Shown here: piece by piece, positions 1 through 47,969 of the stretch
Layout of the letters: every line of letters begins with the position of its first letter
How positions within the stretch are numbered: position 1 is the stretch's first letter
Assembly: GCA_035559435.1 (NCBI GenBank)
Contig: DATMBC010000045.1
Coordinates: 1 to 47,969, forward strand
DNA: 47,969 nucleotides
From: a bacterium
GTDB lineage: Bacteria > Zixibacteria > MSB-5A5 > WJJR01
Direction: 5' to 3'
The notes under the pieces: generated by a model
Told to the model about the DNA's origin: nothing
Database searches by the model: none
Seen by the model: only the letters and a program-made list of their open reading frames with translations
Made by a program: the position numbers and the translations under genes

Positions 1-21
1 GGCGGGAGCCTCGCCCTCCCG
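1..21. repeat. Half copy of a palindromic repeat inside the mtaB-like frame
   Basis: These bases differ at one position of 21 from the right arm of the palindromic element at 15251-15271 (GCCTCGCCCTCCCG core). The other arm would lie outside the window. Here the repeat is translated as part of the methylthiotransferase linker. Confidence 0.6.
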
Positions 22-1027
22 GATGAATTCGAGTGAGGGCGCGGCTGCCGAGCCGCTCCCACGCACTTGGGGCGAGGGGCCCTGGGTCGTGGTCAATCGG
101 CGAGTGGAGGCGGATGCGCTTGAGTATCCGCTGGTCGGGTACTATCCGCATCAAACTCGTGCCAACATCAAGATTCAGGATGGTTGCGACTTTTGCTGCG
201 CCTTCTGCATTCTGCCGCGCATCCGCGGGCAGGCGCGCTCGCGCCGTCTCGGCGACATCATCGCCGAAGGCCACGAACTGGTCCGTCGCGGCCACAAGGA
301 GCTGGTGGTCACCGGGGTCAACGTCGGCACCTACCGCTTCGAGGAGTACACCATCGCCGACGTTGCCTGGCGGCTGTCGGCGATTCCCGGCGTGGAACGG
401 GTCCGCATTTCTTCCATCGAGCCATCAACAGTCAGCGATGGGTTGCTCGATTGGATGGCCACCAGCGACAAGGCCTGCCGTCACCTGCACCTGCCGTTGC
501 AATCTGGCGACGACCAGGTGTTGGCGCGCATGAAGCGGGTTTATACCGCCGCCGACTACGCCCGCTTCGTTGAGCGGGTCAAAGCCCGCATTCCCGACCT
601 CGGCCTCGGCGCCGATATCATGGTCGGCTTTCCCGGCGAAAACGACGTCCACTTTGAAAACTCGCGCCGCTTTGTCGCAGAGATGCCGTTCTCGTACCTG
701 CACATCTTCTCGTATTCCGACCGGCCTCGGACCGCCGCCAACTCGTACCACGACAAGTGCCGCCCCGGGACGATCCGTGAGCGCTCGGCGGCCATGCACG
801 AGTTGGCGGGGGAGAAGAAGCGGGCGTTCTTCCGGGAGCACCTCGGGCAGACAGTGGATGTGCTCTTTGAGACCGTCGACGCCGACGGTCTCCGCAAGGG
901 CTTCTCCGGCAATTACCTGCGGGTCGGGTTGCCACCCAACCAGGCCGTGGAAAACCAGTTGCTTTCCGTCCGCGTGACCGAACTGGCCGATGACCACTGC
1001 CTCGGCGCCGTTTGCCCCACGAATTGA
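2..1027 (+). CDS. mtaB: MtaB/MiaB-like tRNA methylthiotransferase, 5' partial
   Basis: C-terminal two thirds of a radical-SAM methylthiotransferase that adds a methylthio group to a modified adenosine at position 37 of tRNA. The cluster motif CDFCCAFC (CxxxCxxC) follows the family context NIKIQDGCD, and HLHLPLQSGDD, GADIMVGFPGE and FSYLHIFSYSDRPRTAA are typical of MtaB-type enzymes. The N-terminal UPF0004 domain, which holds the second cluster's cysteines, is not in the window. The frame is open to the left edge, so the true start lies upstream; the first in-frame ATG is at 23. Bases 1-21 match one arm of a palindromic repeat found at 15193-15271, in the weakly conserved linker before the radical-SAM domain. 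The split between MtaB and other MiaB-like subfamilies is a judgement from the motifs. Confidence 0.85.
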   Translation, partial: AGASPSRMNSSEGAAAEPLPRTWGEGPWVVVNRRVEADALEYPLVGYYPHQTRANIKIQDGCDFCCAFCILPRIRGQARSRRLGDIIAEGHELVRRGHKELVVTGVNVGTYRFEEYTIADVAWRLSAIPGVERVRISSIEPSTVSDGLLDWMATSDKACRHLHLPLQSGDDQVLARMKRVYTAADYARFVERVKARIPDLGLGADIMVGFPGENDVHFENSRRFVAEMPFSYLHIFSYSDRPRTAANSYHDKCRPGTIRERSAAMHELAGEKKRAFFREHLGQTVDVLFETVDADGLRKGFSGNYLRVGLPPNQAVENQLLSVRVTELADDHCLGAVCPTN

Positions 1028-1109
1028 TTGTCTGCGAGTGGTTTCGCCGCTAAATTAATCCGCTAAACAGGACTGTTTTTCTCGACCATGTCACAGGGAG
1101 GAGATAACC

Positions 1110-2786
1110 ATGACGAAGCGACGACGGGGATGCGCGTTGATGGTGATCGCCACCGTTGCCATCATCGCGCTCTCGGTGAATCCCGCCACGGCCTGCGAGA
1201 CCTGCACACGCGCCCGTGAGGCGCTCTTCGCCGATCCGCCGAAACTGGCGCAGGGACTCGGCATGATCCACATGCCGGTGACCACCGACAACAAGGAGGC
1301 GCAGTGTTACTTCGATCAGGGAGTGGCCTATCTGTACGCCTTCAACCACGATGAGGCGGCGCGCAACTTCCGTCAGGCGGCGGCGCTCGACCCGAATCTG
1401 GCGATGGCGCACTGGGGCGTGGCCTATGCCCTCGGCCCCAATTACAATCTGCCGGCCGACTCGACCCACCTGGCCCTCTGCTGGGAGGCGATCCAGAAGG
1501 CGCTGGCGCTCAAACAGCATGCTTCCCCGCGCGAGCAGGCCTACATCGATGCGATGGCCAAACGCTATGCCGCCGATGTGGCCGCCCCGCGCCCGCCGCT
1601 CGATTCGGCTTACTACCGGGCGATGCGCGATCTGATGCAGGCCTACCCCGATGACCTCCATGCCGCCGTCATGTTCGTCGAGTCGGGCATGAACCTGCGG
1701 CCGTGGAAACTCTGGAGAAACGACGGCACCCCCGAGCCGGGCACGCTCGAACTGGTGGCGACGCTCGAGCGGGTCCTCCAGCGCGACCCCGGACACACCG
1801 GCGCCAATCACTACTACATCCACTGTGTTGAGGCGTCAACCGATCCCGAGCGCGCCCTGAGCGCCTGCATGCGGCTGGACACCTTGGCCTCCAACGCCGG
1901 ACACCTGATCCATATGCCGGCGCACATCTATTCCCGCACCGGCGACTACGCCCGGAGCGCCAAGAGCAACGCCGACGGCGCCGCCATCGACGAGAAATAC
2001 CTCGCCACCGCGCCCAAGGGGAACATGTACGGCCTCATGTACTACCACCACAACGTGCATTTCCTCTCGGTGGCCCAGCAGATGGAGGGCAAGTACGAGG
2101 CCTCTTTGGCCAACGCCCTGAAGCTCGAGAGAAGCGTCAGCGAGTTCATCAAGGACGTGCCGCTGCTGGAAGGCGTGTACATGACCTCGCTTTTGTGCTA
2201 TGTGCGCTTCAACCGCTGGAGCGAAATCCTGGCGTTGCCCAAGCCCGATCCGTCGCTGAAGACCATCACCGCGCTCTGGCACTACGCCCGCGCAACCGCC
2301 CTGGTCGAAAGCGCGCGACTCAAGGACGCCCAGAAGGAATTCAAGGCCTACCGCGCCGCGGCGGCGGCGGTGCCGCCGGAAAACCTCATCGGTTTCTGGA
2401 ACAGCGCCCAGTATGTCTTTACGATCACCGATGATGTCCTCACCGCCCGGCTCCTGGACGCCGGGGGCAAGACCGACTCGGCGGTCGTCCTGCTCCAACG
2501 GGCCGTCATCGCCGAAGACAATCTGGCCTACGACGAGCCCGAAGGATGGTATATTCCCGTGCGCGAGACGCTCGGCGCCTACCTGCTGAAACTGGGGCGG
2601 GCGGCGGAGGCCGAGCAGGTCTTTCGCGATGAGTTGCAGAAGCACAAGCGCAGCGGCCGCGCTCTCTTCGGTCTGCGCGAGGCGCTCAAGGCCCAGGGCG
2701 ACACGGAAAACGCCCAGCTCGTCGACCTGCAGTTCCAGGCCGCCTGGCGCAACGCCGACACCCAACTGCGCCTGGAAGATCTGTAA
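1110..2786 (+). CDS. Secreted TPR-repeat protein
   Basis: 558-residue protein with an export signal (residues 1-28, basic start then a hydrophobic stretch ending in ATAC); the Cys at 29 could be a lipidation site, though the lipobox is not classical, and a second Cys follows in CETC. The rest is helical with tetratricopeptide-type repeats, for example QGVAYLYAFNHDEAARNFRQ followed by AALDPNLAMAHWG, and more near the C-terminus (LGAYLLKLGRAAEAEQVFRD). It belongs to a widespread family of periplasmic TPR proteins of about 550 residues with no established biochemical role; TPRs usually mediate protein-protein contacts. The start is supported by GGGAGGAG just upstream of the ATG. It lies alone between two methylthiotransferase genes on the same strand. 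Confidence 0.85.
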   Translation: MTKRRRGCALMVIATVAIIALSVNPATACETCTRAREALFADPPKLAQGLGMIHMPVTTDNKEAQCYFDQGVAYLYAFNHDEAARNFRQAAALDPNLAMAHWGVAYALGPNYNLPADSTHLALCWEAIQKALALKQHASPREQAYIDAMAKRYAADVAAPRPPLDSAYYRAMRDLMQAYPDDLHAAVMFVESGMNLRPWKLWRNDGTPEPGTLELVATLERVLQRDPGHTGANHYYIHCVEASTDPERALSACMRLDTLASNAGHLIHMPAHIYSRTGDYARSAKSNADGAAIDEKYLATAPKGNMYGLMYYHHNVHFLSVAQQMEGKYEASLANALKLERSVSEFIKDVPLLEGVYMTSLLCYVRFNRWSEILALPKPDPSLKTITALWHYARATALVESARLKDAQKEFKAYRAAAAAVPPENLIGFWNSAQYVFTITDDVLTARLLDAGGKTDSAVVLLQRAVIAEDNLAYDEPEGWYIPVRETLGAYLLKLGRAAEAEQVFRDELQKHKRSGRALFGLREALKAQGDTENAQLVDLQFQAAWRNADTQLRLEDL

Positions 2787-2830
2787 GCCGAACAGGTCCT
2801 CACGGACCGACAGGATCATTACATTGCCGC

Positions 2831-4222
2831 ATGCCTGACACCTCGGCCATTCCCGCATCCTGCGTCGATTCCGCGCCGCGCACACACCTGCGCGGCGCGG
2901 CGTCGCCGGATGCCCACACGCTCGTCTGCCTGCAGACATTCGGCTGCCAGATGAACGAGTACGATTCCGAACTGGTCGGCTCGCTGTTGCAGGACCGCGG
3001 CTTTGCCTTCACCGCCGACGAGCGACAAGCCGATGTCATCCTGTTCAACACCTGCGCCATCCGCGAAACCGCCCACACCCGCATCTATGCGCGTCTGGGC
3101 GAACTGAAGCAGGAGAAGAAAACCCGTCCCGGGCTGAGCGTCGGCATCCTCGGCTGCATGGCGCAAAACCTCAAGGAAGAGATTCTCCTGCGGTTCCCGG
3201 TGGTCGATTTCATCTGCGGGCCCGACGCCTACCGTCAATTGCCGGAGTTGATCGCGCGCGCGCGCGCGCTGCGTGAACGCTCCACCGCCATCGACCTCTC
3301 GGAATACGAGACCTATGAGGACATCGCGCCGACCCGCGTCGAGGGCGTCAACGCCTGGATCGCCATCATGCGCGGCTGCGACAACTTCTGCACCTTTTGC
3401 GTGGTCCCCTACACCCGCGGCCGCGAACGCTCGCGCGATCCGCGCGGGATCGTCGAGGAGACCCGCCGTCTCGCCGACGCCGGCTACCGGCAGGTCACCT
3501 TGCTCGGGCAGAATGTCAACTCGTATGCCCATCCCGATGCCGACTTCGCCACCCTGATGCGCCGCGTCGCCGACGTGCCGGGCATCGCGCGGGTGCGCTT
3601 CACCTCGCCGCACCCGAAGGACTTTCCCGAGACGCTGCTGCACGCCATCGCCGAGCACCCGCACATCTGCAAGCAGATCCATCTGCCCTTGCAGGCCGGT
3701 TCCGAGCGCATCCTCAGGAAGATGAATCGCGGCTACACGCCCGATGAGTATTGCCGCCTGGTCGATCGGATCCGGAGCATCATCCCCGACGTCGCCCTGT
3801 CCACCGACCTGATCTGCGGTTTCTGCGGCGAGACCGACGAGGAATTCGCCGCGACCGAACGGCTGGTGCGCGGCATCGAGTTCGACTCGGCCTTCACCTT
3901 CAAGTACTCGCAACGCGTCGGCACCATCGCCGCCAAATTGTGGGAGGATGATGTCCCCGACGCGGTTAAATCCGAACGTGTCACCCGTCTGGTCGAACTG
4001 CAGAAAGACATCTCGCTTGCGAAGCACCGCCGCATGATCGGACGCGCCGTCCGAGTGCTCATCGAAGGCGAGAGCCGCAAGAACGCCGCCGAGTGGCGCG
4101 CCCGCACCGATGCCAACACCATCGTCGTCTTTGCCGACCCGTCACAGCAGGTGGGCCAATTCTGCGACGTACGGATCACCGACGCCACACCCAACACGCT
4201 GATCGGCACACCCGCCTGTTAG
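2831..4222 (+). CDS. miaB: tRNA-2-methylthio-N6-isopentenyladenosine synthase MiaB
   Basis: Radical-SAM enzyme that converts i6A37 to ms2i6A37 in tRNAs reading UNN codons. At 463 residues it is full length. The UPF0004 domain has its three cluster cysteines (TFGCQMNEYDSE, NTCAIRE, LGCMAQN), the SAM cluster is RGCDNFCTFCVVPYTRGRE, HLPLQAGSERILRKMNRGYT is a MiaB signature, and a TRAM RNA-binding domain follows at the C-terminus (about 395-460). It begins 44 bp after the TPR gene. No strong Shine-Dalgarno precedes the ATG at 2831. Together with the partial gene at the left edge, two methylthiotransferase paralogues lie within 4 kb. Confidence 0.97.
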   Translation: MPDTSAIPASCVDSAPRTHLRGAASPDAHTLVCLQTFGCQMNEYDSELVGSLLQDRGFAFTADERQADVILFNTCAIRETAHTRIYARLGELKQEKKTRPGLSVGILGCMAQNLKEEILLRFPVVDFICGPDAYRQLPELIARARALRERSTAIDLSEYETYEDIAPTRVEGVNAWIAIMRGCDNFCTFCVVPYTRGRERSRDPRGIVEETRRLADAGYRQVTLLGQNVNSYAHPDADFATLMRRVADVPGIARVRFTSPHPKDFPETLLHAIAEHPHICKQIHLPLQAGSERILRKMNRGYTPDEYCRLVDRIRSIIPDVALSTDLICGFCGETDEEFAATERLVRGIEFDSAFTFKYSQRVGTIAAKLWEDDVPDAVKSERVTRLVELQKDISLAKHRRMIGRAVRVLIEGESRKNAAEWRARTDANTIVVFADPSQQVGQFCDVRITDATPNTLIGTPAC

Positions 4223-4318
4223 CGCGTTCTCGGAGTGTCCCGATCGCGGGAACGGCAGTTGCGGCCCCGTAAGGGCAAACCTCGTTCTCGCCCGGCGCCC
4301 GCGGGATCATCAACAAAG

Positions 4319-4371
4319 ATTCCAAGGGCATTGCCCCTCCGGCTTCGCCTCCGGGGCACTGCCCTTGGAAT
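4319..4371. repeat. Intergenic palindrome, possible miaB terminator
   Basis: Inverted repeat with 19-base arms (4319-4337 and 4353-4371) matching at 18 positions, around a 15-base loop. It lies about 100 bp after miaB and before the convergent lipoprotein gene. It could end transcription from either side, although no T-run follows; the length and near-perfect arms also fit a dispersed palindromic element. Confidence 0.6.
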
Positions 4372-4432
4372 GACGACGAGGCCGGCGATGACTGTGATTG
4401 GATTTACGGATTTGTGCGAAGTATCAGACTGT

Positions 4433-4460
4433 GCCCGTAGGGGCGTATTGCATACGCCCG
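4433..4460. repeat. Short palindrome of the GTAGGGGCGTATTGCATACGCC type
   Basis: Perfect 8-bp arms GGGCGTAT (4441-4448) and ATACGCCC (4452-4459) around TGC, preceded by GCCCGTAG. From memory, close relatives of this sequence are scattered in intergenic DNA of many uncultured bacteria. It ends about 10 bp from the stop codon of the minus-strand lipoprotein gene. Confidence 0.5.
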
Positions 4461-4468
4461 CTCCCGCG

Positions 4469-5125
4469 CTATCCTGCGACTTGCCCCGCTTGCCTTGCCA
4501 TCTTCTTCAGGTGCTGGTGGAAAAAGAACGCGACCGCATCGGCCAGCGGCTTGGCGACGTCGTATTCCGAGGCGTACATGCCGCGGAAGGTTTTTCGCGC
4601 CGTGCCGGCGATAATGACATGCCCCAGACGCCGGTCCGAAAGCCGCATCTCGATGGCCACCGCGCCGCCGCCGGCGAGCACGCCCAGCAGCACACGGTTG
4701 ACCGCGTCGCCCTTGTTGTACTCCCGCAGGGTAATTGTGCATTCGGCGACGTGTTGGGCGATCCCCGGCAACGAATCCGACGGAATAAGTTTCTCGCGGG
4801 GCACCTCGCGGACCGTGGCGGCTTCGAGCACCGAAGTGTCCTCGACGGCGATGTGCTTGAAGGTGTGGGAGTAGATGATATACTTGATGGTTTCGGCCAT
4901 CAGCATACGGCAGAGTTTGGGATTCGGCTGGGCGCCGGTGCTGTCGACGAGCGCCCGCACAAACAATCCGTCGTAGGCCAATTGCGGCGCGCTGGCCAAT
5001 GGAGAGGTGATCTCAACTTTCGGCGGGGGGATCCAGATGCAACCCGCAAGCGGCAGGGCGATTGCCATCGTCAGCGCGGCCGGCGCGCGAAGGCCGCGCC
5101 GGGCGCCCGGATGTCCGCGGCTCAC
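4469..5125 (-). CDS. Lipoprotein of unknown function, last gene of the metal operon
   Basis: 218 residues with a signal peptide ending in the lipobox LAGC (Cys about 28). The mature part lacks motifs I can name with certainty; its size and pattern (SPLASAPQLAYDGLFVRALV, then a C-terminal helix AVAFFFHQHLKKMARQAG) resemble DUF4410-type envelope lipoproteins, which is tentative. The start is a GTG at 5123-5125 overlapping the stop of the upstream haem-binding gene by 4 nt, so the two are probably translationally coupled. Its place at the end of the efflux operon suggests an envelope role linked to metal stress, by inference only. Confidence 0.8.
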   Translation of the reverse strand: MSRGHPGARRGLRAPAALTMAIALPLAGCIWIPPPKVEITSPLASAPQLAYDGLFVRALVDSTGAQPNPKLCRMLMAETIKYIIYSHTFKHIAVEDTSVLEAATVREVPREKLIPSDSLPGIAQHVAECTITLREYNKGDAVNRVLLGVLAGGGAVAIEMRLSDRRLGHVIIAGTARKTFRGMYASEYDVAKPLADAVAFFFHQHLKKMARQAGQVAG

Positions 5126-5661
5126 TTCTCCTCCGGCACATTCTCCCGCTTATTGAACGGAAACTGCCCGCGCTTGGCCAGCAGGCGCAGACTGTTGTCG
5201 ATCCAGGTGAAGATCGAGTCCTTCTCCGCGTCGTTGGGCGCCGCGCCCCAGTGCATGAGGCGGTAGGAACGCAAAGGCATCGCCCCCGATTCGATCTCGC
5301 GCTTGATCTTCAGCAACTGGTCCGGCTGGCGGCGCCGGCCGGCAAACGGAAAGCCCTGGCTGAAGTCGAGCTCCTCACGCGCCTCGGCCACATGCTTGTC
5401 CATCCAGCGGCCGATAACCGGCAGCGAATGGTACCAGGGGAAGTCGGTCTGGTCGCTGTGGCAGTCAAAGCACCCCTCGCGGAAGATCGGTTTCAGGGCC
5501 TCATACCCGACGGCAATCTGGCGGTAGGCCGCTTCAATCTCCGCGGTTCGTCCGCCTTCCTGAGTGTCTTGCGCTTCGTTGTCGCTGACGGCCAGGGCCG
5601 CGAGAAAAACGACCACTCCCAGCGCCGTCGCAATCCGTTGGGTTCGGTTCATCTTCTGCAT
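5122..5661 (-). CDS. Secreted haem-binding domain protein (single CxxCH)
   Basis: About 179 residues from the chosen start: signal peptide (ATALGVVVFLAALAVS), then a haem attachment motif CFDCH (residues 64-68) followed by SDQTDFPWYHSLPVIGRWM, the pattern of the haem-binding domain family PF14376. Such proteins are periplasmic and are often encoded with cytochromes or metal-resistance genes. The start at 5661 has GGGGAG about 11 nt upstream; an ATG at 5652 is an alternative, and the frame remains open to 5715. It lies between the YHS/TRASH-like gene and the lipoprotein gene on the same strand, so a redox role in handling Cu or Ag is plausible but inferred. Confidence 0.85.
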   Translation of the reverse strand: MQKMNRTQRIATALGVVVFLAALAVSDNEAQDTQEGGRTAEIEAAYRQIAVGYEALKPIFREGCFDCHSDQTDFPWYHSLPVIGRWMDKHVAEAREELDFSQGFPFAGRRRQPDQLLKIKREIESGAMPLRSYRLMHWGAAPNDAEKDSIFTWIDNSLRLLAKRGQFPFNKRENVPEEK

Positions 5662-5674
5662 ACGGATCTCATCT

Positions 5675-5703
5675 CCCCGTCCCCCCATGTAGGGGGGACG
5701 GGG
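5675..5703. repeat. Perfect 12-bp hairpin between two operon genes
   Basis: CCCCGTCCCCCC (5675-5686), loop ATGTA, then the exact complement (5692-5703). It lies just before the haem-binding gene. It could attenuate transcription or stabilise an mRNA end inside the metal operon; no T-run follows on either strand. Confidence 0.65.
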
Positions 5704-5718
5704 CCGCGAGAGCAAGCG

Positions 5719-6276
5719 CTAATCCTTGTCGCCGTGGTGATGGCCCGGTTCGGTCGTCACGGAATCGGAGGGCGGTGTGATCTGGCCCGCCAACGCCGAA
5801 TCGAGGCGCGCGAGGTACATCGTGGGGTCCTTCTCAAACTCCTTGATACAGCTCTTGCAACAGAAGGTCAGCTCGCGGTCTTTGTACTTGTAGGGCACGG
5901 GCTTGCCCATCTCGCCGAGTTTGTCCCCGGTCACGATGCACCAGTCCAGCGATTTCGGCTTCGCGGCGGCATCGAGCATGGCCATGTACTTGGCCGGATC
6001 GGCCTCGAATTTCTTGATGCATCCCTTGCAGCAGAAATACACCGTCCGCCCCTTGTACTCGTACCGCACCGGATCGCCCATCTCTCCCAGCTTCTCGCCG
6101 GAGACAATGCAGTAGTCGATGGGATAGTCCTTGGTCTTGTCCGGCGCGGTCGCCGTCGCCTGATGGGAGGCGTGGCTTCCGGAGTGCATGCCGCCGCACT
6201 GCGCCTCCCCGCGTCCGGCCATGACCAACGCTCCAAACACGCCGATCGTCGCGAGCCCCAACATCCGCCGTTTCAT
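5719..6276 (-). CDS. Secreted protein with two YHS/TRASH-like Cys clusters
   Basis: 185 residues: signal peptide (1-25), a His/Met-rich segment (GGMHSGSHASH) and two near-identical modules, CIVSGEKLGEMG...YFCCKGCIKKFEADPAKY (about 56-97) and CIVTGDKLGEMG...TFCCKSCIKEFEKDPTMY (about 113-154). Each has Cys...CCxxC followed by an F..DP.KY-type helix, as in YHS/TRASH metal-binding domains. The tail is His-rich (GHHHGDKD). It probably binds Cu(I) or Ag(I) in the periplasm and may pass it to the RND pump encoded just upstream (15-bp gap). The ATG at 6276 has AAGGA at a good distance; an ATG at 6285 is also possible. Confidence 0.85.
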   Translation of the reverse strand: MKRRMLGLATIGVFGALVMAGRGEAQCGGMHSGSHASHQATATAPDKTKDYPIDYCIVSGEKLGEMGDPVRYEYKGRTVYFCCKGCIKKFEADPAKYMAMLDAAAKPKSLDWCIVTGDKLGEMGKPVPYKYKDRELTFCCKSCIKEFEKDPTMYLARLDSALAGQITPPSDSVTTEPGHHHGDKD

Positions 6277-6291
6277 CTTCCACATCCTTTC

Positions 6292-9200
6292 TTAGACAGG
6301 CCGCGCGGGCCCATCGCTCTTATTGTGTTTGATTTGCCAAAGCCGCCAGTATGTGTACACCACCGGAATCACCTCCAGCGTCAGGAACGTCGACGTGATC
6401 AGCCCGCCGACCAGCGGCGCGGCAATCCTGCGCATCACATCCGAACCCGTCCCGGTCGCCCACAGCACCGGCGCCAGCCCGATGATGTTGACCATCACCG
6501 TCATCAGCTTGGGACGCACCCGCATCACCGTGCCTTCCATGTGCGCCCAGATGATGTCGTTGAGGTCGCGGATTTTCCCCGCCGCCCTGCGGCGCTCATA
6601 GGCCTGGTCGAGATAGAGGATCATCACAATCCCCGTCTCGGTCGCAATCCCCACCAGCGCGATGATTCCCACCCAGGTGGCGGTCGAAAAGTTGTAGTCG
6701 AGCGCGTACATGAGCCAGATCGACCCGACCAACGCAAACGGCACCGACGCGAGCACGATCAACGTCTCGGTGAAGTTGCGGAAGTTCAGGTAGAGCAGGA
6801 TGATGATCAGCAGCAATGTGATCGGCACGACAATCTGCATGCGCCGTGCCATCGCCTCGAGCAGTTCATACTGCCCGGTCCACTTGAGGTAGTAGCCGGC
6901 GGGAATCGTGACCTTCTCCGCGACCGCCTTCTTGGCATCCTGCACATACCCGCCGATGTCGCGGCGGCTCTGATCGATGTCGACAAAGACATACCCGACC
7001 AGCATGCCCGCCTCGTTTTTGATCATCGGCGGCCCGGCGGCGATCCGGACATCGGCGATCTGGCCAAGGGGAATGTGCGCGCGCCCCGCCGGCAGTTCGA
7101 ACCGGTAACCGGTGCCGGTCGGCGCGGGGGAGGCAGACGGCGTCGAGGATCCCGGCGTCGGCACGCTCATGGCGGCGGGCCCGGACGCGCCACTCCCGGA
7201 CGCAGAGCCGCCGCCGCCCATGCCGCCCATCTGGAACGAGGGCGTCGCCCACGGGTTGTAAATCCCCTCCAAATCCAGCGACGCCAAAAGCGGCGGCTCC
7301 GGTTCGGGCAACGCGCTCATCCCGCCCATGCCGGCGGCCGCGGGTCCCGCCGCCGTCGGCAACGGCACCAGCACCCCCTTGAGCCGCTCGACATTCTGCC
7401 GCAGATCGCGCGGATAGCGCACGTTCACCGAAAACCGCGCCCGTCCCTCGACCGTCACCTCGATCGGCATGCCGCCGATCGCCGCTTCGATCACATCCTG
7501 CACATCGCGCATGGTGAGGCCATAACGCGCGATCGCCGTGCGGTCGGGCACGATGTCGACAAAGTATCCGCCCGTGTTGCGCTCGGAAAAGACACTGCGC
7601 GTCGCCGGGATGGGGGAGAGGGTCCGTTCCAATTCCTGTCCGATGCGTTCGATTTCGGCCAGGTCATCCCCGAAGATCTTCACCCCGATCGGGGTGCGAA
7701 TGCCGGTGGAGAGCATGTCGATGCGGGTCTTGATCGGCATCGTCCAGGCGTTGGTCCATCCCGGCATGTTCATTGCCTTGTCGAACTCGGCGACCAGCTC
7801 CTCCCAGGTGATGGTGCGTGTCTCCGGCCAGATGAGCCGCAGCGCCGGCTTGACGAACTCCGGCGCCGAACGCGAATACCAGCGTTCGACCTCGATTGCC
7901 CGCCACTCCTCGGGCGGTTTGAGCTGCACCACGGTTTCCAGCATCGACAGCGGCGCCGGGTCGGTCGGGGTCTCGGCGCGCCCCGCCTTGCCGTAGACAG
8001 CGACCACCTCGGGAAACGACCGGATCACCCGATCCTGGAACTGCATGTAGTTCTTCGCCTCCTCCACCGAGATGTTCGGGAAGGTGGTCGGCATGTAGAG
8101 GATGTCGCCCTCGTTAAGCGGCGGCATGAACTCCGAGCCGATCTGCGGGATCATCGGGACGGCCGAGATGATCGCCGCCACGCCGATGGCGATGGTCGTC
8201 TTCGGATTGCGCAGCGCGACGTAGACAAACGGCTTGTAGAGACGGATCAGAAACCGCGAGACCGGATGCTCGCGCTCGTGATGAATCCGTCCGCGCACAA
8301 ACAGCATCATCAGCGCCGGCACCAGCGTGATGGCGATCATCGCCCCGAAGAACATGACGAAGGTCTTCGTATACGCCAGCGGGTGAAACAGCCGCCCCGC
8401 CTGGCCGGTGAGCGCGAAGATCGGCAGGAAGGCCACGGTGATGATCAAAAGCGCGTAGAACACCGACGGGCCGACCTCCTTGGCCGCTTCGATGAGGACG
8501 CGTCGACGGTCGGTGCGCGCGGTGGCGCGCTCGAGTTTCTTGTGCGCGTTTTCCACCATCACGATGCTGCCGTCGACCAGATCGCCGATGGCGATCGCGA
8601 TCCCCGCCAGACTCATGATGTTCGAGCCGATGCCCAACAGGTGCATCGGGATGAACGCCAGCCCCACCACGATCGGAATCGTGATGATCGGCACCAGCGA
8701 ACTGCCGAAGTGCAGCAGGAAGACGATGATGACGGCCGCGACCGCGATGCCTTCCTCGATGAGCGTGGACTTGAGCGTCTGGATGGAGCGATTGATCAGA
8801 CCGCTGCGATCATAAACGGTCTTCAATTCGACCCCGGGCGGAAACGACGGCGTCATTTCGGCGATCTTGGCCTTGACCCGGCCGATGACGTCGAGCGCGT
8901 TTTCGCCATAGCGCATCACCACGATCCCGCCGACCGCTTCGCCGATGCCGTCGAAGTCGCCAACCCCGCGCCGGATGTCGGGCCCGTAGGTCACCCGCGC
9001 CACATCGGCCACCCGAATCGGGACGCCGGTCGGGGAGACGCCCAGTCCGACCTGACGCAGCGCCTCGAGATCCTCGATGTAACCGAGTCCGCGGATGTAA
9101 TACTCGCGCCCCGACATCTCGACCACACGGCCGCCGACGTCGTTGTTGCTGGCGCGGATGGCGCGCGCCACGTCGCCGATGGTGAGATCGTAGGCGCGCA

Positions 9201-9786
9201 GGCGGTCGGGATCGACCTCGACCTGGTACTGCTTTTGATAGCCGCCGATCGAGGCGACCTCGGCCACCCCGGGCACCGTCGCCAGGGCGTACTTCAACGT
9301 GAAGTCCTGGAAGGTCCGCATCTCCGCCAGATCGTGGCGTCCGCTGGTGTCGACCAGCGCATACTGGAAAACCCAACCGACCGAACTGGCATCGGGGCCA
9401 ATCTGCGGCGAAACGCCCTCCGGGAGAGACCCTTCGATCTGCTTGAGGTACTCCAACACCCGGCTGCGCGCCCAGTAGATGTCGGTGCCGTCCTCGAAGA
9501 GGACATAGACAAACGACATCCCGAACATTGAGTACCCGCGCACCGCGGTCACTTTGGGCGCCGCCAGAAGCGAGGTTACAATCGGATAAGTCACCTGGTC
9601 TTCGACCAGGTCGGGGCTGCGCCCCATCCACTCGGTCCACAGGATGACCTGCACATCCGACAGGTCGGGGATGGCGTCGAGGGGAATGTTGTTCAGCGAA
9701 TACCATGCGCCCAGACAGGCGAAGATCGTGGCAATGATCACCACCGTCTTGTTGCGCGCACAGAATTCAATCAGCGAGCGGACCAT
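6292..9786 (-). CDS. cusA: CusA-like heavy-metal RND efflux pump
   Basis: Inner-membrane proton-driven transporter of the HME-RND family, forming an envelope-spanning tripartite pump with the adaptor and TolC-type channel encoded upstream. Family signatures are NIPLDAIPDLSDVQV near the N-terminus, GPDASSVGWVFQYALVD, and GIAIAIGDLVDGSIVMVENA in the TM region that carries the proton-relay Asp. At 1164 residues it is over 100 longer than usual. Most of the excess is a Gly/Ser/Pro/Met-rich segment at about residues 811-901 (bases 7084-7356), where relatives have only a few residues before the conserved IPLGQIADV strand. The neighbouring YHS-like and heavy-metal-binding modules favour Cu/Ag over Zn/Co/Ni, but substrate cannot be settled from sequence alone. 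Confidence 0.95.
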   Translation of the reverse strand: MVRSLIEFCARNKTVVIIATIFACLGAWYSLNNIPLDAIPDLSDVQVILWTEWMGRSPDLVEDQVTYPIVTSLLAAPKVTAVRGYSMFGMSFVYVLFEDGTDIYWARSRVLEYLKQIEGSLPEGVSPQIGPDASSVGWVFQYALVDTSGRHDLAEMRTFQDFTLKYALATVPGVAEVASIGGYQKQYQVEVDPDRLRAYDLTIGDVARAIRASNNDVGGRVVEMSGREYYIRGLGYIEDLEALRQVGLGVSPTGVPIRVADVARVTYGPDIRRGVGDFDGIGEAVGGIVVMRYGENALDVIGRVKAKIAEMTPSFPPGVELKTVYDRSGLINRSIQTLKSTLIEEGIAVAAVIIVFLLHFGSSLVPIITIPIVVGLAFIPMHLLGIGSNIMSLAGIAIAIGDLVDGSIVMVENAHKKLERATARTDRRRVLIEAAKEVGPSVFYALLIITVAFLPIFALTGQAGRLFHPLAYTKTFVMFFGAMIAITLVPALMMLFVRGRIHHEREHPVSRFLIRLYKPFVYVALRNPKTTIAIGVAAIISAVPMIPQIGSEFMPPLNEGDILYMPTTFPNISVEEAKNYMQFQDRVIRSFPEVVAVYGKAGRAETPTDPAPLSMLETVVQLKPPEEWRAIEVERWYSRSAPEFVKPALRLIWPETRTITWEELVAEFDKAMNMPGWTNAWTMPIKTRIDMLSTGIRTPIGVKIFGDDLAEIERIGQELERTLSPIPATRSVFSERNTGGYFVDIVPDRTAIARYGLTMRDVQDVIEAAIGGMPIEVTVEGRARFSVNVRYPRDLRQNVERLKGVLVPLPTAAGPAAAGMGGMSALPEPEPPLLASLDLEGIYNPWATPSFQMGGMGGGGSASGSGASGPAAMSVPTPGSSTPSASPAPTGTGYRFELPAGRAHIPLGQIADVRIAAGPPMIKNEAGMLVGYVFVDIDQSRRDIGGYVQDAKKAVAEKVTIPAGYYLKWTGQYELLEAMARRMQIVVPITLLLIIILLYLNFRNFTETLIVLASVPFALVGSIWLMYALDYNFSTATWVGIIALVGIATETGIVMILYLDQAYERRRAAGKIRDLNDIIWAHMEGTVMRVRPKLMTVMVNIIGLAPVLWATGTGSDVMRRIAAPLVGGLITSTFLTLEVIPVVYTYWRLWQIKHNKSDGPARPV

Positions 9787-9804
9787 AATGGTCAGTCCTT
9801 TCTG

Positions 9805-11304
9805 CTAATGCTGGTGCGCCGGTGGCGCGGTGGCCGAATCGACCGTCCCCATGCCGGAGATCGCCGCCTGCAGACGCGACTCCGAGTCGATCAGGAAGTT
9901 GGCGCTGGTGACCACGATGTCGCCGTCGGACAGTCCCTGACGAATCTCGATGAAATCGTCGCCGCGCCGTCCGACCGTCACCCGACGGGGCACAAAGTGC
10001 GTGCCGTCGTGCACGACAAAGACATACTGCGTCTGCCCGCCGTCGAGCACCGCATCGGCGGGCACGGCCAGCGCCGGTTCGCCGCCGCCGGCAATCCGCA
10101 CGTCGGCGTACATCCCCGGACGCAGCCGCAGCCCGGGGTTGGCGACTTCGATGCGCACACGCACCGTGCGCGTATCCGGCGACAGCGTCGGGTACACAAA
10201 CGACACCGTGCCCGCAAACGACTCGCCGTTGAAGGTCACTTGTGCCGAGTCGCCGACGCGCACCCGGTCGAGATCGCGTTCATACGCTTCGGCGATGATC
10301 CAGACGCGCCGCAGATCGGCGATGGCCAGAAGCGTTTGTCCCGGCCCGACATACTGCCCGGCCTGCACCGGTTTGTCGAGGACATAGCCGGTGAACGGAC
10401 TGCGCAACACCAGCAACGATCCGTTTGTGGCGCCCTGGCCGATTTCCAGTTCGCTTAAACCGAGAAACCGCAGCCGCCGCTCGGCCGCTTCGGTCACCTC
10501 GCGCTTGATCGCCTTCATCAGCGTATCGGAGGCGATTTGCTCGGCGCGACGCGCCACCTGATAATCCTGCCAGGCCTGATACAGCTCGGGACTGTAAATG
10601 GCCAGCAGCGGCTCGCCCTTCTCAACGCGCTGTCCGGTCTCATTCACATACAATTCCTGGACCCAGCCCGATGTCCGTAATTGCACTTCGGCGAGCGTGG
10701 TCTCGTCCGGTGTGACATACCCCGCCAGACGGACCCCGTCGCTGATCACCCGGCGCGTCGCCGGGGCGGTCTTCAGGCCGATCAGTTGCAGCCGTTGCGG
10801 CGCCAGCATCACCGGCACCAGCCCGGGCACGTTCGATTCCGTCGTCGTCGCCGCCAGCTTGGTGGTGTCCACCTGAACCAAAAACATGCGGCAGACCGGG
10901 CACCGTCCCGCCGTATCGGAGACCACGTCCGGGTCCATCGGACAGCCGTACTGCCCGTGGTGCGCCTTTGTCTCGCGCATCCAGGCGTTGTCGCCGTCGG
11001 TGGCCATGTGATCCGATGCGCCCGCGGCGTCGTTGATCGGCACCAGCTTCATGCCGCAGATCGGGCAGTCGCCGGGTTGATTGCTGATGTAGGTGGGATG
11101 CATCGGGCAGTGATACTGCTGCCCGCCGGCGCCGTCGGAGGCCCAGGGCGTGACGCCGAAGTATCCCAGCACCATCACCGCGGCAAACAGGCACATCCCG
11201 CCGAAGAGAATCCAGCGGACCACCGCCATGGTGTGGGTCAGCGGCGGCGCCTCTTCGACACCCTCCGGCATCGGTTCCAGCTCGAGATCGTCATGGGGGT
11301 TCAT
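9805..11304 (-). CDS. cusB: RND efflux adaptor (CusB-like) with two heavy-metal-binding domains
   Basis: 499-residue periplasmic membrane-fusion protein linking pump and outer-membrane channel. After a TM anchor (about 27-50) come two heavy-metal-binding domains: YHCPMHP...GDCPICGMKLVP (Cys 66, 80, 83) and YGCPMDP...GRCPVCRMFLVQV (Cys 121, 135, 138). Then follow the usual barrel-sandwich, hairpin and beta-barrel parts (AGYVTPDETTLAEVQLRTSG, SPFTGYVLDKPVQAGQYV). The Met/Cys/His-rich N-terminus could capture metal from the YHS-like protein. The ATG overlaps the stop of the upstream TolC-family gene by 4 nt (11301-11304), and the RND gene starts 18 bp downstream. The tail is His-rich (APPAHQH). 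Confidence 0.95.
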   Translation of the reverse strand: MNPHDDLELEPMPEGVEEAPPLTHTMAVVRWILFGGMCLFAAVMVLGYFGVTPWASDGAGGQQYHCPMHPTYISNQPGDCPICGMKLVPINDAAGASDHMATDGDNAWMRETKAHHGQYGCPMDPDVVSDTAGRCPVCRMFLVQVDTTKLAATTTESNVPGLVPVMLAPQRLQLIGLKTAPATRRVISDGVRLAGYVTPDETTLAEVQLRTSGWVQELYVNETGQRVEKGEPLLAIYSPELYQAWQDYQVARRAEQIASDTLMKAIKREVTEAAERRLRFLGLSELEIGQGATNGSLLVLRSPFTGYVLDKPVQAGQYVGPGQTLLAIADLRRVWIIAEAYERDLDRVRVGDSAQVTFNGESFAGTVSFVYPTLSPDTRTVRVRIEVANPGLRLRPGMYADVRIAGGGEPALAVPADAVLDGGQTQYVFVVHDGTHFVPRRVTVGRRGDDFIEIRQGLSDGDIVVTSANFLIDSESRLQAAISGMGTVDSATAPPAHQH

Positions 11305-12626
11305 TGTGTTTCCTCGTTTCCGTTGTCGGCCGGCGAGACATAGCGGCCGGGATCGGCGGTGTAGCGTTCCGCCTCGATCAACGCCGTCGCGTACGCCAAC
11401 TCCAATTCGGTGAGCACGCGCCGGTCGGCGAAGATCGCCGCGGCATAGTTGAGCAGGTCCGGCAGCGAGGTGCGTCCGGCGGCGTATCCGGCCAGCGCCG
11501 TACGGAACGCATCCTCGTCGGCGGGGATGATCCGTTCACGGTAGAGCGCCCCCGCCTCCTGGAAGTGCCCGGCGCGCATGTGCAGCGTGCGCAATGCGGC
11601 GTCGACCTCCTTGGCCAATTGCGCCGCCTCGGCCTCCATCTGCTTCTGCATCGCGGTCATCGACAGCGCCATCTGACGCTCGTTGCGGCCGCGGAAGACC
11701 GGCAGCGAAAAGGTCGCGCCGAAACTCCACATGTCGCTCTGGGCCATCCTCTCGCCGTCCGCCAAACGCAGATCGTCACGGATGCCGTATTCCGCCGACA
11801 ATTCCAGCATGGGCCAGCTCATGCGGCGCGAAGCGCGGGCGCTCAAGCGATAGCGCTCGGCGCGTTGCGCCATCGCGCGCAATGGGGCGTAGTGGGTACG
11901 CGCCGAATCCAGCCAGACCTGAAAGGTGTCCGGCAACGCGCCCCAGGCCGGCCGAACCACCGCCGGCATGTCGTCCGGGGAGACCACCCCGCGCAACGCA
12001 TCCAGACGATGGTGCGCCGAGTGGGCGTCGTTGTGATGGGTCAGAATCTCCGCCTCCAGACGCCACATCGTCGCCAGAGCCGCGTTCAACTCATCCTGCC
12101 CGGCCAGGTTGGCCTCCAGACGCGAGCGCACGCTGGTGGCGATTTGCTCGGCCAGTTCGCGTTGACGCTCCAGATCGTCGATCAGCTGCTGGTGGTAATA
12201 GAGTTCGGCGTACGCCGTCTTGGCGGCGGCCACCAGATCGAGCGTCTTTTGCCGCCGGTCCTCGCCGGTTGCCTCGGCCTCGGCGCGTTGTGCTTTGGCC
12301 TGCAGACCCTTTTCGCCGGCGTAGGGGATGCGCTGCGACAGGCCGACGGCCTTCATCGTCATCATCTCCTCGTCGAAGCGCAGCGAGGACGGCAGGTTCT
12401 CGATGCCCAGCATGAGCATCGGGTCATCCCAGGCCCCGGCCGGGCCGACCTGACGTCGCGCCGCCTCCTCCATGAAGGCGGCCGCCTTGAGGGCGTCGTT
12501 GTGACGGAGCACCTCGCCGACCACTTCGTCGAGCGACAACGTGTCAGTTGGGGGCGATTGCGCCCACAACCCCGAGGGCGCCGCCATGGCCAGCAAGGCG
12601 AACATCCAGATGCCAAAGGTCTTCAT
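11301..12626 (-). CDS. TolC-family outer-membrane channel of the metal efflux pump
   Basis: 441 residues with a signal peptide ending near LWAQS and long helical segments of the outer-membrane efflux protein family (LVAAAKTAYAELYYHQQLIDDL, LPVFRGRNERQMALSMTAM). It supplies the exit duct for the adaptor and RND genes that follow with 4-nt and 18-bp spacing. Closest in type to CzcC/CusC-like channels of non-enteric bacteria; no lipobox is seen. The upstream gap to the Cys-rich gene is about 107 bp and holds a short GGCCCGGATGGGCC hairpin. The ribosome-binding site is weak. Confidence 0.92.
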   Translation of the reverse strand: MKTFGIWMFALLAMAAPSGLWAQSPPTDTLSLDEVVGEVLRHNDALKAAAFMEEAARRQVGPAGAWDDPMLMLGIENLPSSLRFDEEMMTMKAVGLSQRIPYAGEKGLQAKAQRAEAEATGEDRRQKTLDLVAAAKTAYAELYYHQQLIDDLERQRELAEQIATSVRSRLEANLAGQDELNAALATMWRLEAEILTHHNDAHSAHHRLDALRGVVSPDDMPAVVRPAWGALPDTFQVWLDSARTHYAPLRAMAQRAERYRLSARASRRMSWPMLELSAEYGIRDDLRLADGERMAQSDMWSFGATFSLPVFRGRNERQMALSMTAMQKQMEAEAAQLAKEVDAALRTLHMRAGHFQEAGALYRERIIPADEDAFRTALAGYAAGRTSLPDLLNYAAAIFADRRVLTELELAYATALIEAERYTADPGRYVSPADNGNEETQ

Positions 12627-12733
12627 CAGTCACCCATCCCGTGTTTCGTAACACGCCCGCAACGGGCGCGCGCCAAACGGTATAGTACACCGGCCCGGAT
12701 GGGCCGGCGACGGTCAAACCAACCGTTGGCTGA

Positions 12734-13192
12734 TTAACAGCGGAATGAGTGCGTGAGGAGAAAAAGGGGCGGGTCAGAGCAATGCCGGCCGCCACCTTCA
12801 CGATCGACCGCGGGAGCGGCTGTGACAATCGCCGTCATGGTCACAACGGAGGGCAGCGGAACGGCATCAGACAGAGAGTATTCGAACTTGAGGGCGCCGT
12901 TGGTCTGTCCATGGAAGGACAGTGGACGCTCATAGCTGACAAAGCAACAACCCGTCTCGACCGAGGCAGGCGTAAGTGACTCGGTGGAGCAGTGTGCAGG
13001 CGCGGCCTCCTCCGGCTTGGCACAGCAGCCACGCTCCGCCACGGCCTCACCGGCGCAACAGTCGCACAACTGCGTCGACTGTGTCCCGTATTGCCGGCAG
13101 TTATGCAACAGCAATCCGGGCGAACCGGCCGAGACCAGGAAGACCACGGCCAGCGCGCATGAAATGGTCCCCTGTGTCAAACGCTTCGTCAT
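12734..13192 (-). CDS. Small Cys-rich secreted protein at the head of the metal operon
   Basis: 152 residues: signal peptide (1-27), then cysteines in pairs and triplets (LCDCCAGE, ERGCCAKP, HCSTES, VETGCCF) and a C-terminal PPLFLLTHSFRC. Size, cysteine pattern, conserved PP near the end and position before a cus-type cluster resemble the HYC_CC_PP family often found in front of metal-efflux genes, but I cannot confirm membership. It could bind Cu(I)/Ag(I) in the periplasm. AGGA precedes the ATG at 5-nt spacing, and TATAAT lies directly before that on the minus strand, so operon transcription probably begins close to here. Confidence 0.75.
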   Translation of the reverse strand: MTKRLTQGTISCALAVVFLVSAGSPGLLLHNCRQYGTQSTQLCDCCAGEAVAERGCCAKPEEAAPAHCSTESLTPASVETGCCFVSYERPLSFHGQTNGALKFEYSLSDAVPLPSVVTMTAIVTAAPAVDREGGGRHCSDPPLFLLTHSFRC

Positions 13193-13317
13193 CGTGTCCT
13201 ATTATACGTAATCGGCCGGCATTGGGATAAAATAAGTTTGGGAGAGCCGCCTGATCGAATGCTTGATAAAAGCAGCGTAATTAACTGAATGCGCGATAGT
13301 TACAGGAGCGCCCGTGG

Positions 13318-13383
13318 GGTGGCCGCGATCCACCGCCTGGCAGCGAATTGCATGTTTCCATGCAATGTGAGGGTGCGGCCACC
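13318..13383. repeat. Nested inverted repeat between the Cys-rich gene and tRNA-His
   Basis: Outer arms GGTGGCCGC (13318-13326) and GCGGCCACC (13375-13383), 9 bp and perfect, enclose an inner perfect hairpin ATTGCATG-TTTC-CATGCAAT (13347-13366). It could form a cruciform or a two-level RNA hairpin. I see no gene in the 278-bp gap it occupies. Confidence 0.5.
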
Positions 13384-13470
13384 TCACGGACGCCGTCGCG
13401 ATCTCGACGTTGTCGCCACTTCCTGGATGCGATGCGCTGGAGTCTACTGCGACAGCCGAATCGAAATGAG

Positions 13471-13545
13471 GGTGGGTGATGGGACTTGAACCCACGGCCA
13501 CCAGGGCCACAACCTGGTGCTCTAACCAACTGAGCTACACCCACC
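13471..13545 (-). tRNA. tRNA-His (GTG)
   Basis: Cloverleaf read on the minus strand: 7-bp acceptor GTGGGTG/CACCCAC plus the extra G at -1 opposite C73 that marks His tRNAs, D-arm TAGCTCAGTTGGTTAGAGC, anticodon loop TTGTGGC (anticodon GTG) and T-arm GGTTCAAGTCC. CCA is not encoded. Confidence 0.97.
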
Positions 13546-13557
13546 GTAGCGGCGCAC

Positions 13558-13586
13558 AATCTACAGAATTGCTCCGGCAAAGTCCA
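13558..13586 (-). promoter_or_regulatory. Probable promoter of tRNA-His
   Basis: On the minus strand TGGACT (13581-13586), 17 bases, then TAGATT (13558-13563). A start about 7 nt on would lie only a few bases before the tRNA 5' end at 13545, as expected for a tRNA gene. Confidence 0.5.
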
Positions 13587-13604
13587 CTGCGACGGCGCGC
13601 GGGT

Positions 13605-14936
13605 TCATGCCACGATGTAACGGATGACCACCAGCGCCGCCAGCGCATAGAGGGCCGGATGCACTTCGCGACGCCGCCCCGCCGCCAATTTCACCAATGG
13701 GTATGAGACAAAGCCGAAGGCCAGTCCGTCGTTGATGGAGTACGTGAGCGGGATCCCGATGGCCAGCAGGAAGGCGGGGATGGCCTCGGTGATGTCGTCC
13801 CAGCGGACGTTTTTGGCCAATTGCGCCATCAACGCCCCGACCACGATCAGGGCCGGCGCCGTCACCGGTTTGAGCATCACGCCTCCGGAGATCGCCACTC
13901 CGCCGGCGATCGCCTGGACCAGCGGCGCAAAGAAAAGCGAAAGCAGGAACAGCGCCGCCACGACCAATCCGGCGACCCCGGTCTTCGCACCGGCCATGAT
14001 CCCCGAGGCCGACTCGATATAGGCGGTGACAGTGGTCGTGCCCAACACCGCGCCGGCGGTCCCGCCGAGCGCGTCGGCGGCGAAAGCCCGTGTCACCCGC
14101 GGAAACTCGCCGTCTCTTCTGATGAATCCCGCCCGCTGTCCGACCGCCGCCAGTGTGCCGGTCGCGTCAAAGACCGCCATGAACAGGAAGACAAACAGAG
14201 CGGTAAGGAAGTGCGCGGACAACGCGGGCGTCCAATCCAACCGTGCAAACGTCGGCGCCAGCGACGGCGGTGTCGAGACAATCGCCTCGACATGAATCAG
14301 CCCCGTGGCGATCCCGCCCAGCGCGGTTGCAAGCAGCCCCCAGAAGATCGCTCCCCGGACGCCGCGCGCCATGAGCACGATCGTAATGAAAAGCCCGCCC
14401 AGAGCCAACAGGACCGGCGGCCGGCTCAGATCGCCCAGCTGCACAAAGGCGGCCGGATTGCGCTGCACAATCCCGGCATCGGTCAATCCGATGAAGGCGA
14501 TGAAAAGTCCAACTCCGATCCCGGTGGCCGACTTCAGACTGTCGGGAATGGCATCCAGCACCGCCTTGCGGATCGGGCCGAGGGAAAGCACGATGAAGAT
14601 CAGCCCGGCATAGAAGACCGCCGCCATGGCCTCCGGCCAGGCCATGCCCATGGCCATCACCACGCCAAAGACGAAATAGAAATTCTCGCCCATGCCCGGC
14701 GCGGCGGCAATCGGGTACTTGGCCCACACCGCCATGAGCGCGGTCGCCAGCGCCGCCGATACGCAGGTCGCCGCCAACACCGCGCCAAAGTCCATCCCCG
14801 CCTGCGCCAACACCGCCGGCTGCACGAAGATGATATAGGCCATGGTCAGGAAGGTGACCAGCCCGCCGACCAACTCCTCGCGCCAGGTCGCTCCGCGTTC
14901 GGCAAACTCGAAATACCGCGCAATCCGATCGATCAT
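13605..14936 (-). CDS. NCS2-family purine permease (AzgA/PbuG-like)
   Basis: About 443 residues from the ATG at 14934-14936, which has GAGGT at a good distance; the frame stays open to 15047 but that extension is not protein-like. Multi-pass inner-membrane transporter of the guanine/hypoxanthine/adenine branch: TWREELVGGLVTFLTMAYII at the N-terminus, AAAPGMGENFYFVF (TM3), SATGIGVGLFIAFIGL and the TM10 region VTAYIESASGIMAGAKTG are characteristic. Probably imports purine bases by proton symport. It stands between tRNA-His and a repeat-rich gap and is not in an obvious operon. Confidence 0.93.
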   Translation of the reverse strand: MIDRIARYFEFAERGATWREELVGGLVTFLTMAYIIFVQPAVLAQAGMDFGAVLAATCVSAALATALMAVWAKYPIAAAPGMGENFYFVFGVVMAMGMAWPEAMAAVFYAGLIFIVLSLGPIRKAVLDAIPDSLKSATGIGVGLFIAFIGLTDAGIVQRNPAAFVQLGDLSRPPVLLALGGLFITIVLMARGVRGAIFWGLLATALGGIATGLIHVEAIVSTPPSLAPTFARLDWTPALSAHFLTALFVFLFMAVFDATGTLAAVGQRAGFIRRDGEFPRVTRAFAADALGGTAGAVLGTTTVTAYIESASGIMAGAKTGVAGLVVAALFLLSLFFAPLVQAIAGGVAISGGVMLKPVTAPALIVVGALMAQLAKNVRWDDITEAIPAFLLAIGIPLTYSINDGLAFGFVSYPLVKLAAGRRREVHPALYALAALVVIRYIVA

Positions 14937-15110
14937 GCCCCACCTCGCTGTGATGGCGGAACGATGGCCACGGCCACCCGCTTCGTCCAGCCCGGATTTG
15001 CGGCAATTGTCAGATTTGTCGAAGGGGCGTTGGCGCAGTCGGCCCATCCCCCGTCATACCGATCCGCCTTCAGCGGCCCGGGAGGACAAGGGGCGAGACT
15101 CGGAGTCGTA

Positions 15111-15178
15111 GGTCAGGAGCGCTGCGCCCTCAACACCCTTGAATCCACTGGTATTGTCACGGCGCAGCGCTCCTGACC
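15111..15178. repeat. Perfect 18-bp inverted repeat
   Basis: Arms 15111-15128 and 15161-15178 (GGTCAGGAGCGCTGCGCC and its exact complement) separated by 32 bases. The gap 14937-15362 holds no gene I can support; it contains this element, a partial relative at about 15077-15108 and the next repeat. Confidence 0.75.
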
Positions 15179-15192
15179 CACCAGGAACCACC

Positions 15193-15271
15193 CGGGAGGG
15201 CAAGGCTTCCGCCGCGCCTGCTCTTGGCGGCGACAGCGGAAACGCAGCTCGGCAGGAGCCTCGCCCTCCCG
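15193..15271. repeat. 79-bp palindromic element with 21-bp imperfect terminal inverted repeats
   Basis: Left arm 15193-15213 and right arm 15251-15271 agree at 18 of 21 paired positions (core CGGGAGGGC...GCCCTCCCG). The 37-base centre shows no coding. A near-identical right arm forms bases 1-21 of the window, so this is a dispersed family, small enough to be MITE-like or REP-like. Confidence 0.7.
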
Positions 15272-15362
15272 ATGCGTTGCATGCCACCCAGTGCTATTCC
15301 GAACAAAGCGCGGAATCTGCTTTTTGTCGCAGCCAACCGCGAGAGAGCAATCCCGATTGAAT

Positions 15363-15438
15363 TGGTACCCCCGGCAGGATTCGAACCTGCTACCAACAGC
15401 TTAGAAGGCTGCTGCTCTTCCAAATGAGCTACGGGGGC
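15363..15438 (-). tRNA. tRNA-Arg (TCT)
   Basis: Minus-strand cloverleaf: acceptor GCCCCCG/CGGGGGT (terminal G-T pair), D-arm TAGCTCATTTGGAAGAGC, anticodon loop CTTCTAA (anticodon TCT), T-arm GGTTCGAATCC. The 3' CCA is encoded (15363-15365). Confidence 0.95.
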
Positions 15439-15467
15439 AACGGCAGGCCTTGCGCCCGGAATGGAAA

Positions 15468-15541
15468 TCGGGGCGAGAGGATTTGAACCTCCGACATCTT
15501 GGTCCCAAACCAAGCGCGCTACCAGGCTGCGCTACGCCCCG
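15468..15541 (-). tRNA. tRNA-Pro (TGG)
   Basis: Minus-strand cloverleaf: acceptor CGGGGCG/CGCCCCG, D-arm TAGCGCAGCCTGGTAGCGC, anticodon loop TTTGGGA (anticodon TGG), T-arm GGTTCAAATCC, discriminator A; CCA not encoded. It lies 51 bp after rdgB and 29 bp before tRNA-Arg, so rdgB and the tRNAs may share a transcript. Confidence 0.96.
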
Positions 15542-15592
15542 AGTGAGCTCCTAAAATACGTCAAAAGTCCCAGTCCCGACAGCCCCAGAATG

Positions 15593-16189
15593 TCAGCCGA
15601 GCGCACGGCGCAGATAGTCGGCCACCTGCCGGAAGGCGCGTCCGCGGTGCGACAGACGGTTTTTCTCCTCCGGCGAGGCCTCCGCAAAGGTGCAACCCAG
15701 TTCGGGGACATAGAAGACCGGATCATAGCCGAACCCGCCCTCGCCCCGCGGCGCGCGGGTGATGATTCCATGGACTTCGCCGGAAAAGATGACAACCTCA
15801 TCCGTCGACTTGGCCAGCGCCGCCACACAGCGGAAACGCGCCCCGCGTTCCGGCTCGGGCAGATCGCGCATCAACTCCAGCAACTTGCGGTTGTTGTCGG
15901 CGAAGCTGCACCCCGGCCCGGCAAACCGCGCCGAGATCACCCCGGGCGCGCCGTCGAGCGCCTCCACCTCCAACCCGGAATCATCGGCCAGCGCCCAAAG
16001 CCCCGTTGCCCGCTGCACCGCCACCGCCTTGATCCGGGCATTCTCCTCCAATGTGGCCCCATCCTCCTCCGGATCGGGGAAATCCGCAAAATCCGCGGCG
16101 CTGAGAACCTGATAGGGGAGACCCTCGAGAATGGCGCGAATCTCCGCCACCTTGTGCGGGTTGTTGGAGGCGATGACAATGCGGGTCAT
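15593..16189 (-). CDS. rdgB: Non-canonical purine NTP pyrophosphatase (RdgB/HAM1)
   Basis: 198-residue housekeeping enzyme that hydrolyses ITP, dITP and XTP to monophosphates. The N-terminal IVIASNNPHKVAEI, the active-site segment ALADDSGLEVEALDGAPGV, ARFAG, GEGGFGYDPVFYVPE and the C-terminal NRLSHRGRAF cover all family motifs. It follows murI by 15 bp and smpB precedes murI, giving a conserved-looking housekeeping group on the minus strand. Confidence 0.98.
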   Translation of the reverse strand: MTRIVIASNNPHKVAEIRAILEGLPYQVLSAADFADFPDPEEDGATLEENARIKAVAVQRATGLWALADDSGLEVEALDGAPGVISARFAGPGCSFADNNRKLLELMRDLPEPERGARFRCVAALAKSTDEVVIFSGEVHGIITRAPRGEGGFGYDPVFYVPELGCTFAEASPEEKNRLSHRGRAFRQVADYLRRALG

Positions 16190-16204
16190 GGACTCTTCGA
16201 TGGG

Positions 16205-17041
16205 TCAGTTCTTCACGGGCGTCACCGTGAGCGCTTGCAACGTCTCCAGGTCGACCACTTCGACCGGTTCGACCGCGCGTCCGAGAAAGCGACGCCCCAC
16301 CCGCTGGAACCGTCCCGGCGTATCCGAGACATAATACCGCGTCTCGGCCGTCTGCGCGGTCTCGCGATGGTGGTTGCGTTGCCGCAGGCGGTCGGCCACC
16401 GCATGCGCCACCGCCGTGGCTGAATCGACAAGCGTCACGGCGGGCCCCATGACCTCGGCAATGTCCGCCGCCAGCATGGGATAGTGGGTGCATCCCAGGA
16501 CCAGCGTGTCGATGCCGTCGTCGCGAAACGGCGCCAGATACTCCTCGGCGATCAGACGCGTCGCCGGTTTGCCGGCATACCCTTCCTCCGCCAGCGCAAC
16601 GAACAGGGGACAGGCGCGCGCGATCACCTGCGCGTGTGGCGCAATGGCGTGGATCGCCGCCGTGTAGGCCCCCGATGCCACCGTGGCCTCGGTCCCGATC
16701 ACGCCAATCCGTCCGGACCGGCTGGCCTGGACTGCCGCCTGAGCGCCGGGCTCGATCACCCCGATCACTTCGACCGCCGCCTGTTCGGCCACTTCGCGCA
16801 GGGCCAGCGATGAGGCGGTGTTGCAGGCGATCACGATGAACTTGCACCGCTGCCGTTCGAGGAATCCGGCAATCTGCCGCGAGAACTCGACGATCACCGC
16901 CTTTGAACGCACCCCATACGGATACCGCCCGGTGTCGCCGAAGTAGACCAACGGCTCCGCCGGGTAGGCGCGCGCGATCGCGTCGAGGACCGTCAGTCCT
17001 CCCACGCCCGAATCAAAGATGCCGATCGGCCGATCCTTCAT
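16205..17041 (-). CDS. murI: Glutamate racemase MurI
   Basis: 278 residues; makes D-glutamate for peptidoglycan. Catalytic landmarks are present: PIGIFDSGVGGLTVL (Asp), VYFGDTGRYPYG, the first catalytic Cys in IACNTASS and the second in VLGCTHYPML. The C-terminus runs about 20 residues past the usual fold (VEVVDLETLQALTVTPVKN). It sits 5 bp after smpB and 15 bp before rdgB. Confidence 0.98.
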   Translation of the reverse strand: MKDRPIGIFDSGVGGLTVLDAIARAYPAEPLVYFGDTGRYPYGVRSKAVIVEFSRQIAGFLERQRCKFIVIACNTASSLALREVAEQAAVEVIGVIEPGAQAAVQASRSGRIGVIGTEATVASGAYTAAIHAIAPHAQVIARACPLFVALAEEGYAGKPATRLIAEEYLAPFRDDGIDTLVLGCTHYPMLAADIAEVMGPAVTLVDSATAVAHAVADRLRQRNHHRETAQTAETRYYVSDTPGRFQRVGRRFLGRAVEPVEVVDLETLQALTVTPVKN

Positions 17042-17046
17042 CGTCG

Positions 17047-17520
17047 CTACCGTCTCCGGTGCCGCGCCTGCCGCAGGCGCAGATCGCTTTCGCGTTTGGC
17101 GATGGCCGCCCGCTTGTCATACAACTTTTTCCCGCGTCCGACGCCGATTTCCACCTTCGCGTGCTTGCCCTTGAAATACACACGCAACGGGACCAGCGTC
17201 AGCCCCTCCTGCTGGGTTGCCTCGCCCAACTGGCGGATCTGCCGCCGCGACAGCAGCAATTTGCGCGTCCGCGTCGGTTCATGGTTGAACCGGTTCCCCT
17301 CGGTATACTCCGGAATGTGCACCCCGATCAGCCACGCCTCATTCTTGTCGATGCGCGCATACCCTTCCTTGAGGTTGCACTTGCCGTCGCGCAGCGACTT
17401 GACCTCGGTGCCGGTCAAGACCAATCCCGCTTCCACCGTGCTGAGGATTTCGTATCGAAATCTCGCCTGGCGGTTGGAGGTGATGACCTTGATGGCCGGC
17501 GCTGGTTTGGTCTCGCTCAT
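17047..17520 (-). CDS. smpB: SsrA-binding protein SmpB
   Basis: 157 residues; binds tmRNA and positions it on stalled ribosomes. Family motifs: ARFRYEILSTVEAGLVLTGT, EVKSLRDGKCNLKEGYARI, RTRKLLLSRRQI, TLVPLRVYFK, KVEIGVGRGKKLYDKR and a basic tail ending RHRRR. No tmRNA gene was recognised in the window. The gene is divergent from the TonB receptor gene across 130 bp. Confidence 0.98.
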   Translation of the reverse strand: MSETKPAPAIKVITSNRQARFRYEILSTVEAGLVLTGTEVKSLRDGKCNLKEGYARIDKNEAWLIGVHIPEYTEGNRFNHEPTRTRKLLLSRRQIRQLGEATQQEGLTLVPLRVYFKGKHAKVEIGVGRGKKLYDKRAAIAKRESDLRLRQARHRRR

Positions 17521-17650
17521 CTGACGGCAATTAAGAGGGTTACGACTCCACGTTCAATTGCTGATTCACCCCGGCGCCCCCGGAGGTCCGGGGAATATTA
17601 TTATCTCTGACGGGTAGAGCAGGTACCTTCGGCCCATTGTCGACCCGACC

Positions 17651-20434
17651 ATGAGACCGTTTCATCTGTCACCTGTGCTTCTGCCCGCCATCGGCCTGCT
17701 GGTCATCCTGGCCAAGCCGGTCTCGCTGCAGGCGGCCAACGGGTCTGTGCGTGGTGTCGTGATCGACTCGGCCTCCGGTGCGACCCTGCCCGGCGCGACC
17801 ATCTACATTCCGCTGCTGGGACGCGGCGCGATCGCCGACGACAACGGACGCTTCCGTTTCGACAGCTTAAAGGCGGGATACTACCAGATCGAGGCCAGTG
17901 TGGTCGGCTATACGCAGTGGCGTCAGAACGACCTGTGGATCGGCGCCGAGGATACGACAACCCTGACCATCGCCCTGATTCCGACTGTCCTGCCGCTGGG
18001 AGAAGAGATCATCGTCATCGGACGACGGCCGCCGATTGCGGTGGCCGCGCCGTCCACCCGCCGCACAGTGGAACGTCAGGATCTCGATATGGCACCCCTG
18101 GCGCTGACCGAACTGGTCCTGCGCCAGCCGGGTGTGACACAGGTGGATCGTGAGATTCACATCCGCGGCGCGCGCACGTATGAGACTGACTATCGTGTCG
18201 ACGGCGTCTCGGTCGCCGATCCTTTCCTGCGGCAGGGCATGGCGGTCCGTCCGCCGACATCCGCCGTCGAAGCGGTGACCGTGGTGACTGGAGGGCTCTC
18301 CGCCGATCTGACCAGCGCCGCCGCCGGGGCGGTGCTGGTGGAAACCATCGAACCCACCCCGGCATTGCGCGGGCAGGTGGAGTACTCAACCGACCGCCTC
18401 TCGCCGCAGTCGGCCGGCGACTGGAACACCGACCGGGCGGCGCTGACCCTCTCCGGTCCGCTGCGGGCGCTGGGTCTGCCGATCGCCGTGTCCGACCCCC
18501 GCTTCGCGCCCGGGTTTGTGCTCTCGGTCAGCGGCGATCTTTCCGATACCTATTTGGGCTCTGGTCGTCCGAACTCGTCGGTGGCCGGCGGCACCCGCTG
18601 GACACCGCGCTCCGACAATCGCTACCACGCCCTCGCCAAACTTGCCTGGCGGCTCAACCCCGTGCACCGGGTCTCGGCGCTTTTCACCGCCGAGACCAAC
18701 ATCGATCAGGATGCCGCCTCGCTCGACACTCGTCTGCGCACCGCCACCTTCAGTTACGGCTGGCCATTCGCGTACGCCCGCCATCTCGAGAGCGCCACCA
18801 CCTTCACCCGCCAGTCCAATTCCCAGATTCTGCGCTGGAGCATCCGTCCCGGCCAGCACACCGGTTTGGAACTCAGTCTGGCGCGTGTCTTTGCCCGTCT
18901 GCACGGCGATGTCAACGGTAAGGCGCCATCAGAATATGTCCCGCCGCAGGATACCGGCCCGATTCGCATCGACAGCACTCCGGGATCGCAGTACTACACC
19001 GTGCACGCCGGGGATGGTTTCTACGACGTTGGCGATGGCGATCTCTGGCACGATCATTTCTCGGAGACTTACACCGCCCGCGCCGATGCCGATGTCCGTT
19101 TCAGTCCTTCGGTCTCGCTGCAGACCGGCGCTGAAGTCGCGCCGCAGACGCTGCAGGTGATCGACATCTTTCGCCCCTGGCTCGGGCTGGGCGGCCTGAA
19201 CACCGACCACTACCGTGTCTCGCCCACCTCGGCCTCCGCCTGGGCGCAGATCGAGGCGAATATCCAGGGCACGGTCCTCAACATCGGTTTGCGCGGCGAG
19301 CTGTGGTGGCCCGGAGCGTATCTGGATCAACTGATGGACGACACCACGCTACCCAACGTCACCGCGCGCATGCGTGAGAAGTATCTGGATGAGACCATCG
19401 AACTTCTCGGCGGACGCGCCCGTGGCTGGGTGATGCCGCGCATCGGCGTTGCCCATGCTCTGGGGCCGTCGATGTCGCTGTTTGTCTCCTATGACCGCCT
19501 GGCGCAACGCCCCAACCCGCGCCACATCTACGCCAAACTGCGCAGCCGCTCGCCGTCGTCCTACCAACTGCTCGGTAACCCCGCGTTGGAAACCGAAAAG
19601 ACCATTGCCATCGAGGGTGGAATCAAGTGGCTCTACACACCCGATTGGGGACTGACCGCCAGTGTCTACCAACGCGATGTTCGCGATTACATTGCCGCGG
19701 TCGCGGTCATTCCCGACCCCGATCACCCGGAGGATTACTGGTACGCCTACGCCAACCGCGACATCGCCCAGTCGCGCGGGATCGAGCTGACCCTCGACGG
19801 ACGGCGCGGGAACACCTTTCGCACCAATTTGTCCGCCGCCTTTGCCCGCATCCGTGGCGAACATTCTTCGCCGGAGGATGTCTTCCGCGGCCGGATCAGC
19901 CGCGATGGCACCGTGCTCTATCAGGAAATTGCCTTCGACTGGGACAAGCCGTGGCGCTTTGCCTCCACGTTTGACTGGACTTATGGCCCGGATGACTCGC
20001 CGCGTCTGTTCGGCATCGGGATCGGCGGTAACTGGGATTTCCACATCGGCCTCTGGGCCGAGGCGGGAAAGCGATTTACACCCTACCGCGACTCCACCGA
20101 CGAAGACGGCGATGTGCACTATCTCCGCGACGGCGACCCGAATTCGGCGGTCGGTCCCTATTGGCGCTCGCTTGATCTGTCCGTTGCGAAGCACTTTTCG
20201 GTGGGGAAGGGCCGTTTGAGTCTGTTGGTATCAGTCACCAATCTGTTCAATCATGAAAATGTGGCGCTGATCAATCCCGTCACCGGTGAGGTCTACCGGG
20301 CTGAAGATCCGGTCCCGGTGGGGGACAACTTCTTCGAAACCGCGCCGGTCGGGTATGAACTGCCGATCTGGGCGGACCCGTCGCGGTTTGACAACCCGGT
20401 GCACTGGCAGTTCGGCATCCGTTGGATCTGGTAA
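17651..20434 (+). CDS. TonB-dependent receptor with carboxypeptidase-regulatory domain
   Basis: 927-residue outer-membrane receptor. After a signal peptide (1-28) there is a carboxypeptidase-regulatory-like fold (SVRGVVIDSASGATLPGATI, about 32-115), then a plug (LTELVLRQPGVTQVDREIHI, GARTYETDYRVDGVSV, about 140-235), then a beta-barrel with TonB-receptor elements late in the chain (YWRSLDLSVAKHF, LVSVTNLFNHENV) and a final aromatic residue (FGIRWIW). Substrate unknown; no riboswitch or iron box was seen upstream. Its TAA overlaps the ATG of the next gene (TAATG), so the two are probably co-translated, like a receptor with its surface lipoprotein partner. Confidence 0.92.
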   Translation: MRPFHLSPVLLPAIGLLVILAKPVSLQAANGSVRGVVIDSASGATLPGATIYIPLLGRGAIADDNGRFRFDSLKAGYYQIEASVVGYTQWRQNDLWIGAEDTTTLTIALIPTVLPLGEEIIVIGRRPPIAVAAPSTRRTVERQDLDMAPLALTELVLRQPGVTQVDREIHIRGARTYETDYRVDGVSVADPFLRQGMAVRPPTSAVEAVTVVTGGLSADLTSAAAGAVLVETIEPTPALRGQVEYSTDRLSPQSAGDWNTDRAALTLSGPLRALGLPIAVSDPRFAPGFVLSVSGDLSDTYLGSGRPNSSVAGGTRWTPRSDNRYHALAKLAWRLNPVHRVSALFTAETNIDQDAASLDTRLRTATFSYGWPFAYARHLESATTFTRQSNSQILRWSIRPGQHTGLELSLARVFARLHGDVNGKAPSEYVPPQDTGPIRIDSTPGSQYYTVHAGDGFYDVGDGDLWHDHFSETYTARADADVRFSPSVSLQTGAEVAPQTLQVIDIFRPWLGLGGLNTDHYRVSPTSASAWAQIEANIQGTVLNIGLRGELWWPGAYLDQLMDDTTLPNVTARMREKYLDETIELLGGRARGWVMPRIGVAHALGPSMSLFVSYDRLAQRPNPRHIYAKLRSRSPSSYQLLGNPALETEKTIAIEGGIKWLYTPDWGLTASVYQRDVRDYIAAVAVIPDPDHPEDYWYAYANRDIAQSRGIELTLDGRRGNTFRTNLSAAFARIRGEHSSPEDVFRGRISRDGTVLYQEIAFDWDKPWRFASTFDWTYGPDDSPRLFGIGIGGNWDFHIGLWAEAGKRFTPYRDSTDEDGDVHYLRDGDPNSAVGPYWRSLDLSVAKHFSVGKGRLSLLVSVTNLFNHENVALINPVTGEVYRAEDPVPVGDNFFETAPVGYELPIWADPSRFDNPVHWQFGIRWIW

Positions 20435-21456
20435 TGCGGCCCATCATCATCCTGAGTCTGCTCGGCATCGTCCTTCTGTCCTGCGGCGAAAAACTGCCGC
20501 TGCCGACCGATGTGCGCGACGACGATGGCGGCCGTTTGACCGACACCACCATGGCTCCGGTGCTGCCGCATTGGACCGCCGCCGACGGCATCCCGTTTGT
20601 CCGTCCCTTCGGCGTCACGGTCGGCTATGACCGCACGATCTACATCTGCGACACCGGCAACGATCGCATCGTGCGGCTGACCCCCAACGGCGAATTTATC
20701 GAGTCGTATCCGATTCCCCAACCGCACGCGGTCGCGCAGGATCGCGCCTTCTCGCTGGCGGCGGTCAACAGCACGCCGCAGATCTGGCTGCGACGCGCCA
20801 CCGGCGGCGGCTTTGCGCCCTTTGCCGAACTCGACTCCACCTATCGCTGCGCCTCCCAGCCCAACGCGCCGCCCATCTGCTACTGGGATGTGCCGCGCTT
20901 CGAATCGATCACTTCGACCTTGGACGCCAACAAGAGCGTATTCTACGCCGTCGCCGTCGGCCGCATTTATGTCATGTTGGGCGATTTCCTCGAGCCGACG
21001 CCGCAGGGGATTCTCTACCCCGTGGTCGATTCCGGCGGGGCCTTCGGTGACGTTTACAACCCGACCGGCGTCGCCTTCGGCATTGTCCGCGACCAGCGCC
21101 GACTCTTCGTGGCTCAGTATCCGGGCATCTACGGCGTCCAGTATCTGGCTCTCCCGGAGTATTTGCCGGCGCTGCCCGACTCGGGACAGGATGTCTTCCG
21201 GATGCCGCTGGTTGACACCAAGTACCTGGCGGTCGACGAGCAGGGGAATGTCTTCGTCCTCCACCGGGCCAACGGCTTGGTCATGATGTTTGACAAGGAC
21301 GGTCAGTATGTTCTGACCTTTGGCCGGAAAAGCGCCGACGATCTCGGCCTTTTTGACCCCTGCGGGATCGCCTGCTACGACGACATGGTCCTGATCGCCG
21401 ACACCAAGAACAACCGAATCGCCCGCTACCAGCTGACCGCCGTGCCGCAAAACTGA
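20434..21456 (+). CDS. NHL-repeat lipoprotein coupled to the TonB receptor
   Basis: 340 residues: short signal ending in LLSC (Cys about 14), an acidic linker, then repeats of the NHL/six-bladed propeller type (RPFGVTVGYDRTIYICDTGN, DRIVRLTPNGEFI, LAVDEQGNVFVLHRANGLV, GIACYDDMVLIADTKNNRI). The start at 20434 shares one base with the receptor's stop codon and gives a proper lipoprotein signal. Coupled expression suggests a periplasmic or surface partner of the receptor; ligand unknown. Confidence 0.88.
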   Translation: MRPIIILSLLGIVLLSCGEKLPLPTDVRDDDGGRLTDTTMAPVLPHWTAADGIPFVRPFGVTVGYDRTIYICDTGNDRIVRLTPNGEFIESYPIPQPHAVAQDRAFSLAAVNSTPQIWLRRATGGGFAPFAELDSTYRCASQPNAPPICYWDVPRFESITSTLDANKSVFYAVAVGRIYVMLGDFLEPTPQGILYPVVDSGGAFGDVYNPTGVAFGIVRDQRRLFVAQYPGIYGVQYLALPEYLPALPDSGQDVFRMPLVDTKYLAVDEQGNVFVLHRANGLVMMFDKDGQYVLTFGRKSADDLGLFDPCGIACYDDMVLIADTKNNRIARYQLTAVPQN

Positions 21457-21459
21457 GGC

Positions 21460-21488
21460 TTGATTGCCGGACGGCAATTGGCGATAAT
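21460..21488 (+). promoter_or_regulatory. Probable promoter of tRNA-Leu
   Basis: TTGATT (21460-21465), 17 bases, GATAAT (21483-21488); a start about 7 nt on lies just before the tRNA at 21498. The same stretch carries a perfect ATTGCCG-GA-CGGCAAT hairpin (21463-21478) that may also end the NHL lipoprotein transcript. Confidence 0.55.
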
Positions 21489-21497
21489 CCCGCCGCT

Positions 21498-21584
21498 GCC
21501 GAAGTGGTGGAACTGGCAGACACGCTGTGTTCAGGGCGCAGTGCCCTTACGGGCGTGCGGGTTCAAATCCCGCCTTCGGCACCA
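21498..21584 (+). tRNA. tRNA-Leu (CAG)
   Basis: Class II tRNA with acceptor GCCGAAG/CTTCGGC, anticodon loop TTCAGGG (anticodon CAG), a variable arm TGCCCTTACGGGCG, T-arm GGTTCAAATCC and encoded ACCA at the 3' end. Confidence 0.97.
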
Positions 21585-21591
21585 AAATCGA

Positions 21592-21625
21592 AAGCCCCGG
21601 CTCCACACCGGGGCTTGTTCTTTTT
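21592..21625 (+). terminator. Intrinsic terminator after tRNA-Leu
   Basis: AAGCCCCGG (21592-21600), 7-nt loop, CCGGGGCTT (21608-21616), then GTTCTTTTT. Textbook rho-independent structure 8 nt after the tRNA. Confidence 0.9.
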
Positions 21626-21699
21626 GGGGATGCGCCGTCGTCGTCGGCGCCCGGCGAAAATGTCCCGCGGGACGCCGTCGGGGCGGTTTCCAGCCGGGC

Positions 21700-22158
21700 C
21701 GGTTACTGGCAGGGGAACGTTGAAGGTGCTCCCCTCGATCCGGTCCGCTGGTCACATCGACCTTCCTCCGATTCGCGCTCACAATCCTGCAGACAATGGA
21801 AAGCCCCCATCCGGCGCCGTCCGATGAAACGGCCGTGCTCGCGGACAATGCGAAACCGGTCAGTGGCCAGCGTCAACGCGCCCAGCCCCATGACGATGAA
21901 CGCGTCCCGGTGGACCATCTGGACATGCTCGCCCCCGGTCAGTTCGAATTCGTCGCCCATCAGGAGATGGAAAACGATCATCGTAAAAGCCGGGCCGACG
22001 ATCGCCAGCCCGCCGGCCAACAGCTGTCCCCGACGAGCGCTCTGCCGGATGTCTTCACGGAATTCAGCGTCGCGCTCGGCGTCGGTGGGCGCGGACCGGC
22101 CGCAGCGCTCCACCGGTTCGTGGAGTCTGCCGCGCCGGCCGGTCGGAGGTGTGCTCAT
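21700..22158 (-). pseudogene. Remnant of a membrane histidine kinase
   Basis: Reading the minus strand from the ATG at 22158, one frame gives a soluble start, two TM helices (LLAGGLAIVGPAFTMIVFHL and DAFIVMGLGALTLATDRF) and stops resembling anything after REHGRFIG. A second frame beginning about 21825 then reads DGAGWGLSIVCRIVSANRRK and VDVTSGPDRG, a clear G2 box and C-terminus of a histidine-kinase ATPase domain; a third frame finishes it as GSTFNVPLPVT (about 21734-21701). So the dimerisation domain and most of the ATPase domain are deleted, and an extra G in a four-G run shifts the last part. It converges on the tRNA-Leu terminator. Confidence 0.75.
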
Positions 22159-22263
22159 GATGCGGTCGCAGGGGAAGAGATCGGCCCGGAGGATTTCCGC
22201 ACGCCGTTCGCACAATCCCGGCGCCAAAACACGCTCCGGACGCGTATCTTAGTGTCAGTATCG

Positions 22264-23736
22264 ATGCGTGCGGTGGCCGGACAATACTCGCTGTTTTGCT
22301 CCCCGCGGGCGCTGGTCCGCCTGCTTTTTGCCGTCATGCTGGCGGCGCTGGCCGCCGCCTGCGCCGCCCCGCTGCAATCCAGGGGCGAACGCGCCCCGCT
22401 GACCGAACGGGAAGAGGAAGCGGCGTTGCGCGCGCTGCTCGGCGCCGAAAAGTTCGGCGAGTATGTCACCATCGAGGACACTCTCGCCTCGGCCGACTGG
22501 CTGCGTCGCTTCTGGACCTCCCATGACCCGACCCCCACCACCCCGGAAAATGAGTTCCGCGAGGAACATGACCGTCGGGTCTATCACGCCATCTATCTGT
22601 TCGGCAGTCCCGGCAAGGGAGGGCGGCCGTGGGATGATCGCGGCGAGGTGTACATACGCTACGGCCAGCCGGATGAGCGGATCGTGCGTCAGGCCGGGGT
22701 CAACAATGACGGCGTCGAGCCGCCGGGCGGCCGCGCGGATGACTTCTTCGACGCGCCGCTGAACGAGGCCGATGCGGCCATCGAAGTCTGGTCCTATAAT
22801 CGCTGGAACGAGACCTTTCAGTTTGAGGACAAGCGCGGCTTCGGCTTTTTCGAACTGGCACCGGTGACCGATCCGGCGTTCCGCCGCCAGTCGGCGGGCG
22901 AGTTCCACTCCGCCCGACTGCGCGCCATCGATTTGCAGCCGGCGATTTATTATCACGAATACGGCCGCAACCTGATCGACTACGCGCTCGATGTCGTCCG
23001 TTTCCGCGGCCAGCCGGGGACCTGGCGGCTGGACATCAACCTCGGCTACCCGCTGGCGCAACTCGGGCGCGGCCCCGATTCCACCAGTTTCAGCATCCGG
23101 CGCACCCTGCTGGTGCGCGATGAGCGCGAAGAGGAAGTCTACAGCGAAGTCGGCATCATCTCCCGCCAGGCGGGCCGTCAGGGACCGACCAACCAATTGG
23201 TCATCGAGCAAAAGGTCCTCGAACTGCCCCCGGGTCGCTACACCGTCGCCGCCACCATCGAGGACGAAAACACCGGCAAGTCGGGCACGTACCTGAAGCC
23301 CCTGCGCCTGCCGGAGTACATCAGCCCCGAAATCCAGGAGATCTCCGACATCGAATTGGCGTCGTTTGTCTGGTCGATCTACGAGCCCGGCTCGCCATTC
23401 ATCAAGAATCAGCAAATGGTGATGCCGCTGCCGTCGCGGGTGTACCTGCCCGATCAACCGCTGGCCTTCTACTTCGAAGTGTATCACCTGCTCCTGGACG
23501 AGAGCGGGCGGACGCACTACCAGATCGACTACGAAATCTCCGCGTTGGACGGCGACTTCAAAACCGGGCGGCCGGGCACCGGCGTTCTCTCCGGTTCCAC
23601 GCGCGAAATCATGCACTCCGCCACCCTCGACATCGGCGATCTGCCCAGCGGCGATTATCTGCTGACCGTGCGCGTCACCGACCTGGTCGGCAAACACGAA
23701 AAGCAGGCCGTGGCGCGCTTCGCCAAATCGAGTTGA
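22264..23736 (+). CDS. GWxTD-domain lipoprotein
   Basis: 490 residues from the chosen ATG: signal with lipobox LAAAC (Cys about 36), then the GWxTD-type region FGEYVTIEDTLASADWLRRF, WTSHDPTPTTPENEFREEHD, RPWDDRGEVYIRYGQPDER, and a C-terminal beta-rich part (RVYLPDQPLAFYFEVYHLLL). The GWxTD family occurs mainly in FCB and related phyla as envelope proteins of unknown function; here the namesake motif reads RPWDD rather than GW.TD. No Shine-Dalgarno is evident; an ATG at 22336 would leave too short a signal. The stop lies 21 bp from the convergent cytochrome gene. Confidence 0.85.
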   Translation: MRAVAGQYSLFCSPRALVRLLFAVMLAALAAACAAPLQSRGERAPLTEREEEAALRALLGAEKFGEYVTIEDTLASADWLRRFWTSHDPTPTTPENEFREEHDRRVYHAIYLFGSPGKGGRPWDDRGEVYIRYGQPDERIVRQAGVNNDGVEPPGGRADDFFDAPLNEADAAIEVWSYNRWNETFQFEDKRGFGFFELAPVTDPAFRRQSAGEFHSARLRAIDLQPAIYYHEYGRNLIDYALDVVRFRGQPGTWRLDINLGYPLAQLGRGPDSTSFSIRRTLLVRDEREEEVYSEVGIISRQAGRQGPTNQLVIEQKVLELPPGRYTVAATIEDENTGKSGTYLKPLRLPEYISPEIQEISDIELASFVWSIYEPGSPFIKNQQMVMPLPSRVYLPDQPLAFYFEVYHLLLDESGRTHYQIDYEISALDGDFKTGRPGTGVLSGSTREIMHSATLDIGDLPSGDYLLTVRVTDLVGKHEKQAVARFAKSS

Positions 23737-23757
23737 GCCGTAACGCGGCCGGAGGAC

Positions 23758-24183
23758 TCAGTTGTCCAGCGCGCCTTCGGCGATCCAGATGCGAACGAGT
23801 TGAATCAGCGTGTCGGCCAGCGGCGCACGGCCGTAAGGCATGCGCGGTGTCAGACGGCCTTCGAGGCGCTGCACCAGCGCGCTGCCTGAGCTGTCGCCGG
23901 GAATCACCACGCCACCCTGCATGAGGGTCGCGTGGCTTTGCAGACAGAGCCCGCCGCCGTTGTTGGCGCCGCAGGGATTGTGGCAGAAGGCCCCGCCGCA
24001 GTTGGCGGCGAAGATCGGCAGTACATCGGCCGCAAACGAAACCGTGGCGGTGTCGCCGTTCTGGCCGCCGCCGTTTCCGACGGTCGGGATGCCAGTTCCG
24101 AAATCGGCGCAGCCGGCCATTGTGACAAACACCAGCGCCACCGCCGCCGCCAGCCACTCGCCGCGTTTCTCAATAGAACGCAT
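23758..24183 (-). CDS. c-type cytochrome lipoprotein (planctomycete-type PSCyt1-like)
   Basis: 141 residues: lipobox MAGC (Cys 25), then VSFAADVLPIFAANCGGAFCH with an unusual CX4CH haem site (Cys 62, Cys 67, His 68), SHATLMQGGVVIPGDSSGSA, RMPYGRAPLADTLI and IRIWIAEGALDN, the pattern of planctomycete-type cytochrome C domains including a distal Met (RMPYG). Probably a lipid-anchored electron carrier. The ATG lies inside the 3' end of the haem-barrel gene (14-nt overlap, 24170-24183), so the two form a coupled pair. Confidence 0.85.
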   Translation of the reverse strand: MRSIEKRGEWLAAAVALVFVTMAGCADFGTGIPTVGNGGGQNGDTATVSFAADVLPIFAANCGGAFCHNPCGANNGGGLCLQSHATLMQGGVVIPGDSSGSALVQRLEGRLTPRMPYGRAPLADTLIQLVRIWIAEGALDN

Positions 24184-25294
24184 GGAAGAGTATCTCCACC
24201 CGTGTGTCATCGGTGACCGACTGCGCGGTCGTCTCCCGCTCGAAGCGCACCAACGGCTCCACTTTGAGGAAGTGCCGCAGATAGATCCGCGACCCGACGC
24301 TGATGCGGTATTGCGTTCCGTTTTCGTGATCCAGATCAGGATCGAGGAAATCGTAACCGACATACAGGTCCAGCCCCTGGCGCGGTCGAACGTCCAGCTC
24401 CTGCGACATGACCCAGGACCAGGTGCGTCCGCGACGGCCGGTGTCCGCGTCCGACGCCATCCGACGGCCGAAGAGATCGGCGAGGTAGGCAAACTGTCGC
24501 CAGCTCGCCTGCCCCTGGATTCCCCAGAGCCGCTCCCTGACCAGGGGACCGGAGTTCCAGCGGGTCGATCCGCCAAGGGCAGTCTGGACTGAGCCCATGC
24601 GCCAACGTGCCAGCGCCTTGCCGACATACATCTTCTGCGAGTTGTCGTCGAACCGGGCATTGCCGTTCCCGTTGAACACGCCGCCGGTCAGCGTCAGCGG
24701 GCCGGGCGAGAGGCCGACTTCGATCCCGGTCTCGGTGGCGCCGGGGTAGTCGAGATCGAGACGCTCGCGCGTGTAGTGATTGTGGTCGTCCCACCGCCAG
24801 CCCAGGTCGGGGACAAACCGCCCGCCCTTGACATATCCATGCGCCGGCAACAGACGCGCCAGCGCGAAGACTTCGTAGTCGGCGCCGGTGCCGCGATCGA
24901 GGTACAGCAGGAATTGCGGATCGGGTTCGAAGGCGACATAGAAATCCGCCTGCATCTGGAAAAACGAGTTGTCCAGCGCGCCGACCGCGGTGCGGGCATT
25001 GTCGCTGGCCAGGTAGAGCAGACGCAGGTCGGTCCCGACAGTGATGAAGTCATTCAGACGCGCCTTCGGCCAGCGCGCGCGCTCGTGCGCGGGCAGAGGA
25101 TGTAACGGCAATTCGGCGGGGCCGATGAATTCGGTCACATACGAGTTGCGCATGCCGCCGCCGGACGGATTGGCATGGCAGAGTTGACAGTCCTGACCGT
25201 ATTGCGCCGCCAGCCGCGGCGTGGCCCGGGCAACGGGGATCAGACTCAAGATCGACAGACCGATGGCGACAGGCAGAATCGGGCGGCTCATCAT
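24170..25294 (-). CDS. Outer-membrane beta-barrel with an N-terminal c-type haem site
   Basis: 374 residues. Signal peptide (1-24), then RLAAQYGQDCQLCHANPSGGG with a CxxCH haem site (Cys 36, Cys 39, His 40) and MRNSYVTEF; the rest alternates in short amphipathic strands rich in Tyr/Trp/Arg (IEVGLSPGPLTLTGGVFNGN, QYRISVGSRIYLRHFLKVEP) and ends in LFHAFY with a terminal aromatic, as outer-membrane barrels do. A barrel with a covalently bound haem at its periplasmic end could take part in electron transfer across the outer membrane; that role is inferred. The downstream cytochrome lipoprotein overlaps it by 14 nt. Its partner transporters or terminal reductases are not in the window. Confidence 0.85.
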   Translation of the reverse strand: MMSRPILPVAIGLSILSLIPVARATPRLAAQYGQDCQLCHANPSGGGMRNSYVTEFIGPAELPLHPLPAHERARWPKARLNDFITVGTDLRLLYLASDNARTAVGALDNSFFQMQADFYVAFEPDPQFLLYLDRGTGADYEVFALARLLPAHGYVKGGRFVPDLGWRWDDHNHYTRERLDLDYPGATETGIEVGLSPGPLTLTGGVFNGNGNARFDDNSQKMYVGKALARWRMGSVQTALGGSTRWNSGPLVRERLWGIQGQASWRQFAYLADLFGRRMASDADTGRRGRTWSWVMSQELDVRPRQGLDLYVGYDFLDPDLDHENGTQYRISVGSRIYLRHFLKVEPLVRFERETTAQSVTDDTRVEILFHAFY

Positions 25295-25343
25295 CCGTGT
25301 GAACCTCGCTGGGCGCTTACATGTTCTTGGCCATCAATAATGA

Positions 25344-25365
25344 GGCCCGGACCAAGGTCCGGGCC
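25344..25365 (-). terminator. Hairpin after the minus-strand barrel gene
   Basis: Perfect GGCCCGGACC-AA-GGTCCGGGCC. On the minus strand it follows the 25577 gene and is trailed by TCATTATTG, a weak T-rich tail. The 282-bp gap 25295-25576 shows no gene. Confidence 0.5.
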
Positions 25366-25576
25366 CATCACCCCAGGTATTAGGCGGGATTTTTAGCGGC
25401 TCACCCCAGAGGGGTGTGGAAGCTTGTATGCGTTCAGATTCGCAACTTATCCGGTGCTGTGGCTGCCCTTCCCTCCGGCTTGCTCCTTTGTTCTGCGGAC
25501 AAGTTACCTACGATCCCTCAGGACGCAATACCTTTTTTTCTCGACCCACGCGGAATTTGTCCGTTTGCGACAACCG

Positions 25577-26884
25577 TCACAATCGGAAGGGGAAGCGTAT
25601 GGCCAACGCCCCATACGTGTAGTCGGTGTCGCGCGACGGGTTGTCGTGGTTTTCCGTCTCGTACGTGGCCGACAGACTGAGCGTAAAGTGATCACCGACC
25701 GAGGCATCGACGCTCAGATCAATCTCCAGGAAATCGTAATCGTCGTAGACCAGCGAGCGGTCGCTGTAATACCGACGGCCCCATCGTCCTCCGGTATCGA
25801 TCCAGACCATTCCCGAGGGTTGCCAGCCGGCGACCGGTCCGGCCGCCCAGTCGGTGAAATCATTGTCCGCGAACGCGTCGCTGGCCGCCCCTTCCCAGCG
25901 GGACCGCGCTTGCGCTCCCACCGTCCAGCGTCCCACCGCACGTCGCGCCTCCAGTTCCACTTTGCCAACAGCGAAGTCAAAGTAAATCTCCGCGTCCTGC
26001 GCGTAATTCCAATACTCCCAGTCGGCTTGCGCCTCGGCGCGCCAACGATCGCCAAAGTGGCCGCGCGCCGACAGCTCAACCTCGGTGCGGCTGTGGTCCC
26101 GTTCGGCGCCATCGGTGTCATACTCCCGCGCCCGGTGCGACACCGCCAGGGTCCAGAGGGCCGGTCCCCATTCCCAGTACGACGCCTCCGCCGCGATCCA
26201 GGCCTCCTCATAGGCCAGACGGCTCGAGTCGGGAACCCGGCGGCTGGTGAGCCCGGCTGTCATATCAATCGCCTCAAGCAACGCGCCGCTGTAACGTATC
26301 CCGGCCCGTCCCCGCCAACGGGAGTAGTCCAACCCCCATGTCGAGCGCGCGTCGTAGGCCGTCCCTTCCCAGTCGCCGCGCGCCAGGACACTCCACCGCT
26401 CGCCCAGCGTATACCGCGGCGCCACCGTCGCCTGGCCAAACAGATAACCCGACGAGATCGTGTCGCGGTCATCATCGCCCTTCCATTCCAGCCGGGCGTT
26501 GGCATCGACCGTCCACTGCCGCCGCCGCCAGCGTGTGCGCGCCGTGGCGATGTTGCGCCAGGCGGCGTCGGTGGCGTAGAGGGTGTTGCTGATCACGGTC
26601 GCGCCCCGCTGGTAGGCGGTTTCCAGCGAGAGATACGACTCCTTCAAGTCTTCGATGGTGCGCTCCAGTGTCTTAAGCGAGTCGGGATCGATATCCAGCG
26701 TGTCCTCAAGGAAGAATGATTGCTCGAAGCGGTCATGGCCGATACCTGGCACAAGCAGCCAATGGCGCTCCTCTGCCCAGGAAGCGGTGGCGGCGCCGAC
26801 CGCGAAGGTCGCCATTGCCAGTGCGCCAAGCGTGATTCGCCGCCACCTGCCCGCATTGGTCGTCGTGCCCGCCACGCGTGTCAA
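25577..26884 (-). CDS. Outer-membrane beta-barrel protein of unknown function
   Basis: About 435 residues. Signal peptide with RWRR before a hydrophobic stretch ending in ATASWAEE; a helical segment (IDPDSLKTLERTIEDLKESY) and then many short amphipathic strands (RARFGYIR-like alternation such as YWEWGPALWTLAVSHRARE, WTVDANARLEWKG) ending IRFPFRL. No conserved domain is recognised; it looks like a barrel of about 18 or more strands. Start uncertain: TTG at 26884 with GGGAAG upstream is preferred; TTG at 26911 is also open, and there is no ATG before the signal peptide. Confidence 0.75.
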   Translation of the reverse strand: MTRVAGTTTNAGRWRRITLGALAMATFAVGAATASWAEERHWLLVPGIGHDRFEQSFFLEDTLDIDPDSLKTLERTIEDLKESYLSLETAYQRGATVISNTLYATDAAWRNIATARTRWRRRQWTVDANARLEWKGDDDRDTISSGYLFGQATVAPRYTLGERWSVLARGDWEGTAYDARSTWGLDYSRWRGRAGIRYSGALLEAIDMTAGLTSRRVPDSSRLAYEEAWIAAEASYWEWGPALWTLAVSHRAREYDTDGAERDHSRTEVELSARGHFGDRWRAEAQADWEYWNYAQDAEIYFDFAVGKVELEARRAVGRWTVGAQARSRWEGAASDAFADNDFTDWAAGPVAGWQPSGMVWIDTGGRWGRRYYSDRSLVYDDYDFLEIDLSVDASVGDHFTLSLSATYETENHDNPSRDTDYTYGALAIRFPFRL

Positions 26885-26957
26885 TGTCGCTTCCCGGCAG
26901 TGAGTGAACAAACGTTAACCGCATTCGGCGCGGACCCGCGAGTGCCCGCGCAAAAGC

Positions 26958-26989
26958 ACGGCAGAGGCGCGATGACGCGCCTCTGCCGT
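26958..26989 (-). terminator. Intrinsic terminator of the helical periplasmic protein gene
   Basis: Perfect 14-bp stem (26958-26971 with 26976-26989, ACGGCAGAGGCGCG and complement) with a 4-base loop; on the minus strand it is followed by GCTTTTGCG. It lies 22 bp after the stop codon at 27012. Confidence 0.8.
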
Positions 26990-27011
26990 CATTGTCCCGA
27001 TCGCCCGAGCG

Positions 27012-28091
27012 CTATGGCGTCAACTCGTCGGCGATCCGGTCCATCATACTCATGGCCGCGCGGGTCTGGACCACCGCCTTGCGCAGGTCGCCGGACCGCA
27101 GGGCCCGCTCGGCTTCGTTCAAATCGTTGCCGGCCTTCGCATGCCAGTCGCGCCAACGCGCCTCGCCGCCGGCGTCGATATCCTCGCCCAGATTCTCCCA
27201 GCGACGGCGGGCATCGTTGATCAGCGCGGCGATGTCCTGATCGTCCAGATCCGCCTCGACCGTCTGCACCGCCCGCATCAGGGCCTGCCGGGTGAGGCGG
27301 AGGTTCTGATCGGCCAACAGGAACTTTCCCTCGTTAAAGGCGGTCTGCGCCGCGCCATAGGCGGAGCGTGCCGAGTTCAATTCCGTTTGTCCCTGCTCAT
27401 TATCCGGAGCGATCCGGTCAGCGACCCGATCGATGGCCTGTCCGAGCCTATCCAGTTGCCGCTCCACCCGGCTGTCGAGGTTGGGACCGCCCGGTCCAAA
27501 GCGGCCGCGCAGGGCCAGACGCCCCGCCGCGTCACGCGCCTCCAGCGTCAGCTTCAACGCCGGACGCAGCCGCCGGTTGCGGAACATCTCCCAGGCGCGG
27601 GCCTGAGTCGAGAGCGCCTGTTCCAATCGACGGATCGCCAGCAATCCTCCGCCGTCTTGATCGCGCGCCTGTTCCAGGATCTGATCGGTGCACTCCAATT
27701 CGCGTTCGACCGCCTCTTCGTTGTCCTCGGCGCGGCGAACACCCGCCAGCGCATCCAGGGCGCGGTCGCGCGCTTCCTTCGTCAGACGCACCGCCATGCG
27801 GTAGTTGCCGCTGGTGAAGAAAACCTTCGCCTGAGTCTGCAGTCGAACCGCCAGCTCCAATGTGCCCCGTCCGCGCGGCGCGCCGGTTTCATCGAGCAGG
27901 TCCTGCGCCTTGGCGAGCACCTCGTCGGTCTTTTCGATCTCGATGGCCGCTTCCTCGCGTGTCTGCGCCGAAGCCGACGCCGGCAGGCAGACGAGGACAA
28001 GCGCTCCAAGCGCCGCCAACAGGAGGAGCAACGGGAGAATGCCCGGACGATGACGTCCGGAGCCACTGGAGCGATGTTGCAAGCGAGACAT
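27012..28091 (-). CDS. Periplasmic helix-rich protein of unknown function
   Basis: 359 residues from the ATG at 28091 (GGAAGGAAC upstream). A long signal peptide (basic start, LPLLLLLAALGALVLVCLPA) is followed by repeated helical hairpins of a similar pattern: ...LDALAGVRRAEDNEEAVERE, LEQALSTQARAWEMFRNRRL, LNSARSAYGAAQTAFNEGKF, LNEAERALRSGDLRKAVVQT. These four hairpin repeats, each ending in a hydrophobic-A-x-x-x-T/L pattern, suggest a TPR-like or coiled scaffold. No name can be given. It follows the sigma-54 two-component genes on the same strand after 196 bp. Confidence 0.8.
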   Translation of the reverse strand: MSRLQHRSSGSGRHRPGILPLLLLLAALGALVLVCLPASASAQTREEAAIEIEKTDEVLAKAQDLLDETGAPRGRGTLELAVRLQTQAKVFFTSGNYRMAVRLTKEARDRALDALAGVRRAEDNEEAVERELECTDQILEQARDQDGGGLLAIRRLEQALSTQARAWEMFRNRRLRPALKLTLEARDAAGRLALRGRFGPGGPNLDSRVERQLDRLGQAIDRVADRIAPDNEQGQTELNSARSAYGAAQTAFNEGKFLLADQNLRLTRQALMRAVQTVEADLDDQDIAALINDARRRWENLGEDIDAGGEARWRDWHAKAGNDLNEAERALRSGDLRKAVVQTRAAMSMMDRIADELTP

Positions 28092-28287
28092 GTCGTTCAC
28101 TGTTCCTTCCGGCACATGGCCGCTTAGAAGACACCAAAATCGGTGCCGAACGGGCCATACTGGAGGCGCAATCCTATCACGTTGAGATGCAAGGCGTTCT
28201 ATGCGTTCTCGCATAAATTGCTTGAACGGTTCCGGGCTTGGCGCCGACGCAACTGGACCGATTGGTCCATTTCGTCCGATTCGTCCG

Positions 28288-29619
28288 CTACTCAAGTCCA
28301 TACCGGCGCAGTTTCGCGTAGAGGACCCGGCGGGTGATCTTCAGGCGACGCGCCGCCTCGCTTTTGTTGCCGCCGGAGGCCTTCAATGCCTCTTCCACCA
28401 GCCGCTTCTCCACATCCTCGAGGCCATGCTCGGCCGGCATCGCCAGCGATGGGTCGTGATGGACCCGGGGCGAAGTGAGCGGTCCGAGATGCTCAACTGC
28501 CAGCGGCCCGCCGTTGGCGAGGATCACCGCCCGTTCGATCACATTCTTCAATTCGCGCACATTCCCCGGCCAGGAGTGCTGGCGCAGGCGGTCGACAACC
28601 GCGCGCGCCAGTCTCGGTTTCTGATATCCCTGCAGCCGTAGGAAGTGCAACGCCAGCGCTTCGATGTCATCGAGCCGCTCGCGCAGCGGCGGCACGTGAA
28701 TCGGGAAGACATTCAAGCGGAAGTACAGGTCTTCACGGAATCGTCCTTCGGCCACCTGCCGCGCCAGGTCCTTGTTGGTGGCGACGATCACCCGCGCATC
28801 AACTTTGATCGGCGTCGCTGAACCGACGCGCACGATCTCCCGCTGTTCGAGCGCGCGCAGCAATTTCGACTGGAAGCCGGGAGAGACTTCGCCGATTTCA
28901 TCGAGGAAGAGCGTGCCCTTGTCGGCCAGTTCGAAGCGGCCGATGCGCTGCTTGTAAGCCCCGGTGAACGCCCCCTTCTCGTGGCCGAACAGTTCGCTTT
29001 CCAGCAGCGTCTCGGTCAGCGCCGCGCAATTGGTGGCGACGAACTGCCCGTTGGCGCGCGGTGAGGCATCGTGCAGCGCCCGCGCCACCAGTTCCTTGCC
29101 CGTGCCCGACTCGCCGAGGATGAGCACCGTCGCATCGCGCGGGGCCACCAATTCGATCAGGCGGCGCATCTCGCGCATCGGCGCCGAATCGCCCACGAGC
29201 GTCTCCGCGCGCGCCGCCGCCAACGGCGGCGCGACCCGCAGTTCGCTCGTTGCCCGGTCGCCGCGGCCGCGGTCCCAATGCTCGACCCACTGGGTCATCT
29301 CGTCGAGGTCCAGCGGCTTGGAGAGAAAATCCAGCGCACCGGCCTTCATCGCCGCCACCGCCGCGCCGGTCGTGCCGTGCGCGGTCAACACCGCGACATC
29401 AGTGCCGGGCAATGCCGCGACGGCCCGGACAATCTCCATGCCCGGCACCGGCTCCATGCGCAGATCGGTGATCACCAGATCATAGGCGCCGGGCCTCAAA
29501 CGCTCGAGCGCCACACGGCCGTCGGTGAGGTAGGAGGCCTCATGACCCAGGTCGCGCAAGGTTTCGGACAACAGCAACCCGATCCGTTCCTCGTCGTCGA
29601 TCACAAGAATTCGTGCCAT
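28288..29619 (-). CDS. Sigma-54-dependent response regulator (NtrC family)
   Basis: 443 residues in three domains. Receiver (1-120) with DD at 8-9, phospho-acceptor Asp 52 in VITDLRM, and K in LSKPLDL. AAA+ sigma-54 activator (about 140-375) with Walker A GESGTGKE, the sigma-54 contact loop GAFTGA, Walker B GTLFLDEIGE and the sensor region WPGNVRELKN. Fis-type helix-turn-helix at the end (ASGGNKSEAARRLKITRRVL). It is encoded 24 bp after the histidine kinase and so forms its pair. A near-consensus sigma-54 promoter for the divergent lipoprotein gene lies about 1.5 kb away. Confidence 0.97.
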   Translation of the reverse strand: MARILVIDDEERIGLLLSETLRDLGHEASYLTDGRVALERLRPGAYDLVITDLRMEPVPGMEIVRAVAALPGTDVAVLTAHGTTGAAVAAMKAGALDFLSKPLDLDEMTQWVEHWDRGRGDRATSELRVAPPLAAARAETLVGDSAPMREMRRLIELVAPRDATVLILGESGTGKELVARALHDASPRANGQFVATNCAALTETLLESELFGHEKGAFTGAYKQRIGRFELADKGTLFLDEIGEVSPGFQSKLLRALEQREIVRVGSATPIKVDARVIVATNKDLARQVAEGRFREDLYFRLNVFPIHVPPLRERLDDIEALALHFLRLQGYQKPRLARAVVDRLRQHSWPGNVRELKNVIERAVILANGGPLAVEHLGPLTSPRVHHDPSLAMPAEHGLEDVEKRLVEEALKASGGNKSEAARRLKITRRVLYAKLRRYGLE

Positions 29620-29643
29620 GCCGGCAATCCTTCCTTCGATGAA

Positions 29644-31083
29644 TCAGTTTGTCGCGCCGCCGGCCTCGGATGCCAGCGGCCAACGCACAATCACCGCGGC
29701 GCCGCCGCCCGGGTTGTCCTCGATTGCCACCTGCCCGCCGTCGCGCTCCACCAGCGTCTTGACCGCATAAAGCCCCAGCCCCGAGCCGCTCGTTTTGGTC
29801 GTATAGAATGGCTCAAAGACCGCCGCGCGCAGTTTCCGCGGTATCCCCGGTCCATGATCGCTGATGCGCAACTGCCCGTACCGTCCTTGCTGTGTCCATG
29901 CGATCTCGATGCCCGCGCCATTGGGTGACGCCTCCAGCGCGTTGCGAATCAGGTTGAGCGCCACCTGCCGGGGCGCCTCCGGATCGGCGTGGATCGGACC
30001 CGTGGTATCAAGAGACAATCGTATACGATCCCGTTCCGGCATCGCCTCGATCCACTGGGGGAGCTGACGGCCCACATCGACGGGGGCCGGGTGCGATTGA
30101 TCGGTGGCGGCAATCTGCAGATAGCGGGTGAGGATGCGATTGAGACGGTCCACTTCTTCGGGGATGAACTTGAGCAGTTCATCGCGTTTCTCCGGCGCCA
30201 GATTCTGCCCGGCGGTGCGTTCGAGGCGCTGCGCCGTCGCCTTGATGATGCCGAGAGGATTTTTGATCTCATGGGCAATCGTGGCCGCCAGACGTCCCAG
30301 CCCGATCAATTTCTCCGACCGCAGAAGCTCCCGCTCCCAGCGTCGCGCAAGACGCGCCTGCCCGAGAAAGAGCGCCACCAGGGCCAGCGCCAGCGCCGCC
30401 GACAAACCATGGATCCACCACGCCAGCCGATCGAGACGGTCCAGCGCGCCGAAATGACGCGCGTCCGCTTCGATGCGCGCGATGGCGAGGAATGCGCCGC
30501 TGGTCGGGTCCTCGATCGGCGCGGCCGCGCTGCGGTAGTAGGAATCCCCCCAACGGAATGTCTGCGACACCCAGGTCAATCCGACCGCCGGCGCCCAGCG
30601 GCCATCACGGTCCAGAAGCGAGTACACCTTCGCCCCCAGCGAATCGGCGGCGTCGGCAAACGGATCCTGCCAATTGCTGTCGAGGACGGTGGCGGTCACC
30701 AGCCGATTGACATCGGCGAACTCCTGCGCGCGCGCCCGCAGACGCATATAGGCATCGGGATCGAAAGTCTCCGCCGACGCGACCGCGTCGCGCACATCGG
30801 CGACATCCAGCGTGGCGGCGAACGTCTCGGCCAGTCCGCCCAGTTGACGGCCCAGTTCGCTGTCCAGCGTCTCCCGCAGGTCGGCAACGATCACACGATA
30901 GCCGGCATTGATCCCAACCAGGATCAGGACGGCCACGGCGATGACAAGCCAGGGACTGGTGAAGACCCGTTTCAGAAAGACCCCCTCAATGTACCTGTCG
31001 GCTGTCCGGCCGCCCGGTACAACTCTGTACCGAATGGTACAACAGGAACCGTCATGCCGCACCAATGGGTCTGAGATCGACAT
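29644..31083 (-). CDS. Sensor histidine kinase of the sigma-54 two-component pair
   Basis: Up to 479 residues. TM1 at about 44-64, an extracytoplasmic sensor of about 155 residues, TM2 at about 222-242, HisKA with His 271 in TIAHEIKNPLGIIKATAQRL, N box NLIRNALEAS, G1 ISDHGPGIP, G2 GSGLGLYAVKTLVERDGG. It should phosphorylate the NtrC-type regulator encoded directly downstream. Start uncertain: the ATG at 31083 lacks a ribosome-binding site and its first 33 codons look non-coding, whereas GAGGGGG lies before a CTG at 30975. If the later start is right, the GGTACA/TGTACC repeats at 30990-31041 are regulatory rather than coding. Confidence 0.93.
   Translation of the reverse strand: MSISDPLVRHDGSCCTIRYRVVPGGRTADRYIEGVFLKRVFTSPWLVIAVAVLILVGINAGYRVIVADLRETLDSELGRQLGGLAETFAATLDVADVRDAVASAETFDPDAYMRLRARAQEFADVNRLVTATVLDSNWQDPFADAADSLGAKVYSLLDRDGRWAPAVGLTWVSQTFRWGDSYYRSAAAPIEDPTSGAFLAIARIEADARHFGALDRLDRLAWWIHGLSAALALALVALFLGQARLARRWERELLRSEKLIGLGRLAATIAHEIKNPLGIIKATAQRLERTAGQNLAPEKRDELLKFIPEEVDRLNRILTRYLQIAATDQSHPAPVDVGRQLPQWIEAMPERDRIRLSLDTTGPIHADPEAPRQVALNLIRNALEASPNGAGIEIAWTQQGRYGQLRISDHGPGIPRKLRAAVFEPFYTTKTSGSGLGLYAVKTLVERDGGQVAIEDNPGGGAAVIVRWPLASEAGGATN
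30990..31041. promoter_or_regulatory. Phased GGTACA/TGTACC half-sites, candidate enhancer (UAS)
   Basis: TGTACC at 30990, GGTACA at 31016, TGTACC at 31026 and GGTACA at 31036. The middle pair is a perfect palindrome CGGTACA-ACTC-TGTACCG (31015-31032), and its arms recur 10 bp apart. Centred about 165 bp upstream of the expected start of the sigma-54 promoter at 31163-31178, where NtrC-type regulators usually bind. The block overlaps the beginning of the kinase gene and could also control it. Confidence 0.55.
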
Positions 31084-31162
31084 TGGCTCTATCTGTCTAA
31101 TTCATGGATTGTGAATGTATTACGGTCGATAATTGAAGTAGCAGATATAATCATGCCGGCTC

Positions 31163-31178
31163 TGGCAGTTGCCTTGCA
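31163..31178 (+). promoter_or_regulatory. Sigma-54 promoter (-24/-12) of the acidic lipoprotein gene
   Basis: TGGCAG-TTGCC-TTGCA: GG at 31164-31165 and GC at 31176-31177 with exactly 10 bases between, against the consensus TGGCAC-N5-TTGC. Only one base of the core differs. Transcription would begin near 31189, 56 nt before the start codon. Confidence 0.7.
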
Positions 31179-31244
31179 AGGATATGGTCCCAGCGTTTTG
31201 AGTTGGCTGGTGTCGAATCGACGAGAAGAAGGAGGAGTTCATAG

Positions 31245-32357
31245 ATGAAAGCAAAACTCGCACTGCTCTCGCTGGTGGCCATCATCGGTCTGGCCGGTTT
31301 CGGCTGTTCTGGTGACAGCGGCAACAGCGCCACCACCGGCGATGATCTCTACTCTGAATATGGCGGCTACAGCGCCGCCGATGAGGCGCCCGCCTTTGGC
31401 GATGCCGAGCTGGCCGCCATGATGGGAGCCGATCCGTTGGTCGAGGATCCCGCCTTCCCGGCGGTGGCGCTCGACTCTCTCGACAGTCTCCGCGATGTCT
31501 ATGCCCTGGTGCTGCGTTGGGGGCAACTGGAAGGTGACTCGACGGTGACCACGCTCACCGATTGGGACGGCTCGCTGGAGATTGAGTACGGCGGCATCGT
31601 CCTGCGGCAGGTGATTCGTTTTGAACCCGGACAAGACTACATCGTCCGCCCGCGCACATCGCGGCGGCTGCTGGAGTGGGTGTCGCAGACCAGCGTTCAC
31701 TTCGATGGACTCTTGGTGCTGGTCGTCGATCCTCCGATCGATGATGATTCGGTCGCCGGGCCGAATCAACTGGTCCTGACACTGCCGCAGTACACGCGCA
31801 CGTTCAGCATGGCCGAACTGGAGAATCTCGCGGAGATCGTGCCGATCGACAACCTCGGCAATGAACTGGCGATCAACGCCCGCCGTCTGGAGCTGACCAC
31901 CTGCGGCGAGGGACCGATGGACGGCATCTGGCGGCTGAACCCCTCGCGCCGCAACGGCGAGTTCTTCGGGCGCTGGATGAATGAGGATGGCGCTTTCGGC
32001 GGCCACCTGAAAGGACACTTCGGCATCCGCGGCGACGGCAGCAAGGTCTTCTTCGGCAAGGCCATCGGAGTGCACGGCCACTTCGAGGGACTGCTGCGCG
32101 GCGCCTGGGGTTTCAACGACACCGATTCCACCGGCGGCTGGTATGAGGGCGTGTGGATGTCGCATGTCGGATTGGCCACCGGAACGGTCAGCGGCACCTG
32201 GCAGAGCAAGACCGATGATGACGATGACGATGACGACGATGGCAATGGCAACGGCCATGGCCGCGGGCACGACCGCAACTCCCGCTGGGGCGGAGGATTC
32301 TTCTCCGGCTGGTGGGAGCGCGCCTGTGATGCCGACAGCACAGAAGACGGCGCTTAG
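31245..32357 (+). CDS. Acidic lipoprotein, probable target of the sigma-54 system
   Basis: 370 residues: signal with lipobox GFGC (Cys about 21), an N-terminal part rich in Ser/Gly/Asp, a middle beta-rich region (LEIEYGGIVLRQVIRFEPGQ, WVSQTSVHFDGLLVLVVDP), a repeat-like Gly/aromatic region with FFGRWMNEDGAFGGHLKGHF and GKAIGVHGHFEGLLRGAWGF, then nine consecutive Asp (encoded by mixed GAT/GAC codons) before GNGNGHGRGH. The mid-to-late segments look like repeated FxGxW/GHF units. Function unknown. GGAGGAG precedes the ATG and a sigma-54 promoter precedes that, so expression probably depends on the divergent two-component system. Confidence 0.85.
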   Translation: MKAKLALLSLVAIIGLAGFGCSGDSGNSATTGDDLYSEYGGYSAADEAPAFGDAELAAMMGADPLVEDPAFPAVALDSLDSLRDVYALVLRWGQLEGDSTVTTLTDWDGSLEIEYGGIVLRQVIRFEPGQDYIVRPRTSRRLLEWVSQTSVHFDGLLVLVVDPPIDDDSVAGPNQLVLTLPQYTRTFSMAELENLAEIVPIDNLGNELAINARRLELTTCGEGPMDGIWRLNPSRRNGEFFGRWMNEDGAFGGHLKGHFGIRGDGSKVFFGKAIGVHGHFEGLLRGAWGFNDTDSTGGWYEGVWMSHVGLATGTVSGTWQSKTDDDDDDDDDGNGNGHGRGHDRNSRWGGGFFSGWWERACDADSTEDGA

Positions 32358-32383
32358 GCGCCATGTACCATACACCGCAACCC

Positions 32384-32420
32384 GCCCCCGTGTGCCCCCG
32401 CGCACGGGGGCTTTCCTTTG
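32384..32420 (+). terminator. Terminator after the acidic lipoprotein gene
   Basis: GCCCCCGTG (32384-32392), 10-nt loop, CACGGGGGC (32403-32411), then TTTCCTTT; 27 bp after the stop codon. Confidence 0.8.
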
Positions 32421-32491
32421 CGGGCGGGCCCACAATAACGCGCTGGCCGACGTAATCCACATTGGTCTCCGCCGGACGGAGACGGAGCCTT

Positions 32492-33487
32492 ATGTCCGAA
32501 TCCGACCCCGCCCTCATCCGCCAGCGTCTGCATGACCGCGCTCTCGAGCTGGGCTTTTCGCTCTTTGGCGTCAGTCCGGCCGACAGCGAGCCCGATCTCC
32601 GCGACCGCCTGTTCCAGTGGCTCACGCGCGGCTATCATGCGTCGATGGCGTGGATGGCCCGCAACGCCGAGCGTCGCGCCGACCCGCAGAAGGTCCTGCC
32701 CGGGGCACAGTCGATCATCTCGGTGGCGATCAACTACTACCACCCCGACCAGCACGATGAGGAGTGCGGCGCGCTCAAAGTGTCGCGCTATGCATGGGGG
32801 GATGACTACCACACGCTGGTCGCCGAGCGCCTGGAGGCGCTGCGGCAGACGCTGGCGGACCTGCTGCCCGGGGCCCGTTCGCTTACCTACGTCGACACCG
32901 GCCCGCTTTTGGAGAAGGCCATCGCCCAGCGCGCCGGCCTGGGCTGGATCGGCAAGAACGCCTGCCTGATCACCCGCGATTTCGGCTCGTGGGTTTTTCT
33001 CGGCGAGATCATCACCACCGCGGAACTGCCGCCCGATCCTCCGCACACGGATTTCTGCGGCAGTTGCACGCGCTGCATGGAGGCCTGTCCCACCGAGGCC
33101 TTTCCGGCCCCGTATGTCCTCGACGCCAACCGCTGCATTTCGTACTGGACGATCGAGCATCGCGGCGAAATCCCTGAGGAGTTGTCGTCGCAGTTTGACG
33201 GCTGGATCTTTGGTTGTGATATCTGCCAGGATGTCTGTCCCTGGAACAAGTTCTCCCGGCCCAGCCCGGAGCCGGCCTTTGCGCCGTTGCCCGAGCGACG
33301 CCGCCCGCCCGGTCCGCGCTGGTCATCGCTGTCGCCGGAGGCCTTTCGCGCCGAGTTCGCCGGATCGCCGATTCTGCGCGCCCGCGCCGAAGGACTGGCG
33401 CGCAACATCCGTTCGCAACGCGCCGACCCCTTGCCGCTGGCCGTGCGCCAGGTCCGGGCGCAATCGCCGTCTGTCCAGGATCCTTAA
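32492..33487 (+). CDS. queG: Epoxyqueuosine reductase QueG
   Basis: 331 residues; final step of queuosine biosynthesis in tRNA, a cobalamin and [4Fe-4S] enzyme. Motifs: AAxRADPQKVLPGAQSIISV-like start of the B12 domain, YADTGPLLEKAIAQRAGLGW-type segment (here YVDTGPLLEKAIAQRAGLGW), GKNACLITRDFGSWVFLGEI, cluster motifs CGSCTRCMEACPTEAF and CDICQDVCPWN. The start ATG at 32492 has GGAG upstream; the frame also extends 30 bp further. C-terminus short, with no HEAT-like extension. Stands alone on the plus strand. Confidence 0.97.
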   Translation: MSESDPALIRQRLHDRALELGFSLFGVSPADSEPDLRDRLFQWLTRGYHASMAWMARNAERRADPQKVLPGAQSIISVAINYYHPDQHDEECGALKVSRYAWGDDYHTLVAERLEALRQTLADLLPGARSLTYVDTGPLLEKAIAQRAGLGWIGKNACLITRDFGSWVFLGEIITTAELPPDPPHTDFCGSCTRCMEACPTEAFPAPYVLDANRCISYWTIEHRGEIPEELSSQFDGWIFGCDICQDVCPWNKFSRPSPEPAFAPLPERRRPPGPRWSSLSPEAFRAEFAGSPILRARAEGLARNIRSQRADPLPLAVRQVRAQSPSVQDP

Positions 33488-33861
33488 TCCTGCTCCATTC
33501 GGGCCGCCTGCGCGTTCACCGGCCGACCCCCGGCGTCTATGATCTGTGAAGATTCCGTCCGCAACCCCGGGAATGCGGGCGCTCCCGCCCGTTCGGGGGC
33601 AGGCCCGGCGTCGGCCCAGCGCCGCCCGGGCCGAGGGTTTGCGATGAAACCCAGCCGGCCGGTCCAACGACTTCCCTGGCTGTGGAATCCGATTCATCCG
33701 TGAGAACCGGCCCTCGCCCCCCGCTATTACCCGCCAATCAAATTATTTTTGTCCTGATTGTGTTTATTGTGGACAGTTCCAGACAGGGGGGGTTATGCTT
33801 CTGACGACTCCGGCGTCTGACGCAGTGGACCGGTCGCCTTCCAAAACTCGGAGGAACATCT
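33488..33861. other. Intergenic region, no gene seen
   Basis: 374 bp. The first half is GC-rich with a short GCGGGCGCTCCCGC hairpin; the second half turns AT-rich (around 33740-33768), with TGGACA and TATGCT spaced 18 bases as a weak promoter candidate for the next gene. Confidence 0.5.
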
Positions 33862-35298
33862 ATGGGTGCTTTGCGATTGCTTTGCAAGACCCTGATTGTG
33901 GCGGTCGTGGCGCTAGGCGCACCGTCAGCGGCAGTGGCGGGGTTGCAAACGTCTAAATCGGAATTCGAACGCCGGGCGGCAGAGTACGATCAAGCGCTCA
34001 TAACACCAGCGCAGGCCACTCCCGAGCAACACCATCTTATCGCCGTCTCCCTGGCGGCGCACCACGCCCAGTCTTCCGACCTTTCGGAGATGCTGCGGGT
34101 TCTCGACGAGCTTGCGGCGCTCGTCACATACCTGCCGCAGTCGGACACGAGCTTTTGGTGGGACGGAGCTCAGTGGGTTCCGTCCAACCGAACCACGTAC
34201 ACCTATTCCGGCGCCAAGTTGACCGAGACGGTGTTTCAGTCAACCGGGGACGGCGTAAACTGGGTCAACGAGACCAGATCGGTCAATACCTATGACGGCA
34301 GTGGGCGCTTGGCCACCAGCACGTCGATGACCTGGTCTGGCGCGTGGGTCAATGCGACGATGGCGACCTTTACCTATGATGGCAGCGGAAACGTCGCCAC
34401 ATCGCTGAGCCAGACGTGGAGCGGGAGCGCCTGGGTAAACGAGTTTTACTCCACGATGACTTACTCCGGCTCCAACCTCGCGACCACGATAACGCAGATC
34501 TGGTCTGGTTCTGCCTGGGTCAATATGCGCAAGGATATCTACACATACGGCGGCTTCGGTCTATCAGAGATACTGACTCAGGCATGGACGGGCGCCTGGA
34601 TCGACGCCGAGCGGGTCGTCTACAGTTACGACGGGAGCGGACGGAGAACCCAGCAACTTTCACAGCTGTGGCGCAACAGCTCCTGGCGGAACTGGTTTAA
34701 GTACGATTTCGGCTACGATGGGGCGACCACAAACGAAATCCTCAACGTGCGCTCCGATTGGGATACCGCCGGCTCTGCCTGGGTCGCGTTTTCGGCGGAC
34801 ACGACCCGCTACTCCTCCAACAGACGAATCGAAATGGTGACGGCCTACTTCACGTTCCCATCCGTAATGCGGTTCCTCTACGCTTACGATGGTCCAGGTA
34901 ACCTTTCGGAGATCATCAATCAGAACGGATTTGGCTCAAATTGGATGAATTTCAGCCGAACCGTAATCGTTTACACCATGGCCGGTGTGTTCGATGATGA
35001 AAGCGCGGGCGGGCTGCCCGCCGGTTTCACTGTCTCCCAGAACTATCCGAACCCGTTCAATCTTGGCACGACAATTCCCTACACACTCTCCGGCGACGGC
35101 CCCGTTCGCATCAGCGTGAGCAACATCGTGGGCCAGACTGTCGCCACCTTGGTTGAGGGCTTCCAGCCGGCCGGCTCTTACACCGCCTATTGGGATGGCC
35201 GCGATCCCACCGGCCGCGCCATGGCCAGCGGCGTCTACTTCTTCCGCGCCGAGATCGGCGGACAGACCCAGGTGCGCAAGATGGTGCTGCTGAAGTAG
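33862..35298 (+). CDS. Secreted repeat protein with a T9SS type A sorting domain
   Basis: 478 residues. Signal peptide (about 1-26), a helical lead, then about eight repeats of roughly 30 residues with the pattern YTYDGSGxLxxxxxQxWSGSAW VN (for example TFTYDGSGNVATSLSQTWSG and MTYSGSNLATTITQIWSG), like YD-repeat beta-strands. The C-terminal domain (about 390-478) is FlgD-like: AGFTVSQNYPNPFNLGTTIP, ISVSNIVGQTVATLVEGFQP, YWDGRDPTGRAMASGVYFFR and a final VRKMVLLK, the type A sorting signal of the type IX secretion system. Expect export to the cell surface. CGGAGGAAC precedes the ATG. The DNA looks lower in GC than its neighbours. No T9SS machinery is in the window. Confidence 0.88.
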   Translation: MGALRLLCKTLIVAVVALGAPSAAVAGLQTSKSEFERRAAEYDQALITPAQATPEQHHLIAVSLAAHHAQSSDLSEMLRVLDELAALVTYLPQSDTSFWWDGAQWVPSNRTTYTYSGAKLTETVFQSTGDGVNWVNETRSVNTYDGSGRLATSTSMTWSGAWVNATMATFTYDGSGNVATSLSQTWSGSAWVNEFYSTMTYSGSNLATTITQIWSGSAWVNMRKDIYTYGGFGLSEILTQAWTGAWIDAERVVYSYDGSGRRTQQLSQLWRNSSWRNWFKYDFGYDGATTNEILNVRSDWDTAGSAWVAFSADTTRYSSNRRIEMVTAYFTFPSVMRFLYAYDGPGNLSEIINQNGFGSNWMNFSRTVIVYTMAGVFDDESAGGLPAGFTVSQNYPNPFNLGTTIPYTLSGDGPVRISVSNIVGQTVATLVEGFQPAGSYTAYWDGRDPTGRAMASGVYFFRAEIGGQTQVRKMVLLK

Positions 35299-35319
35299 GG
35301 AAGAGGGTGATGATTCCAC

Positions 35320-35348
35320 ACAAGCCCCGGCCGTCGGCCGGGGCTTGT
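35320..35348. terminator. Bidirectional terminator between convergent genes
   Basis: Perfect 13-bp stem ACAAGCCCCGGCC with GGCCGGGGCTTGT, 3-nt loop; 21 bp after the sorting-domain gene and 5 bp from the stop of the convergent methyltransferase gene. Confidence 0.8.
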
Positions 35349-35353
35349 CTCAT

Positions 35354-36088
35354 TCAGGCCGGCGCCAGCACATAGATAGTCCACGGCGCAATTGTCAGTT
35401 CCGATTTCCACTCGAAGGGCTCATCAGAACGTCCCAGCGGTTGATGGGTCGCGACGACCGTCAGTCCCGCAGCGTCATAAACGTCGCGGTATGCCGCATC
35501 GCTCCAGACAATGTCCTCGACCGGACGGCGGTCGGCGACATCGGTCATGATGATGCGCACACGGTCGCCGCTTCGGGCCGCGCGGTTTTCGGGGAAGTCG
35601 CGCGTGGTGAATGACGCCCACTCGTTGACGTAGATCTCCGGCGCCGAGACGAGGTTGATCATCCGTCCGCCGGCGCGCAGCAGGCCGCGCAACCCGCGGA
35701 ACAGCGCGACCTTCTTTTCGCGGGTCGGGACGTTGTCGAAGGTGAAGACCGACAAGACCAGGTCGAACCGTTCGCCGCGCCAGTCCCCCAGTTCGCCGTC
35801 GGCGACCAGACGGTAGTCCCCTTCGGGATCCAGGCGTCGCGCCTGAGTCAGCATCTCAGCGGAGATGTCGATGCCGACGGCGGTCATGCCCAGACGCTTC
35901 ACGAAGCGGGTCGAGCGTCCCGCGCCGCAGCCGAAATCCAACGCCGCATAGCCGTTGACATGCTCGGCGATGAGCGACGGCAAGTCGCGGTAGGCGAGGT
36001 AGTAGGTGCCCGGAAACTCCAGCCGCGCATACGATTCAGCGCGTTCCCGATCCTCGTACACGTTCCCGAAGGTCATATTCGCAACCAT
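35354..36088 (-). CDS. Class I SAM-dependent methyltransferase
   Basis: About 244 residues with the SAM-binding motif LDFGCGAGRSTRFVKRLG, ISAEMLTQARRLDP (motif II region) and FDLVLSVFTFDNV (motif IV). Small-molecule or unknown acceptor; no further assignment is possible. ATG at 36088 chosen; 36076 is an alternative and neither has a clear Shine-Dalgarno. Divergent from the CoA-binding gene across about 100 bp. Confidence 0.85.
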   Translation of the reverse strand: MVANMTFGNVYEDRERAESYARLEFPGTYYLAYRDLPSLIAEHVNGYAALDFGCGAGRSTRFVKRLGMTAVGIDISAEMLTQARRLDPEGDYRLVADGELGDWRGERFDLVLSVFTFDNVPTREKKVALFRGLRGLLRAGGRMINLVSAPEIYVNEWASFTTRDFPENRAARSGDRVRIIMTDVADRRPVEDIVWSDAAYRDVYDAAGLTVVATHQPLGRSDEPFEWKSELTIAPWTIYVLAPA

Positions 36089-36194
36089 CCGGCGATAACG
36101 ACCGGACTCCAGTCGCAACATTGCGCCGCGCCGGCCTAGATTCCCACCAGAATTTGCCATTCCGGATGGTTTTCGTACCGCCGGAGGACTTAAA

Positions 36195-36650
36195 TTGACG
36201 GACAGGAAGCCCAGCATGCAACCGGCAATCACCGAGTTCCTCGCTCAACGTCGCATCGCCGTGGTCGGCGTTTCGCGCAACCGTGGGTTTGGCAATGCCG
36301 TGTTCAAGAAACTGGCCGAGTGCGGCTACGAGACGGTGCCGATCAACGCCAACGCCGACACGGTCGAGGGCGTGCGCTGTTTCCGCAGTCTCGCCAAACT
36401 CCCGGCCCCGGTGGACGCGGTGGTCACGGTTGTCCCGCCGTCCCAGACGCCGGGCCTTGTCGAGGAATGCGCCGCCCTTGGCATCAAGCACATCTGGATG
36501 CAGCAGGGTTCGGAATCGAAAGCCGCCATTGAGAAGGCCGGTGCCCTCGGTTTGAATGCCGTGCACCACGCCTGCCTGCTCATGTACGCCGACCCGCGCG
36601 GCATTCACGGCCTGCATCGCTGGCTCCACGATCGTCTTGGCGGGGGCTGA
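36195..36650 (+). CDS. CoA-binding domain protein (YccU type)
   Basis: 151 residues from a TTG start with GGAGG 7 nt upstream; an ATG at 36216 with AGGAAG is equally good. IAVVGVSRNRGFGNAVFKKL, AVVTVVPPSQTPGLVEECAA, IKHIWMQQGSES and the closing HHACLLMYADP mark the Rossmann-like CoA-binding family (PF13380); the biological substrate is unknown. Confidence 0.9.
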   Translation: MTDRKPSMQPAITEFLAQRRIAVVGVSRNRGFGNAVFKKLAECGYETVPINANADTVEGVRCFRSLAKLPAPVDAVVTVVPPSQTPGLVEECAALGIKHIWMQQGSESKAAIEKAGALGLNAVHHACLLMYADPRGIHGLHRWLHDRLGGG

Positions 36651-36895
36651 GCCCTCTCCTAAATCACTCCCTTCCCAAAGTCCGCCAGATCGGGTTGAAC
36701 GAACCCGTCGTGGCCGCGTATATTGTGATTGAAGCTCGAGCCGGGCCTCCTCCTGCGCGACCGACATCGCTTCCGGCTCGTCAACGCCTGACCGGCCACA
36801 TCGACAGATCGGGAGGGCACTCCCTGCAGATCGATCGGTTGCGGTTTCGCCGGGCGCGAAACCGTTGGGACACTCCAACCGAAGAGGAGGTAGGT

Positions 36896-37753
36896 ATGAA
36901 ACGGGCTTGGATCCTGCTCGCTCTGGCCGCGCTTTGGCCGGCCGTCGGGAACGCCGGCGGGGCGCGTGGACACCTGCAGACCGGCGATCTGCCGACTTAT
37001 CTGCGCGACCGCGGCGAGGGCATCCCCACGTCGATGTTCGGCACCTATGTGCAGAAGGGACAACTTCTCGTCTATCCCTTCGTCGAGCACTACCGCAACG
37101 CCAATGAGGAGTATGCCCCCAACGAACTGGGCGGGACCGAGGATGTCGATTATCGTGGCGACTACGAAGCCAACGAGCAATTGCTTTTCCTCGCCTATGG
37201 CATCAGCGACCGGCTGGCCATCGAGATGGAAGGGGCGATCATGCAGGCCGAACTCGAGCGCAGCCGAGAGGATGCCTCGCCGCTGCCGACCGAGATTACC
37301 GAGTCGGGGCTGGGCGATGTCGAAGGACAGCTGCGCTTCCGCTGGGCGCGCGAAACGGCGGGGCGTCCCGAGGTGTTCAGTTATTTCGAAACCGTCTTCC
37401 CGACCCAGAATGAGACCTCGCTCATCGGCACCTCCGACTGGGAATTCAAACTCGGAACCGGCCTGACCCGTGGGTTTGGCTTCGGCACGATGACCGTGCG
37501 CGGCGCCTTCGAGTACAACCGCGCCGAGGACTTAATCGAAGTCGGCGAATTGGCCGTCGAGTACCTCAAACGGCTCTCGCCGAATTTTCGCGTTTACACC
37601 GGCGTCGAGGGCGTGCAGGATGAGTGGGAGTTCATCAGCGAATTGCAGTGGCATGTCGCCGGCAATCTGTTCTTCAAGTTCAACAACGCCTTCGGGGTGA
37701 CCTCCAAGGCGGCCGACTGGGCCCCGGAGATGGGGATCATGTTCGGGCTGTGA
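36896..37753 (+). CDS. Outer-membrane beta-barrel, putative transporter
   Basis: 285 residues: signal peptide (1-20, ending AVGNAGG), then a beta-barrel with repeated aromatic strands (VYPFVEHYRNANEEYAPNEL, FRWARETAGRPEVFSYFETV, LQWHVAGNLFFKFNNAFGVT) closing EMGIMFGL with a terminal hydrophobic residue. Resembles short outer-membrane channel families but no specific match is claimed. GAGGAGG precedes the ATG at 36896; the frame upstream to 36695 is not signal-like. Confidence 0.8.
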   Translation: MKRAWILLALAALWPAVGNAGGARGHLQTGDLPTYLRDRGEGIPTSMFGTYVQKGQLLVYPFVEHYRNANEEYAPNELGGTEDVDYRGDYEANEQLLFLAYGISDRLAIEMEGAIMQAELERSREDASPLPTEITESGLGDVEGQLRFRWARETAGRPEVFSYFETVFPTQNETSLIGTSDWEFKLGTGLTRGFGFGTMTVRGAFEYNRAEDLIEVGELAVEYLKRLSPNFRVYTGVEGVQDEWEFISELQWHVAGNLFFKFNNAFGVTSKAADWAPEMGIMFGL

Positions 37754-37770
37754 GGCCCCCTCCGCCCGTG

Positions 37771-37803
37771 GCGGAGGGCGGCCTGAAGGTCGCCCTCCGC
37801 TTG
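37771..37803. terminator. Hairpin between convergent genes, overlapped by an alternative fold
   Basis: GCGGAGGGCGGCC (37771-37783), loop TGAA, complement to 37800 with one G-T pair; 13-bp stem. A second hairpin CCCTCCGCC-CGT-GGCGGAGGG (37758-37778) shares bases with the first arm, so only one can form at a time. It lies between the barrel gene and the convergent Bor-type gene. Confidence 0.6.
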
Positions 37804-37821
37804 CCGCGGGCTCGCTGGACG

Positions 37822-38250
37822 CTAATACTCCACGTACACCGGCCGATCCTCCTGCACCGCCAGTTCGGCCGCCTTCATGAAGGCCTGACGGATTTCATCG
37901 CTGGAGGCACTGGCGGCCACCACGATGTCGGCGGGCGCCTGTGGCAGTTCCGCGCCGCCGCCCGAACCGCAGGTCACTTTGATCTCAATGGGGGTGTAAA
38001 TCCCAAATGTCACCGCGCCCACCAGCCAGTTGAGGAACGAATACTGAGTCTCCACTTTGGCCACACCGTGCGGGCACTTGCCCATCGTTTCGACCGTCTT
38101 CGGCGGCACCAGGCCAAACAGCCAGCACGAGGCAAACGGCTGGTGGATGGTCTGGGTCCCCGGCGGGAGACCGGTGTCGATGGTGGCGTGGTAACAGCCC
38201 GGTACGGCCAGCAACAAGGCCACTGCGACGGCGGCGCTTTTCAGCGTCAT
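37822..38250 (-). CDS. Bor/Iss-family lipoprotein with a C-terminal extension
   Basis: 142 residues; the ATG at 38250 has GGAGGTG upstream. Lipobox VPGC (Cys about 19), then TIHQPFASCWLFGLVPPKTVETMGKCPHGVAKVETQYSFLNW and TFGIYTPIEIKVTC, which follow the lambda Bor pattern (pheromone-like KTVE...C, KxETQxSFxN, TLGIYTPxE). Bor and Iss proteins are outer-membrane lipoproteins linked to serum resistance in enterics; in this host the role is unknown. A 38-residue tail (GSGGGAELPQAPADIVVAAS...PVYVEY) is not part of lambda Bor. Confidence 0.9.
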   Translation of the reverse strand: MTLKSAAVAVALLLAVPGCYHATIDTGLPPGTQTIHQPFASCWLFGLVPPKTVETMGKCPHGVAKVETQYSFLNWLVGAVTFGIYTPIEIKVTCGSGGGAELPQAPADIVVAASASSDEIRQAFMKAAELAVQEDRPVYVEY

Positions 38251-38479
38251 GGACACCTCCTGAATGACGTTCACCGCGGACGAGCGTGAATTGGGCCTAC
38301 TTAAGTCTGAATCATTCCGCGTCGCAAGCACAAAATCGGCGGGGCATGTTCAGGGGTGACGACATTGCGGACAACCGAATCCCACCGGCTCGGTTGACCC
38401 ACTGAAGTTAGTCGGCATGCTCTGGAACCAATTATCCAGCCCGGGAGGGAATCCCGGTGTGGCTGACCGTCGCAGCGAA

Positions 38480-38719
38480 CTGACGGCACAGCCGGAGGCA
38501 TCGATCGATGCGGCGCTCCGGATAACGCCGCGTGATGGCGTTGACCGCCTCATAAACCGCGGTCTGGACGATGGCGATGACGCGGTACGATTGCGGCGCC
38601 GGCACCTGGCCCGTCAGGACGATCCCGACCACGGTCTGATTTCACTCGGTCGCCACATCGGCGCGCGCCGGCGCGGCTGCGACCAGCGCCGCACCGAACA
38701 AAAGGATCCATCCTCTCAT
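38480..38719 (-). pseudogene. Remnant of a vanadium-dependent haloperoxidase/PAP2-like gene
   Basis: The minus strand from the ATG at 38719 reads a signal peptide MRGWILLFGAALVAAAPARA and then DVATE-stop-NQTVVGIVLTGQVPAPQ, SYRVIAIVQTAVYEAVNAITRRYP. This is the family's conserved N-terminus, where the position of the TGA stop is normally Trp (TGG). A further frame break follows after RRYPER, with a weak continuation ASIDASGCAV in another frame, and nothing similar lies beyond. So the gene is nonsense-mutated and truncated after about 75 codons. Confidence 0.75.
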
Positions 38720-38886
38720 GCTGACTGGCTCCTGGGTTCGATGGGTTGATACCTGCGGCGCGGCCGGTTGCGACAACCGCCCTCGCGATGACCTGGTTAA
38801 AGATATACCAACTCCATCCGCATTACGCCAAGGACGATTCAGCCGCATGTCCGGGAGGGCAACGTTTCGGTTCGTTGGACAGATCA

Positions 38887-38914
38887 TTGCGGGATCGCAA
38901 ACCGGATGTATATT
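38887..38914 (+). promoter_or_regulatory. Possible promoter of the first beta-roll fibre gene
   Basis: TTGCGG (38887-38892), 16 bases, TATATT (38909-38914). A start near 38921 would give a leader of about 66 nt. Confidence 0.4.
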
Positions 38915-38986
38915 ATCCGTATTCCGTGCCGCCGTCGGCGGTGGCCCGTACTTACTTACCCATACTGTCATCCGGGAGGTCGCACC

Positions 38987-40981
38987 ATGCGTAACAGCCC
39001 GCCTTTCGCAGTCGTTGTCGCCGTGTTGCTTGCCGCAGCGGCATATGCCGCTGTGCCGGCGAGCATGAGTGTGCAGGGGAAACTGACCGACGCCCTGGGC
39101 GAACCGATCGTCGGGAGCCAGAATTTCACGTTCAAAATCTTTGACGCCGCGGTTGGCGGGTCCGAGATCTGGCCCGGCGGTCCGGGCGAGACCCAGTCGC
39201 TGAACACCGACGCCAACGGTCTCTGGATCGGGCTGGTCGGCGCGGTAATCCCGCTCAACCACACAGTGTTTCAGGACACCGTGCGCTGGCTGGAGATTAC
39301 GGTCAACGGGACCACGCTGCCGCGCACCCGATTGGTCACCGGCGCCTACGCGCATCGCGTCGGGACCGTCGACGGCGCCTCCGGTGGCTGGATTACCAGC
39401 AAGGTGACAATTGGGCCGGGGCAGACGAATACGGGGTCCGAGGCCTTCGTCGCCGGCAGCAATAACACCGCCACCGGCGGCTGGTCGAATGTCGGCGGCG
39501 GCAGCGGCAACCTCGCCTCCGGCCCGTGGTCGAGCATCGGCGGCGGTGCCGGCAATATGTCCAGCAACGACGGGACAACGGTCGGCGGCGGCGAGTACAA
39601 TGTGGCCGCTGGTTTTCTGTCAACCGTCGGGGGCGGCTACAGCGATACGGCCTTCGGAGGCCACTCTGCCATCGGTGGCGGCAGCCGTAATCGCGCCTCC
39701 GGCGATTATTCATTCATCGGCGGCGGCCTTTACCACACGGCGTCGGGCACTGCCGCGACGGTGGCCGGCGGCGCGTCGAATCTTGCCTCCGCCTGGGGCG
39801 CCACGGTCGGCGGCGGGCAGTACGACACCGCGATTGGTTTATACTCCACCATCGCCGGCGGCAATCGCAACAGAGCAATAGGCGATGGGGCGACCGTCGG
39901 AGGCGGGGCCTACTGCTTTGCACGCGGCCCATACTCGGTCGTCGCCGGCGGCGGCGGGTTCGACAGCGACTCCAACTCGGCCAAGGGCGCCAACGCCACA
40001 ATTGGCGGGGGCCGTCACAACTACGCCGATGGCGTAGTGGCAACGGTCTCCGGCGGCGCCAGCAACAATGCGCCGGCCAGTCATGCGACCATCAGTGGCG
40101 GCGGCTCCAATTCGGCCACCGACTTCGGGGCGGTTGTTTGCGGTGGGTACGCCAACACGGCCGCTGGAGCGTGGTCGACGGTTGCCGGCGGCGATCACTG
40201 CGAGGCCACCGGCCAGTGCTCGTTTGCCGCCGGTCGCAACGCCAAGGCGATTCACAACGGCAGTTGGGTCTGGGGCAGCAGCGAACCTGTCGACTTTCCC
40301 TCCACGGCCGATCGGCAATTCCTGATCCGCGCCGTGGGGGGCGTGGGCATCAATACCAACACACCGACCGAAGACCTCACGATCAACGGCACCGTCGCTT
40401 TCGAGAACTCGTCGCTGCCGGCAATCAACATGTTTGAATCTGGAACCAGCAACGCCGACAAGATGATTCTGGCGCATTCCTCCGCGTTCCCAGACTGGGG
40501 GCTGGAGTATCGCGACGCCGACGACAAGTTCGTCTTCATCCGCGATGGGTTCCCGGGCATGACGATCGATTTCAATCAGGCCAATACCCTCGTGGGATTC
40601 GGTTCGGTCGACTCGCCCTCCAATATCATCACGTTGCCCAACTTTAACAGCATCAACGGCCGCGCGCTCGGCTTTGCCTGGGATGTCTACTCTTCTCGCC
40701 GTTGGAAGACCAACATCCGTCCGCTGGATGGATCGCTGGACAAGGTGCGCCGCCTGCAGGGCGTCTCCTATGATCCCATCGAGGGCGGCGGGCGACAGAT
40801 TGGTCTGATCGCCGAGGATGTCGGGCAGGTGGTTCCCGAAGTGGTGCAATACGAAGAGAACGGCGTCGATGCCAAGTCGATCGACTACGCGCGGCTGGTG
40901 GCGCTGCTCATCGAGGGGATGAAGGAACAACAGAAACGGATCGAGACGCTGGAGGCGACGATCCGGCAAATGCAACCGTAG
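38987..40981 (+). CDS. Secreted beta-roll fibre protein with S74 autocleaving chaperone domain (shorter paralogue)
   Basis: 664 residues in four parts: a signal peptide (1-22); an N-terminal domain shared with the 43582 gene (VQGKLTDALGEPIVG, SEIWPGGPGETQ, DGLWIGLVGA, VRWLEITVNGTTLP); about 18 YadA-head/Hep_Hag-type repeats of 15 residues (pattern SxIGGGxxNxAxGxx) at about 150-430; a connector; and a C-terminal peptidase S74 intramolecular chaperone. The dyad of that family is kept: Ser 569 and Lys 574 in SSRRWKTNIRPLDG, followed by IGLIAEDVGQVVPEVVQ and a coiled coil (LIEGMKEQQKRIETLEATIR). By family knowledge such proteins trimerise, and the chaperone cuts itself off. GGGAGG precedes the ATG at 38987. 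Likely a surface fibre, function unknown. Confidence 0.9.
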   Translation: MRNSPPFAVVVAVLLAAAAYAAVPASMSVQGKLTDALGEPIVGSQNFTFKIFDAAVGGSEIWPGGPGETQSLNTDANGLWIGLVGAVIPLNHTVFQDTVRWLEITVNGTTLPRTRLVTGAYAHRVGTVDGASGGWITSKVTIGPGQTNTGSEAFVAGSNNTATGGWSNVGGGSGNLASGPWSSIGGGAGNMSSNDGTTVGGGEYNVAAGFLSTVGGGYSDTAFGGHSAIGGGSRNRASGDYSFIGGGLYHTASGTAATVAGGASNLASAWGATVGGGQYDTAIGLYSTIAGGNRNRAIGDGATVGGGAYCFARGPYSVVAGGGGFDSDSNSAKGANATIGGGRHNYADGVVATVSGGASNNAPASHATISGGGSNSATDFGAVVCGGYANTAAGAWSTVAGGDHCEATGQCSFAAGRNAKAIHNGSWVWGSSEPVDFPSTADRQFLIRAVGGVGINTNTPTEDLTINGTVAFENSSLPAINMFESGTSNADKMILAHSSAFPDWGLEYRDADDKFVFIRDGFPGMTIDFNQANTLVGFGSVDSPSNIITLPNFNSINGRALGFAWDVYSSRRWKTNIRPLDGSLDKVRRLQGVSYDPIEGGGRQIGLIAEDVGQVVPEVVQYEENGVDAKSIDYARLVALLIEGMKEQQKRIETLEATIRQMQP

Positions 40982-41116
40982 CGCATTGCGTGGCACAACA
41001 CCGGGAATCGGCGATTCAGCGAGGGGCAGCCAGCTCGGGGCAATGGTGAACTTTTGCTGTTGCCGAATACGGGAGCGATTCGGTATTGTTTGCCGAACGC
41101 TGACTGGAGGCGCTCC

Positions 41117-41290
41117 ATGTGGATTGGCTTAATCGTCGTTGCGGTTGCCTTGATCGGCGTGTGGTGGTGGACGGTGGCACGGGACCAGCTCGTCTGCCCC
41201 AGTTGTGGCCATCCGATCGCGAAGCATCAGCAGCAGCAGCTCACTCCGGGACCGAACTACTGCGTGATCTGCCGCCGGGAATGCCACTGA
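41117..41290 (+). CDS. Small membrane protein with a zinc-ribbon-like tail
   Basis: 57 residues: a TM helix (IGLIVVAVALIGVWWWTVA) followed by LVCPSCGHPIAKH and YCVICRRECH, two CxxC pairs able to bind a metal. GGAGG lies 7 nt before the ATG at 41117. Too short to name; it may be a metal-binding accessory, possibly unrelated to its neighbours. Confidence 0.65.
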   Translation: MWIGLIVVAVALIGVWWWTVARDQLVCPSCGHPIAKHQQQQLTPGPNYCVICRRECH

Positions 41291-41456
41291 GCGACGGCCC
41301 TGCCGCGGCGATGCCTGCCTTCCCGCGTCCACGGGAATGCCAATCGCGCTTCCATTTAACTTAACGGAGAGGCATGATGAAATCCCGTCAGCTCATCGCA
41401 AGCGGCGGTGTAAGGCCGTCGCCTTCCCGACCGGACCACAATGCTCCGATTTACGC

Positions 41457-41484
41457 TTGACTGGCGCAGCCAACCGGACATATT
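41457..41484 (+). promoter_or_regulatory. Possible promoter of the Cys-rich lipoprotein gene
   Basis: TTGACT (41457-41462), 16 bases, CATATT (41479-41484); a start near 41491 leaves about 48 nt to the ATG at 41539. Confidence 0.45.
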
Positions 41485-41538
41485 TCCTCCGTCTTTCAGT
41501 TTTGGACCAAGTGCAACCTTTCTCTCACGGAGGAGCAT

Positions 41539-42408
41539 ATGTTTACGGCGTATGGGCGCCGGGCGTTGCCGGCCTTCCTGTTGGCGCTGGCGTTGACGGC
41601 CTGCGACGACGACAAGTCGAGCAATTCCAATTGCACTCTGCCGGCGGCGGCCAAGGACCTGCTGGAGGATGCCCTTAACAACTGGAACGATCTCTTCGCG
41701 GCCAATGTCGAGGCGCTCGGCTGGACCTGCGACCGGACACTGGCCACGGCCGTAGACATCGAGGACCTGCTGGATGAAATCACCGACCCCGGCGCCTGGC
41801 TGCCGATCGGCGATCCTTCCGATCCGTCTTCGGTGAATGTCGCCCGGTTGCAGGACGATCCGGCGATCACCCCCGCGATGATCGCCGACTGGCGCGACGG
41901 GGTGGACGCCATGCTGGATATCGGCCAGTATGTCGTGCGCACCCGCTGGCGCAAGGGCACCGACGAGTTCACCACGCTCACCGTCACCAGCGACGACGAG
42001 ATCATCTACGACAACATCCTCTACAACATCAGCGGCGCGGGGACTTCGACCCTTCTGGCGGCGGAAACACGGTGCGCGCACATTCGCATGTGGTGGATCT
42101 GGGAAAAGCACAAGGGATTCAACGGGTGGACCCGTGGCGAAATCATCGCCGACCTGAAACCCGATTGCTCGGGTCAGCAGATCATCTGCAACAAAGACTG
42201 CTCGGCCACGATGACCGGCGGCGACGCCAAGGTCAATTGCAAGACCACGCTGGCCGACAACTGCTGCATTATGGAGTACGAGTGGGCGTGGGCGTGCGGC
42301 TTCAAATCGGTCGAGGTCGAAGCCGATGGGTTCAAGCTCAAGGTGGAGGGGTATATCGGCTCCTCCGGCAGCGGCAACGGCAGTTGCAGCGAGTGCTGCG
42401 ACCGTTGA
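41539..42408 (+). CDS. Cys-rich lipoprotein of unknown function
   Basis: 289 residues: lipobox LTAC (Cys about 22), an acidic stretch, a helical middle and a C-terminal Cys-rich module with about 14 cysteines (KPDCSGQQIICNKDCSATMT, VNCKTTLADNCCIMEYEWAWACG, GSCSECCDR). The number of Cys suggests disulfides or metal binding on the envelope. GGAGGAG precedes the ATG. It is the only gene with this composition between the two fibre paralogues. No family assigned. Confidence 0.75.
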   Translation: MFTAYGRRALPAFLLALALTACDDDKSSNSNCTLPAAAKDLLEDALNNWNDLFAANVEALGWTCDRTLATAVDIEDLLDEITDPGAWLPIGDPSDPSSVNVARLQDDPAITPAMIADWRDGVDAMLDIGQYVVRTRWRKGTDEFTTLTVTSDDEIIYDNILYNISGAGTSTLLAAETRCAHIRMWWIWEKHKGFNGWTRGEIIADLKPDCSGQQIICNKDCSATMTGGDAKVNCKTTLADNCCIMEYEWAWACGFKSVEVEADGFKLKVEGYIGSSGSGNGSCSECCDR

Positions 42409-42442
42409 TCCCCATCGGGCGCGCGGAGAGCCGGCCGCGGCA

Positions 42443-42982
42443 TTACCCGCGCGGCAGGATCGACAGATACTCCCGCCAGGGGCCGACCGCGTCGCGGTAG
42501 CGGAAGGCCATCGTGCGGGCAATCTGGGCAATGTGATTGAGATCGTGCACCGCCCAGGTCGCGATCAACTGCCCGGCGGTGACTGGTCCCAGCGCCGGAT
42601 GCCGTCCCGGCGCGCTGAGATCGGCGGGGGAGAGCCGCATGTCGGCCAGCGCCGACAGGTTTGCGGCGCGCAGTTCGGCGAACTCGGCCAGCAGCATGGC
42701 CAATGTCTTGCCCTGGCTTTCGTGATACATGGCGAAGCGATCGACCGGGGCAAAGGCAATCGTGTCGCCATGCGCCAGGATGTGCCGCAGACGCACCATC
42801 CAGTCGGTCCGCTCGCCGTGAATCAGGTGCCCCACGACGTCATAAGGTGAAAACGTTTCCGGTCCGGTGTTGCAGGATGTCCACTCCTCCGGCAGGTCCG
42901 ACAGCCACGCCGACAAAAGCGGCGGCGTGCGCCGGAGAATCGCGATGGCTTCGGGGATTCGCAATACGGCATCGTTTGACAT
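42443..42982 (-). CDS. DinB-family protein
   Basis: 179 residues. The four-helix DinB fold is indicated by HLIHGERTDWMVRLRHIL and a WAVHDLNHIAQIARTM motif with the metal-ligand histidines of the family. DinB-like proteins are metal-dependent enzymes of varied function; the substrate here is unknown. Convergent with the preceding lipoprotein gene. Confidence 0.9.
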   Translation of the reverse strand: MSNDAVLRIPEAIAILRRTPPLLSAWLSDLPEEWTSCNTGPETFSPYDVVGHLIHGERTDWMVRLRHILAHGDTIAFAPVDRFAMYHESQGKTLAMLLAEFAELRAANLSALADMRLSPADLSAPGRHPALGPVTAGQLIATWAVHDLNHIAQIARTMAFRYRDAVGPWREYLSILPRG

Positions 42983-43033
42983 GGCGCCTTAACCTCCGCC
43001 CATGATATAGCCGAAAACCGCGGCGCCTTCAAG

Positions 43034-43054
43034 CGCCCGTCGTGGGGTCTTGAT
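43034..43054 (+). repeat. Direct repeat A, upstream copy
   Basis: 21 bases beginning CGCCCGTCGTGG, identical to 46963-46983. In the 599-bp gap 42983-43581, which holds no gene I can support. Confidence 0.75.
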
Positions 43055-43133
43055 ACCTCACGAACATGTCGGCGATACAATCCCCGCCACGATCTACCCC
43101 GTGATTTCAATGCGGCCTGGGCAAGCCCCGACA

Positions 43134-43192
43134 CAAAAAGCGTGTCAGGGCCACACCGCCACGGCGTGCCGAAGGCACAACAATGCTGACAC
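43134..43192. repeat. Repeat B, upstream copy, within a nested hairpin
   Basis: 43134-43154 matches 46900-46920 at 19 of 21 bases (AGCGTGTCAGGGCCAC core). From 43142 an inverted repeat GTGTCAG...CTGACAC (to 43192) encloses a GTGCC-GAA-GGCAC hairpin (43166-43178). Confidence 0.55.
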
Positions 43193-43262
43193 AACTCACG
43201 AGTCGTTGCCGGCGGGTAGAAACCCCTAATCGGGAGATGGTTGTCTACACGTGCCTGCTGTC

Positions 43263-43297
43263 GTTTCGCTTCGCGAAACCGCGGTCGGAGACCGCGG
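43263..43297. repeat. Two adjacent perfect hairpins
   Basis: GTTTCGC-TTC-GCGAAAC (43263-43279) directly followed by CCGCGGTC-GGA-GACCGCGG (43279-43297). From memory, the GTCGGAGACCGC unit is common in dispersed repeats of other uncultured bacteria. Confidence 0.6.
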
Positions 43298-43581
43298 CCG
43301 CACATCTCACTAACTGAGGCCGCCCGGCCCTCTAACCGAGTGGGCAAGAAGACATTAGGGATATGGGACCAACTCTAAAGCATAGGCAGATTACGGCGAC
43401 GGGGAATCACGTAAGGGCCAGTGAGCAGGTTCTGCGTCGGGGGATCGTGCGCAATAATTCCACCGTTTCAGTCCGCAAATCCTGCCTTATATTCTATAAC
43501 AAATATACACATCCGTCTTTGACGGGTGATTGTCTGTCCTCTCTCTGACCGTCAGTTCAGGCACTCTCAAGGAGGAATCCC

Positions 43582-46500
43582 ATGCGCGCCCGCATGATCA
43601 TCACCGCGTGTGGCGTGATTTTGGTTGGCACTGTTTCGCACGCCGCCGTCCCGACAAGCATTACCGTGCAAGGCAAACTCACCGACGCGGCCGGTCTTCC
43701 CTTGGTGGCGGGACCGAAGTCGTTTGTCTTCCGCATCTTCGACGCCGAATTTGGAGGCAGTGAAATCTGGCCCGGCGGCGCGGGCGAAGCGCAGACGATT
43801 ACGTCGTCATCAGATGGTCTATGGATCGGTTTGATCGGCGCGATCAACCCACTGGGCGAGTCCGTCTTTGCCGACTCTGTGCGTTGGCTTGAGATCACTG
43901 TCAACGGCACAACACTGCCGCGCGTACGCCTCGTGACCGCACCATTCAGCTTCCGTGTCGCAACAGTTGACGGCGCTTCTGGCGGCACAATCACCAGTAA
44001 AGTCTCCATTGGGCCGGGGCACACGAACACAGGGATTCATTCGTTTGCCGCGGGCGAGGGACAAACGATCAGCGGACACTGGAGTTCGATCACGGGTGGA
44101 AGTGGCAGCTCTGCGTCTGGAGGACATGCGTTCATCGGTGGCGGCGAAGCGAACACGGCCGGCAGCGATTATGCGACTGTTGCCGGAGGAAAGGATAATC
44201 AAGCGGCCGGAGAACTCTCGGCGATTGTTGGCGGGGATGGCAATGTCGCGTCCGGAATCTGGTCTGCCATTGGAGGTGGCGAAGGCAACCAGACGCCTGC
44301 GGATTGGTCCACGGTCGGCGGAGGACTCACCAATCAAGCGAATGCAGGAGTAAGCACAGTCAGCGGCGGTCACAACAACATCGCCAGCGGAAATGCCTCA
44401 ACCGTCTCTGGGGGCGAATTCAACCGGGCGCGCGGCAGTCACTCAGCCGTCGCCGGGGGGGGCGGACTCGTTGCTTCTGATTCGAATTCCGCATTGGGTG
44501 CCAACGCATTCGTCGGAGGCGGCAGAGGCAACATCGCTTCGGGCGACTCATCGACAATTGTGGCTGGTGCGCGAAACTTAGCCAGCGAGGTGAATGCGAC
44601 GGTGGGCGGTGGCCGGGCCAATCAGGCAACCGCACAACATGCTACCGTCGCGGGCGGAAGTGGAAATGTCGCCGAAGGACCGCACGCGTTTGTCGGAGGT
44701 GGAGATGGCGTGGTCGCCACAGGCGCGGCCAGCACTGTCGGCGGCGGCGAAAGCAATTCGGCGTCCCAGAGCTACGCAACGGTCGGGGGTGGTATACTCA
44801 ACGAAGCGGGGGGATACGGGTCATTTGTCGGTAGCGGCGAGGAGAACCAGGCAACGGGTGTGATTTCCGCCATCCCCGGCGGTACAGGAAATCGCGCTGC
44901 GGGCTATGCAGCGAATGTTGCTGGAGGAATCCTGAATGTTGCCGGGGACACGGCGGCAAGCATCGGCGGCGGACGACACAATCGAGCGAGGGGACGCTAT
45001 TCCGTCGTGTCCGGCGGCGGTGGGCCCGCGGAAACGGATTCCAATGCCGCTTATGGGACGAATTCAACAATTGGAGGTGGCAGGGCGAACCTGGCCGTCG
45101 CGGACTCGACGACGATCGGAGGTGGCGGTGGTAACGTCACCGCGGCCATCGGGGCGACAATTGCCGGCGGTGGAGCCAACTTCGTCCGCGGCGCCTTTGG
45201 CGTCGTTGGAGGAGGCAAGAACAACCGCTCGCATGGCCCCTATTCCGTGATCGGCGGGGGCGGCGGCGACGCATCCGCAGATTCCAATGCGGCCGCCGGC
45301 CAGAATACCACCGTTTCCGGAGGACGATCCAATGCCGCCACTGGGCGATACGCGTCGGTCGGCGGAGGACGCCATGGGCGCGCCCACGGGGCATATTCTT
45401 TCATCGGAGGAGGCGGCGGGGACTTGGACAAGGATTCCAACGCGGCGTCCGGACAAAACGCAACCGTGTGTGGCGGTGGTATGAACACCGCATCAGGGGA
45501 TTACGGAACTGTGGGGGGAGGACGCCGGAATTACTCCCGTGGGAAATTCGCTTTCGTCGGCGGTGGCGGCGGAGATTTTGAGCCCGACTCAAATTCTGCT
45601 TCCGGTGAGAATTCCGTCATCTCCGGAGGAAAGAGCAACGTTGCCAGTGGCCTTCGCGCAACGGTGTCCGGCGGCTTCTCCAATCGGGCGACCGATCAGG
45701 GCGCCAGCATCGGCGGTGGCACAGCCAATGATGCTTCGGCGCTGGCCGCCACGGTCAGCGGCGGATATCGAAATCACGCTCGAGGAGAGTACAGCGTTGT
45801 GTGCGGCGGAGGCGGGCAGCTCGACTCGGACACGAACACGGCCGCCGGAAGCAGCTCATTCATCGGGGGCGGCGCCGGCAATTATGTCAGCTCCTCGGCG
45901 GAGTACTCGGTGATCGGTGGCGGGCGGAACAATCTGGCGAGCGGAGATTCTTCCGTCATCGCGGGAGGACTCAACAATACTGCGAGCGGTCATTCATCGA
46001 CTATCGGCGGTGGCAAATACAATGAGGCGTTGGCGTCGAACTCAACTGTGTGCTGTGGGCTTTCGAACATAGCATCCGGATCGCAGGCGGTCGCGGTCGG
46101 TGGACAACTGAATGAGGCGCGAGGACTACGCTCGCTGGCGGCTGGCTTCAATGCCAAAGCACATCACCAGGGTTCAATCGTGATCGCCGCTGGTGGAAGC
46201 GGTGTAGTGAGTGATTCAATCAGGTCGGGTGCCAATGGGCAAATGGTGCTCCGCGCCAATGCAGGGCTTTACATTACAAACACCTCTGGAACGGCCACAC
46301 CCATAGCGGGTCAGTTTATTACCACGACCGCAGGTTCCCCGGGAGCTCACCTCACGACAACCGGCGTCTGGACGAACGCATCCAGCGCGGAGAGCAAAGA
46401 AAACTTCCGGCCGCTGGACGGCGACTGCCTGCTGGAAAAGGTCGTGCAGTTGCCAATCACGAGATGGAACTATAAAGATGATCCCGACAGCGTCACGCAC

Positions 46501-46704
46501 ATCGGGCCCGTCGCGCAGGATTTCTATCGCTTATTCGGCGTTGGCAGCAACGACAGGACAATTTCAACGATCGACCCGTCCGGCGTTGCGCTCGCGGCCA
46601 TCCAGACCCTCTGCAAGCGGAATCAGGAGCTCGAAACGGCGGTCATAAAACTGCAAAACGAACTGAAGAGCATCAGGGAGACTCTGGCGACGCGCTCAAA
46701 GTAG
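43582..46704 (+). CDS. Large secreted beta-roll fibre protein with S74 autocleaving chaperone domain
   Basis: 1040 residues and the same build as the 38987 gene: signal (1-21); shared N-terminal domain (VQGKLTDAAGLPLVAG, GSEIWPGGAGEAQ, DGLWIGLIGA); about 45 YadA-head/Hep_Hag-type repeats of 15 residues (about 150-830) and a set of longer 20-21-residue units; then S74 with Ser 934 and Lys 939 in SSAESKENFRPLDG, and a closing coiled coil (LCKRNQELETAVIKLQNELK). The S74 core is more divergent than its paralogue's but the dyad is intact. GGAGG precedes the ATG at 43582; an ATG at 43594 is also possible. Codon choice uses more GGA/GGT and less third-position GC than most of the window. Short repeats A and B occur on both sides. 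Confidence 0.9.
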   Translation: MRARMIITACGVILVGTVSHAAVPTSITVQGKLTDAAGLPLVAGPKSFVFRIFDAEFGGSEIWPGGAGEAQTITSSSDGLWIGLIGAINPLGESVFADSVRWLEITVNGTTLPRVRLVTAPFSFRVATVDGASGGTITSKVSIGPGHTNTGIHSFAAGEGQTISGHWSSITGGSGSSASGGHAFIGGGEANTAGSDYATVAGGKDNQAAGELSAIVGGDGNVASGIWSAIGGGEGNQTPADWSTVGGGLTNQANAGVSTVSGGHNNIASGNASTVSGGEFNRARGSHSAVAGGGGLVASDSNSALGANAFVGGGRGNIASGDSSTIVAGARNLASEVNATVGGGRANQATAQHATVAGGSGNVAEGPHAFVGGGDGVVATGAASTVGGGESNSASQSYATVGGGILNEAGGYGSFVGSGEENQATGVISAIPGGTGNRAAGYAANVAGGILNVAGDTAASIGGGRHNRARGRYSVVSGGGGPAETDSNAAYGTNSTIGGGRANLAVADSTTIGGGGGNVTAAIGATIAGGGANFVRGAFGVVGGGKNNRSHGPYSVIGGGGGDASADSNAAAGQNTTVSGGRSNAATGRYASVGGGRHGRAHGAYSFIGGGGGDLDKDSNAASGQNATVCGGGMNTASGDYGTVGGGRRNYSRGKFAFVGGGGGDFEPDSNSASGENSVISGGKSNVASGLRATVSGGFSNRATDQGASIGGGTANDASALAATVSGGYRNHARGEYSVVCGGGGQLDSDTNTAAGSSSFIGGGAGNYVSSSAEYSVIGGGRNNLASGDSSVIAGGLNNTASGHSSTIGGGKYNEALASNSTVCCGLSNIASGSQAVAVGGQLNEARGLRSLAAGFNAKAHHQGSIVIAAGGSGVVSDSIRSGANGQMVLRANAGLYITNTSGTATPIAGQFITTTAGSPGAHLTTTGVWTNASSAESKENFRPLDGDCLLEKVVQLPITRWNYKDDPDSVTHIGPVAQDFYRLFGVGSNDRTISTIDPSGVALAAIQTLCKRNQELETAVIKLQNELKSIRETLATRSK

Positions 46705-46773
46705 TTAGGCCGATCGTGAGCTGGGCAACCGTGATGCATGCCTCATGCCAACGCTCACGGCACGGTCGGGCGG

Positions 46774-46817
46774 CCCTGACGAGTCCCTCTCTCGTCAGGG
46801 GGCATTCAAACGCCCCC
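46774..46817 (+). terminator. Tandem hairpins after the large fibre gene
   Basis: CCCTGACGAG (46774-46783), 7-nt loop, CTCGTCAGGG (46791-46800), overlapped by GGGGGC...GCCCCC (46798-46817). 69 bp after the stop; no T-run, so the termination role is uncertain. Confidence 0.4.
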
Positions 46818-46899
46818 GACACGCGGCGAACCAACTTGGTGGATCCGACGATTCATGTGGCATCCCGCGTTGATGCAGTGTGTCAGGCGGGCCCTGGTG

Positions 46900-46983
46900 C
46901 AAACAGCGTCTCAGGGCCACCCTTTGGAAACCGCCTTACGAGAATCGGGGATCAGGGCCACCCGCCCGTCGTGGGGTCTTGAT
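46900..46983 (+). repeat. Repeats B and A, downstream copies
   Basis: 46900-46920 is the partner of 43134-43154; 46963-46983 is the exact partner of 43034-43054; a third TCAGGGCCAC core lies at 46952. The two motifs occur in the opposite order to the upstream side. The gap 46705-47116 otherwise holds only the hairpins above and a promoter. Confidence 0.75.
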
Positions 46984-47020
46984 GCCGCAGCCGGCGGACG
47001 CGCTGTGCACGCAAGCGGCA

Positions 47021-47049
47021 TTGACACCATAATTGTCCGGTATTTAAAT
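47021..47049 (+). promoter_or_regulatory. Promoter of the secreted cupin gene
   Basis: Consensus TTGACA (47021-47026), 17 bases, TTAAAT (47044-47049); a start near 47056 gives a leader of about 60 nt to the ATG at 47117. Confidence 0.6.
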
Positions 47050-47116
47050 GTCTCCGGCAAGGAAACCGCGCTTCGAGTCATTTCGAAACGAGAACGCCAG
47101 TCCATGGAGGAAGAAG

Positions 47117-47770
47117 ATGCGAGCACTGCTGACAACTGCGCTGGTGGTGTTCGGACTGTCATCCGCCGTTGCCACCGACCAACCGGAAGCGCCGGGCAAC
47201 AAGTTCCTGCAGAGAGAATTCGACACGACGCTTGCGATCGCCGGGTCCGCCGTCGCCCGCTACGGTGTCACCGATACGGCGATGGCCCTGGTGCGTGAGG
47301 CGTTGGCCCGGCTGGCGGGACAACCGATGCTGAGGGATAACGCCAAGCTCCAGGAGATCCACGGCAGTCCGAAATCCAACGCCGCCGTGCTGGCCACGCG
47401 TGGCGACGACAGCGTCACGCTCTTCCTGGCGCGTTTCGAGAAGGGGCATCCCACCCCGCTCCATGATCATCAGACATGGGGTATCGTCTATGTCCTCGAA
47501 GGCCGTGATCATTATGTCCACATGACGGCCAGGTTCGCCAGGGACTCGGCGCACGCCGACTTGCAAGTCGACTTCGACACCGTTCTCACGCCCGGCACAT
47601 CCGTTTACTGGCTTCCCCCGCCGCGGGACCTGCACACCCAGGAAGCGCTGGACAGCGTCGTCTGGGAGCTGGTTCTGGCGGGTCGAAACTTGCTGGGCCC
47701 CAGCGTCATGCCCCATCGTCACTACTTCGACCCCGAGACCGGCAACGTCTCGCACACCCCGCCGAAGTAG
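47117..47770 (+). CDS. Secreted cupin, cysteine-dioxygenase-like
   Basis: 217 residues. Signal peptide (1-19, ending SSAVA), a helical lead, then a cupin core: TPLHDHQTWGIVYVLEGRDH with the HxH metal ligands and the W/G of the cysteine dioxygenase type I family, and a late His-containing strand (RDLHTQEALDSVVWELVLAG, PHRHYFDPE). The helical lead is consistent with the CDO fold. Normal CDO is cytoplasmic; here the predicted export is odd. GGAGG precedes the ATG at 47117. Confidence 0.85.
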   Translation: MRALLTTALVVFGLSSAVATDQPEAPGNKFLQREFDTTLAIAGSAVARYGVTDTAMALVREALARLAGQPMLRDNAKLQEIHGSPKSNAAVLATRGDDSVTLFLARFEKGHPTPLHDHQTWGIVYVLEGRDHYVHMTARFARDSAHADLQVDFDTVLTPGTSVYWLPPPRDLHTQEALDSVVWELVLAGRNLLGPSVMPHRHYFDPETGNVSHTPPK

Positions 47771-47814
47771 GGGGGAGAGGTAAGGGGATATTTCTCTCCA
47801 TCGACGCCGGGTGC

Positions 47815-47860
47815 CCCACCCTCCGGCGTAAACGGCTCGCGCTTACGGCGGGAGGGTGGG
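47815..47860. repeat. Imperfect palindrome after the cupin gene
   Basis: CCCACCCTCCGGCGTAA (47815-47831) pairs with TTACGGCGGGAGGGTGGG (47843-47860) with one bulge or mismatch. It may end cupin transcription or be a dispersed repeat. The remaining bases to 47969 show no gene. Confidence 0.5.
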
Positions 47861-47969
47861 TATGTCACCGACGGCGAACGCGATCGCCGGTCTTCAGATC
47901 CGCGAGCTCGGATATCGCCGCACGCGTGATGGATAGATTCCCACAGCAAGCCCGCCTGCGGCGGGCGGT

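Follow-up and report, generated by a model that had tools for sequence, protein, structure and literature searches.

Gene layout

The window analysed here is a stretch of 47,969 nucleotides (contig DATMBC010000045.1, positions 1 to 47,969 of the forward strand, assembly GCA_035559435.1) from an uncultured bacterium of the phylum Zixibacteria (lineage MSB-5A5; WJJR01). In the list of open reading frames, gene 1 runs from 25294 to 24170 on the minus strand (374 aa) and gene 2 from 24183 to 23758 on the same strand (141 aa), with the 14-nt overlap that a preliminary description of the sequence had already placed there, without naming the strand. The features of the pair and its upstream region are as follows.

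24170..25294, minus strand: gene 1, read as a fused monohaem c-type cytochrome and 16-stranded outer-membrane porin of a Cyc2-like sister family (ORF, model, OprO/OprP matches, homologs)
25223..25294, minus strand: putative gene 1 signal peptide, residues 1-24, ending in ARA (by inspection; predicted cleavage site)
25175..25189, minus strand: gene 1 haem-binding motif CQLCH, residues 36-40 (a single CXXCH in 81 of 81 aligned rows)
25145..25171, minus strand: gene 1 family signature NPSGGGMRN, residues 42-50, in place of the PXL of Cyc2 (alignment)
24176..25045, minus strand: gene 1 barrel, with 16 strands spanning residues 84-373, ending in aromatic Y374 (model and alignment)
24170..24183, minus strand: overlap of gene 1 and gene 2, 14 nt
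23758..24183, minus strand: gene 2, lipid-anchored monohaem cytochrome, PSCyt1-like (ORF, Pfam, alignment, model)
24109..24183, minus strand: gene 2 lipoprotein signal, lipobox MAG|C with Cys at residue 25 (by inspection; relatives have similar lipoboxes)
23980..24000, minus strand: gene 2 haem-binding motif CGGAFCH (CX4CH), residues 62-68 (all 19 aligned rows keep both cysteines and the histidine)
23836..23841, minus strand: gene 2 Met115-Pro116, kept in every one of the 19 rows, a candidate distal ligand of the haem
25344..25365, no strand: perfect 10-bp inverted repeat (GGCCCGGACC / GGTCCGGGCC), 50 nt upstream of gene 1

The inverted repeat is the sole such match within the window and may be a terminator, an operator or a repeat element. 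Further upstream on the strand of gene 1 lies a 444-aa protein (25577-26911, minus) that has no Pfam family above cut-off and carries strand-like C-terminal repeats; it is perhaps another outer-membrane barrel. On the other side, a GWxTD-domain protein (21796-23736, plus) is convergent with the pair, and a convergent ORF occupies the same place at a named relative's locus (L033:9785-11260), the ORFs of the two loci on that side matching by BLAST. More distant parts of the window encode an RND efflux set (6292-12626, minus), consisting of an AcrB-type pump, an HlyD-type adaptor with a heavy-metal-binding domain and an outer-membrane efflux protein, and two large proteins (38906-40981 and 43582-46704, plus) with C-terminal endosialidase-chaperone (Peptidase_S74) domains.

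The barrel protein

The AlphaFold2 model of gene 1, computed from 57 sequences (the window protein and those of named loci), has a mean pLDDT of 88.5 and a pTM of 0.84, and consists of a helical plug, with helices in residues 26-72, and a barrel whose 16 strands lie within residues 84-373. The best matches to this model among solved structures are OprO (4rjw) and OprP (2o4v), with Z 25.6 each over 291-292 residues. The preliminary description had proposed a c-type haem site joined to an outer-membrane barrel and had named structure prediction beforehand as the test; the outcome was a barrel and not a soluble or non-barrel fold, and together with the CQLCH motif it upholds that proposal. Sequence searches were far less informative: barrel and cytochrome matches in Pfam were below threshold (cytochrome, 15.2 versus 27 bits), NCBIfam had no name for gene 1 or gene 2, phmmer searches of both genes against PDB sequences gave nothing useful, and the haem-motif matches that a profile of 25 homologs retrieved from the same sequences were all weak (best E 0.13).

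Homologs were aligned in 81 rows, which correspond to 69 distinct proteins. Alignment A1 takes in 24 of the 31 homolog loci L002-L032 (omitting L011, L013, L015, L017, L027, L030 and L032) and alignment A3 takes in 56 of the 59 loci from named genomes (omitting L070, which is cut off, L075, where no start was found, and L091, which is without the family signature). All 81 rows keep a single CXXCH, extend it to CXXCHxxPxG..R and end in F, Y, L or I. Since 56 of the loci were retrieved with a PxGGGMR pattern, the invariance of the signature is partly a product of selection, and independent support for it comes only from the 24 A1 loci, which were found by protein similarity and carry the signature with small variations. 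Several barrel residues are also conserved, among them the charged R91 (56 of 57 rows), E141 (54 of 57) and R176 (53 of 57), and H371, near the end of the last strand (49 of 57), which is a candidate distal ligand of the barrel haem.

We consider that the pore probably carries its own haem. The opposite view, an ordinary porin with a fortuitous CXXCH and no haem, could appeal to the cytochrome match below the Pfam cut-off and to the fact that the haem is predicted here from the motif; it is very improbable given a CXXCH at the same place in every aligned row, within a conserved Cyc2-like context.

The partner cytochrome

Gene 2 resembles the planctomycete cytochrome C domain PSCyt1 (PF07635) and scores just below the curated Pfam cut-off (21.2 bits, E 0.00045, versus 22 bits); a relative, at L069, reaches 40.2 bits. 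The model of gene 2 is helical, with a mean pLDDT of 81.2. In an alignment of 19 partners, both haem cysteines, the histidine and a Met-Pro about 47 residues further on are invariant, and this arrangement suggests a His/Met class-I cytochrome. Foldseek comparison of the model returned weak matches to hydrazine synthase, FoxE and OmcF (best E 0.089), which were set aside as evidence of function. A search of the window's genome for the PSCyt1 family gave no match and the controls were equally silent, hence the result is uninformative; the partner itself is present there in one copy.

A lipid-anchored cytochrome with a CX4CH site, as previously described, agrees with the lipobox Cys at residue 25 and with CGGAFCH at residues 62-68, and CX4CH has been counted as a haem site elsewhere (PMC5566968, available excerpt). 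The spacing had been called unusual, which does not hold for this family: the 43 partners adjoining named barrels comprise 12 with CX4CH, 30 with CX2CH and one with CX6CH, and the partner family differs from PSCyt1 in having its haem cysteines separated by 2, 4 or 6 residues. The CX6CH form (CATSSTSCH) was seen at L057:1165-1578 and L022:1009-1422. A lipobox was recognised by pattern in 14 of 21 selected partners, a set that includes two or three other cytochromes, and residues of the CSDxG type follow the lipid Cys in the partners of many relatives; comparison of six partners with 14 other lipoproteins is no more than suggestive of a position at the cell surface.

Distribution and gene neighbourhood

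The barrel is present in one copy in the window's genome and has homologs in 45 of the 132 genomes searched in the phylum Zixibacteria, the weakest of these matches (e.g. L015), which are barrel-only, probably being other porins. Among 37 nearby genomes besides the window's own, 14 have homologs of gene 1; since a same-genus genome rated 100% complete (G001) has no barrel match, presence is patchy. An initial contig scan from one protein sequence alone recovered no relative, and a plasmid search gave no match to the barrel and only short weak matches to Cyc2-like proteins. The scan of named genomes recovered 59 barrel loci in Zixibacteria, Krumholzibacteriota, Ignavibacteriota, Bacteroidota, Nitrospirota, Myxococcota, Fidelibacterota and Gammaproteobacteria, with one weak match in Bdellovibrionales. 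Named strains with the family are Steroidobacter agaridevorans, Povalibacter uvarum, Bowmanella dokdonensis and Aliidiomarina halalkaliphila, and the named relative at L033 (Candidatus Zixiibacteriota) is 55% identical. One locus labelled Calditrichota (L054) falls inside a Zixibacteria clade of the tree and may be mislabelled. Many of the hosts, Steroidobacter for example, are not known to oxidise iron.

The preliminary description had suggested a search for the pair in related genomes, and there it does recur. By profile search, 43 of the 59 named loci have a partner cytochrome directly adjoining the barrel and on its strand, downstream in 20 loci and upstream in 23. The partner profile is partly circular, having been built from loci of the same set; its control is the count of only eight non-adjacent matches in 708,105 flank bases. 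It replaced a hand-made motif rule that had missed the gammaproteobacterial partners because these lie upstream. Within L001-L032, the window's own locus included, 29 of 32 loci have the partner, the remainder being the weak barrel-only match L015 and two short loci with little or no flank (L017 and L030). The tree unites the gammaproteobacterial rows in a single clade (100/100), and every one of them has the partner upstream; in the Zixibacteria rows the partner is downstream. Adjacency therefore survives a reversal of gene order, which argues for a functional link. Given the homologs, the invariant CXXCH and the recurrent pairing, the gene pair is not a chance finding, and it is a module shared across phyla and not a local oddity. 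In Zixibacteria the pair is often followed by a YceI-like gene, 10 loci sharing the group by BLAST and one member being identified by Pfam (L062:9461-10084).

The PSCyt1-like partner is absent from 16 of the 59 named loci, and in several of these another redox gene lies beside or near the barrel. Four loci (L044, L047, L048 and L049) have instead, directly downstream, a gene of one BLAST group, and the two of the four that were scanned (L044 and L048) match the copper-binding plastocyanin/azurin family (cupredoxin) above the Pfam cut-off; a Rieske protein lies upstream of the barrel at L053, a diheme ORF directly downstream at L038 and L051, and a diheme cytochrome upstream, with one ORF between, at L045. 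Two further loci are cut off (L070 and L075). No redox partner could be recognised at L034, L042, L043, L046, L050 and L085, where the right flank measures 974 bases at L042 and 152 bases at L043.

The recurrence of dedicated one-electron carriers beside the barrel bears on a different function, in which the plug would control solute uptake or sense oxygen, as a haem-gated porin or redox sensor, and the cytochrome would set its redox state. The solute-porin fold of the OprP/OprO type and the conserved R91, E141 and R176 are compatible with such a role, which is nonetheless quite improbable in view of these carriers and of the kinship with an iron oxidase set out below.

Relationship to Cyc2

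Cyc2, the nearest relative, serves as the principal marker of biological iron oxidation. It is defined by the motifs AXPXFAR[Q/K][T/Y] upstream and PXL downstream of CXXCH, the templates reported for it are OprO and OprP, and its haem plug has been proposed to sit at the periplasmic mouth (PMC8406198, available excerpt); a redox potential of 208 mV is given for it in partly available text. The barrel family shares with Cyc2 a monohaem c-type plug at the N-terminus joined to a porin of 16 strands with OprO/OprP matches, a single CXXCH near the mature N-terminus and the A-x-P-x-[F/L] spacing before it. In contrast to Cyc2, the family has PXFAR[QK][TY] and PXL in none of 81 rows (the window protein reads ATPRLAAQY), has its own signature CXXCHxxPxGGGMR, and has its own adjacent PSCyt1-like partner. 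The Cyc2 length floor of 365 aa is reached by the window protein (374 aa) and by 37 of the 81 rows, the other 44 being shorter.

Profile comparison with six Cyc2-motif proteins gave 99.1% at full length (E 5e-19, 305 columns), 97.4% for the family barrel alone (E 1e-11) and 96.3% for the N-terminal 50-mer of the family (E 2e-9). In the control, the distant porin family represented by E. coli OmpF, OmpC and PhoE, full-length comparison gave 9.1% (23 columns, signal peptide) and the barrel alone 0.5%; 85 other CXXCH contexts from the loci reached 91.2% at best, against 93.8-95.2% for five Cyc2-motif N-termini taken singly. In a tree whose root is not fixed, which has several long branches and which holds no isolate reference Cyc2, five Cyc2-motif proteins and 69 family rows fall on opposite sides of one branch (100/99). 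A Cyc2-motif protein lies directly downstream of a family barrel in a Nitrospirota genome (L045:8783-10222). Because the defining motifs fail, we do not file the family as Cyc2; the family probably works like Cyc2 and is probably its distant homolog, and the barrel is best read as belonging to a Cyc2-like sister family in which a monohaem cytochrome and a porin are fused and which has an electron carrier of its own. Cyc2-like genes have been reported in Ignavibacteriaceae, in partly available text, and could include members of the barrel family.

With a fused monohaem cytochrome-porin as the nearest relative, haem carried by the barrel is an arrangement already known, not the uncommon form it had been taken for: Cyc2 has the same architecture, 16 strands and the same structural matches. 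The kinship brings in the possibility that the pair is a true iron oxidase, which, in the manner of Cyc2, would oxidise dissolved Fe(II) at the surface and supply an aerobic chain with the electrons. The Cyc2 architecture, the profile-level kinship and the terminal oxidases in the genome point this way, as do the genes for iron oxidation and iron reduction assigned to Zixibacteria and Ignavibacteriales by FeGenie (PMC8478452, available excerpt). Set against them are the lack of the diagnostic motif throughout the alignment, the ecologically mixed hosts and the separate Cyc2-motif proteins that Zixibacteria hold, the protein at L045 having a match in 41 of 132 genomes, the window's genome not among them. 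A Cyc2 profile search of the window's genome, run without a positive control, gave no match. Altogether, iron oxidation is a serious possibility for the pair, if a doubtful one.

Other electron-transfer systems and genome background

The preliminary description had likened the pair to parts of porin-cytochrome conduits. The likeness stands as far as a probable coupling by electron transfer is concerned; it does not extend to the relative then in mind, since Cyc2 is nearer than the multihaem MtrAB or OmbB type. MtrCAB, MtoAB, PioAB and OmbB-OmaB-OmcB also have adjoining genes for a barrel and cytochromes, and electron exchange at the outer membrane follows by analogy; those complexes are described, in partly available sources, as having multihaem cytochromes and, in the Mtr/Mto type, 26-strand barrels, whereas here the barrel has 16 strands and each protein a single haem motif. 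Cyc572 (Cyt572) of Leptospirillum, likened here by description only, is an outer-membrane cytochrome c with a 16-stranded barrel according to similarly partial text.

The window's genome has three matches to cytochrome c assembly proteins, which make haem attachment plausible, and four to haem-copper oxidase subunit I, which indicate a capacity for oxygen respiration; in addition, the cbb3-type cytochrome domain matched six times and Cytochrome_C554 twice, a sign of other c-type cytochromes. Multihaem cytochromes, which the preliminary description had proposed to look for elsewhere, are represented by ORFs with 4, 6, 7 and 8 CXXCH. These ORFs, the lipoprotein cytochrome adjoining the barrel and the porin-cytochrome operons that the FeGenie authors report in Zixibacteria (PMC7005843, available excerpt) would fit an outward route, with the module handing periplasmic electrons to an extracellular acceptor or redox mediator. 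The barrel, however, has one haem only, and a search of the genome for the MtrB/PioB-type porin (PF11854) gave no match, a weak result as the control matched only below cut-off; we regard the outward route as unlikely.

The available excerpts of PMC8406198, PMC10654088, PMC11976967, PMC8478452, PMC7005843, PMC6344600 and PMC5566968 do not describe the gene pair. The fused monohaem cytochrome-porin is a known kind; the excerpts covered contain no account of the family with its signature, its pairing across phyla with a PSCyt1-like lipoprotein, and its exchangeable carriers.

Proposed function

The computational results establish the barrel, a single haem motif in each protein, the pairing across phyla and a distant kinship with Cyc2. 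Haem attachment, membrane side, electron transfer, its direction and its substrate are what we infer in the following scheme. Both proteins would be exported by their signal peptides and receive their haem in the periplasm; the barrel would then insert into the outer membrane so that the short monohaem plug at its N-terminus sits at the periplasmic mouth. The lipid-anchored class-I-like cytochrome would trade electrons with the barrel haem, which a soluble extracellular redox partner could meet through the pore. This lipoprotein would also act as a relay, in one direction or the other, between the barrel and a periplasmic chain ending in a haem-copper oxidase. By analogy with Cyc2 we would prefer electron uptake from a dissolved donor, Fe(II) being one candidate among several.

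We think it reasonably likely that the pair is such an outer-membrane electron-transfer module, in which a haem barrel from a sister family of Cyc2 trades electrons with a lipid-anchored cytochrome. The genes that replace the cytochrome beside the barrel encode cupredoxin, Rieske and diheme proteins, also one-electron carriers, and we count them in favour of the module. Counted against it are the missing Cyc2 motif, the six partnerless loci, the CX6CH at L057, the weak fold matches of the partner, the gap at G001 and the hosts that are not known to oxidise iron; in addition, the single barrel haem may lie too far below the outer surface to complete a wire.

A bolder version of the module is a minimal two-haem wire through the outer membrane, with the barrel haem at the periplasmic mouth or in the lumen and the lipoprotein docked opposite to it, perhaps at the cell surface; it would be used across phyla, mostly by bacteria that do not oxidise iron, the carrier having been swapped in evolution for a cupredoxin, a diheme cytochrome or a Rieske protein. 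This version is speculative, and we would not expect it to hold in full.

As an electron-transfer module, the pair may represent a simple and hitherto undescribed way of carrying electrons across the outer membrane. If the sister family is real, the Cyc2 motif would miss it, and loose profile searches could miscall its members as evidence of iron oxidation. Its occurrence in named strains makes electron transfer across the outer membrane by a single-haem porin testable.

Follow-up and report, generated by a model that had tools for sequence, protein, structure and literature searches.

What kind of protein begins with an export signal and ends in Peptidase_S74, a phage domain? The question is raised by two genes, W1 and W2, in the window analysed here, a stretch of 47,969 nucleotides (contig DATMBC010000045.1, assembly GCA_035559435.1) from a Zixibacteria MAG of 2,998,610 bases in 106 contigs. 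Both ORFs are open and contain the four parts described in the earlier note on this DNA, namely a signal peptide, a common N-terminal domain (N-domain) of about 110 residues, repeats and a C-terminal S74 domain, arranged as follows (MAT, mosaic adhesive trimer):

38987..40981, + strand: W1, whole CDS of a putative 664-aa MAT-type fibre protein; intact ORF with its ATG at 38987
38987..39049, + strand: W1 signal peptide, aa 1–21, ending in AYA and followed by AVP; read by eye
39050..39388, + strand: W1 N-terminal MAT-type domain, aa 22–134, a predicted beta-sandwich (pLDDT about 95) with a Bdello_MAT_N match and 16 further copies in the genome
39401..40276, + strand: W1 predicted beta-roll shaft, 16 strict 15-aa UspA1/YadA-head-like repeats, aa about 139–430; 3pr7 match, pLDDT mostly 97–98
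40394..40690, + strand: W1 segment between shaft and S74, aa 470–568, of low confidence in the monomer model; a possible tip by comparison with Bd3182 (PMC10769870)
40691..40978, + strand: W1 S74 intramolecular chaperone/protease, aa 569–664, with Ser569-Lys574 and a C-terminal helix; from Pfam, alignment and model
43582..46704, + strand: W2, whole CDS of a putative 1040-aa MAT-type fibre protein; intact ORF
43582..43644, + strand: W2 signal peptide, aa 1–21, ending in SHA and followed by AVP; read by eye
43645..43986, + strand: W2 N-terminal MAT-type domain, aa 22–135, 59% identical to its W1 counterpart; from the genome profile search, with a Bdello_MAT_N match
43996..46221, + strand: W2 predicted beta-roll shaft, 44 strict 15-aa repeats, aa about 139–880; LbR_Ice_bind and 3pr7 matches, repeat count
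46381..46701, + strand: W2 S74 domain of a second class (GPxAQDF...GVALAAIQ), with Ser934-Lys939; from Pfam, alignment and tree

The tandem pair does not qualify as an operon in the strict sense, since a lipoprotein-like gene (P0004) and an opposite-strand DinB gene lie between its members. No family was found for P0004 in Pfam, and it was absent from the recurrent neighbour clusters inspected. The neighbours of W1 and W2 are efflux, permease, TonB-receptor-like and sensor-kinase genes.

As read from the sequence, the layout of W1 and W2 is already known, being that of the MAT fibres with which Bdellovibrio bacteriovorus binds its prey (Nat Microbiol 2024; PMC10769870), in which an N-domain of about 130 aa follows the signal peptide and self-cleavage of the S74 domain was shown in vitro. 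Exported bacterial proteins ending in S74 are therefore not the oddity for which the earlier note took them, the same plan having been published as the Bdellovibrio MAT family. W1 and W2 share with the S74 group of that family (Bd3182; NF053851) the signal peptide, the constant beta-rich N-domain, the variable shaft and the C-terminal S74 dyad, and with the MATs in general the presence of S74 and non-S74 members side by side, in many copies, and an N-domain lacking PDB relatives. Strain HD100 encodes 21 MATs, 13 of them with S74 (PMC10769870); likewise, the window's genome contains 17 N-domain genes when searched with the W1 query, 18 with a wider profile, and 12 S74 genes. They differ from the Bdellovibrio MATs in host phylum (Zixibacteria), in their UspA1/YadA-head-like beta-roll shaft (YadA is unmentioned in PMC10769870), in a dyad of the form SSxxxK where the published MAT motif is SDxxxK (PMC10769870), and in an N-domain that scores below the curated cut-off.

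Against the NCBIfam model Bdello_MAT_N, every one of the 17 N-domains aligned from the genome gives a hit at E ≤ 1 (best 2e-11), and across the phylum 96 of 100 do so at E ≤ 0.01. The constant beta-rich domain directly after the signal peptide by which MATs are recognized is thus present by homology to the Bdellovibrio domain, and the multi-copy, mosaic character with S74 and non-S74 members was also found in the genome. The curated cut-off of 60 bits was not reached (best single N-domain 43.9; W1 16.8), so that individual N-domains fall outside strict NF053851 membership; because of these scores, we call the family MAT-type, homologous on sequence grounds to the MAT fibres, and not a strict member of that subfamily. 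A model of the N-domain alone (112 residues) had a pLDDT of about 95 over its core and gave no match in the PDB at E ≤ 0.001, in line with the lack of PDB relatives reported for the MAT N-domain (PMC10769870). The nearest named relatives of the domain are from Candidatus Zixiibacteriota MAGs, and a stretch retrieved from another genome of the window's family is contained exactly in WJJR01000453.1 (Zixiibacteriota Bin_224), which places the window's genome in Zixibacteria. It may serve as the anchor, in Bdellovibrio as well as here.

We consider it very probable that W1 and W2 are MAT-type surface fibres, with Sec export, a trimeric shaft, S74 self-cleavage and an adhesive tip. This reading is based on the layout, the N-domain homology, the repeat fold, the conservation of the dyad, the phylum-wide fusion to S74 and the multi-copy mosaic family, all computed here, and from it we infer trimerization, self-cleavage, surface display and adhesion. 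Each chain would be exported through Sec (the signal peptide being read from the sequence) and its constant N-domain would sit at the cell surface, while the 15-residue repeats would form a trimeric left-handed beta-roll shaft, its length set by the 16 or 44 repeats. The S74 domain would trimerize the chains, bring the distal tip into register and then cut itself off at Ser569 (W1) or Ser934 (W2) by means of the Ser-Lys dyad, and the freed tip would bind a ligand on a surface, most probably a glycan belonging to another cell or to a matrix.

The domain search found Peptidase_S74 above the Pfam cut-off of 22 bits in both proteins (W1, 50.4 bits, aa 569–620, E 3e-13; W2, 36.8 bits, aa 934–984, E 5e-9), as anticipated, with the dyads at S569/K574 and S934/K939. 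The above-cut-off score, the dyad spacing and the C-terminal helix are shared with the endosialidase/T5 tail-fibre chaperone (PF13884; 3gw6, 4uw8). The C-terminal fragments predicted are of 96 aa (10.8 kDa) in W1 and 107 aa (11.9 kDa) in W2, for which reason the earlier estimate of 10–12 kDa was right. Conservation of the dyad, the other point on which that proposal depended, was borne out in the phylum alignment: a hydroxyl or thiol residue occupies the first position in 79/79 S74 ORFs (Ser in 74, Thr in 4, Cys in 1) and Lys the second in 77/79, whereas most other S74 columns vary. Bd3182 of Bdellovibrio cuts itself, and the substitution S782A abolishes this cleavage (PMC10769870). It is unlikely that S74 acts here as a chaperone only, with no cleavage, or that the fibres remain in the periplasm as an envelope scaffold. 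The absence of an export tag, the difference between SSxxxK and the published SDxxxK, and the loss of the dyad in a few family members would fit such a scheme, but few features of the domain are as well conserved as the dyad, and the motif S-S-R-R-W-K is common to W1, its homologue C16a and a related species.

The export route was described as open in the earlier note, and it was also left open, together with what holds the N-domain, in the Bdellovibrio work (PMC10769870). Neither W1 nor W2 gave a hit to a T9SS C-terminal domain in Pfam or in a further search, confirming the observation that the gene at 33862 carries such a domain and these two do not; W1 and W2 as T9SS cargo were rejected for want of a C-terminal sorting domain in either. 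In a wider version of this idea, they would use the T9SS of the genome with a tag that is unrecognized, removed or supplied by a partner. The system itself appears to be present, as SprA was detected (621.8 bits summed in one frame) along with 29 matches to the T9SS C-terminal domain, that of the 33862 gene among them. The cargo signal is C-terminal, however, a position taken here by S74, and the Pfam scan of the family also yielded no T9SS domain, making this route an improbable alternative to the MAT-type fibre with Sec export.

The genome census (profile searches and retrieved stretches) showed that 11 of the 12 S74 genes are of the W1/W2 kind, C56a being truncated by the end of its contig ahead of the N-domain. 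Of the N-domain genes, 10–11 carry S74, the others having several other C-termini. A recurring non-S74 tip (GDLLTT..PGHAM..G.IIGKAM, at C19) was considered as a Peptidase_G2-type chaperone and found no support in Pfam, PHROGs or PDB searches. Many family members occur in tandem groups: four (C106), three (C16) and two (C80, C56, and C45 with W1 and W2).

The term paralogues, applied earlier to W1 and W2, stands for the N-domain (59% identity) and the repeat type and fails for the S74 domains, which share about 28% identity and fall into two deep classes. These classes have full support in the S74 tree, one comprising W2 and C39 (with C56a added by eye) and the other the rest, in which W1 groups with C16a (support 99/99). 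W1 and C16a are 61% identical in S74 and 48% in the N-domain, and the N-domain of W1 is 69% identical to that of C106c. The N-domain tree is poorly resolved, with no starred branch, and weakly rejects a W1 + C16a clade (p 0.038). Such a pattern of identities would follow if tips were exchanged on a constant base, and might also follow from unequal rates.

Across the phylum, the N-domain was detected in 120 of 132 genomes (up to 27 copies each) and S74 in 81, with none of the genomes listed exceeding the window's genome in S74 count. The census of the common domain proposed earlier thus revealed the constant part of a large family. In the retrieved loci, 73 of 79 S74 ORFs also encode the N-domain in frame; the remaining six are the prophage fibre described below, four pieces cut by sequence ends and one frameshifted gene with an N-domain ORF directly upstream. 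Among loci picked almost all by S74 score, 36 of 38 S74 ORFs include the N-domain, and the other two are one truncated and one frameshifted gene. Among named genomes of other groups, a single ORF joins the N-domain to S74 in Phycisphaerales and other Planctomycetota, in a Puniceicoccaceae MAG and in one MAG of the Wenzhouxiangellaceae. The open PMC papers yielded no description of Zixibacteria MAT fibres or of the GFW module discussed below.

This distribution bears on the reading of W1 and W2 as tail fibres of a prophage or of a phage-derived particle (tailocin, eCIS) whose signal peptide has been misread. Such an origin is suggested by the domain itself, a phage domain, and by the PHROG tail-fibre families that match the W1 C-terminus. 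A contractile prophage is moreover present in the genome, and an S74 fibre of its own is found at C74, but that true prophage fibre is encoded alongside the genes for tail sheath, head closure, tape measure and baseplate and has neither signal peptide nor N-domain. W1 and W2, which share with it an S74 domain with SxxxxK, have both of these parts and stand among cellular genes. Their family's N-domain is widespread in the phylum, as given above, and that of W1 matches none of 50,697 phage records, of which the W1 S74 matches 704 and the W2 S74 31; this N-domain sets these exported bacterial proteins apart from endosialidase and T5 tail fibres also. We therefore regard the phage-fibre reading as very improbable and the MAT-type surface fibre as preferred.

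The shaft repeats are real, with an identity at lag 15 of 0.34 in W1 and 0.33 in W2 (shuffle maxima 0.17 and 0.15), although the numbers given earlier (18 and about 45) become 16 and 44 on a strict count. Both proteins match the solved UspA1 head 3pr7 in phmmer (W1, 4e-21; W2, 7e-23) and resemble this UspA1/YadA head in their 15-residue left-handed beta-roll repeats; Pfam UspA1_rep matches in the repeats fell below the cut-off, and LbR_Ice_bind in W2 scored 32.4 bits, just above its cut-off of 30. That W1 and W2 are type Vc trimeric autotransporter adhesins whose head is of the YadA type, as this match might suggest, is scarcely credible, as the chains end in S74 in place of a membrane anchor and YadA_anchor is absent from the whole genome. 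The predicted beta-roll agrees with the earlier proposal: in an AlphaFold monomer model of W1 that drew on 46 sequences of the family, the pLDDT was 97–98 over most repeats, 79–97 over most of the N-domain and 81–91 over most of S74. It fell below 50 across most of aa 473–566, a stretch that may correspond to the tip of Bd3182, which is an intertwined trimer (PMC10769870). A Foldseek search of the full model against the PDB returned nothing significant, the endosialidase chaperone 3gw6 being at rank 11 (E 0.2).

Clustering of the ORFs next to MAT genes identified a small secreted protein that recurrently adjoins them. It is composed of a signal peptide (by eye), a variable linker and a 48-residue module (WQxIxxGG...GQ..G....GFW; alignment A6), here termed the GFW module, followed in most cases by two dockerin-like repeats (Pfam Dockerin_1 in 5/21). 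An initial cluster of 42 neighbour loci was inflated by T9SS domains and dockerins, and the counts given here use the GFW module alone. The taxonomic family of the window contains 28 module proteins in seven genomes, of which 19 are preceded within 4 kb, on the same strand, by an N-domain, where random gene positions would give 0.17; in the controls, the wrong order was found for two and the opposite strand for one. Conversely, 20 of the 59 MAT genes in this family have a module-protein neighbour, and the module ORFs often overlap the MAT gene or begin three bases past its stop. Four module copies are present in the window's genome (C16, C17, C31 and C75), two of them near MAT genes; no such protein lies beside W1 or W2.

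The pairing recurs in three other phyla, where a MAT gene precedes 17 of the 31 module proteins; the genomes used were picked for a MAT locus already identified in them. In Tahibacter all four module proteins are directly upstream of a MAT gene, as is one Chloroflexi copy from an earlier locus. Which C-terminus follows the module depends on the clade: a dockerin-like one in Zixibacteria and Planctomycetota, one that by eye looks SLH-like in Chloroflexi, and in Gammaproteobacteria a short tail, IFxDxFE. Dockerin-like ends are frequent in these genomes, a profile of module plus dockerin giving 52–101 matches per genome, and cohesin-like domains are present in the window's genome (best 3e-8).

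Judged from this gene neighbourhood, we propose the GFW-module protein as the best candidate for the holder of the fibre base. More tentatively, MAT fibre and GFW protein may form a widespread two-part appendage in which a clade-specific C-terminus attaches the base of the fibre to the cell. If true, this two-part reading would answer what holds the N-domain, the question left from Bdellovibrio; in any case, the conserved neighbour gene supplies a definite candidate, open to testing, for the surface partner so far missing from MAT fibres. The MAT plan, characterized in a predator, is present in 17–18 copies here and is common across a poorly known phylum. Since it is common in Zixibacteria and also found in Planctomycetota, Puniceicoccaceae and gammaproteobacterial MAGs, such fibres probably represent a general means of recognizing surfaces and not solely a device for predation.

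The gene for a small secreted protein carrying the 48-residue GFW module adjoins genes for mosaic adhesive trimer (MAT) fibres in several phyla, with the MAT gene lying upstream in 19 of the 28 copies from the window's family. The C-terminus is dockerin-like in most copies. Examples from a larger set (coordinates within each fetched locus, L) and modules on contigs (C) of the window's own genome are:

L114:2588-3161, GFW-module protein, MAT neighbour
L149:3906-4416, GFW-module protein, MAT neighbour
L144:3506-4217, GFW-module protein, MAT neighbour
L066:4463-4895, GFW-module protein, MAT neighbour
C17:119979-120122, minus strand, GFW module, MAT neighbour
C16:14219-14365, plus strand, GFW module, MAT neighbour

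Between the window's two MAT genes lies a 289-aa lipoprotein-like, Cys-rich protein (41539-42408; lipobox LTAC) without an assigned family. The protein at 37822-38256 (minus strand) has a domain of the Lambda_Bor type (8e-17); its genome is distant from enterobacteria.

A non-S74 tip (GDLLTT..PGHAM....GxIIGKAM..L), without a library match in the one copy searched, recurs on MAT N-domains of several species:

L036:5004-6677
L142:5036-7166
L166, minus strand, N-domain ORF
L150:2986-5272
L158:1711-3637

The S74 domain of C56a (L032:1-579), a gene cut off by the contig end, has Cys for the catalytic Ser (CDSAVK). Thr replaces this Ser in four others, two of which also lack the Lys; the four are possibly chaperone-only or dead versions:

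L155:7001-9535
L148:1-1875
L150:975-2892
L132, minus strand, S74 ORF

Contigs C106 and C56 end inside MAT genes; the assembly therefore probably breaks at MAT repeats, and the MAT copy number of this genome may be a minimum. The contractile prophage on contig C74 (L035:1451-15443; tail sheath, tape measure, baseplate) has an S74 tail fibre gene of its own, which contrasts naturally with the S74 domains of the MAT genes.
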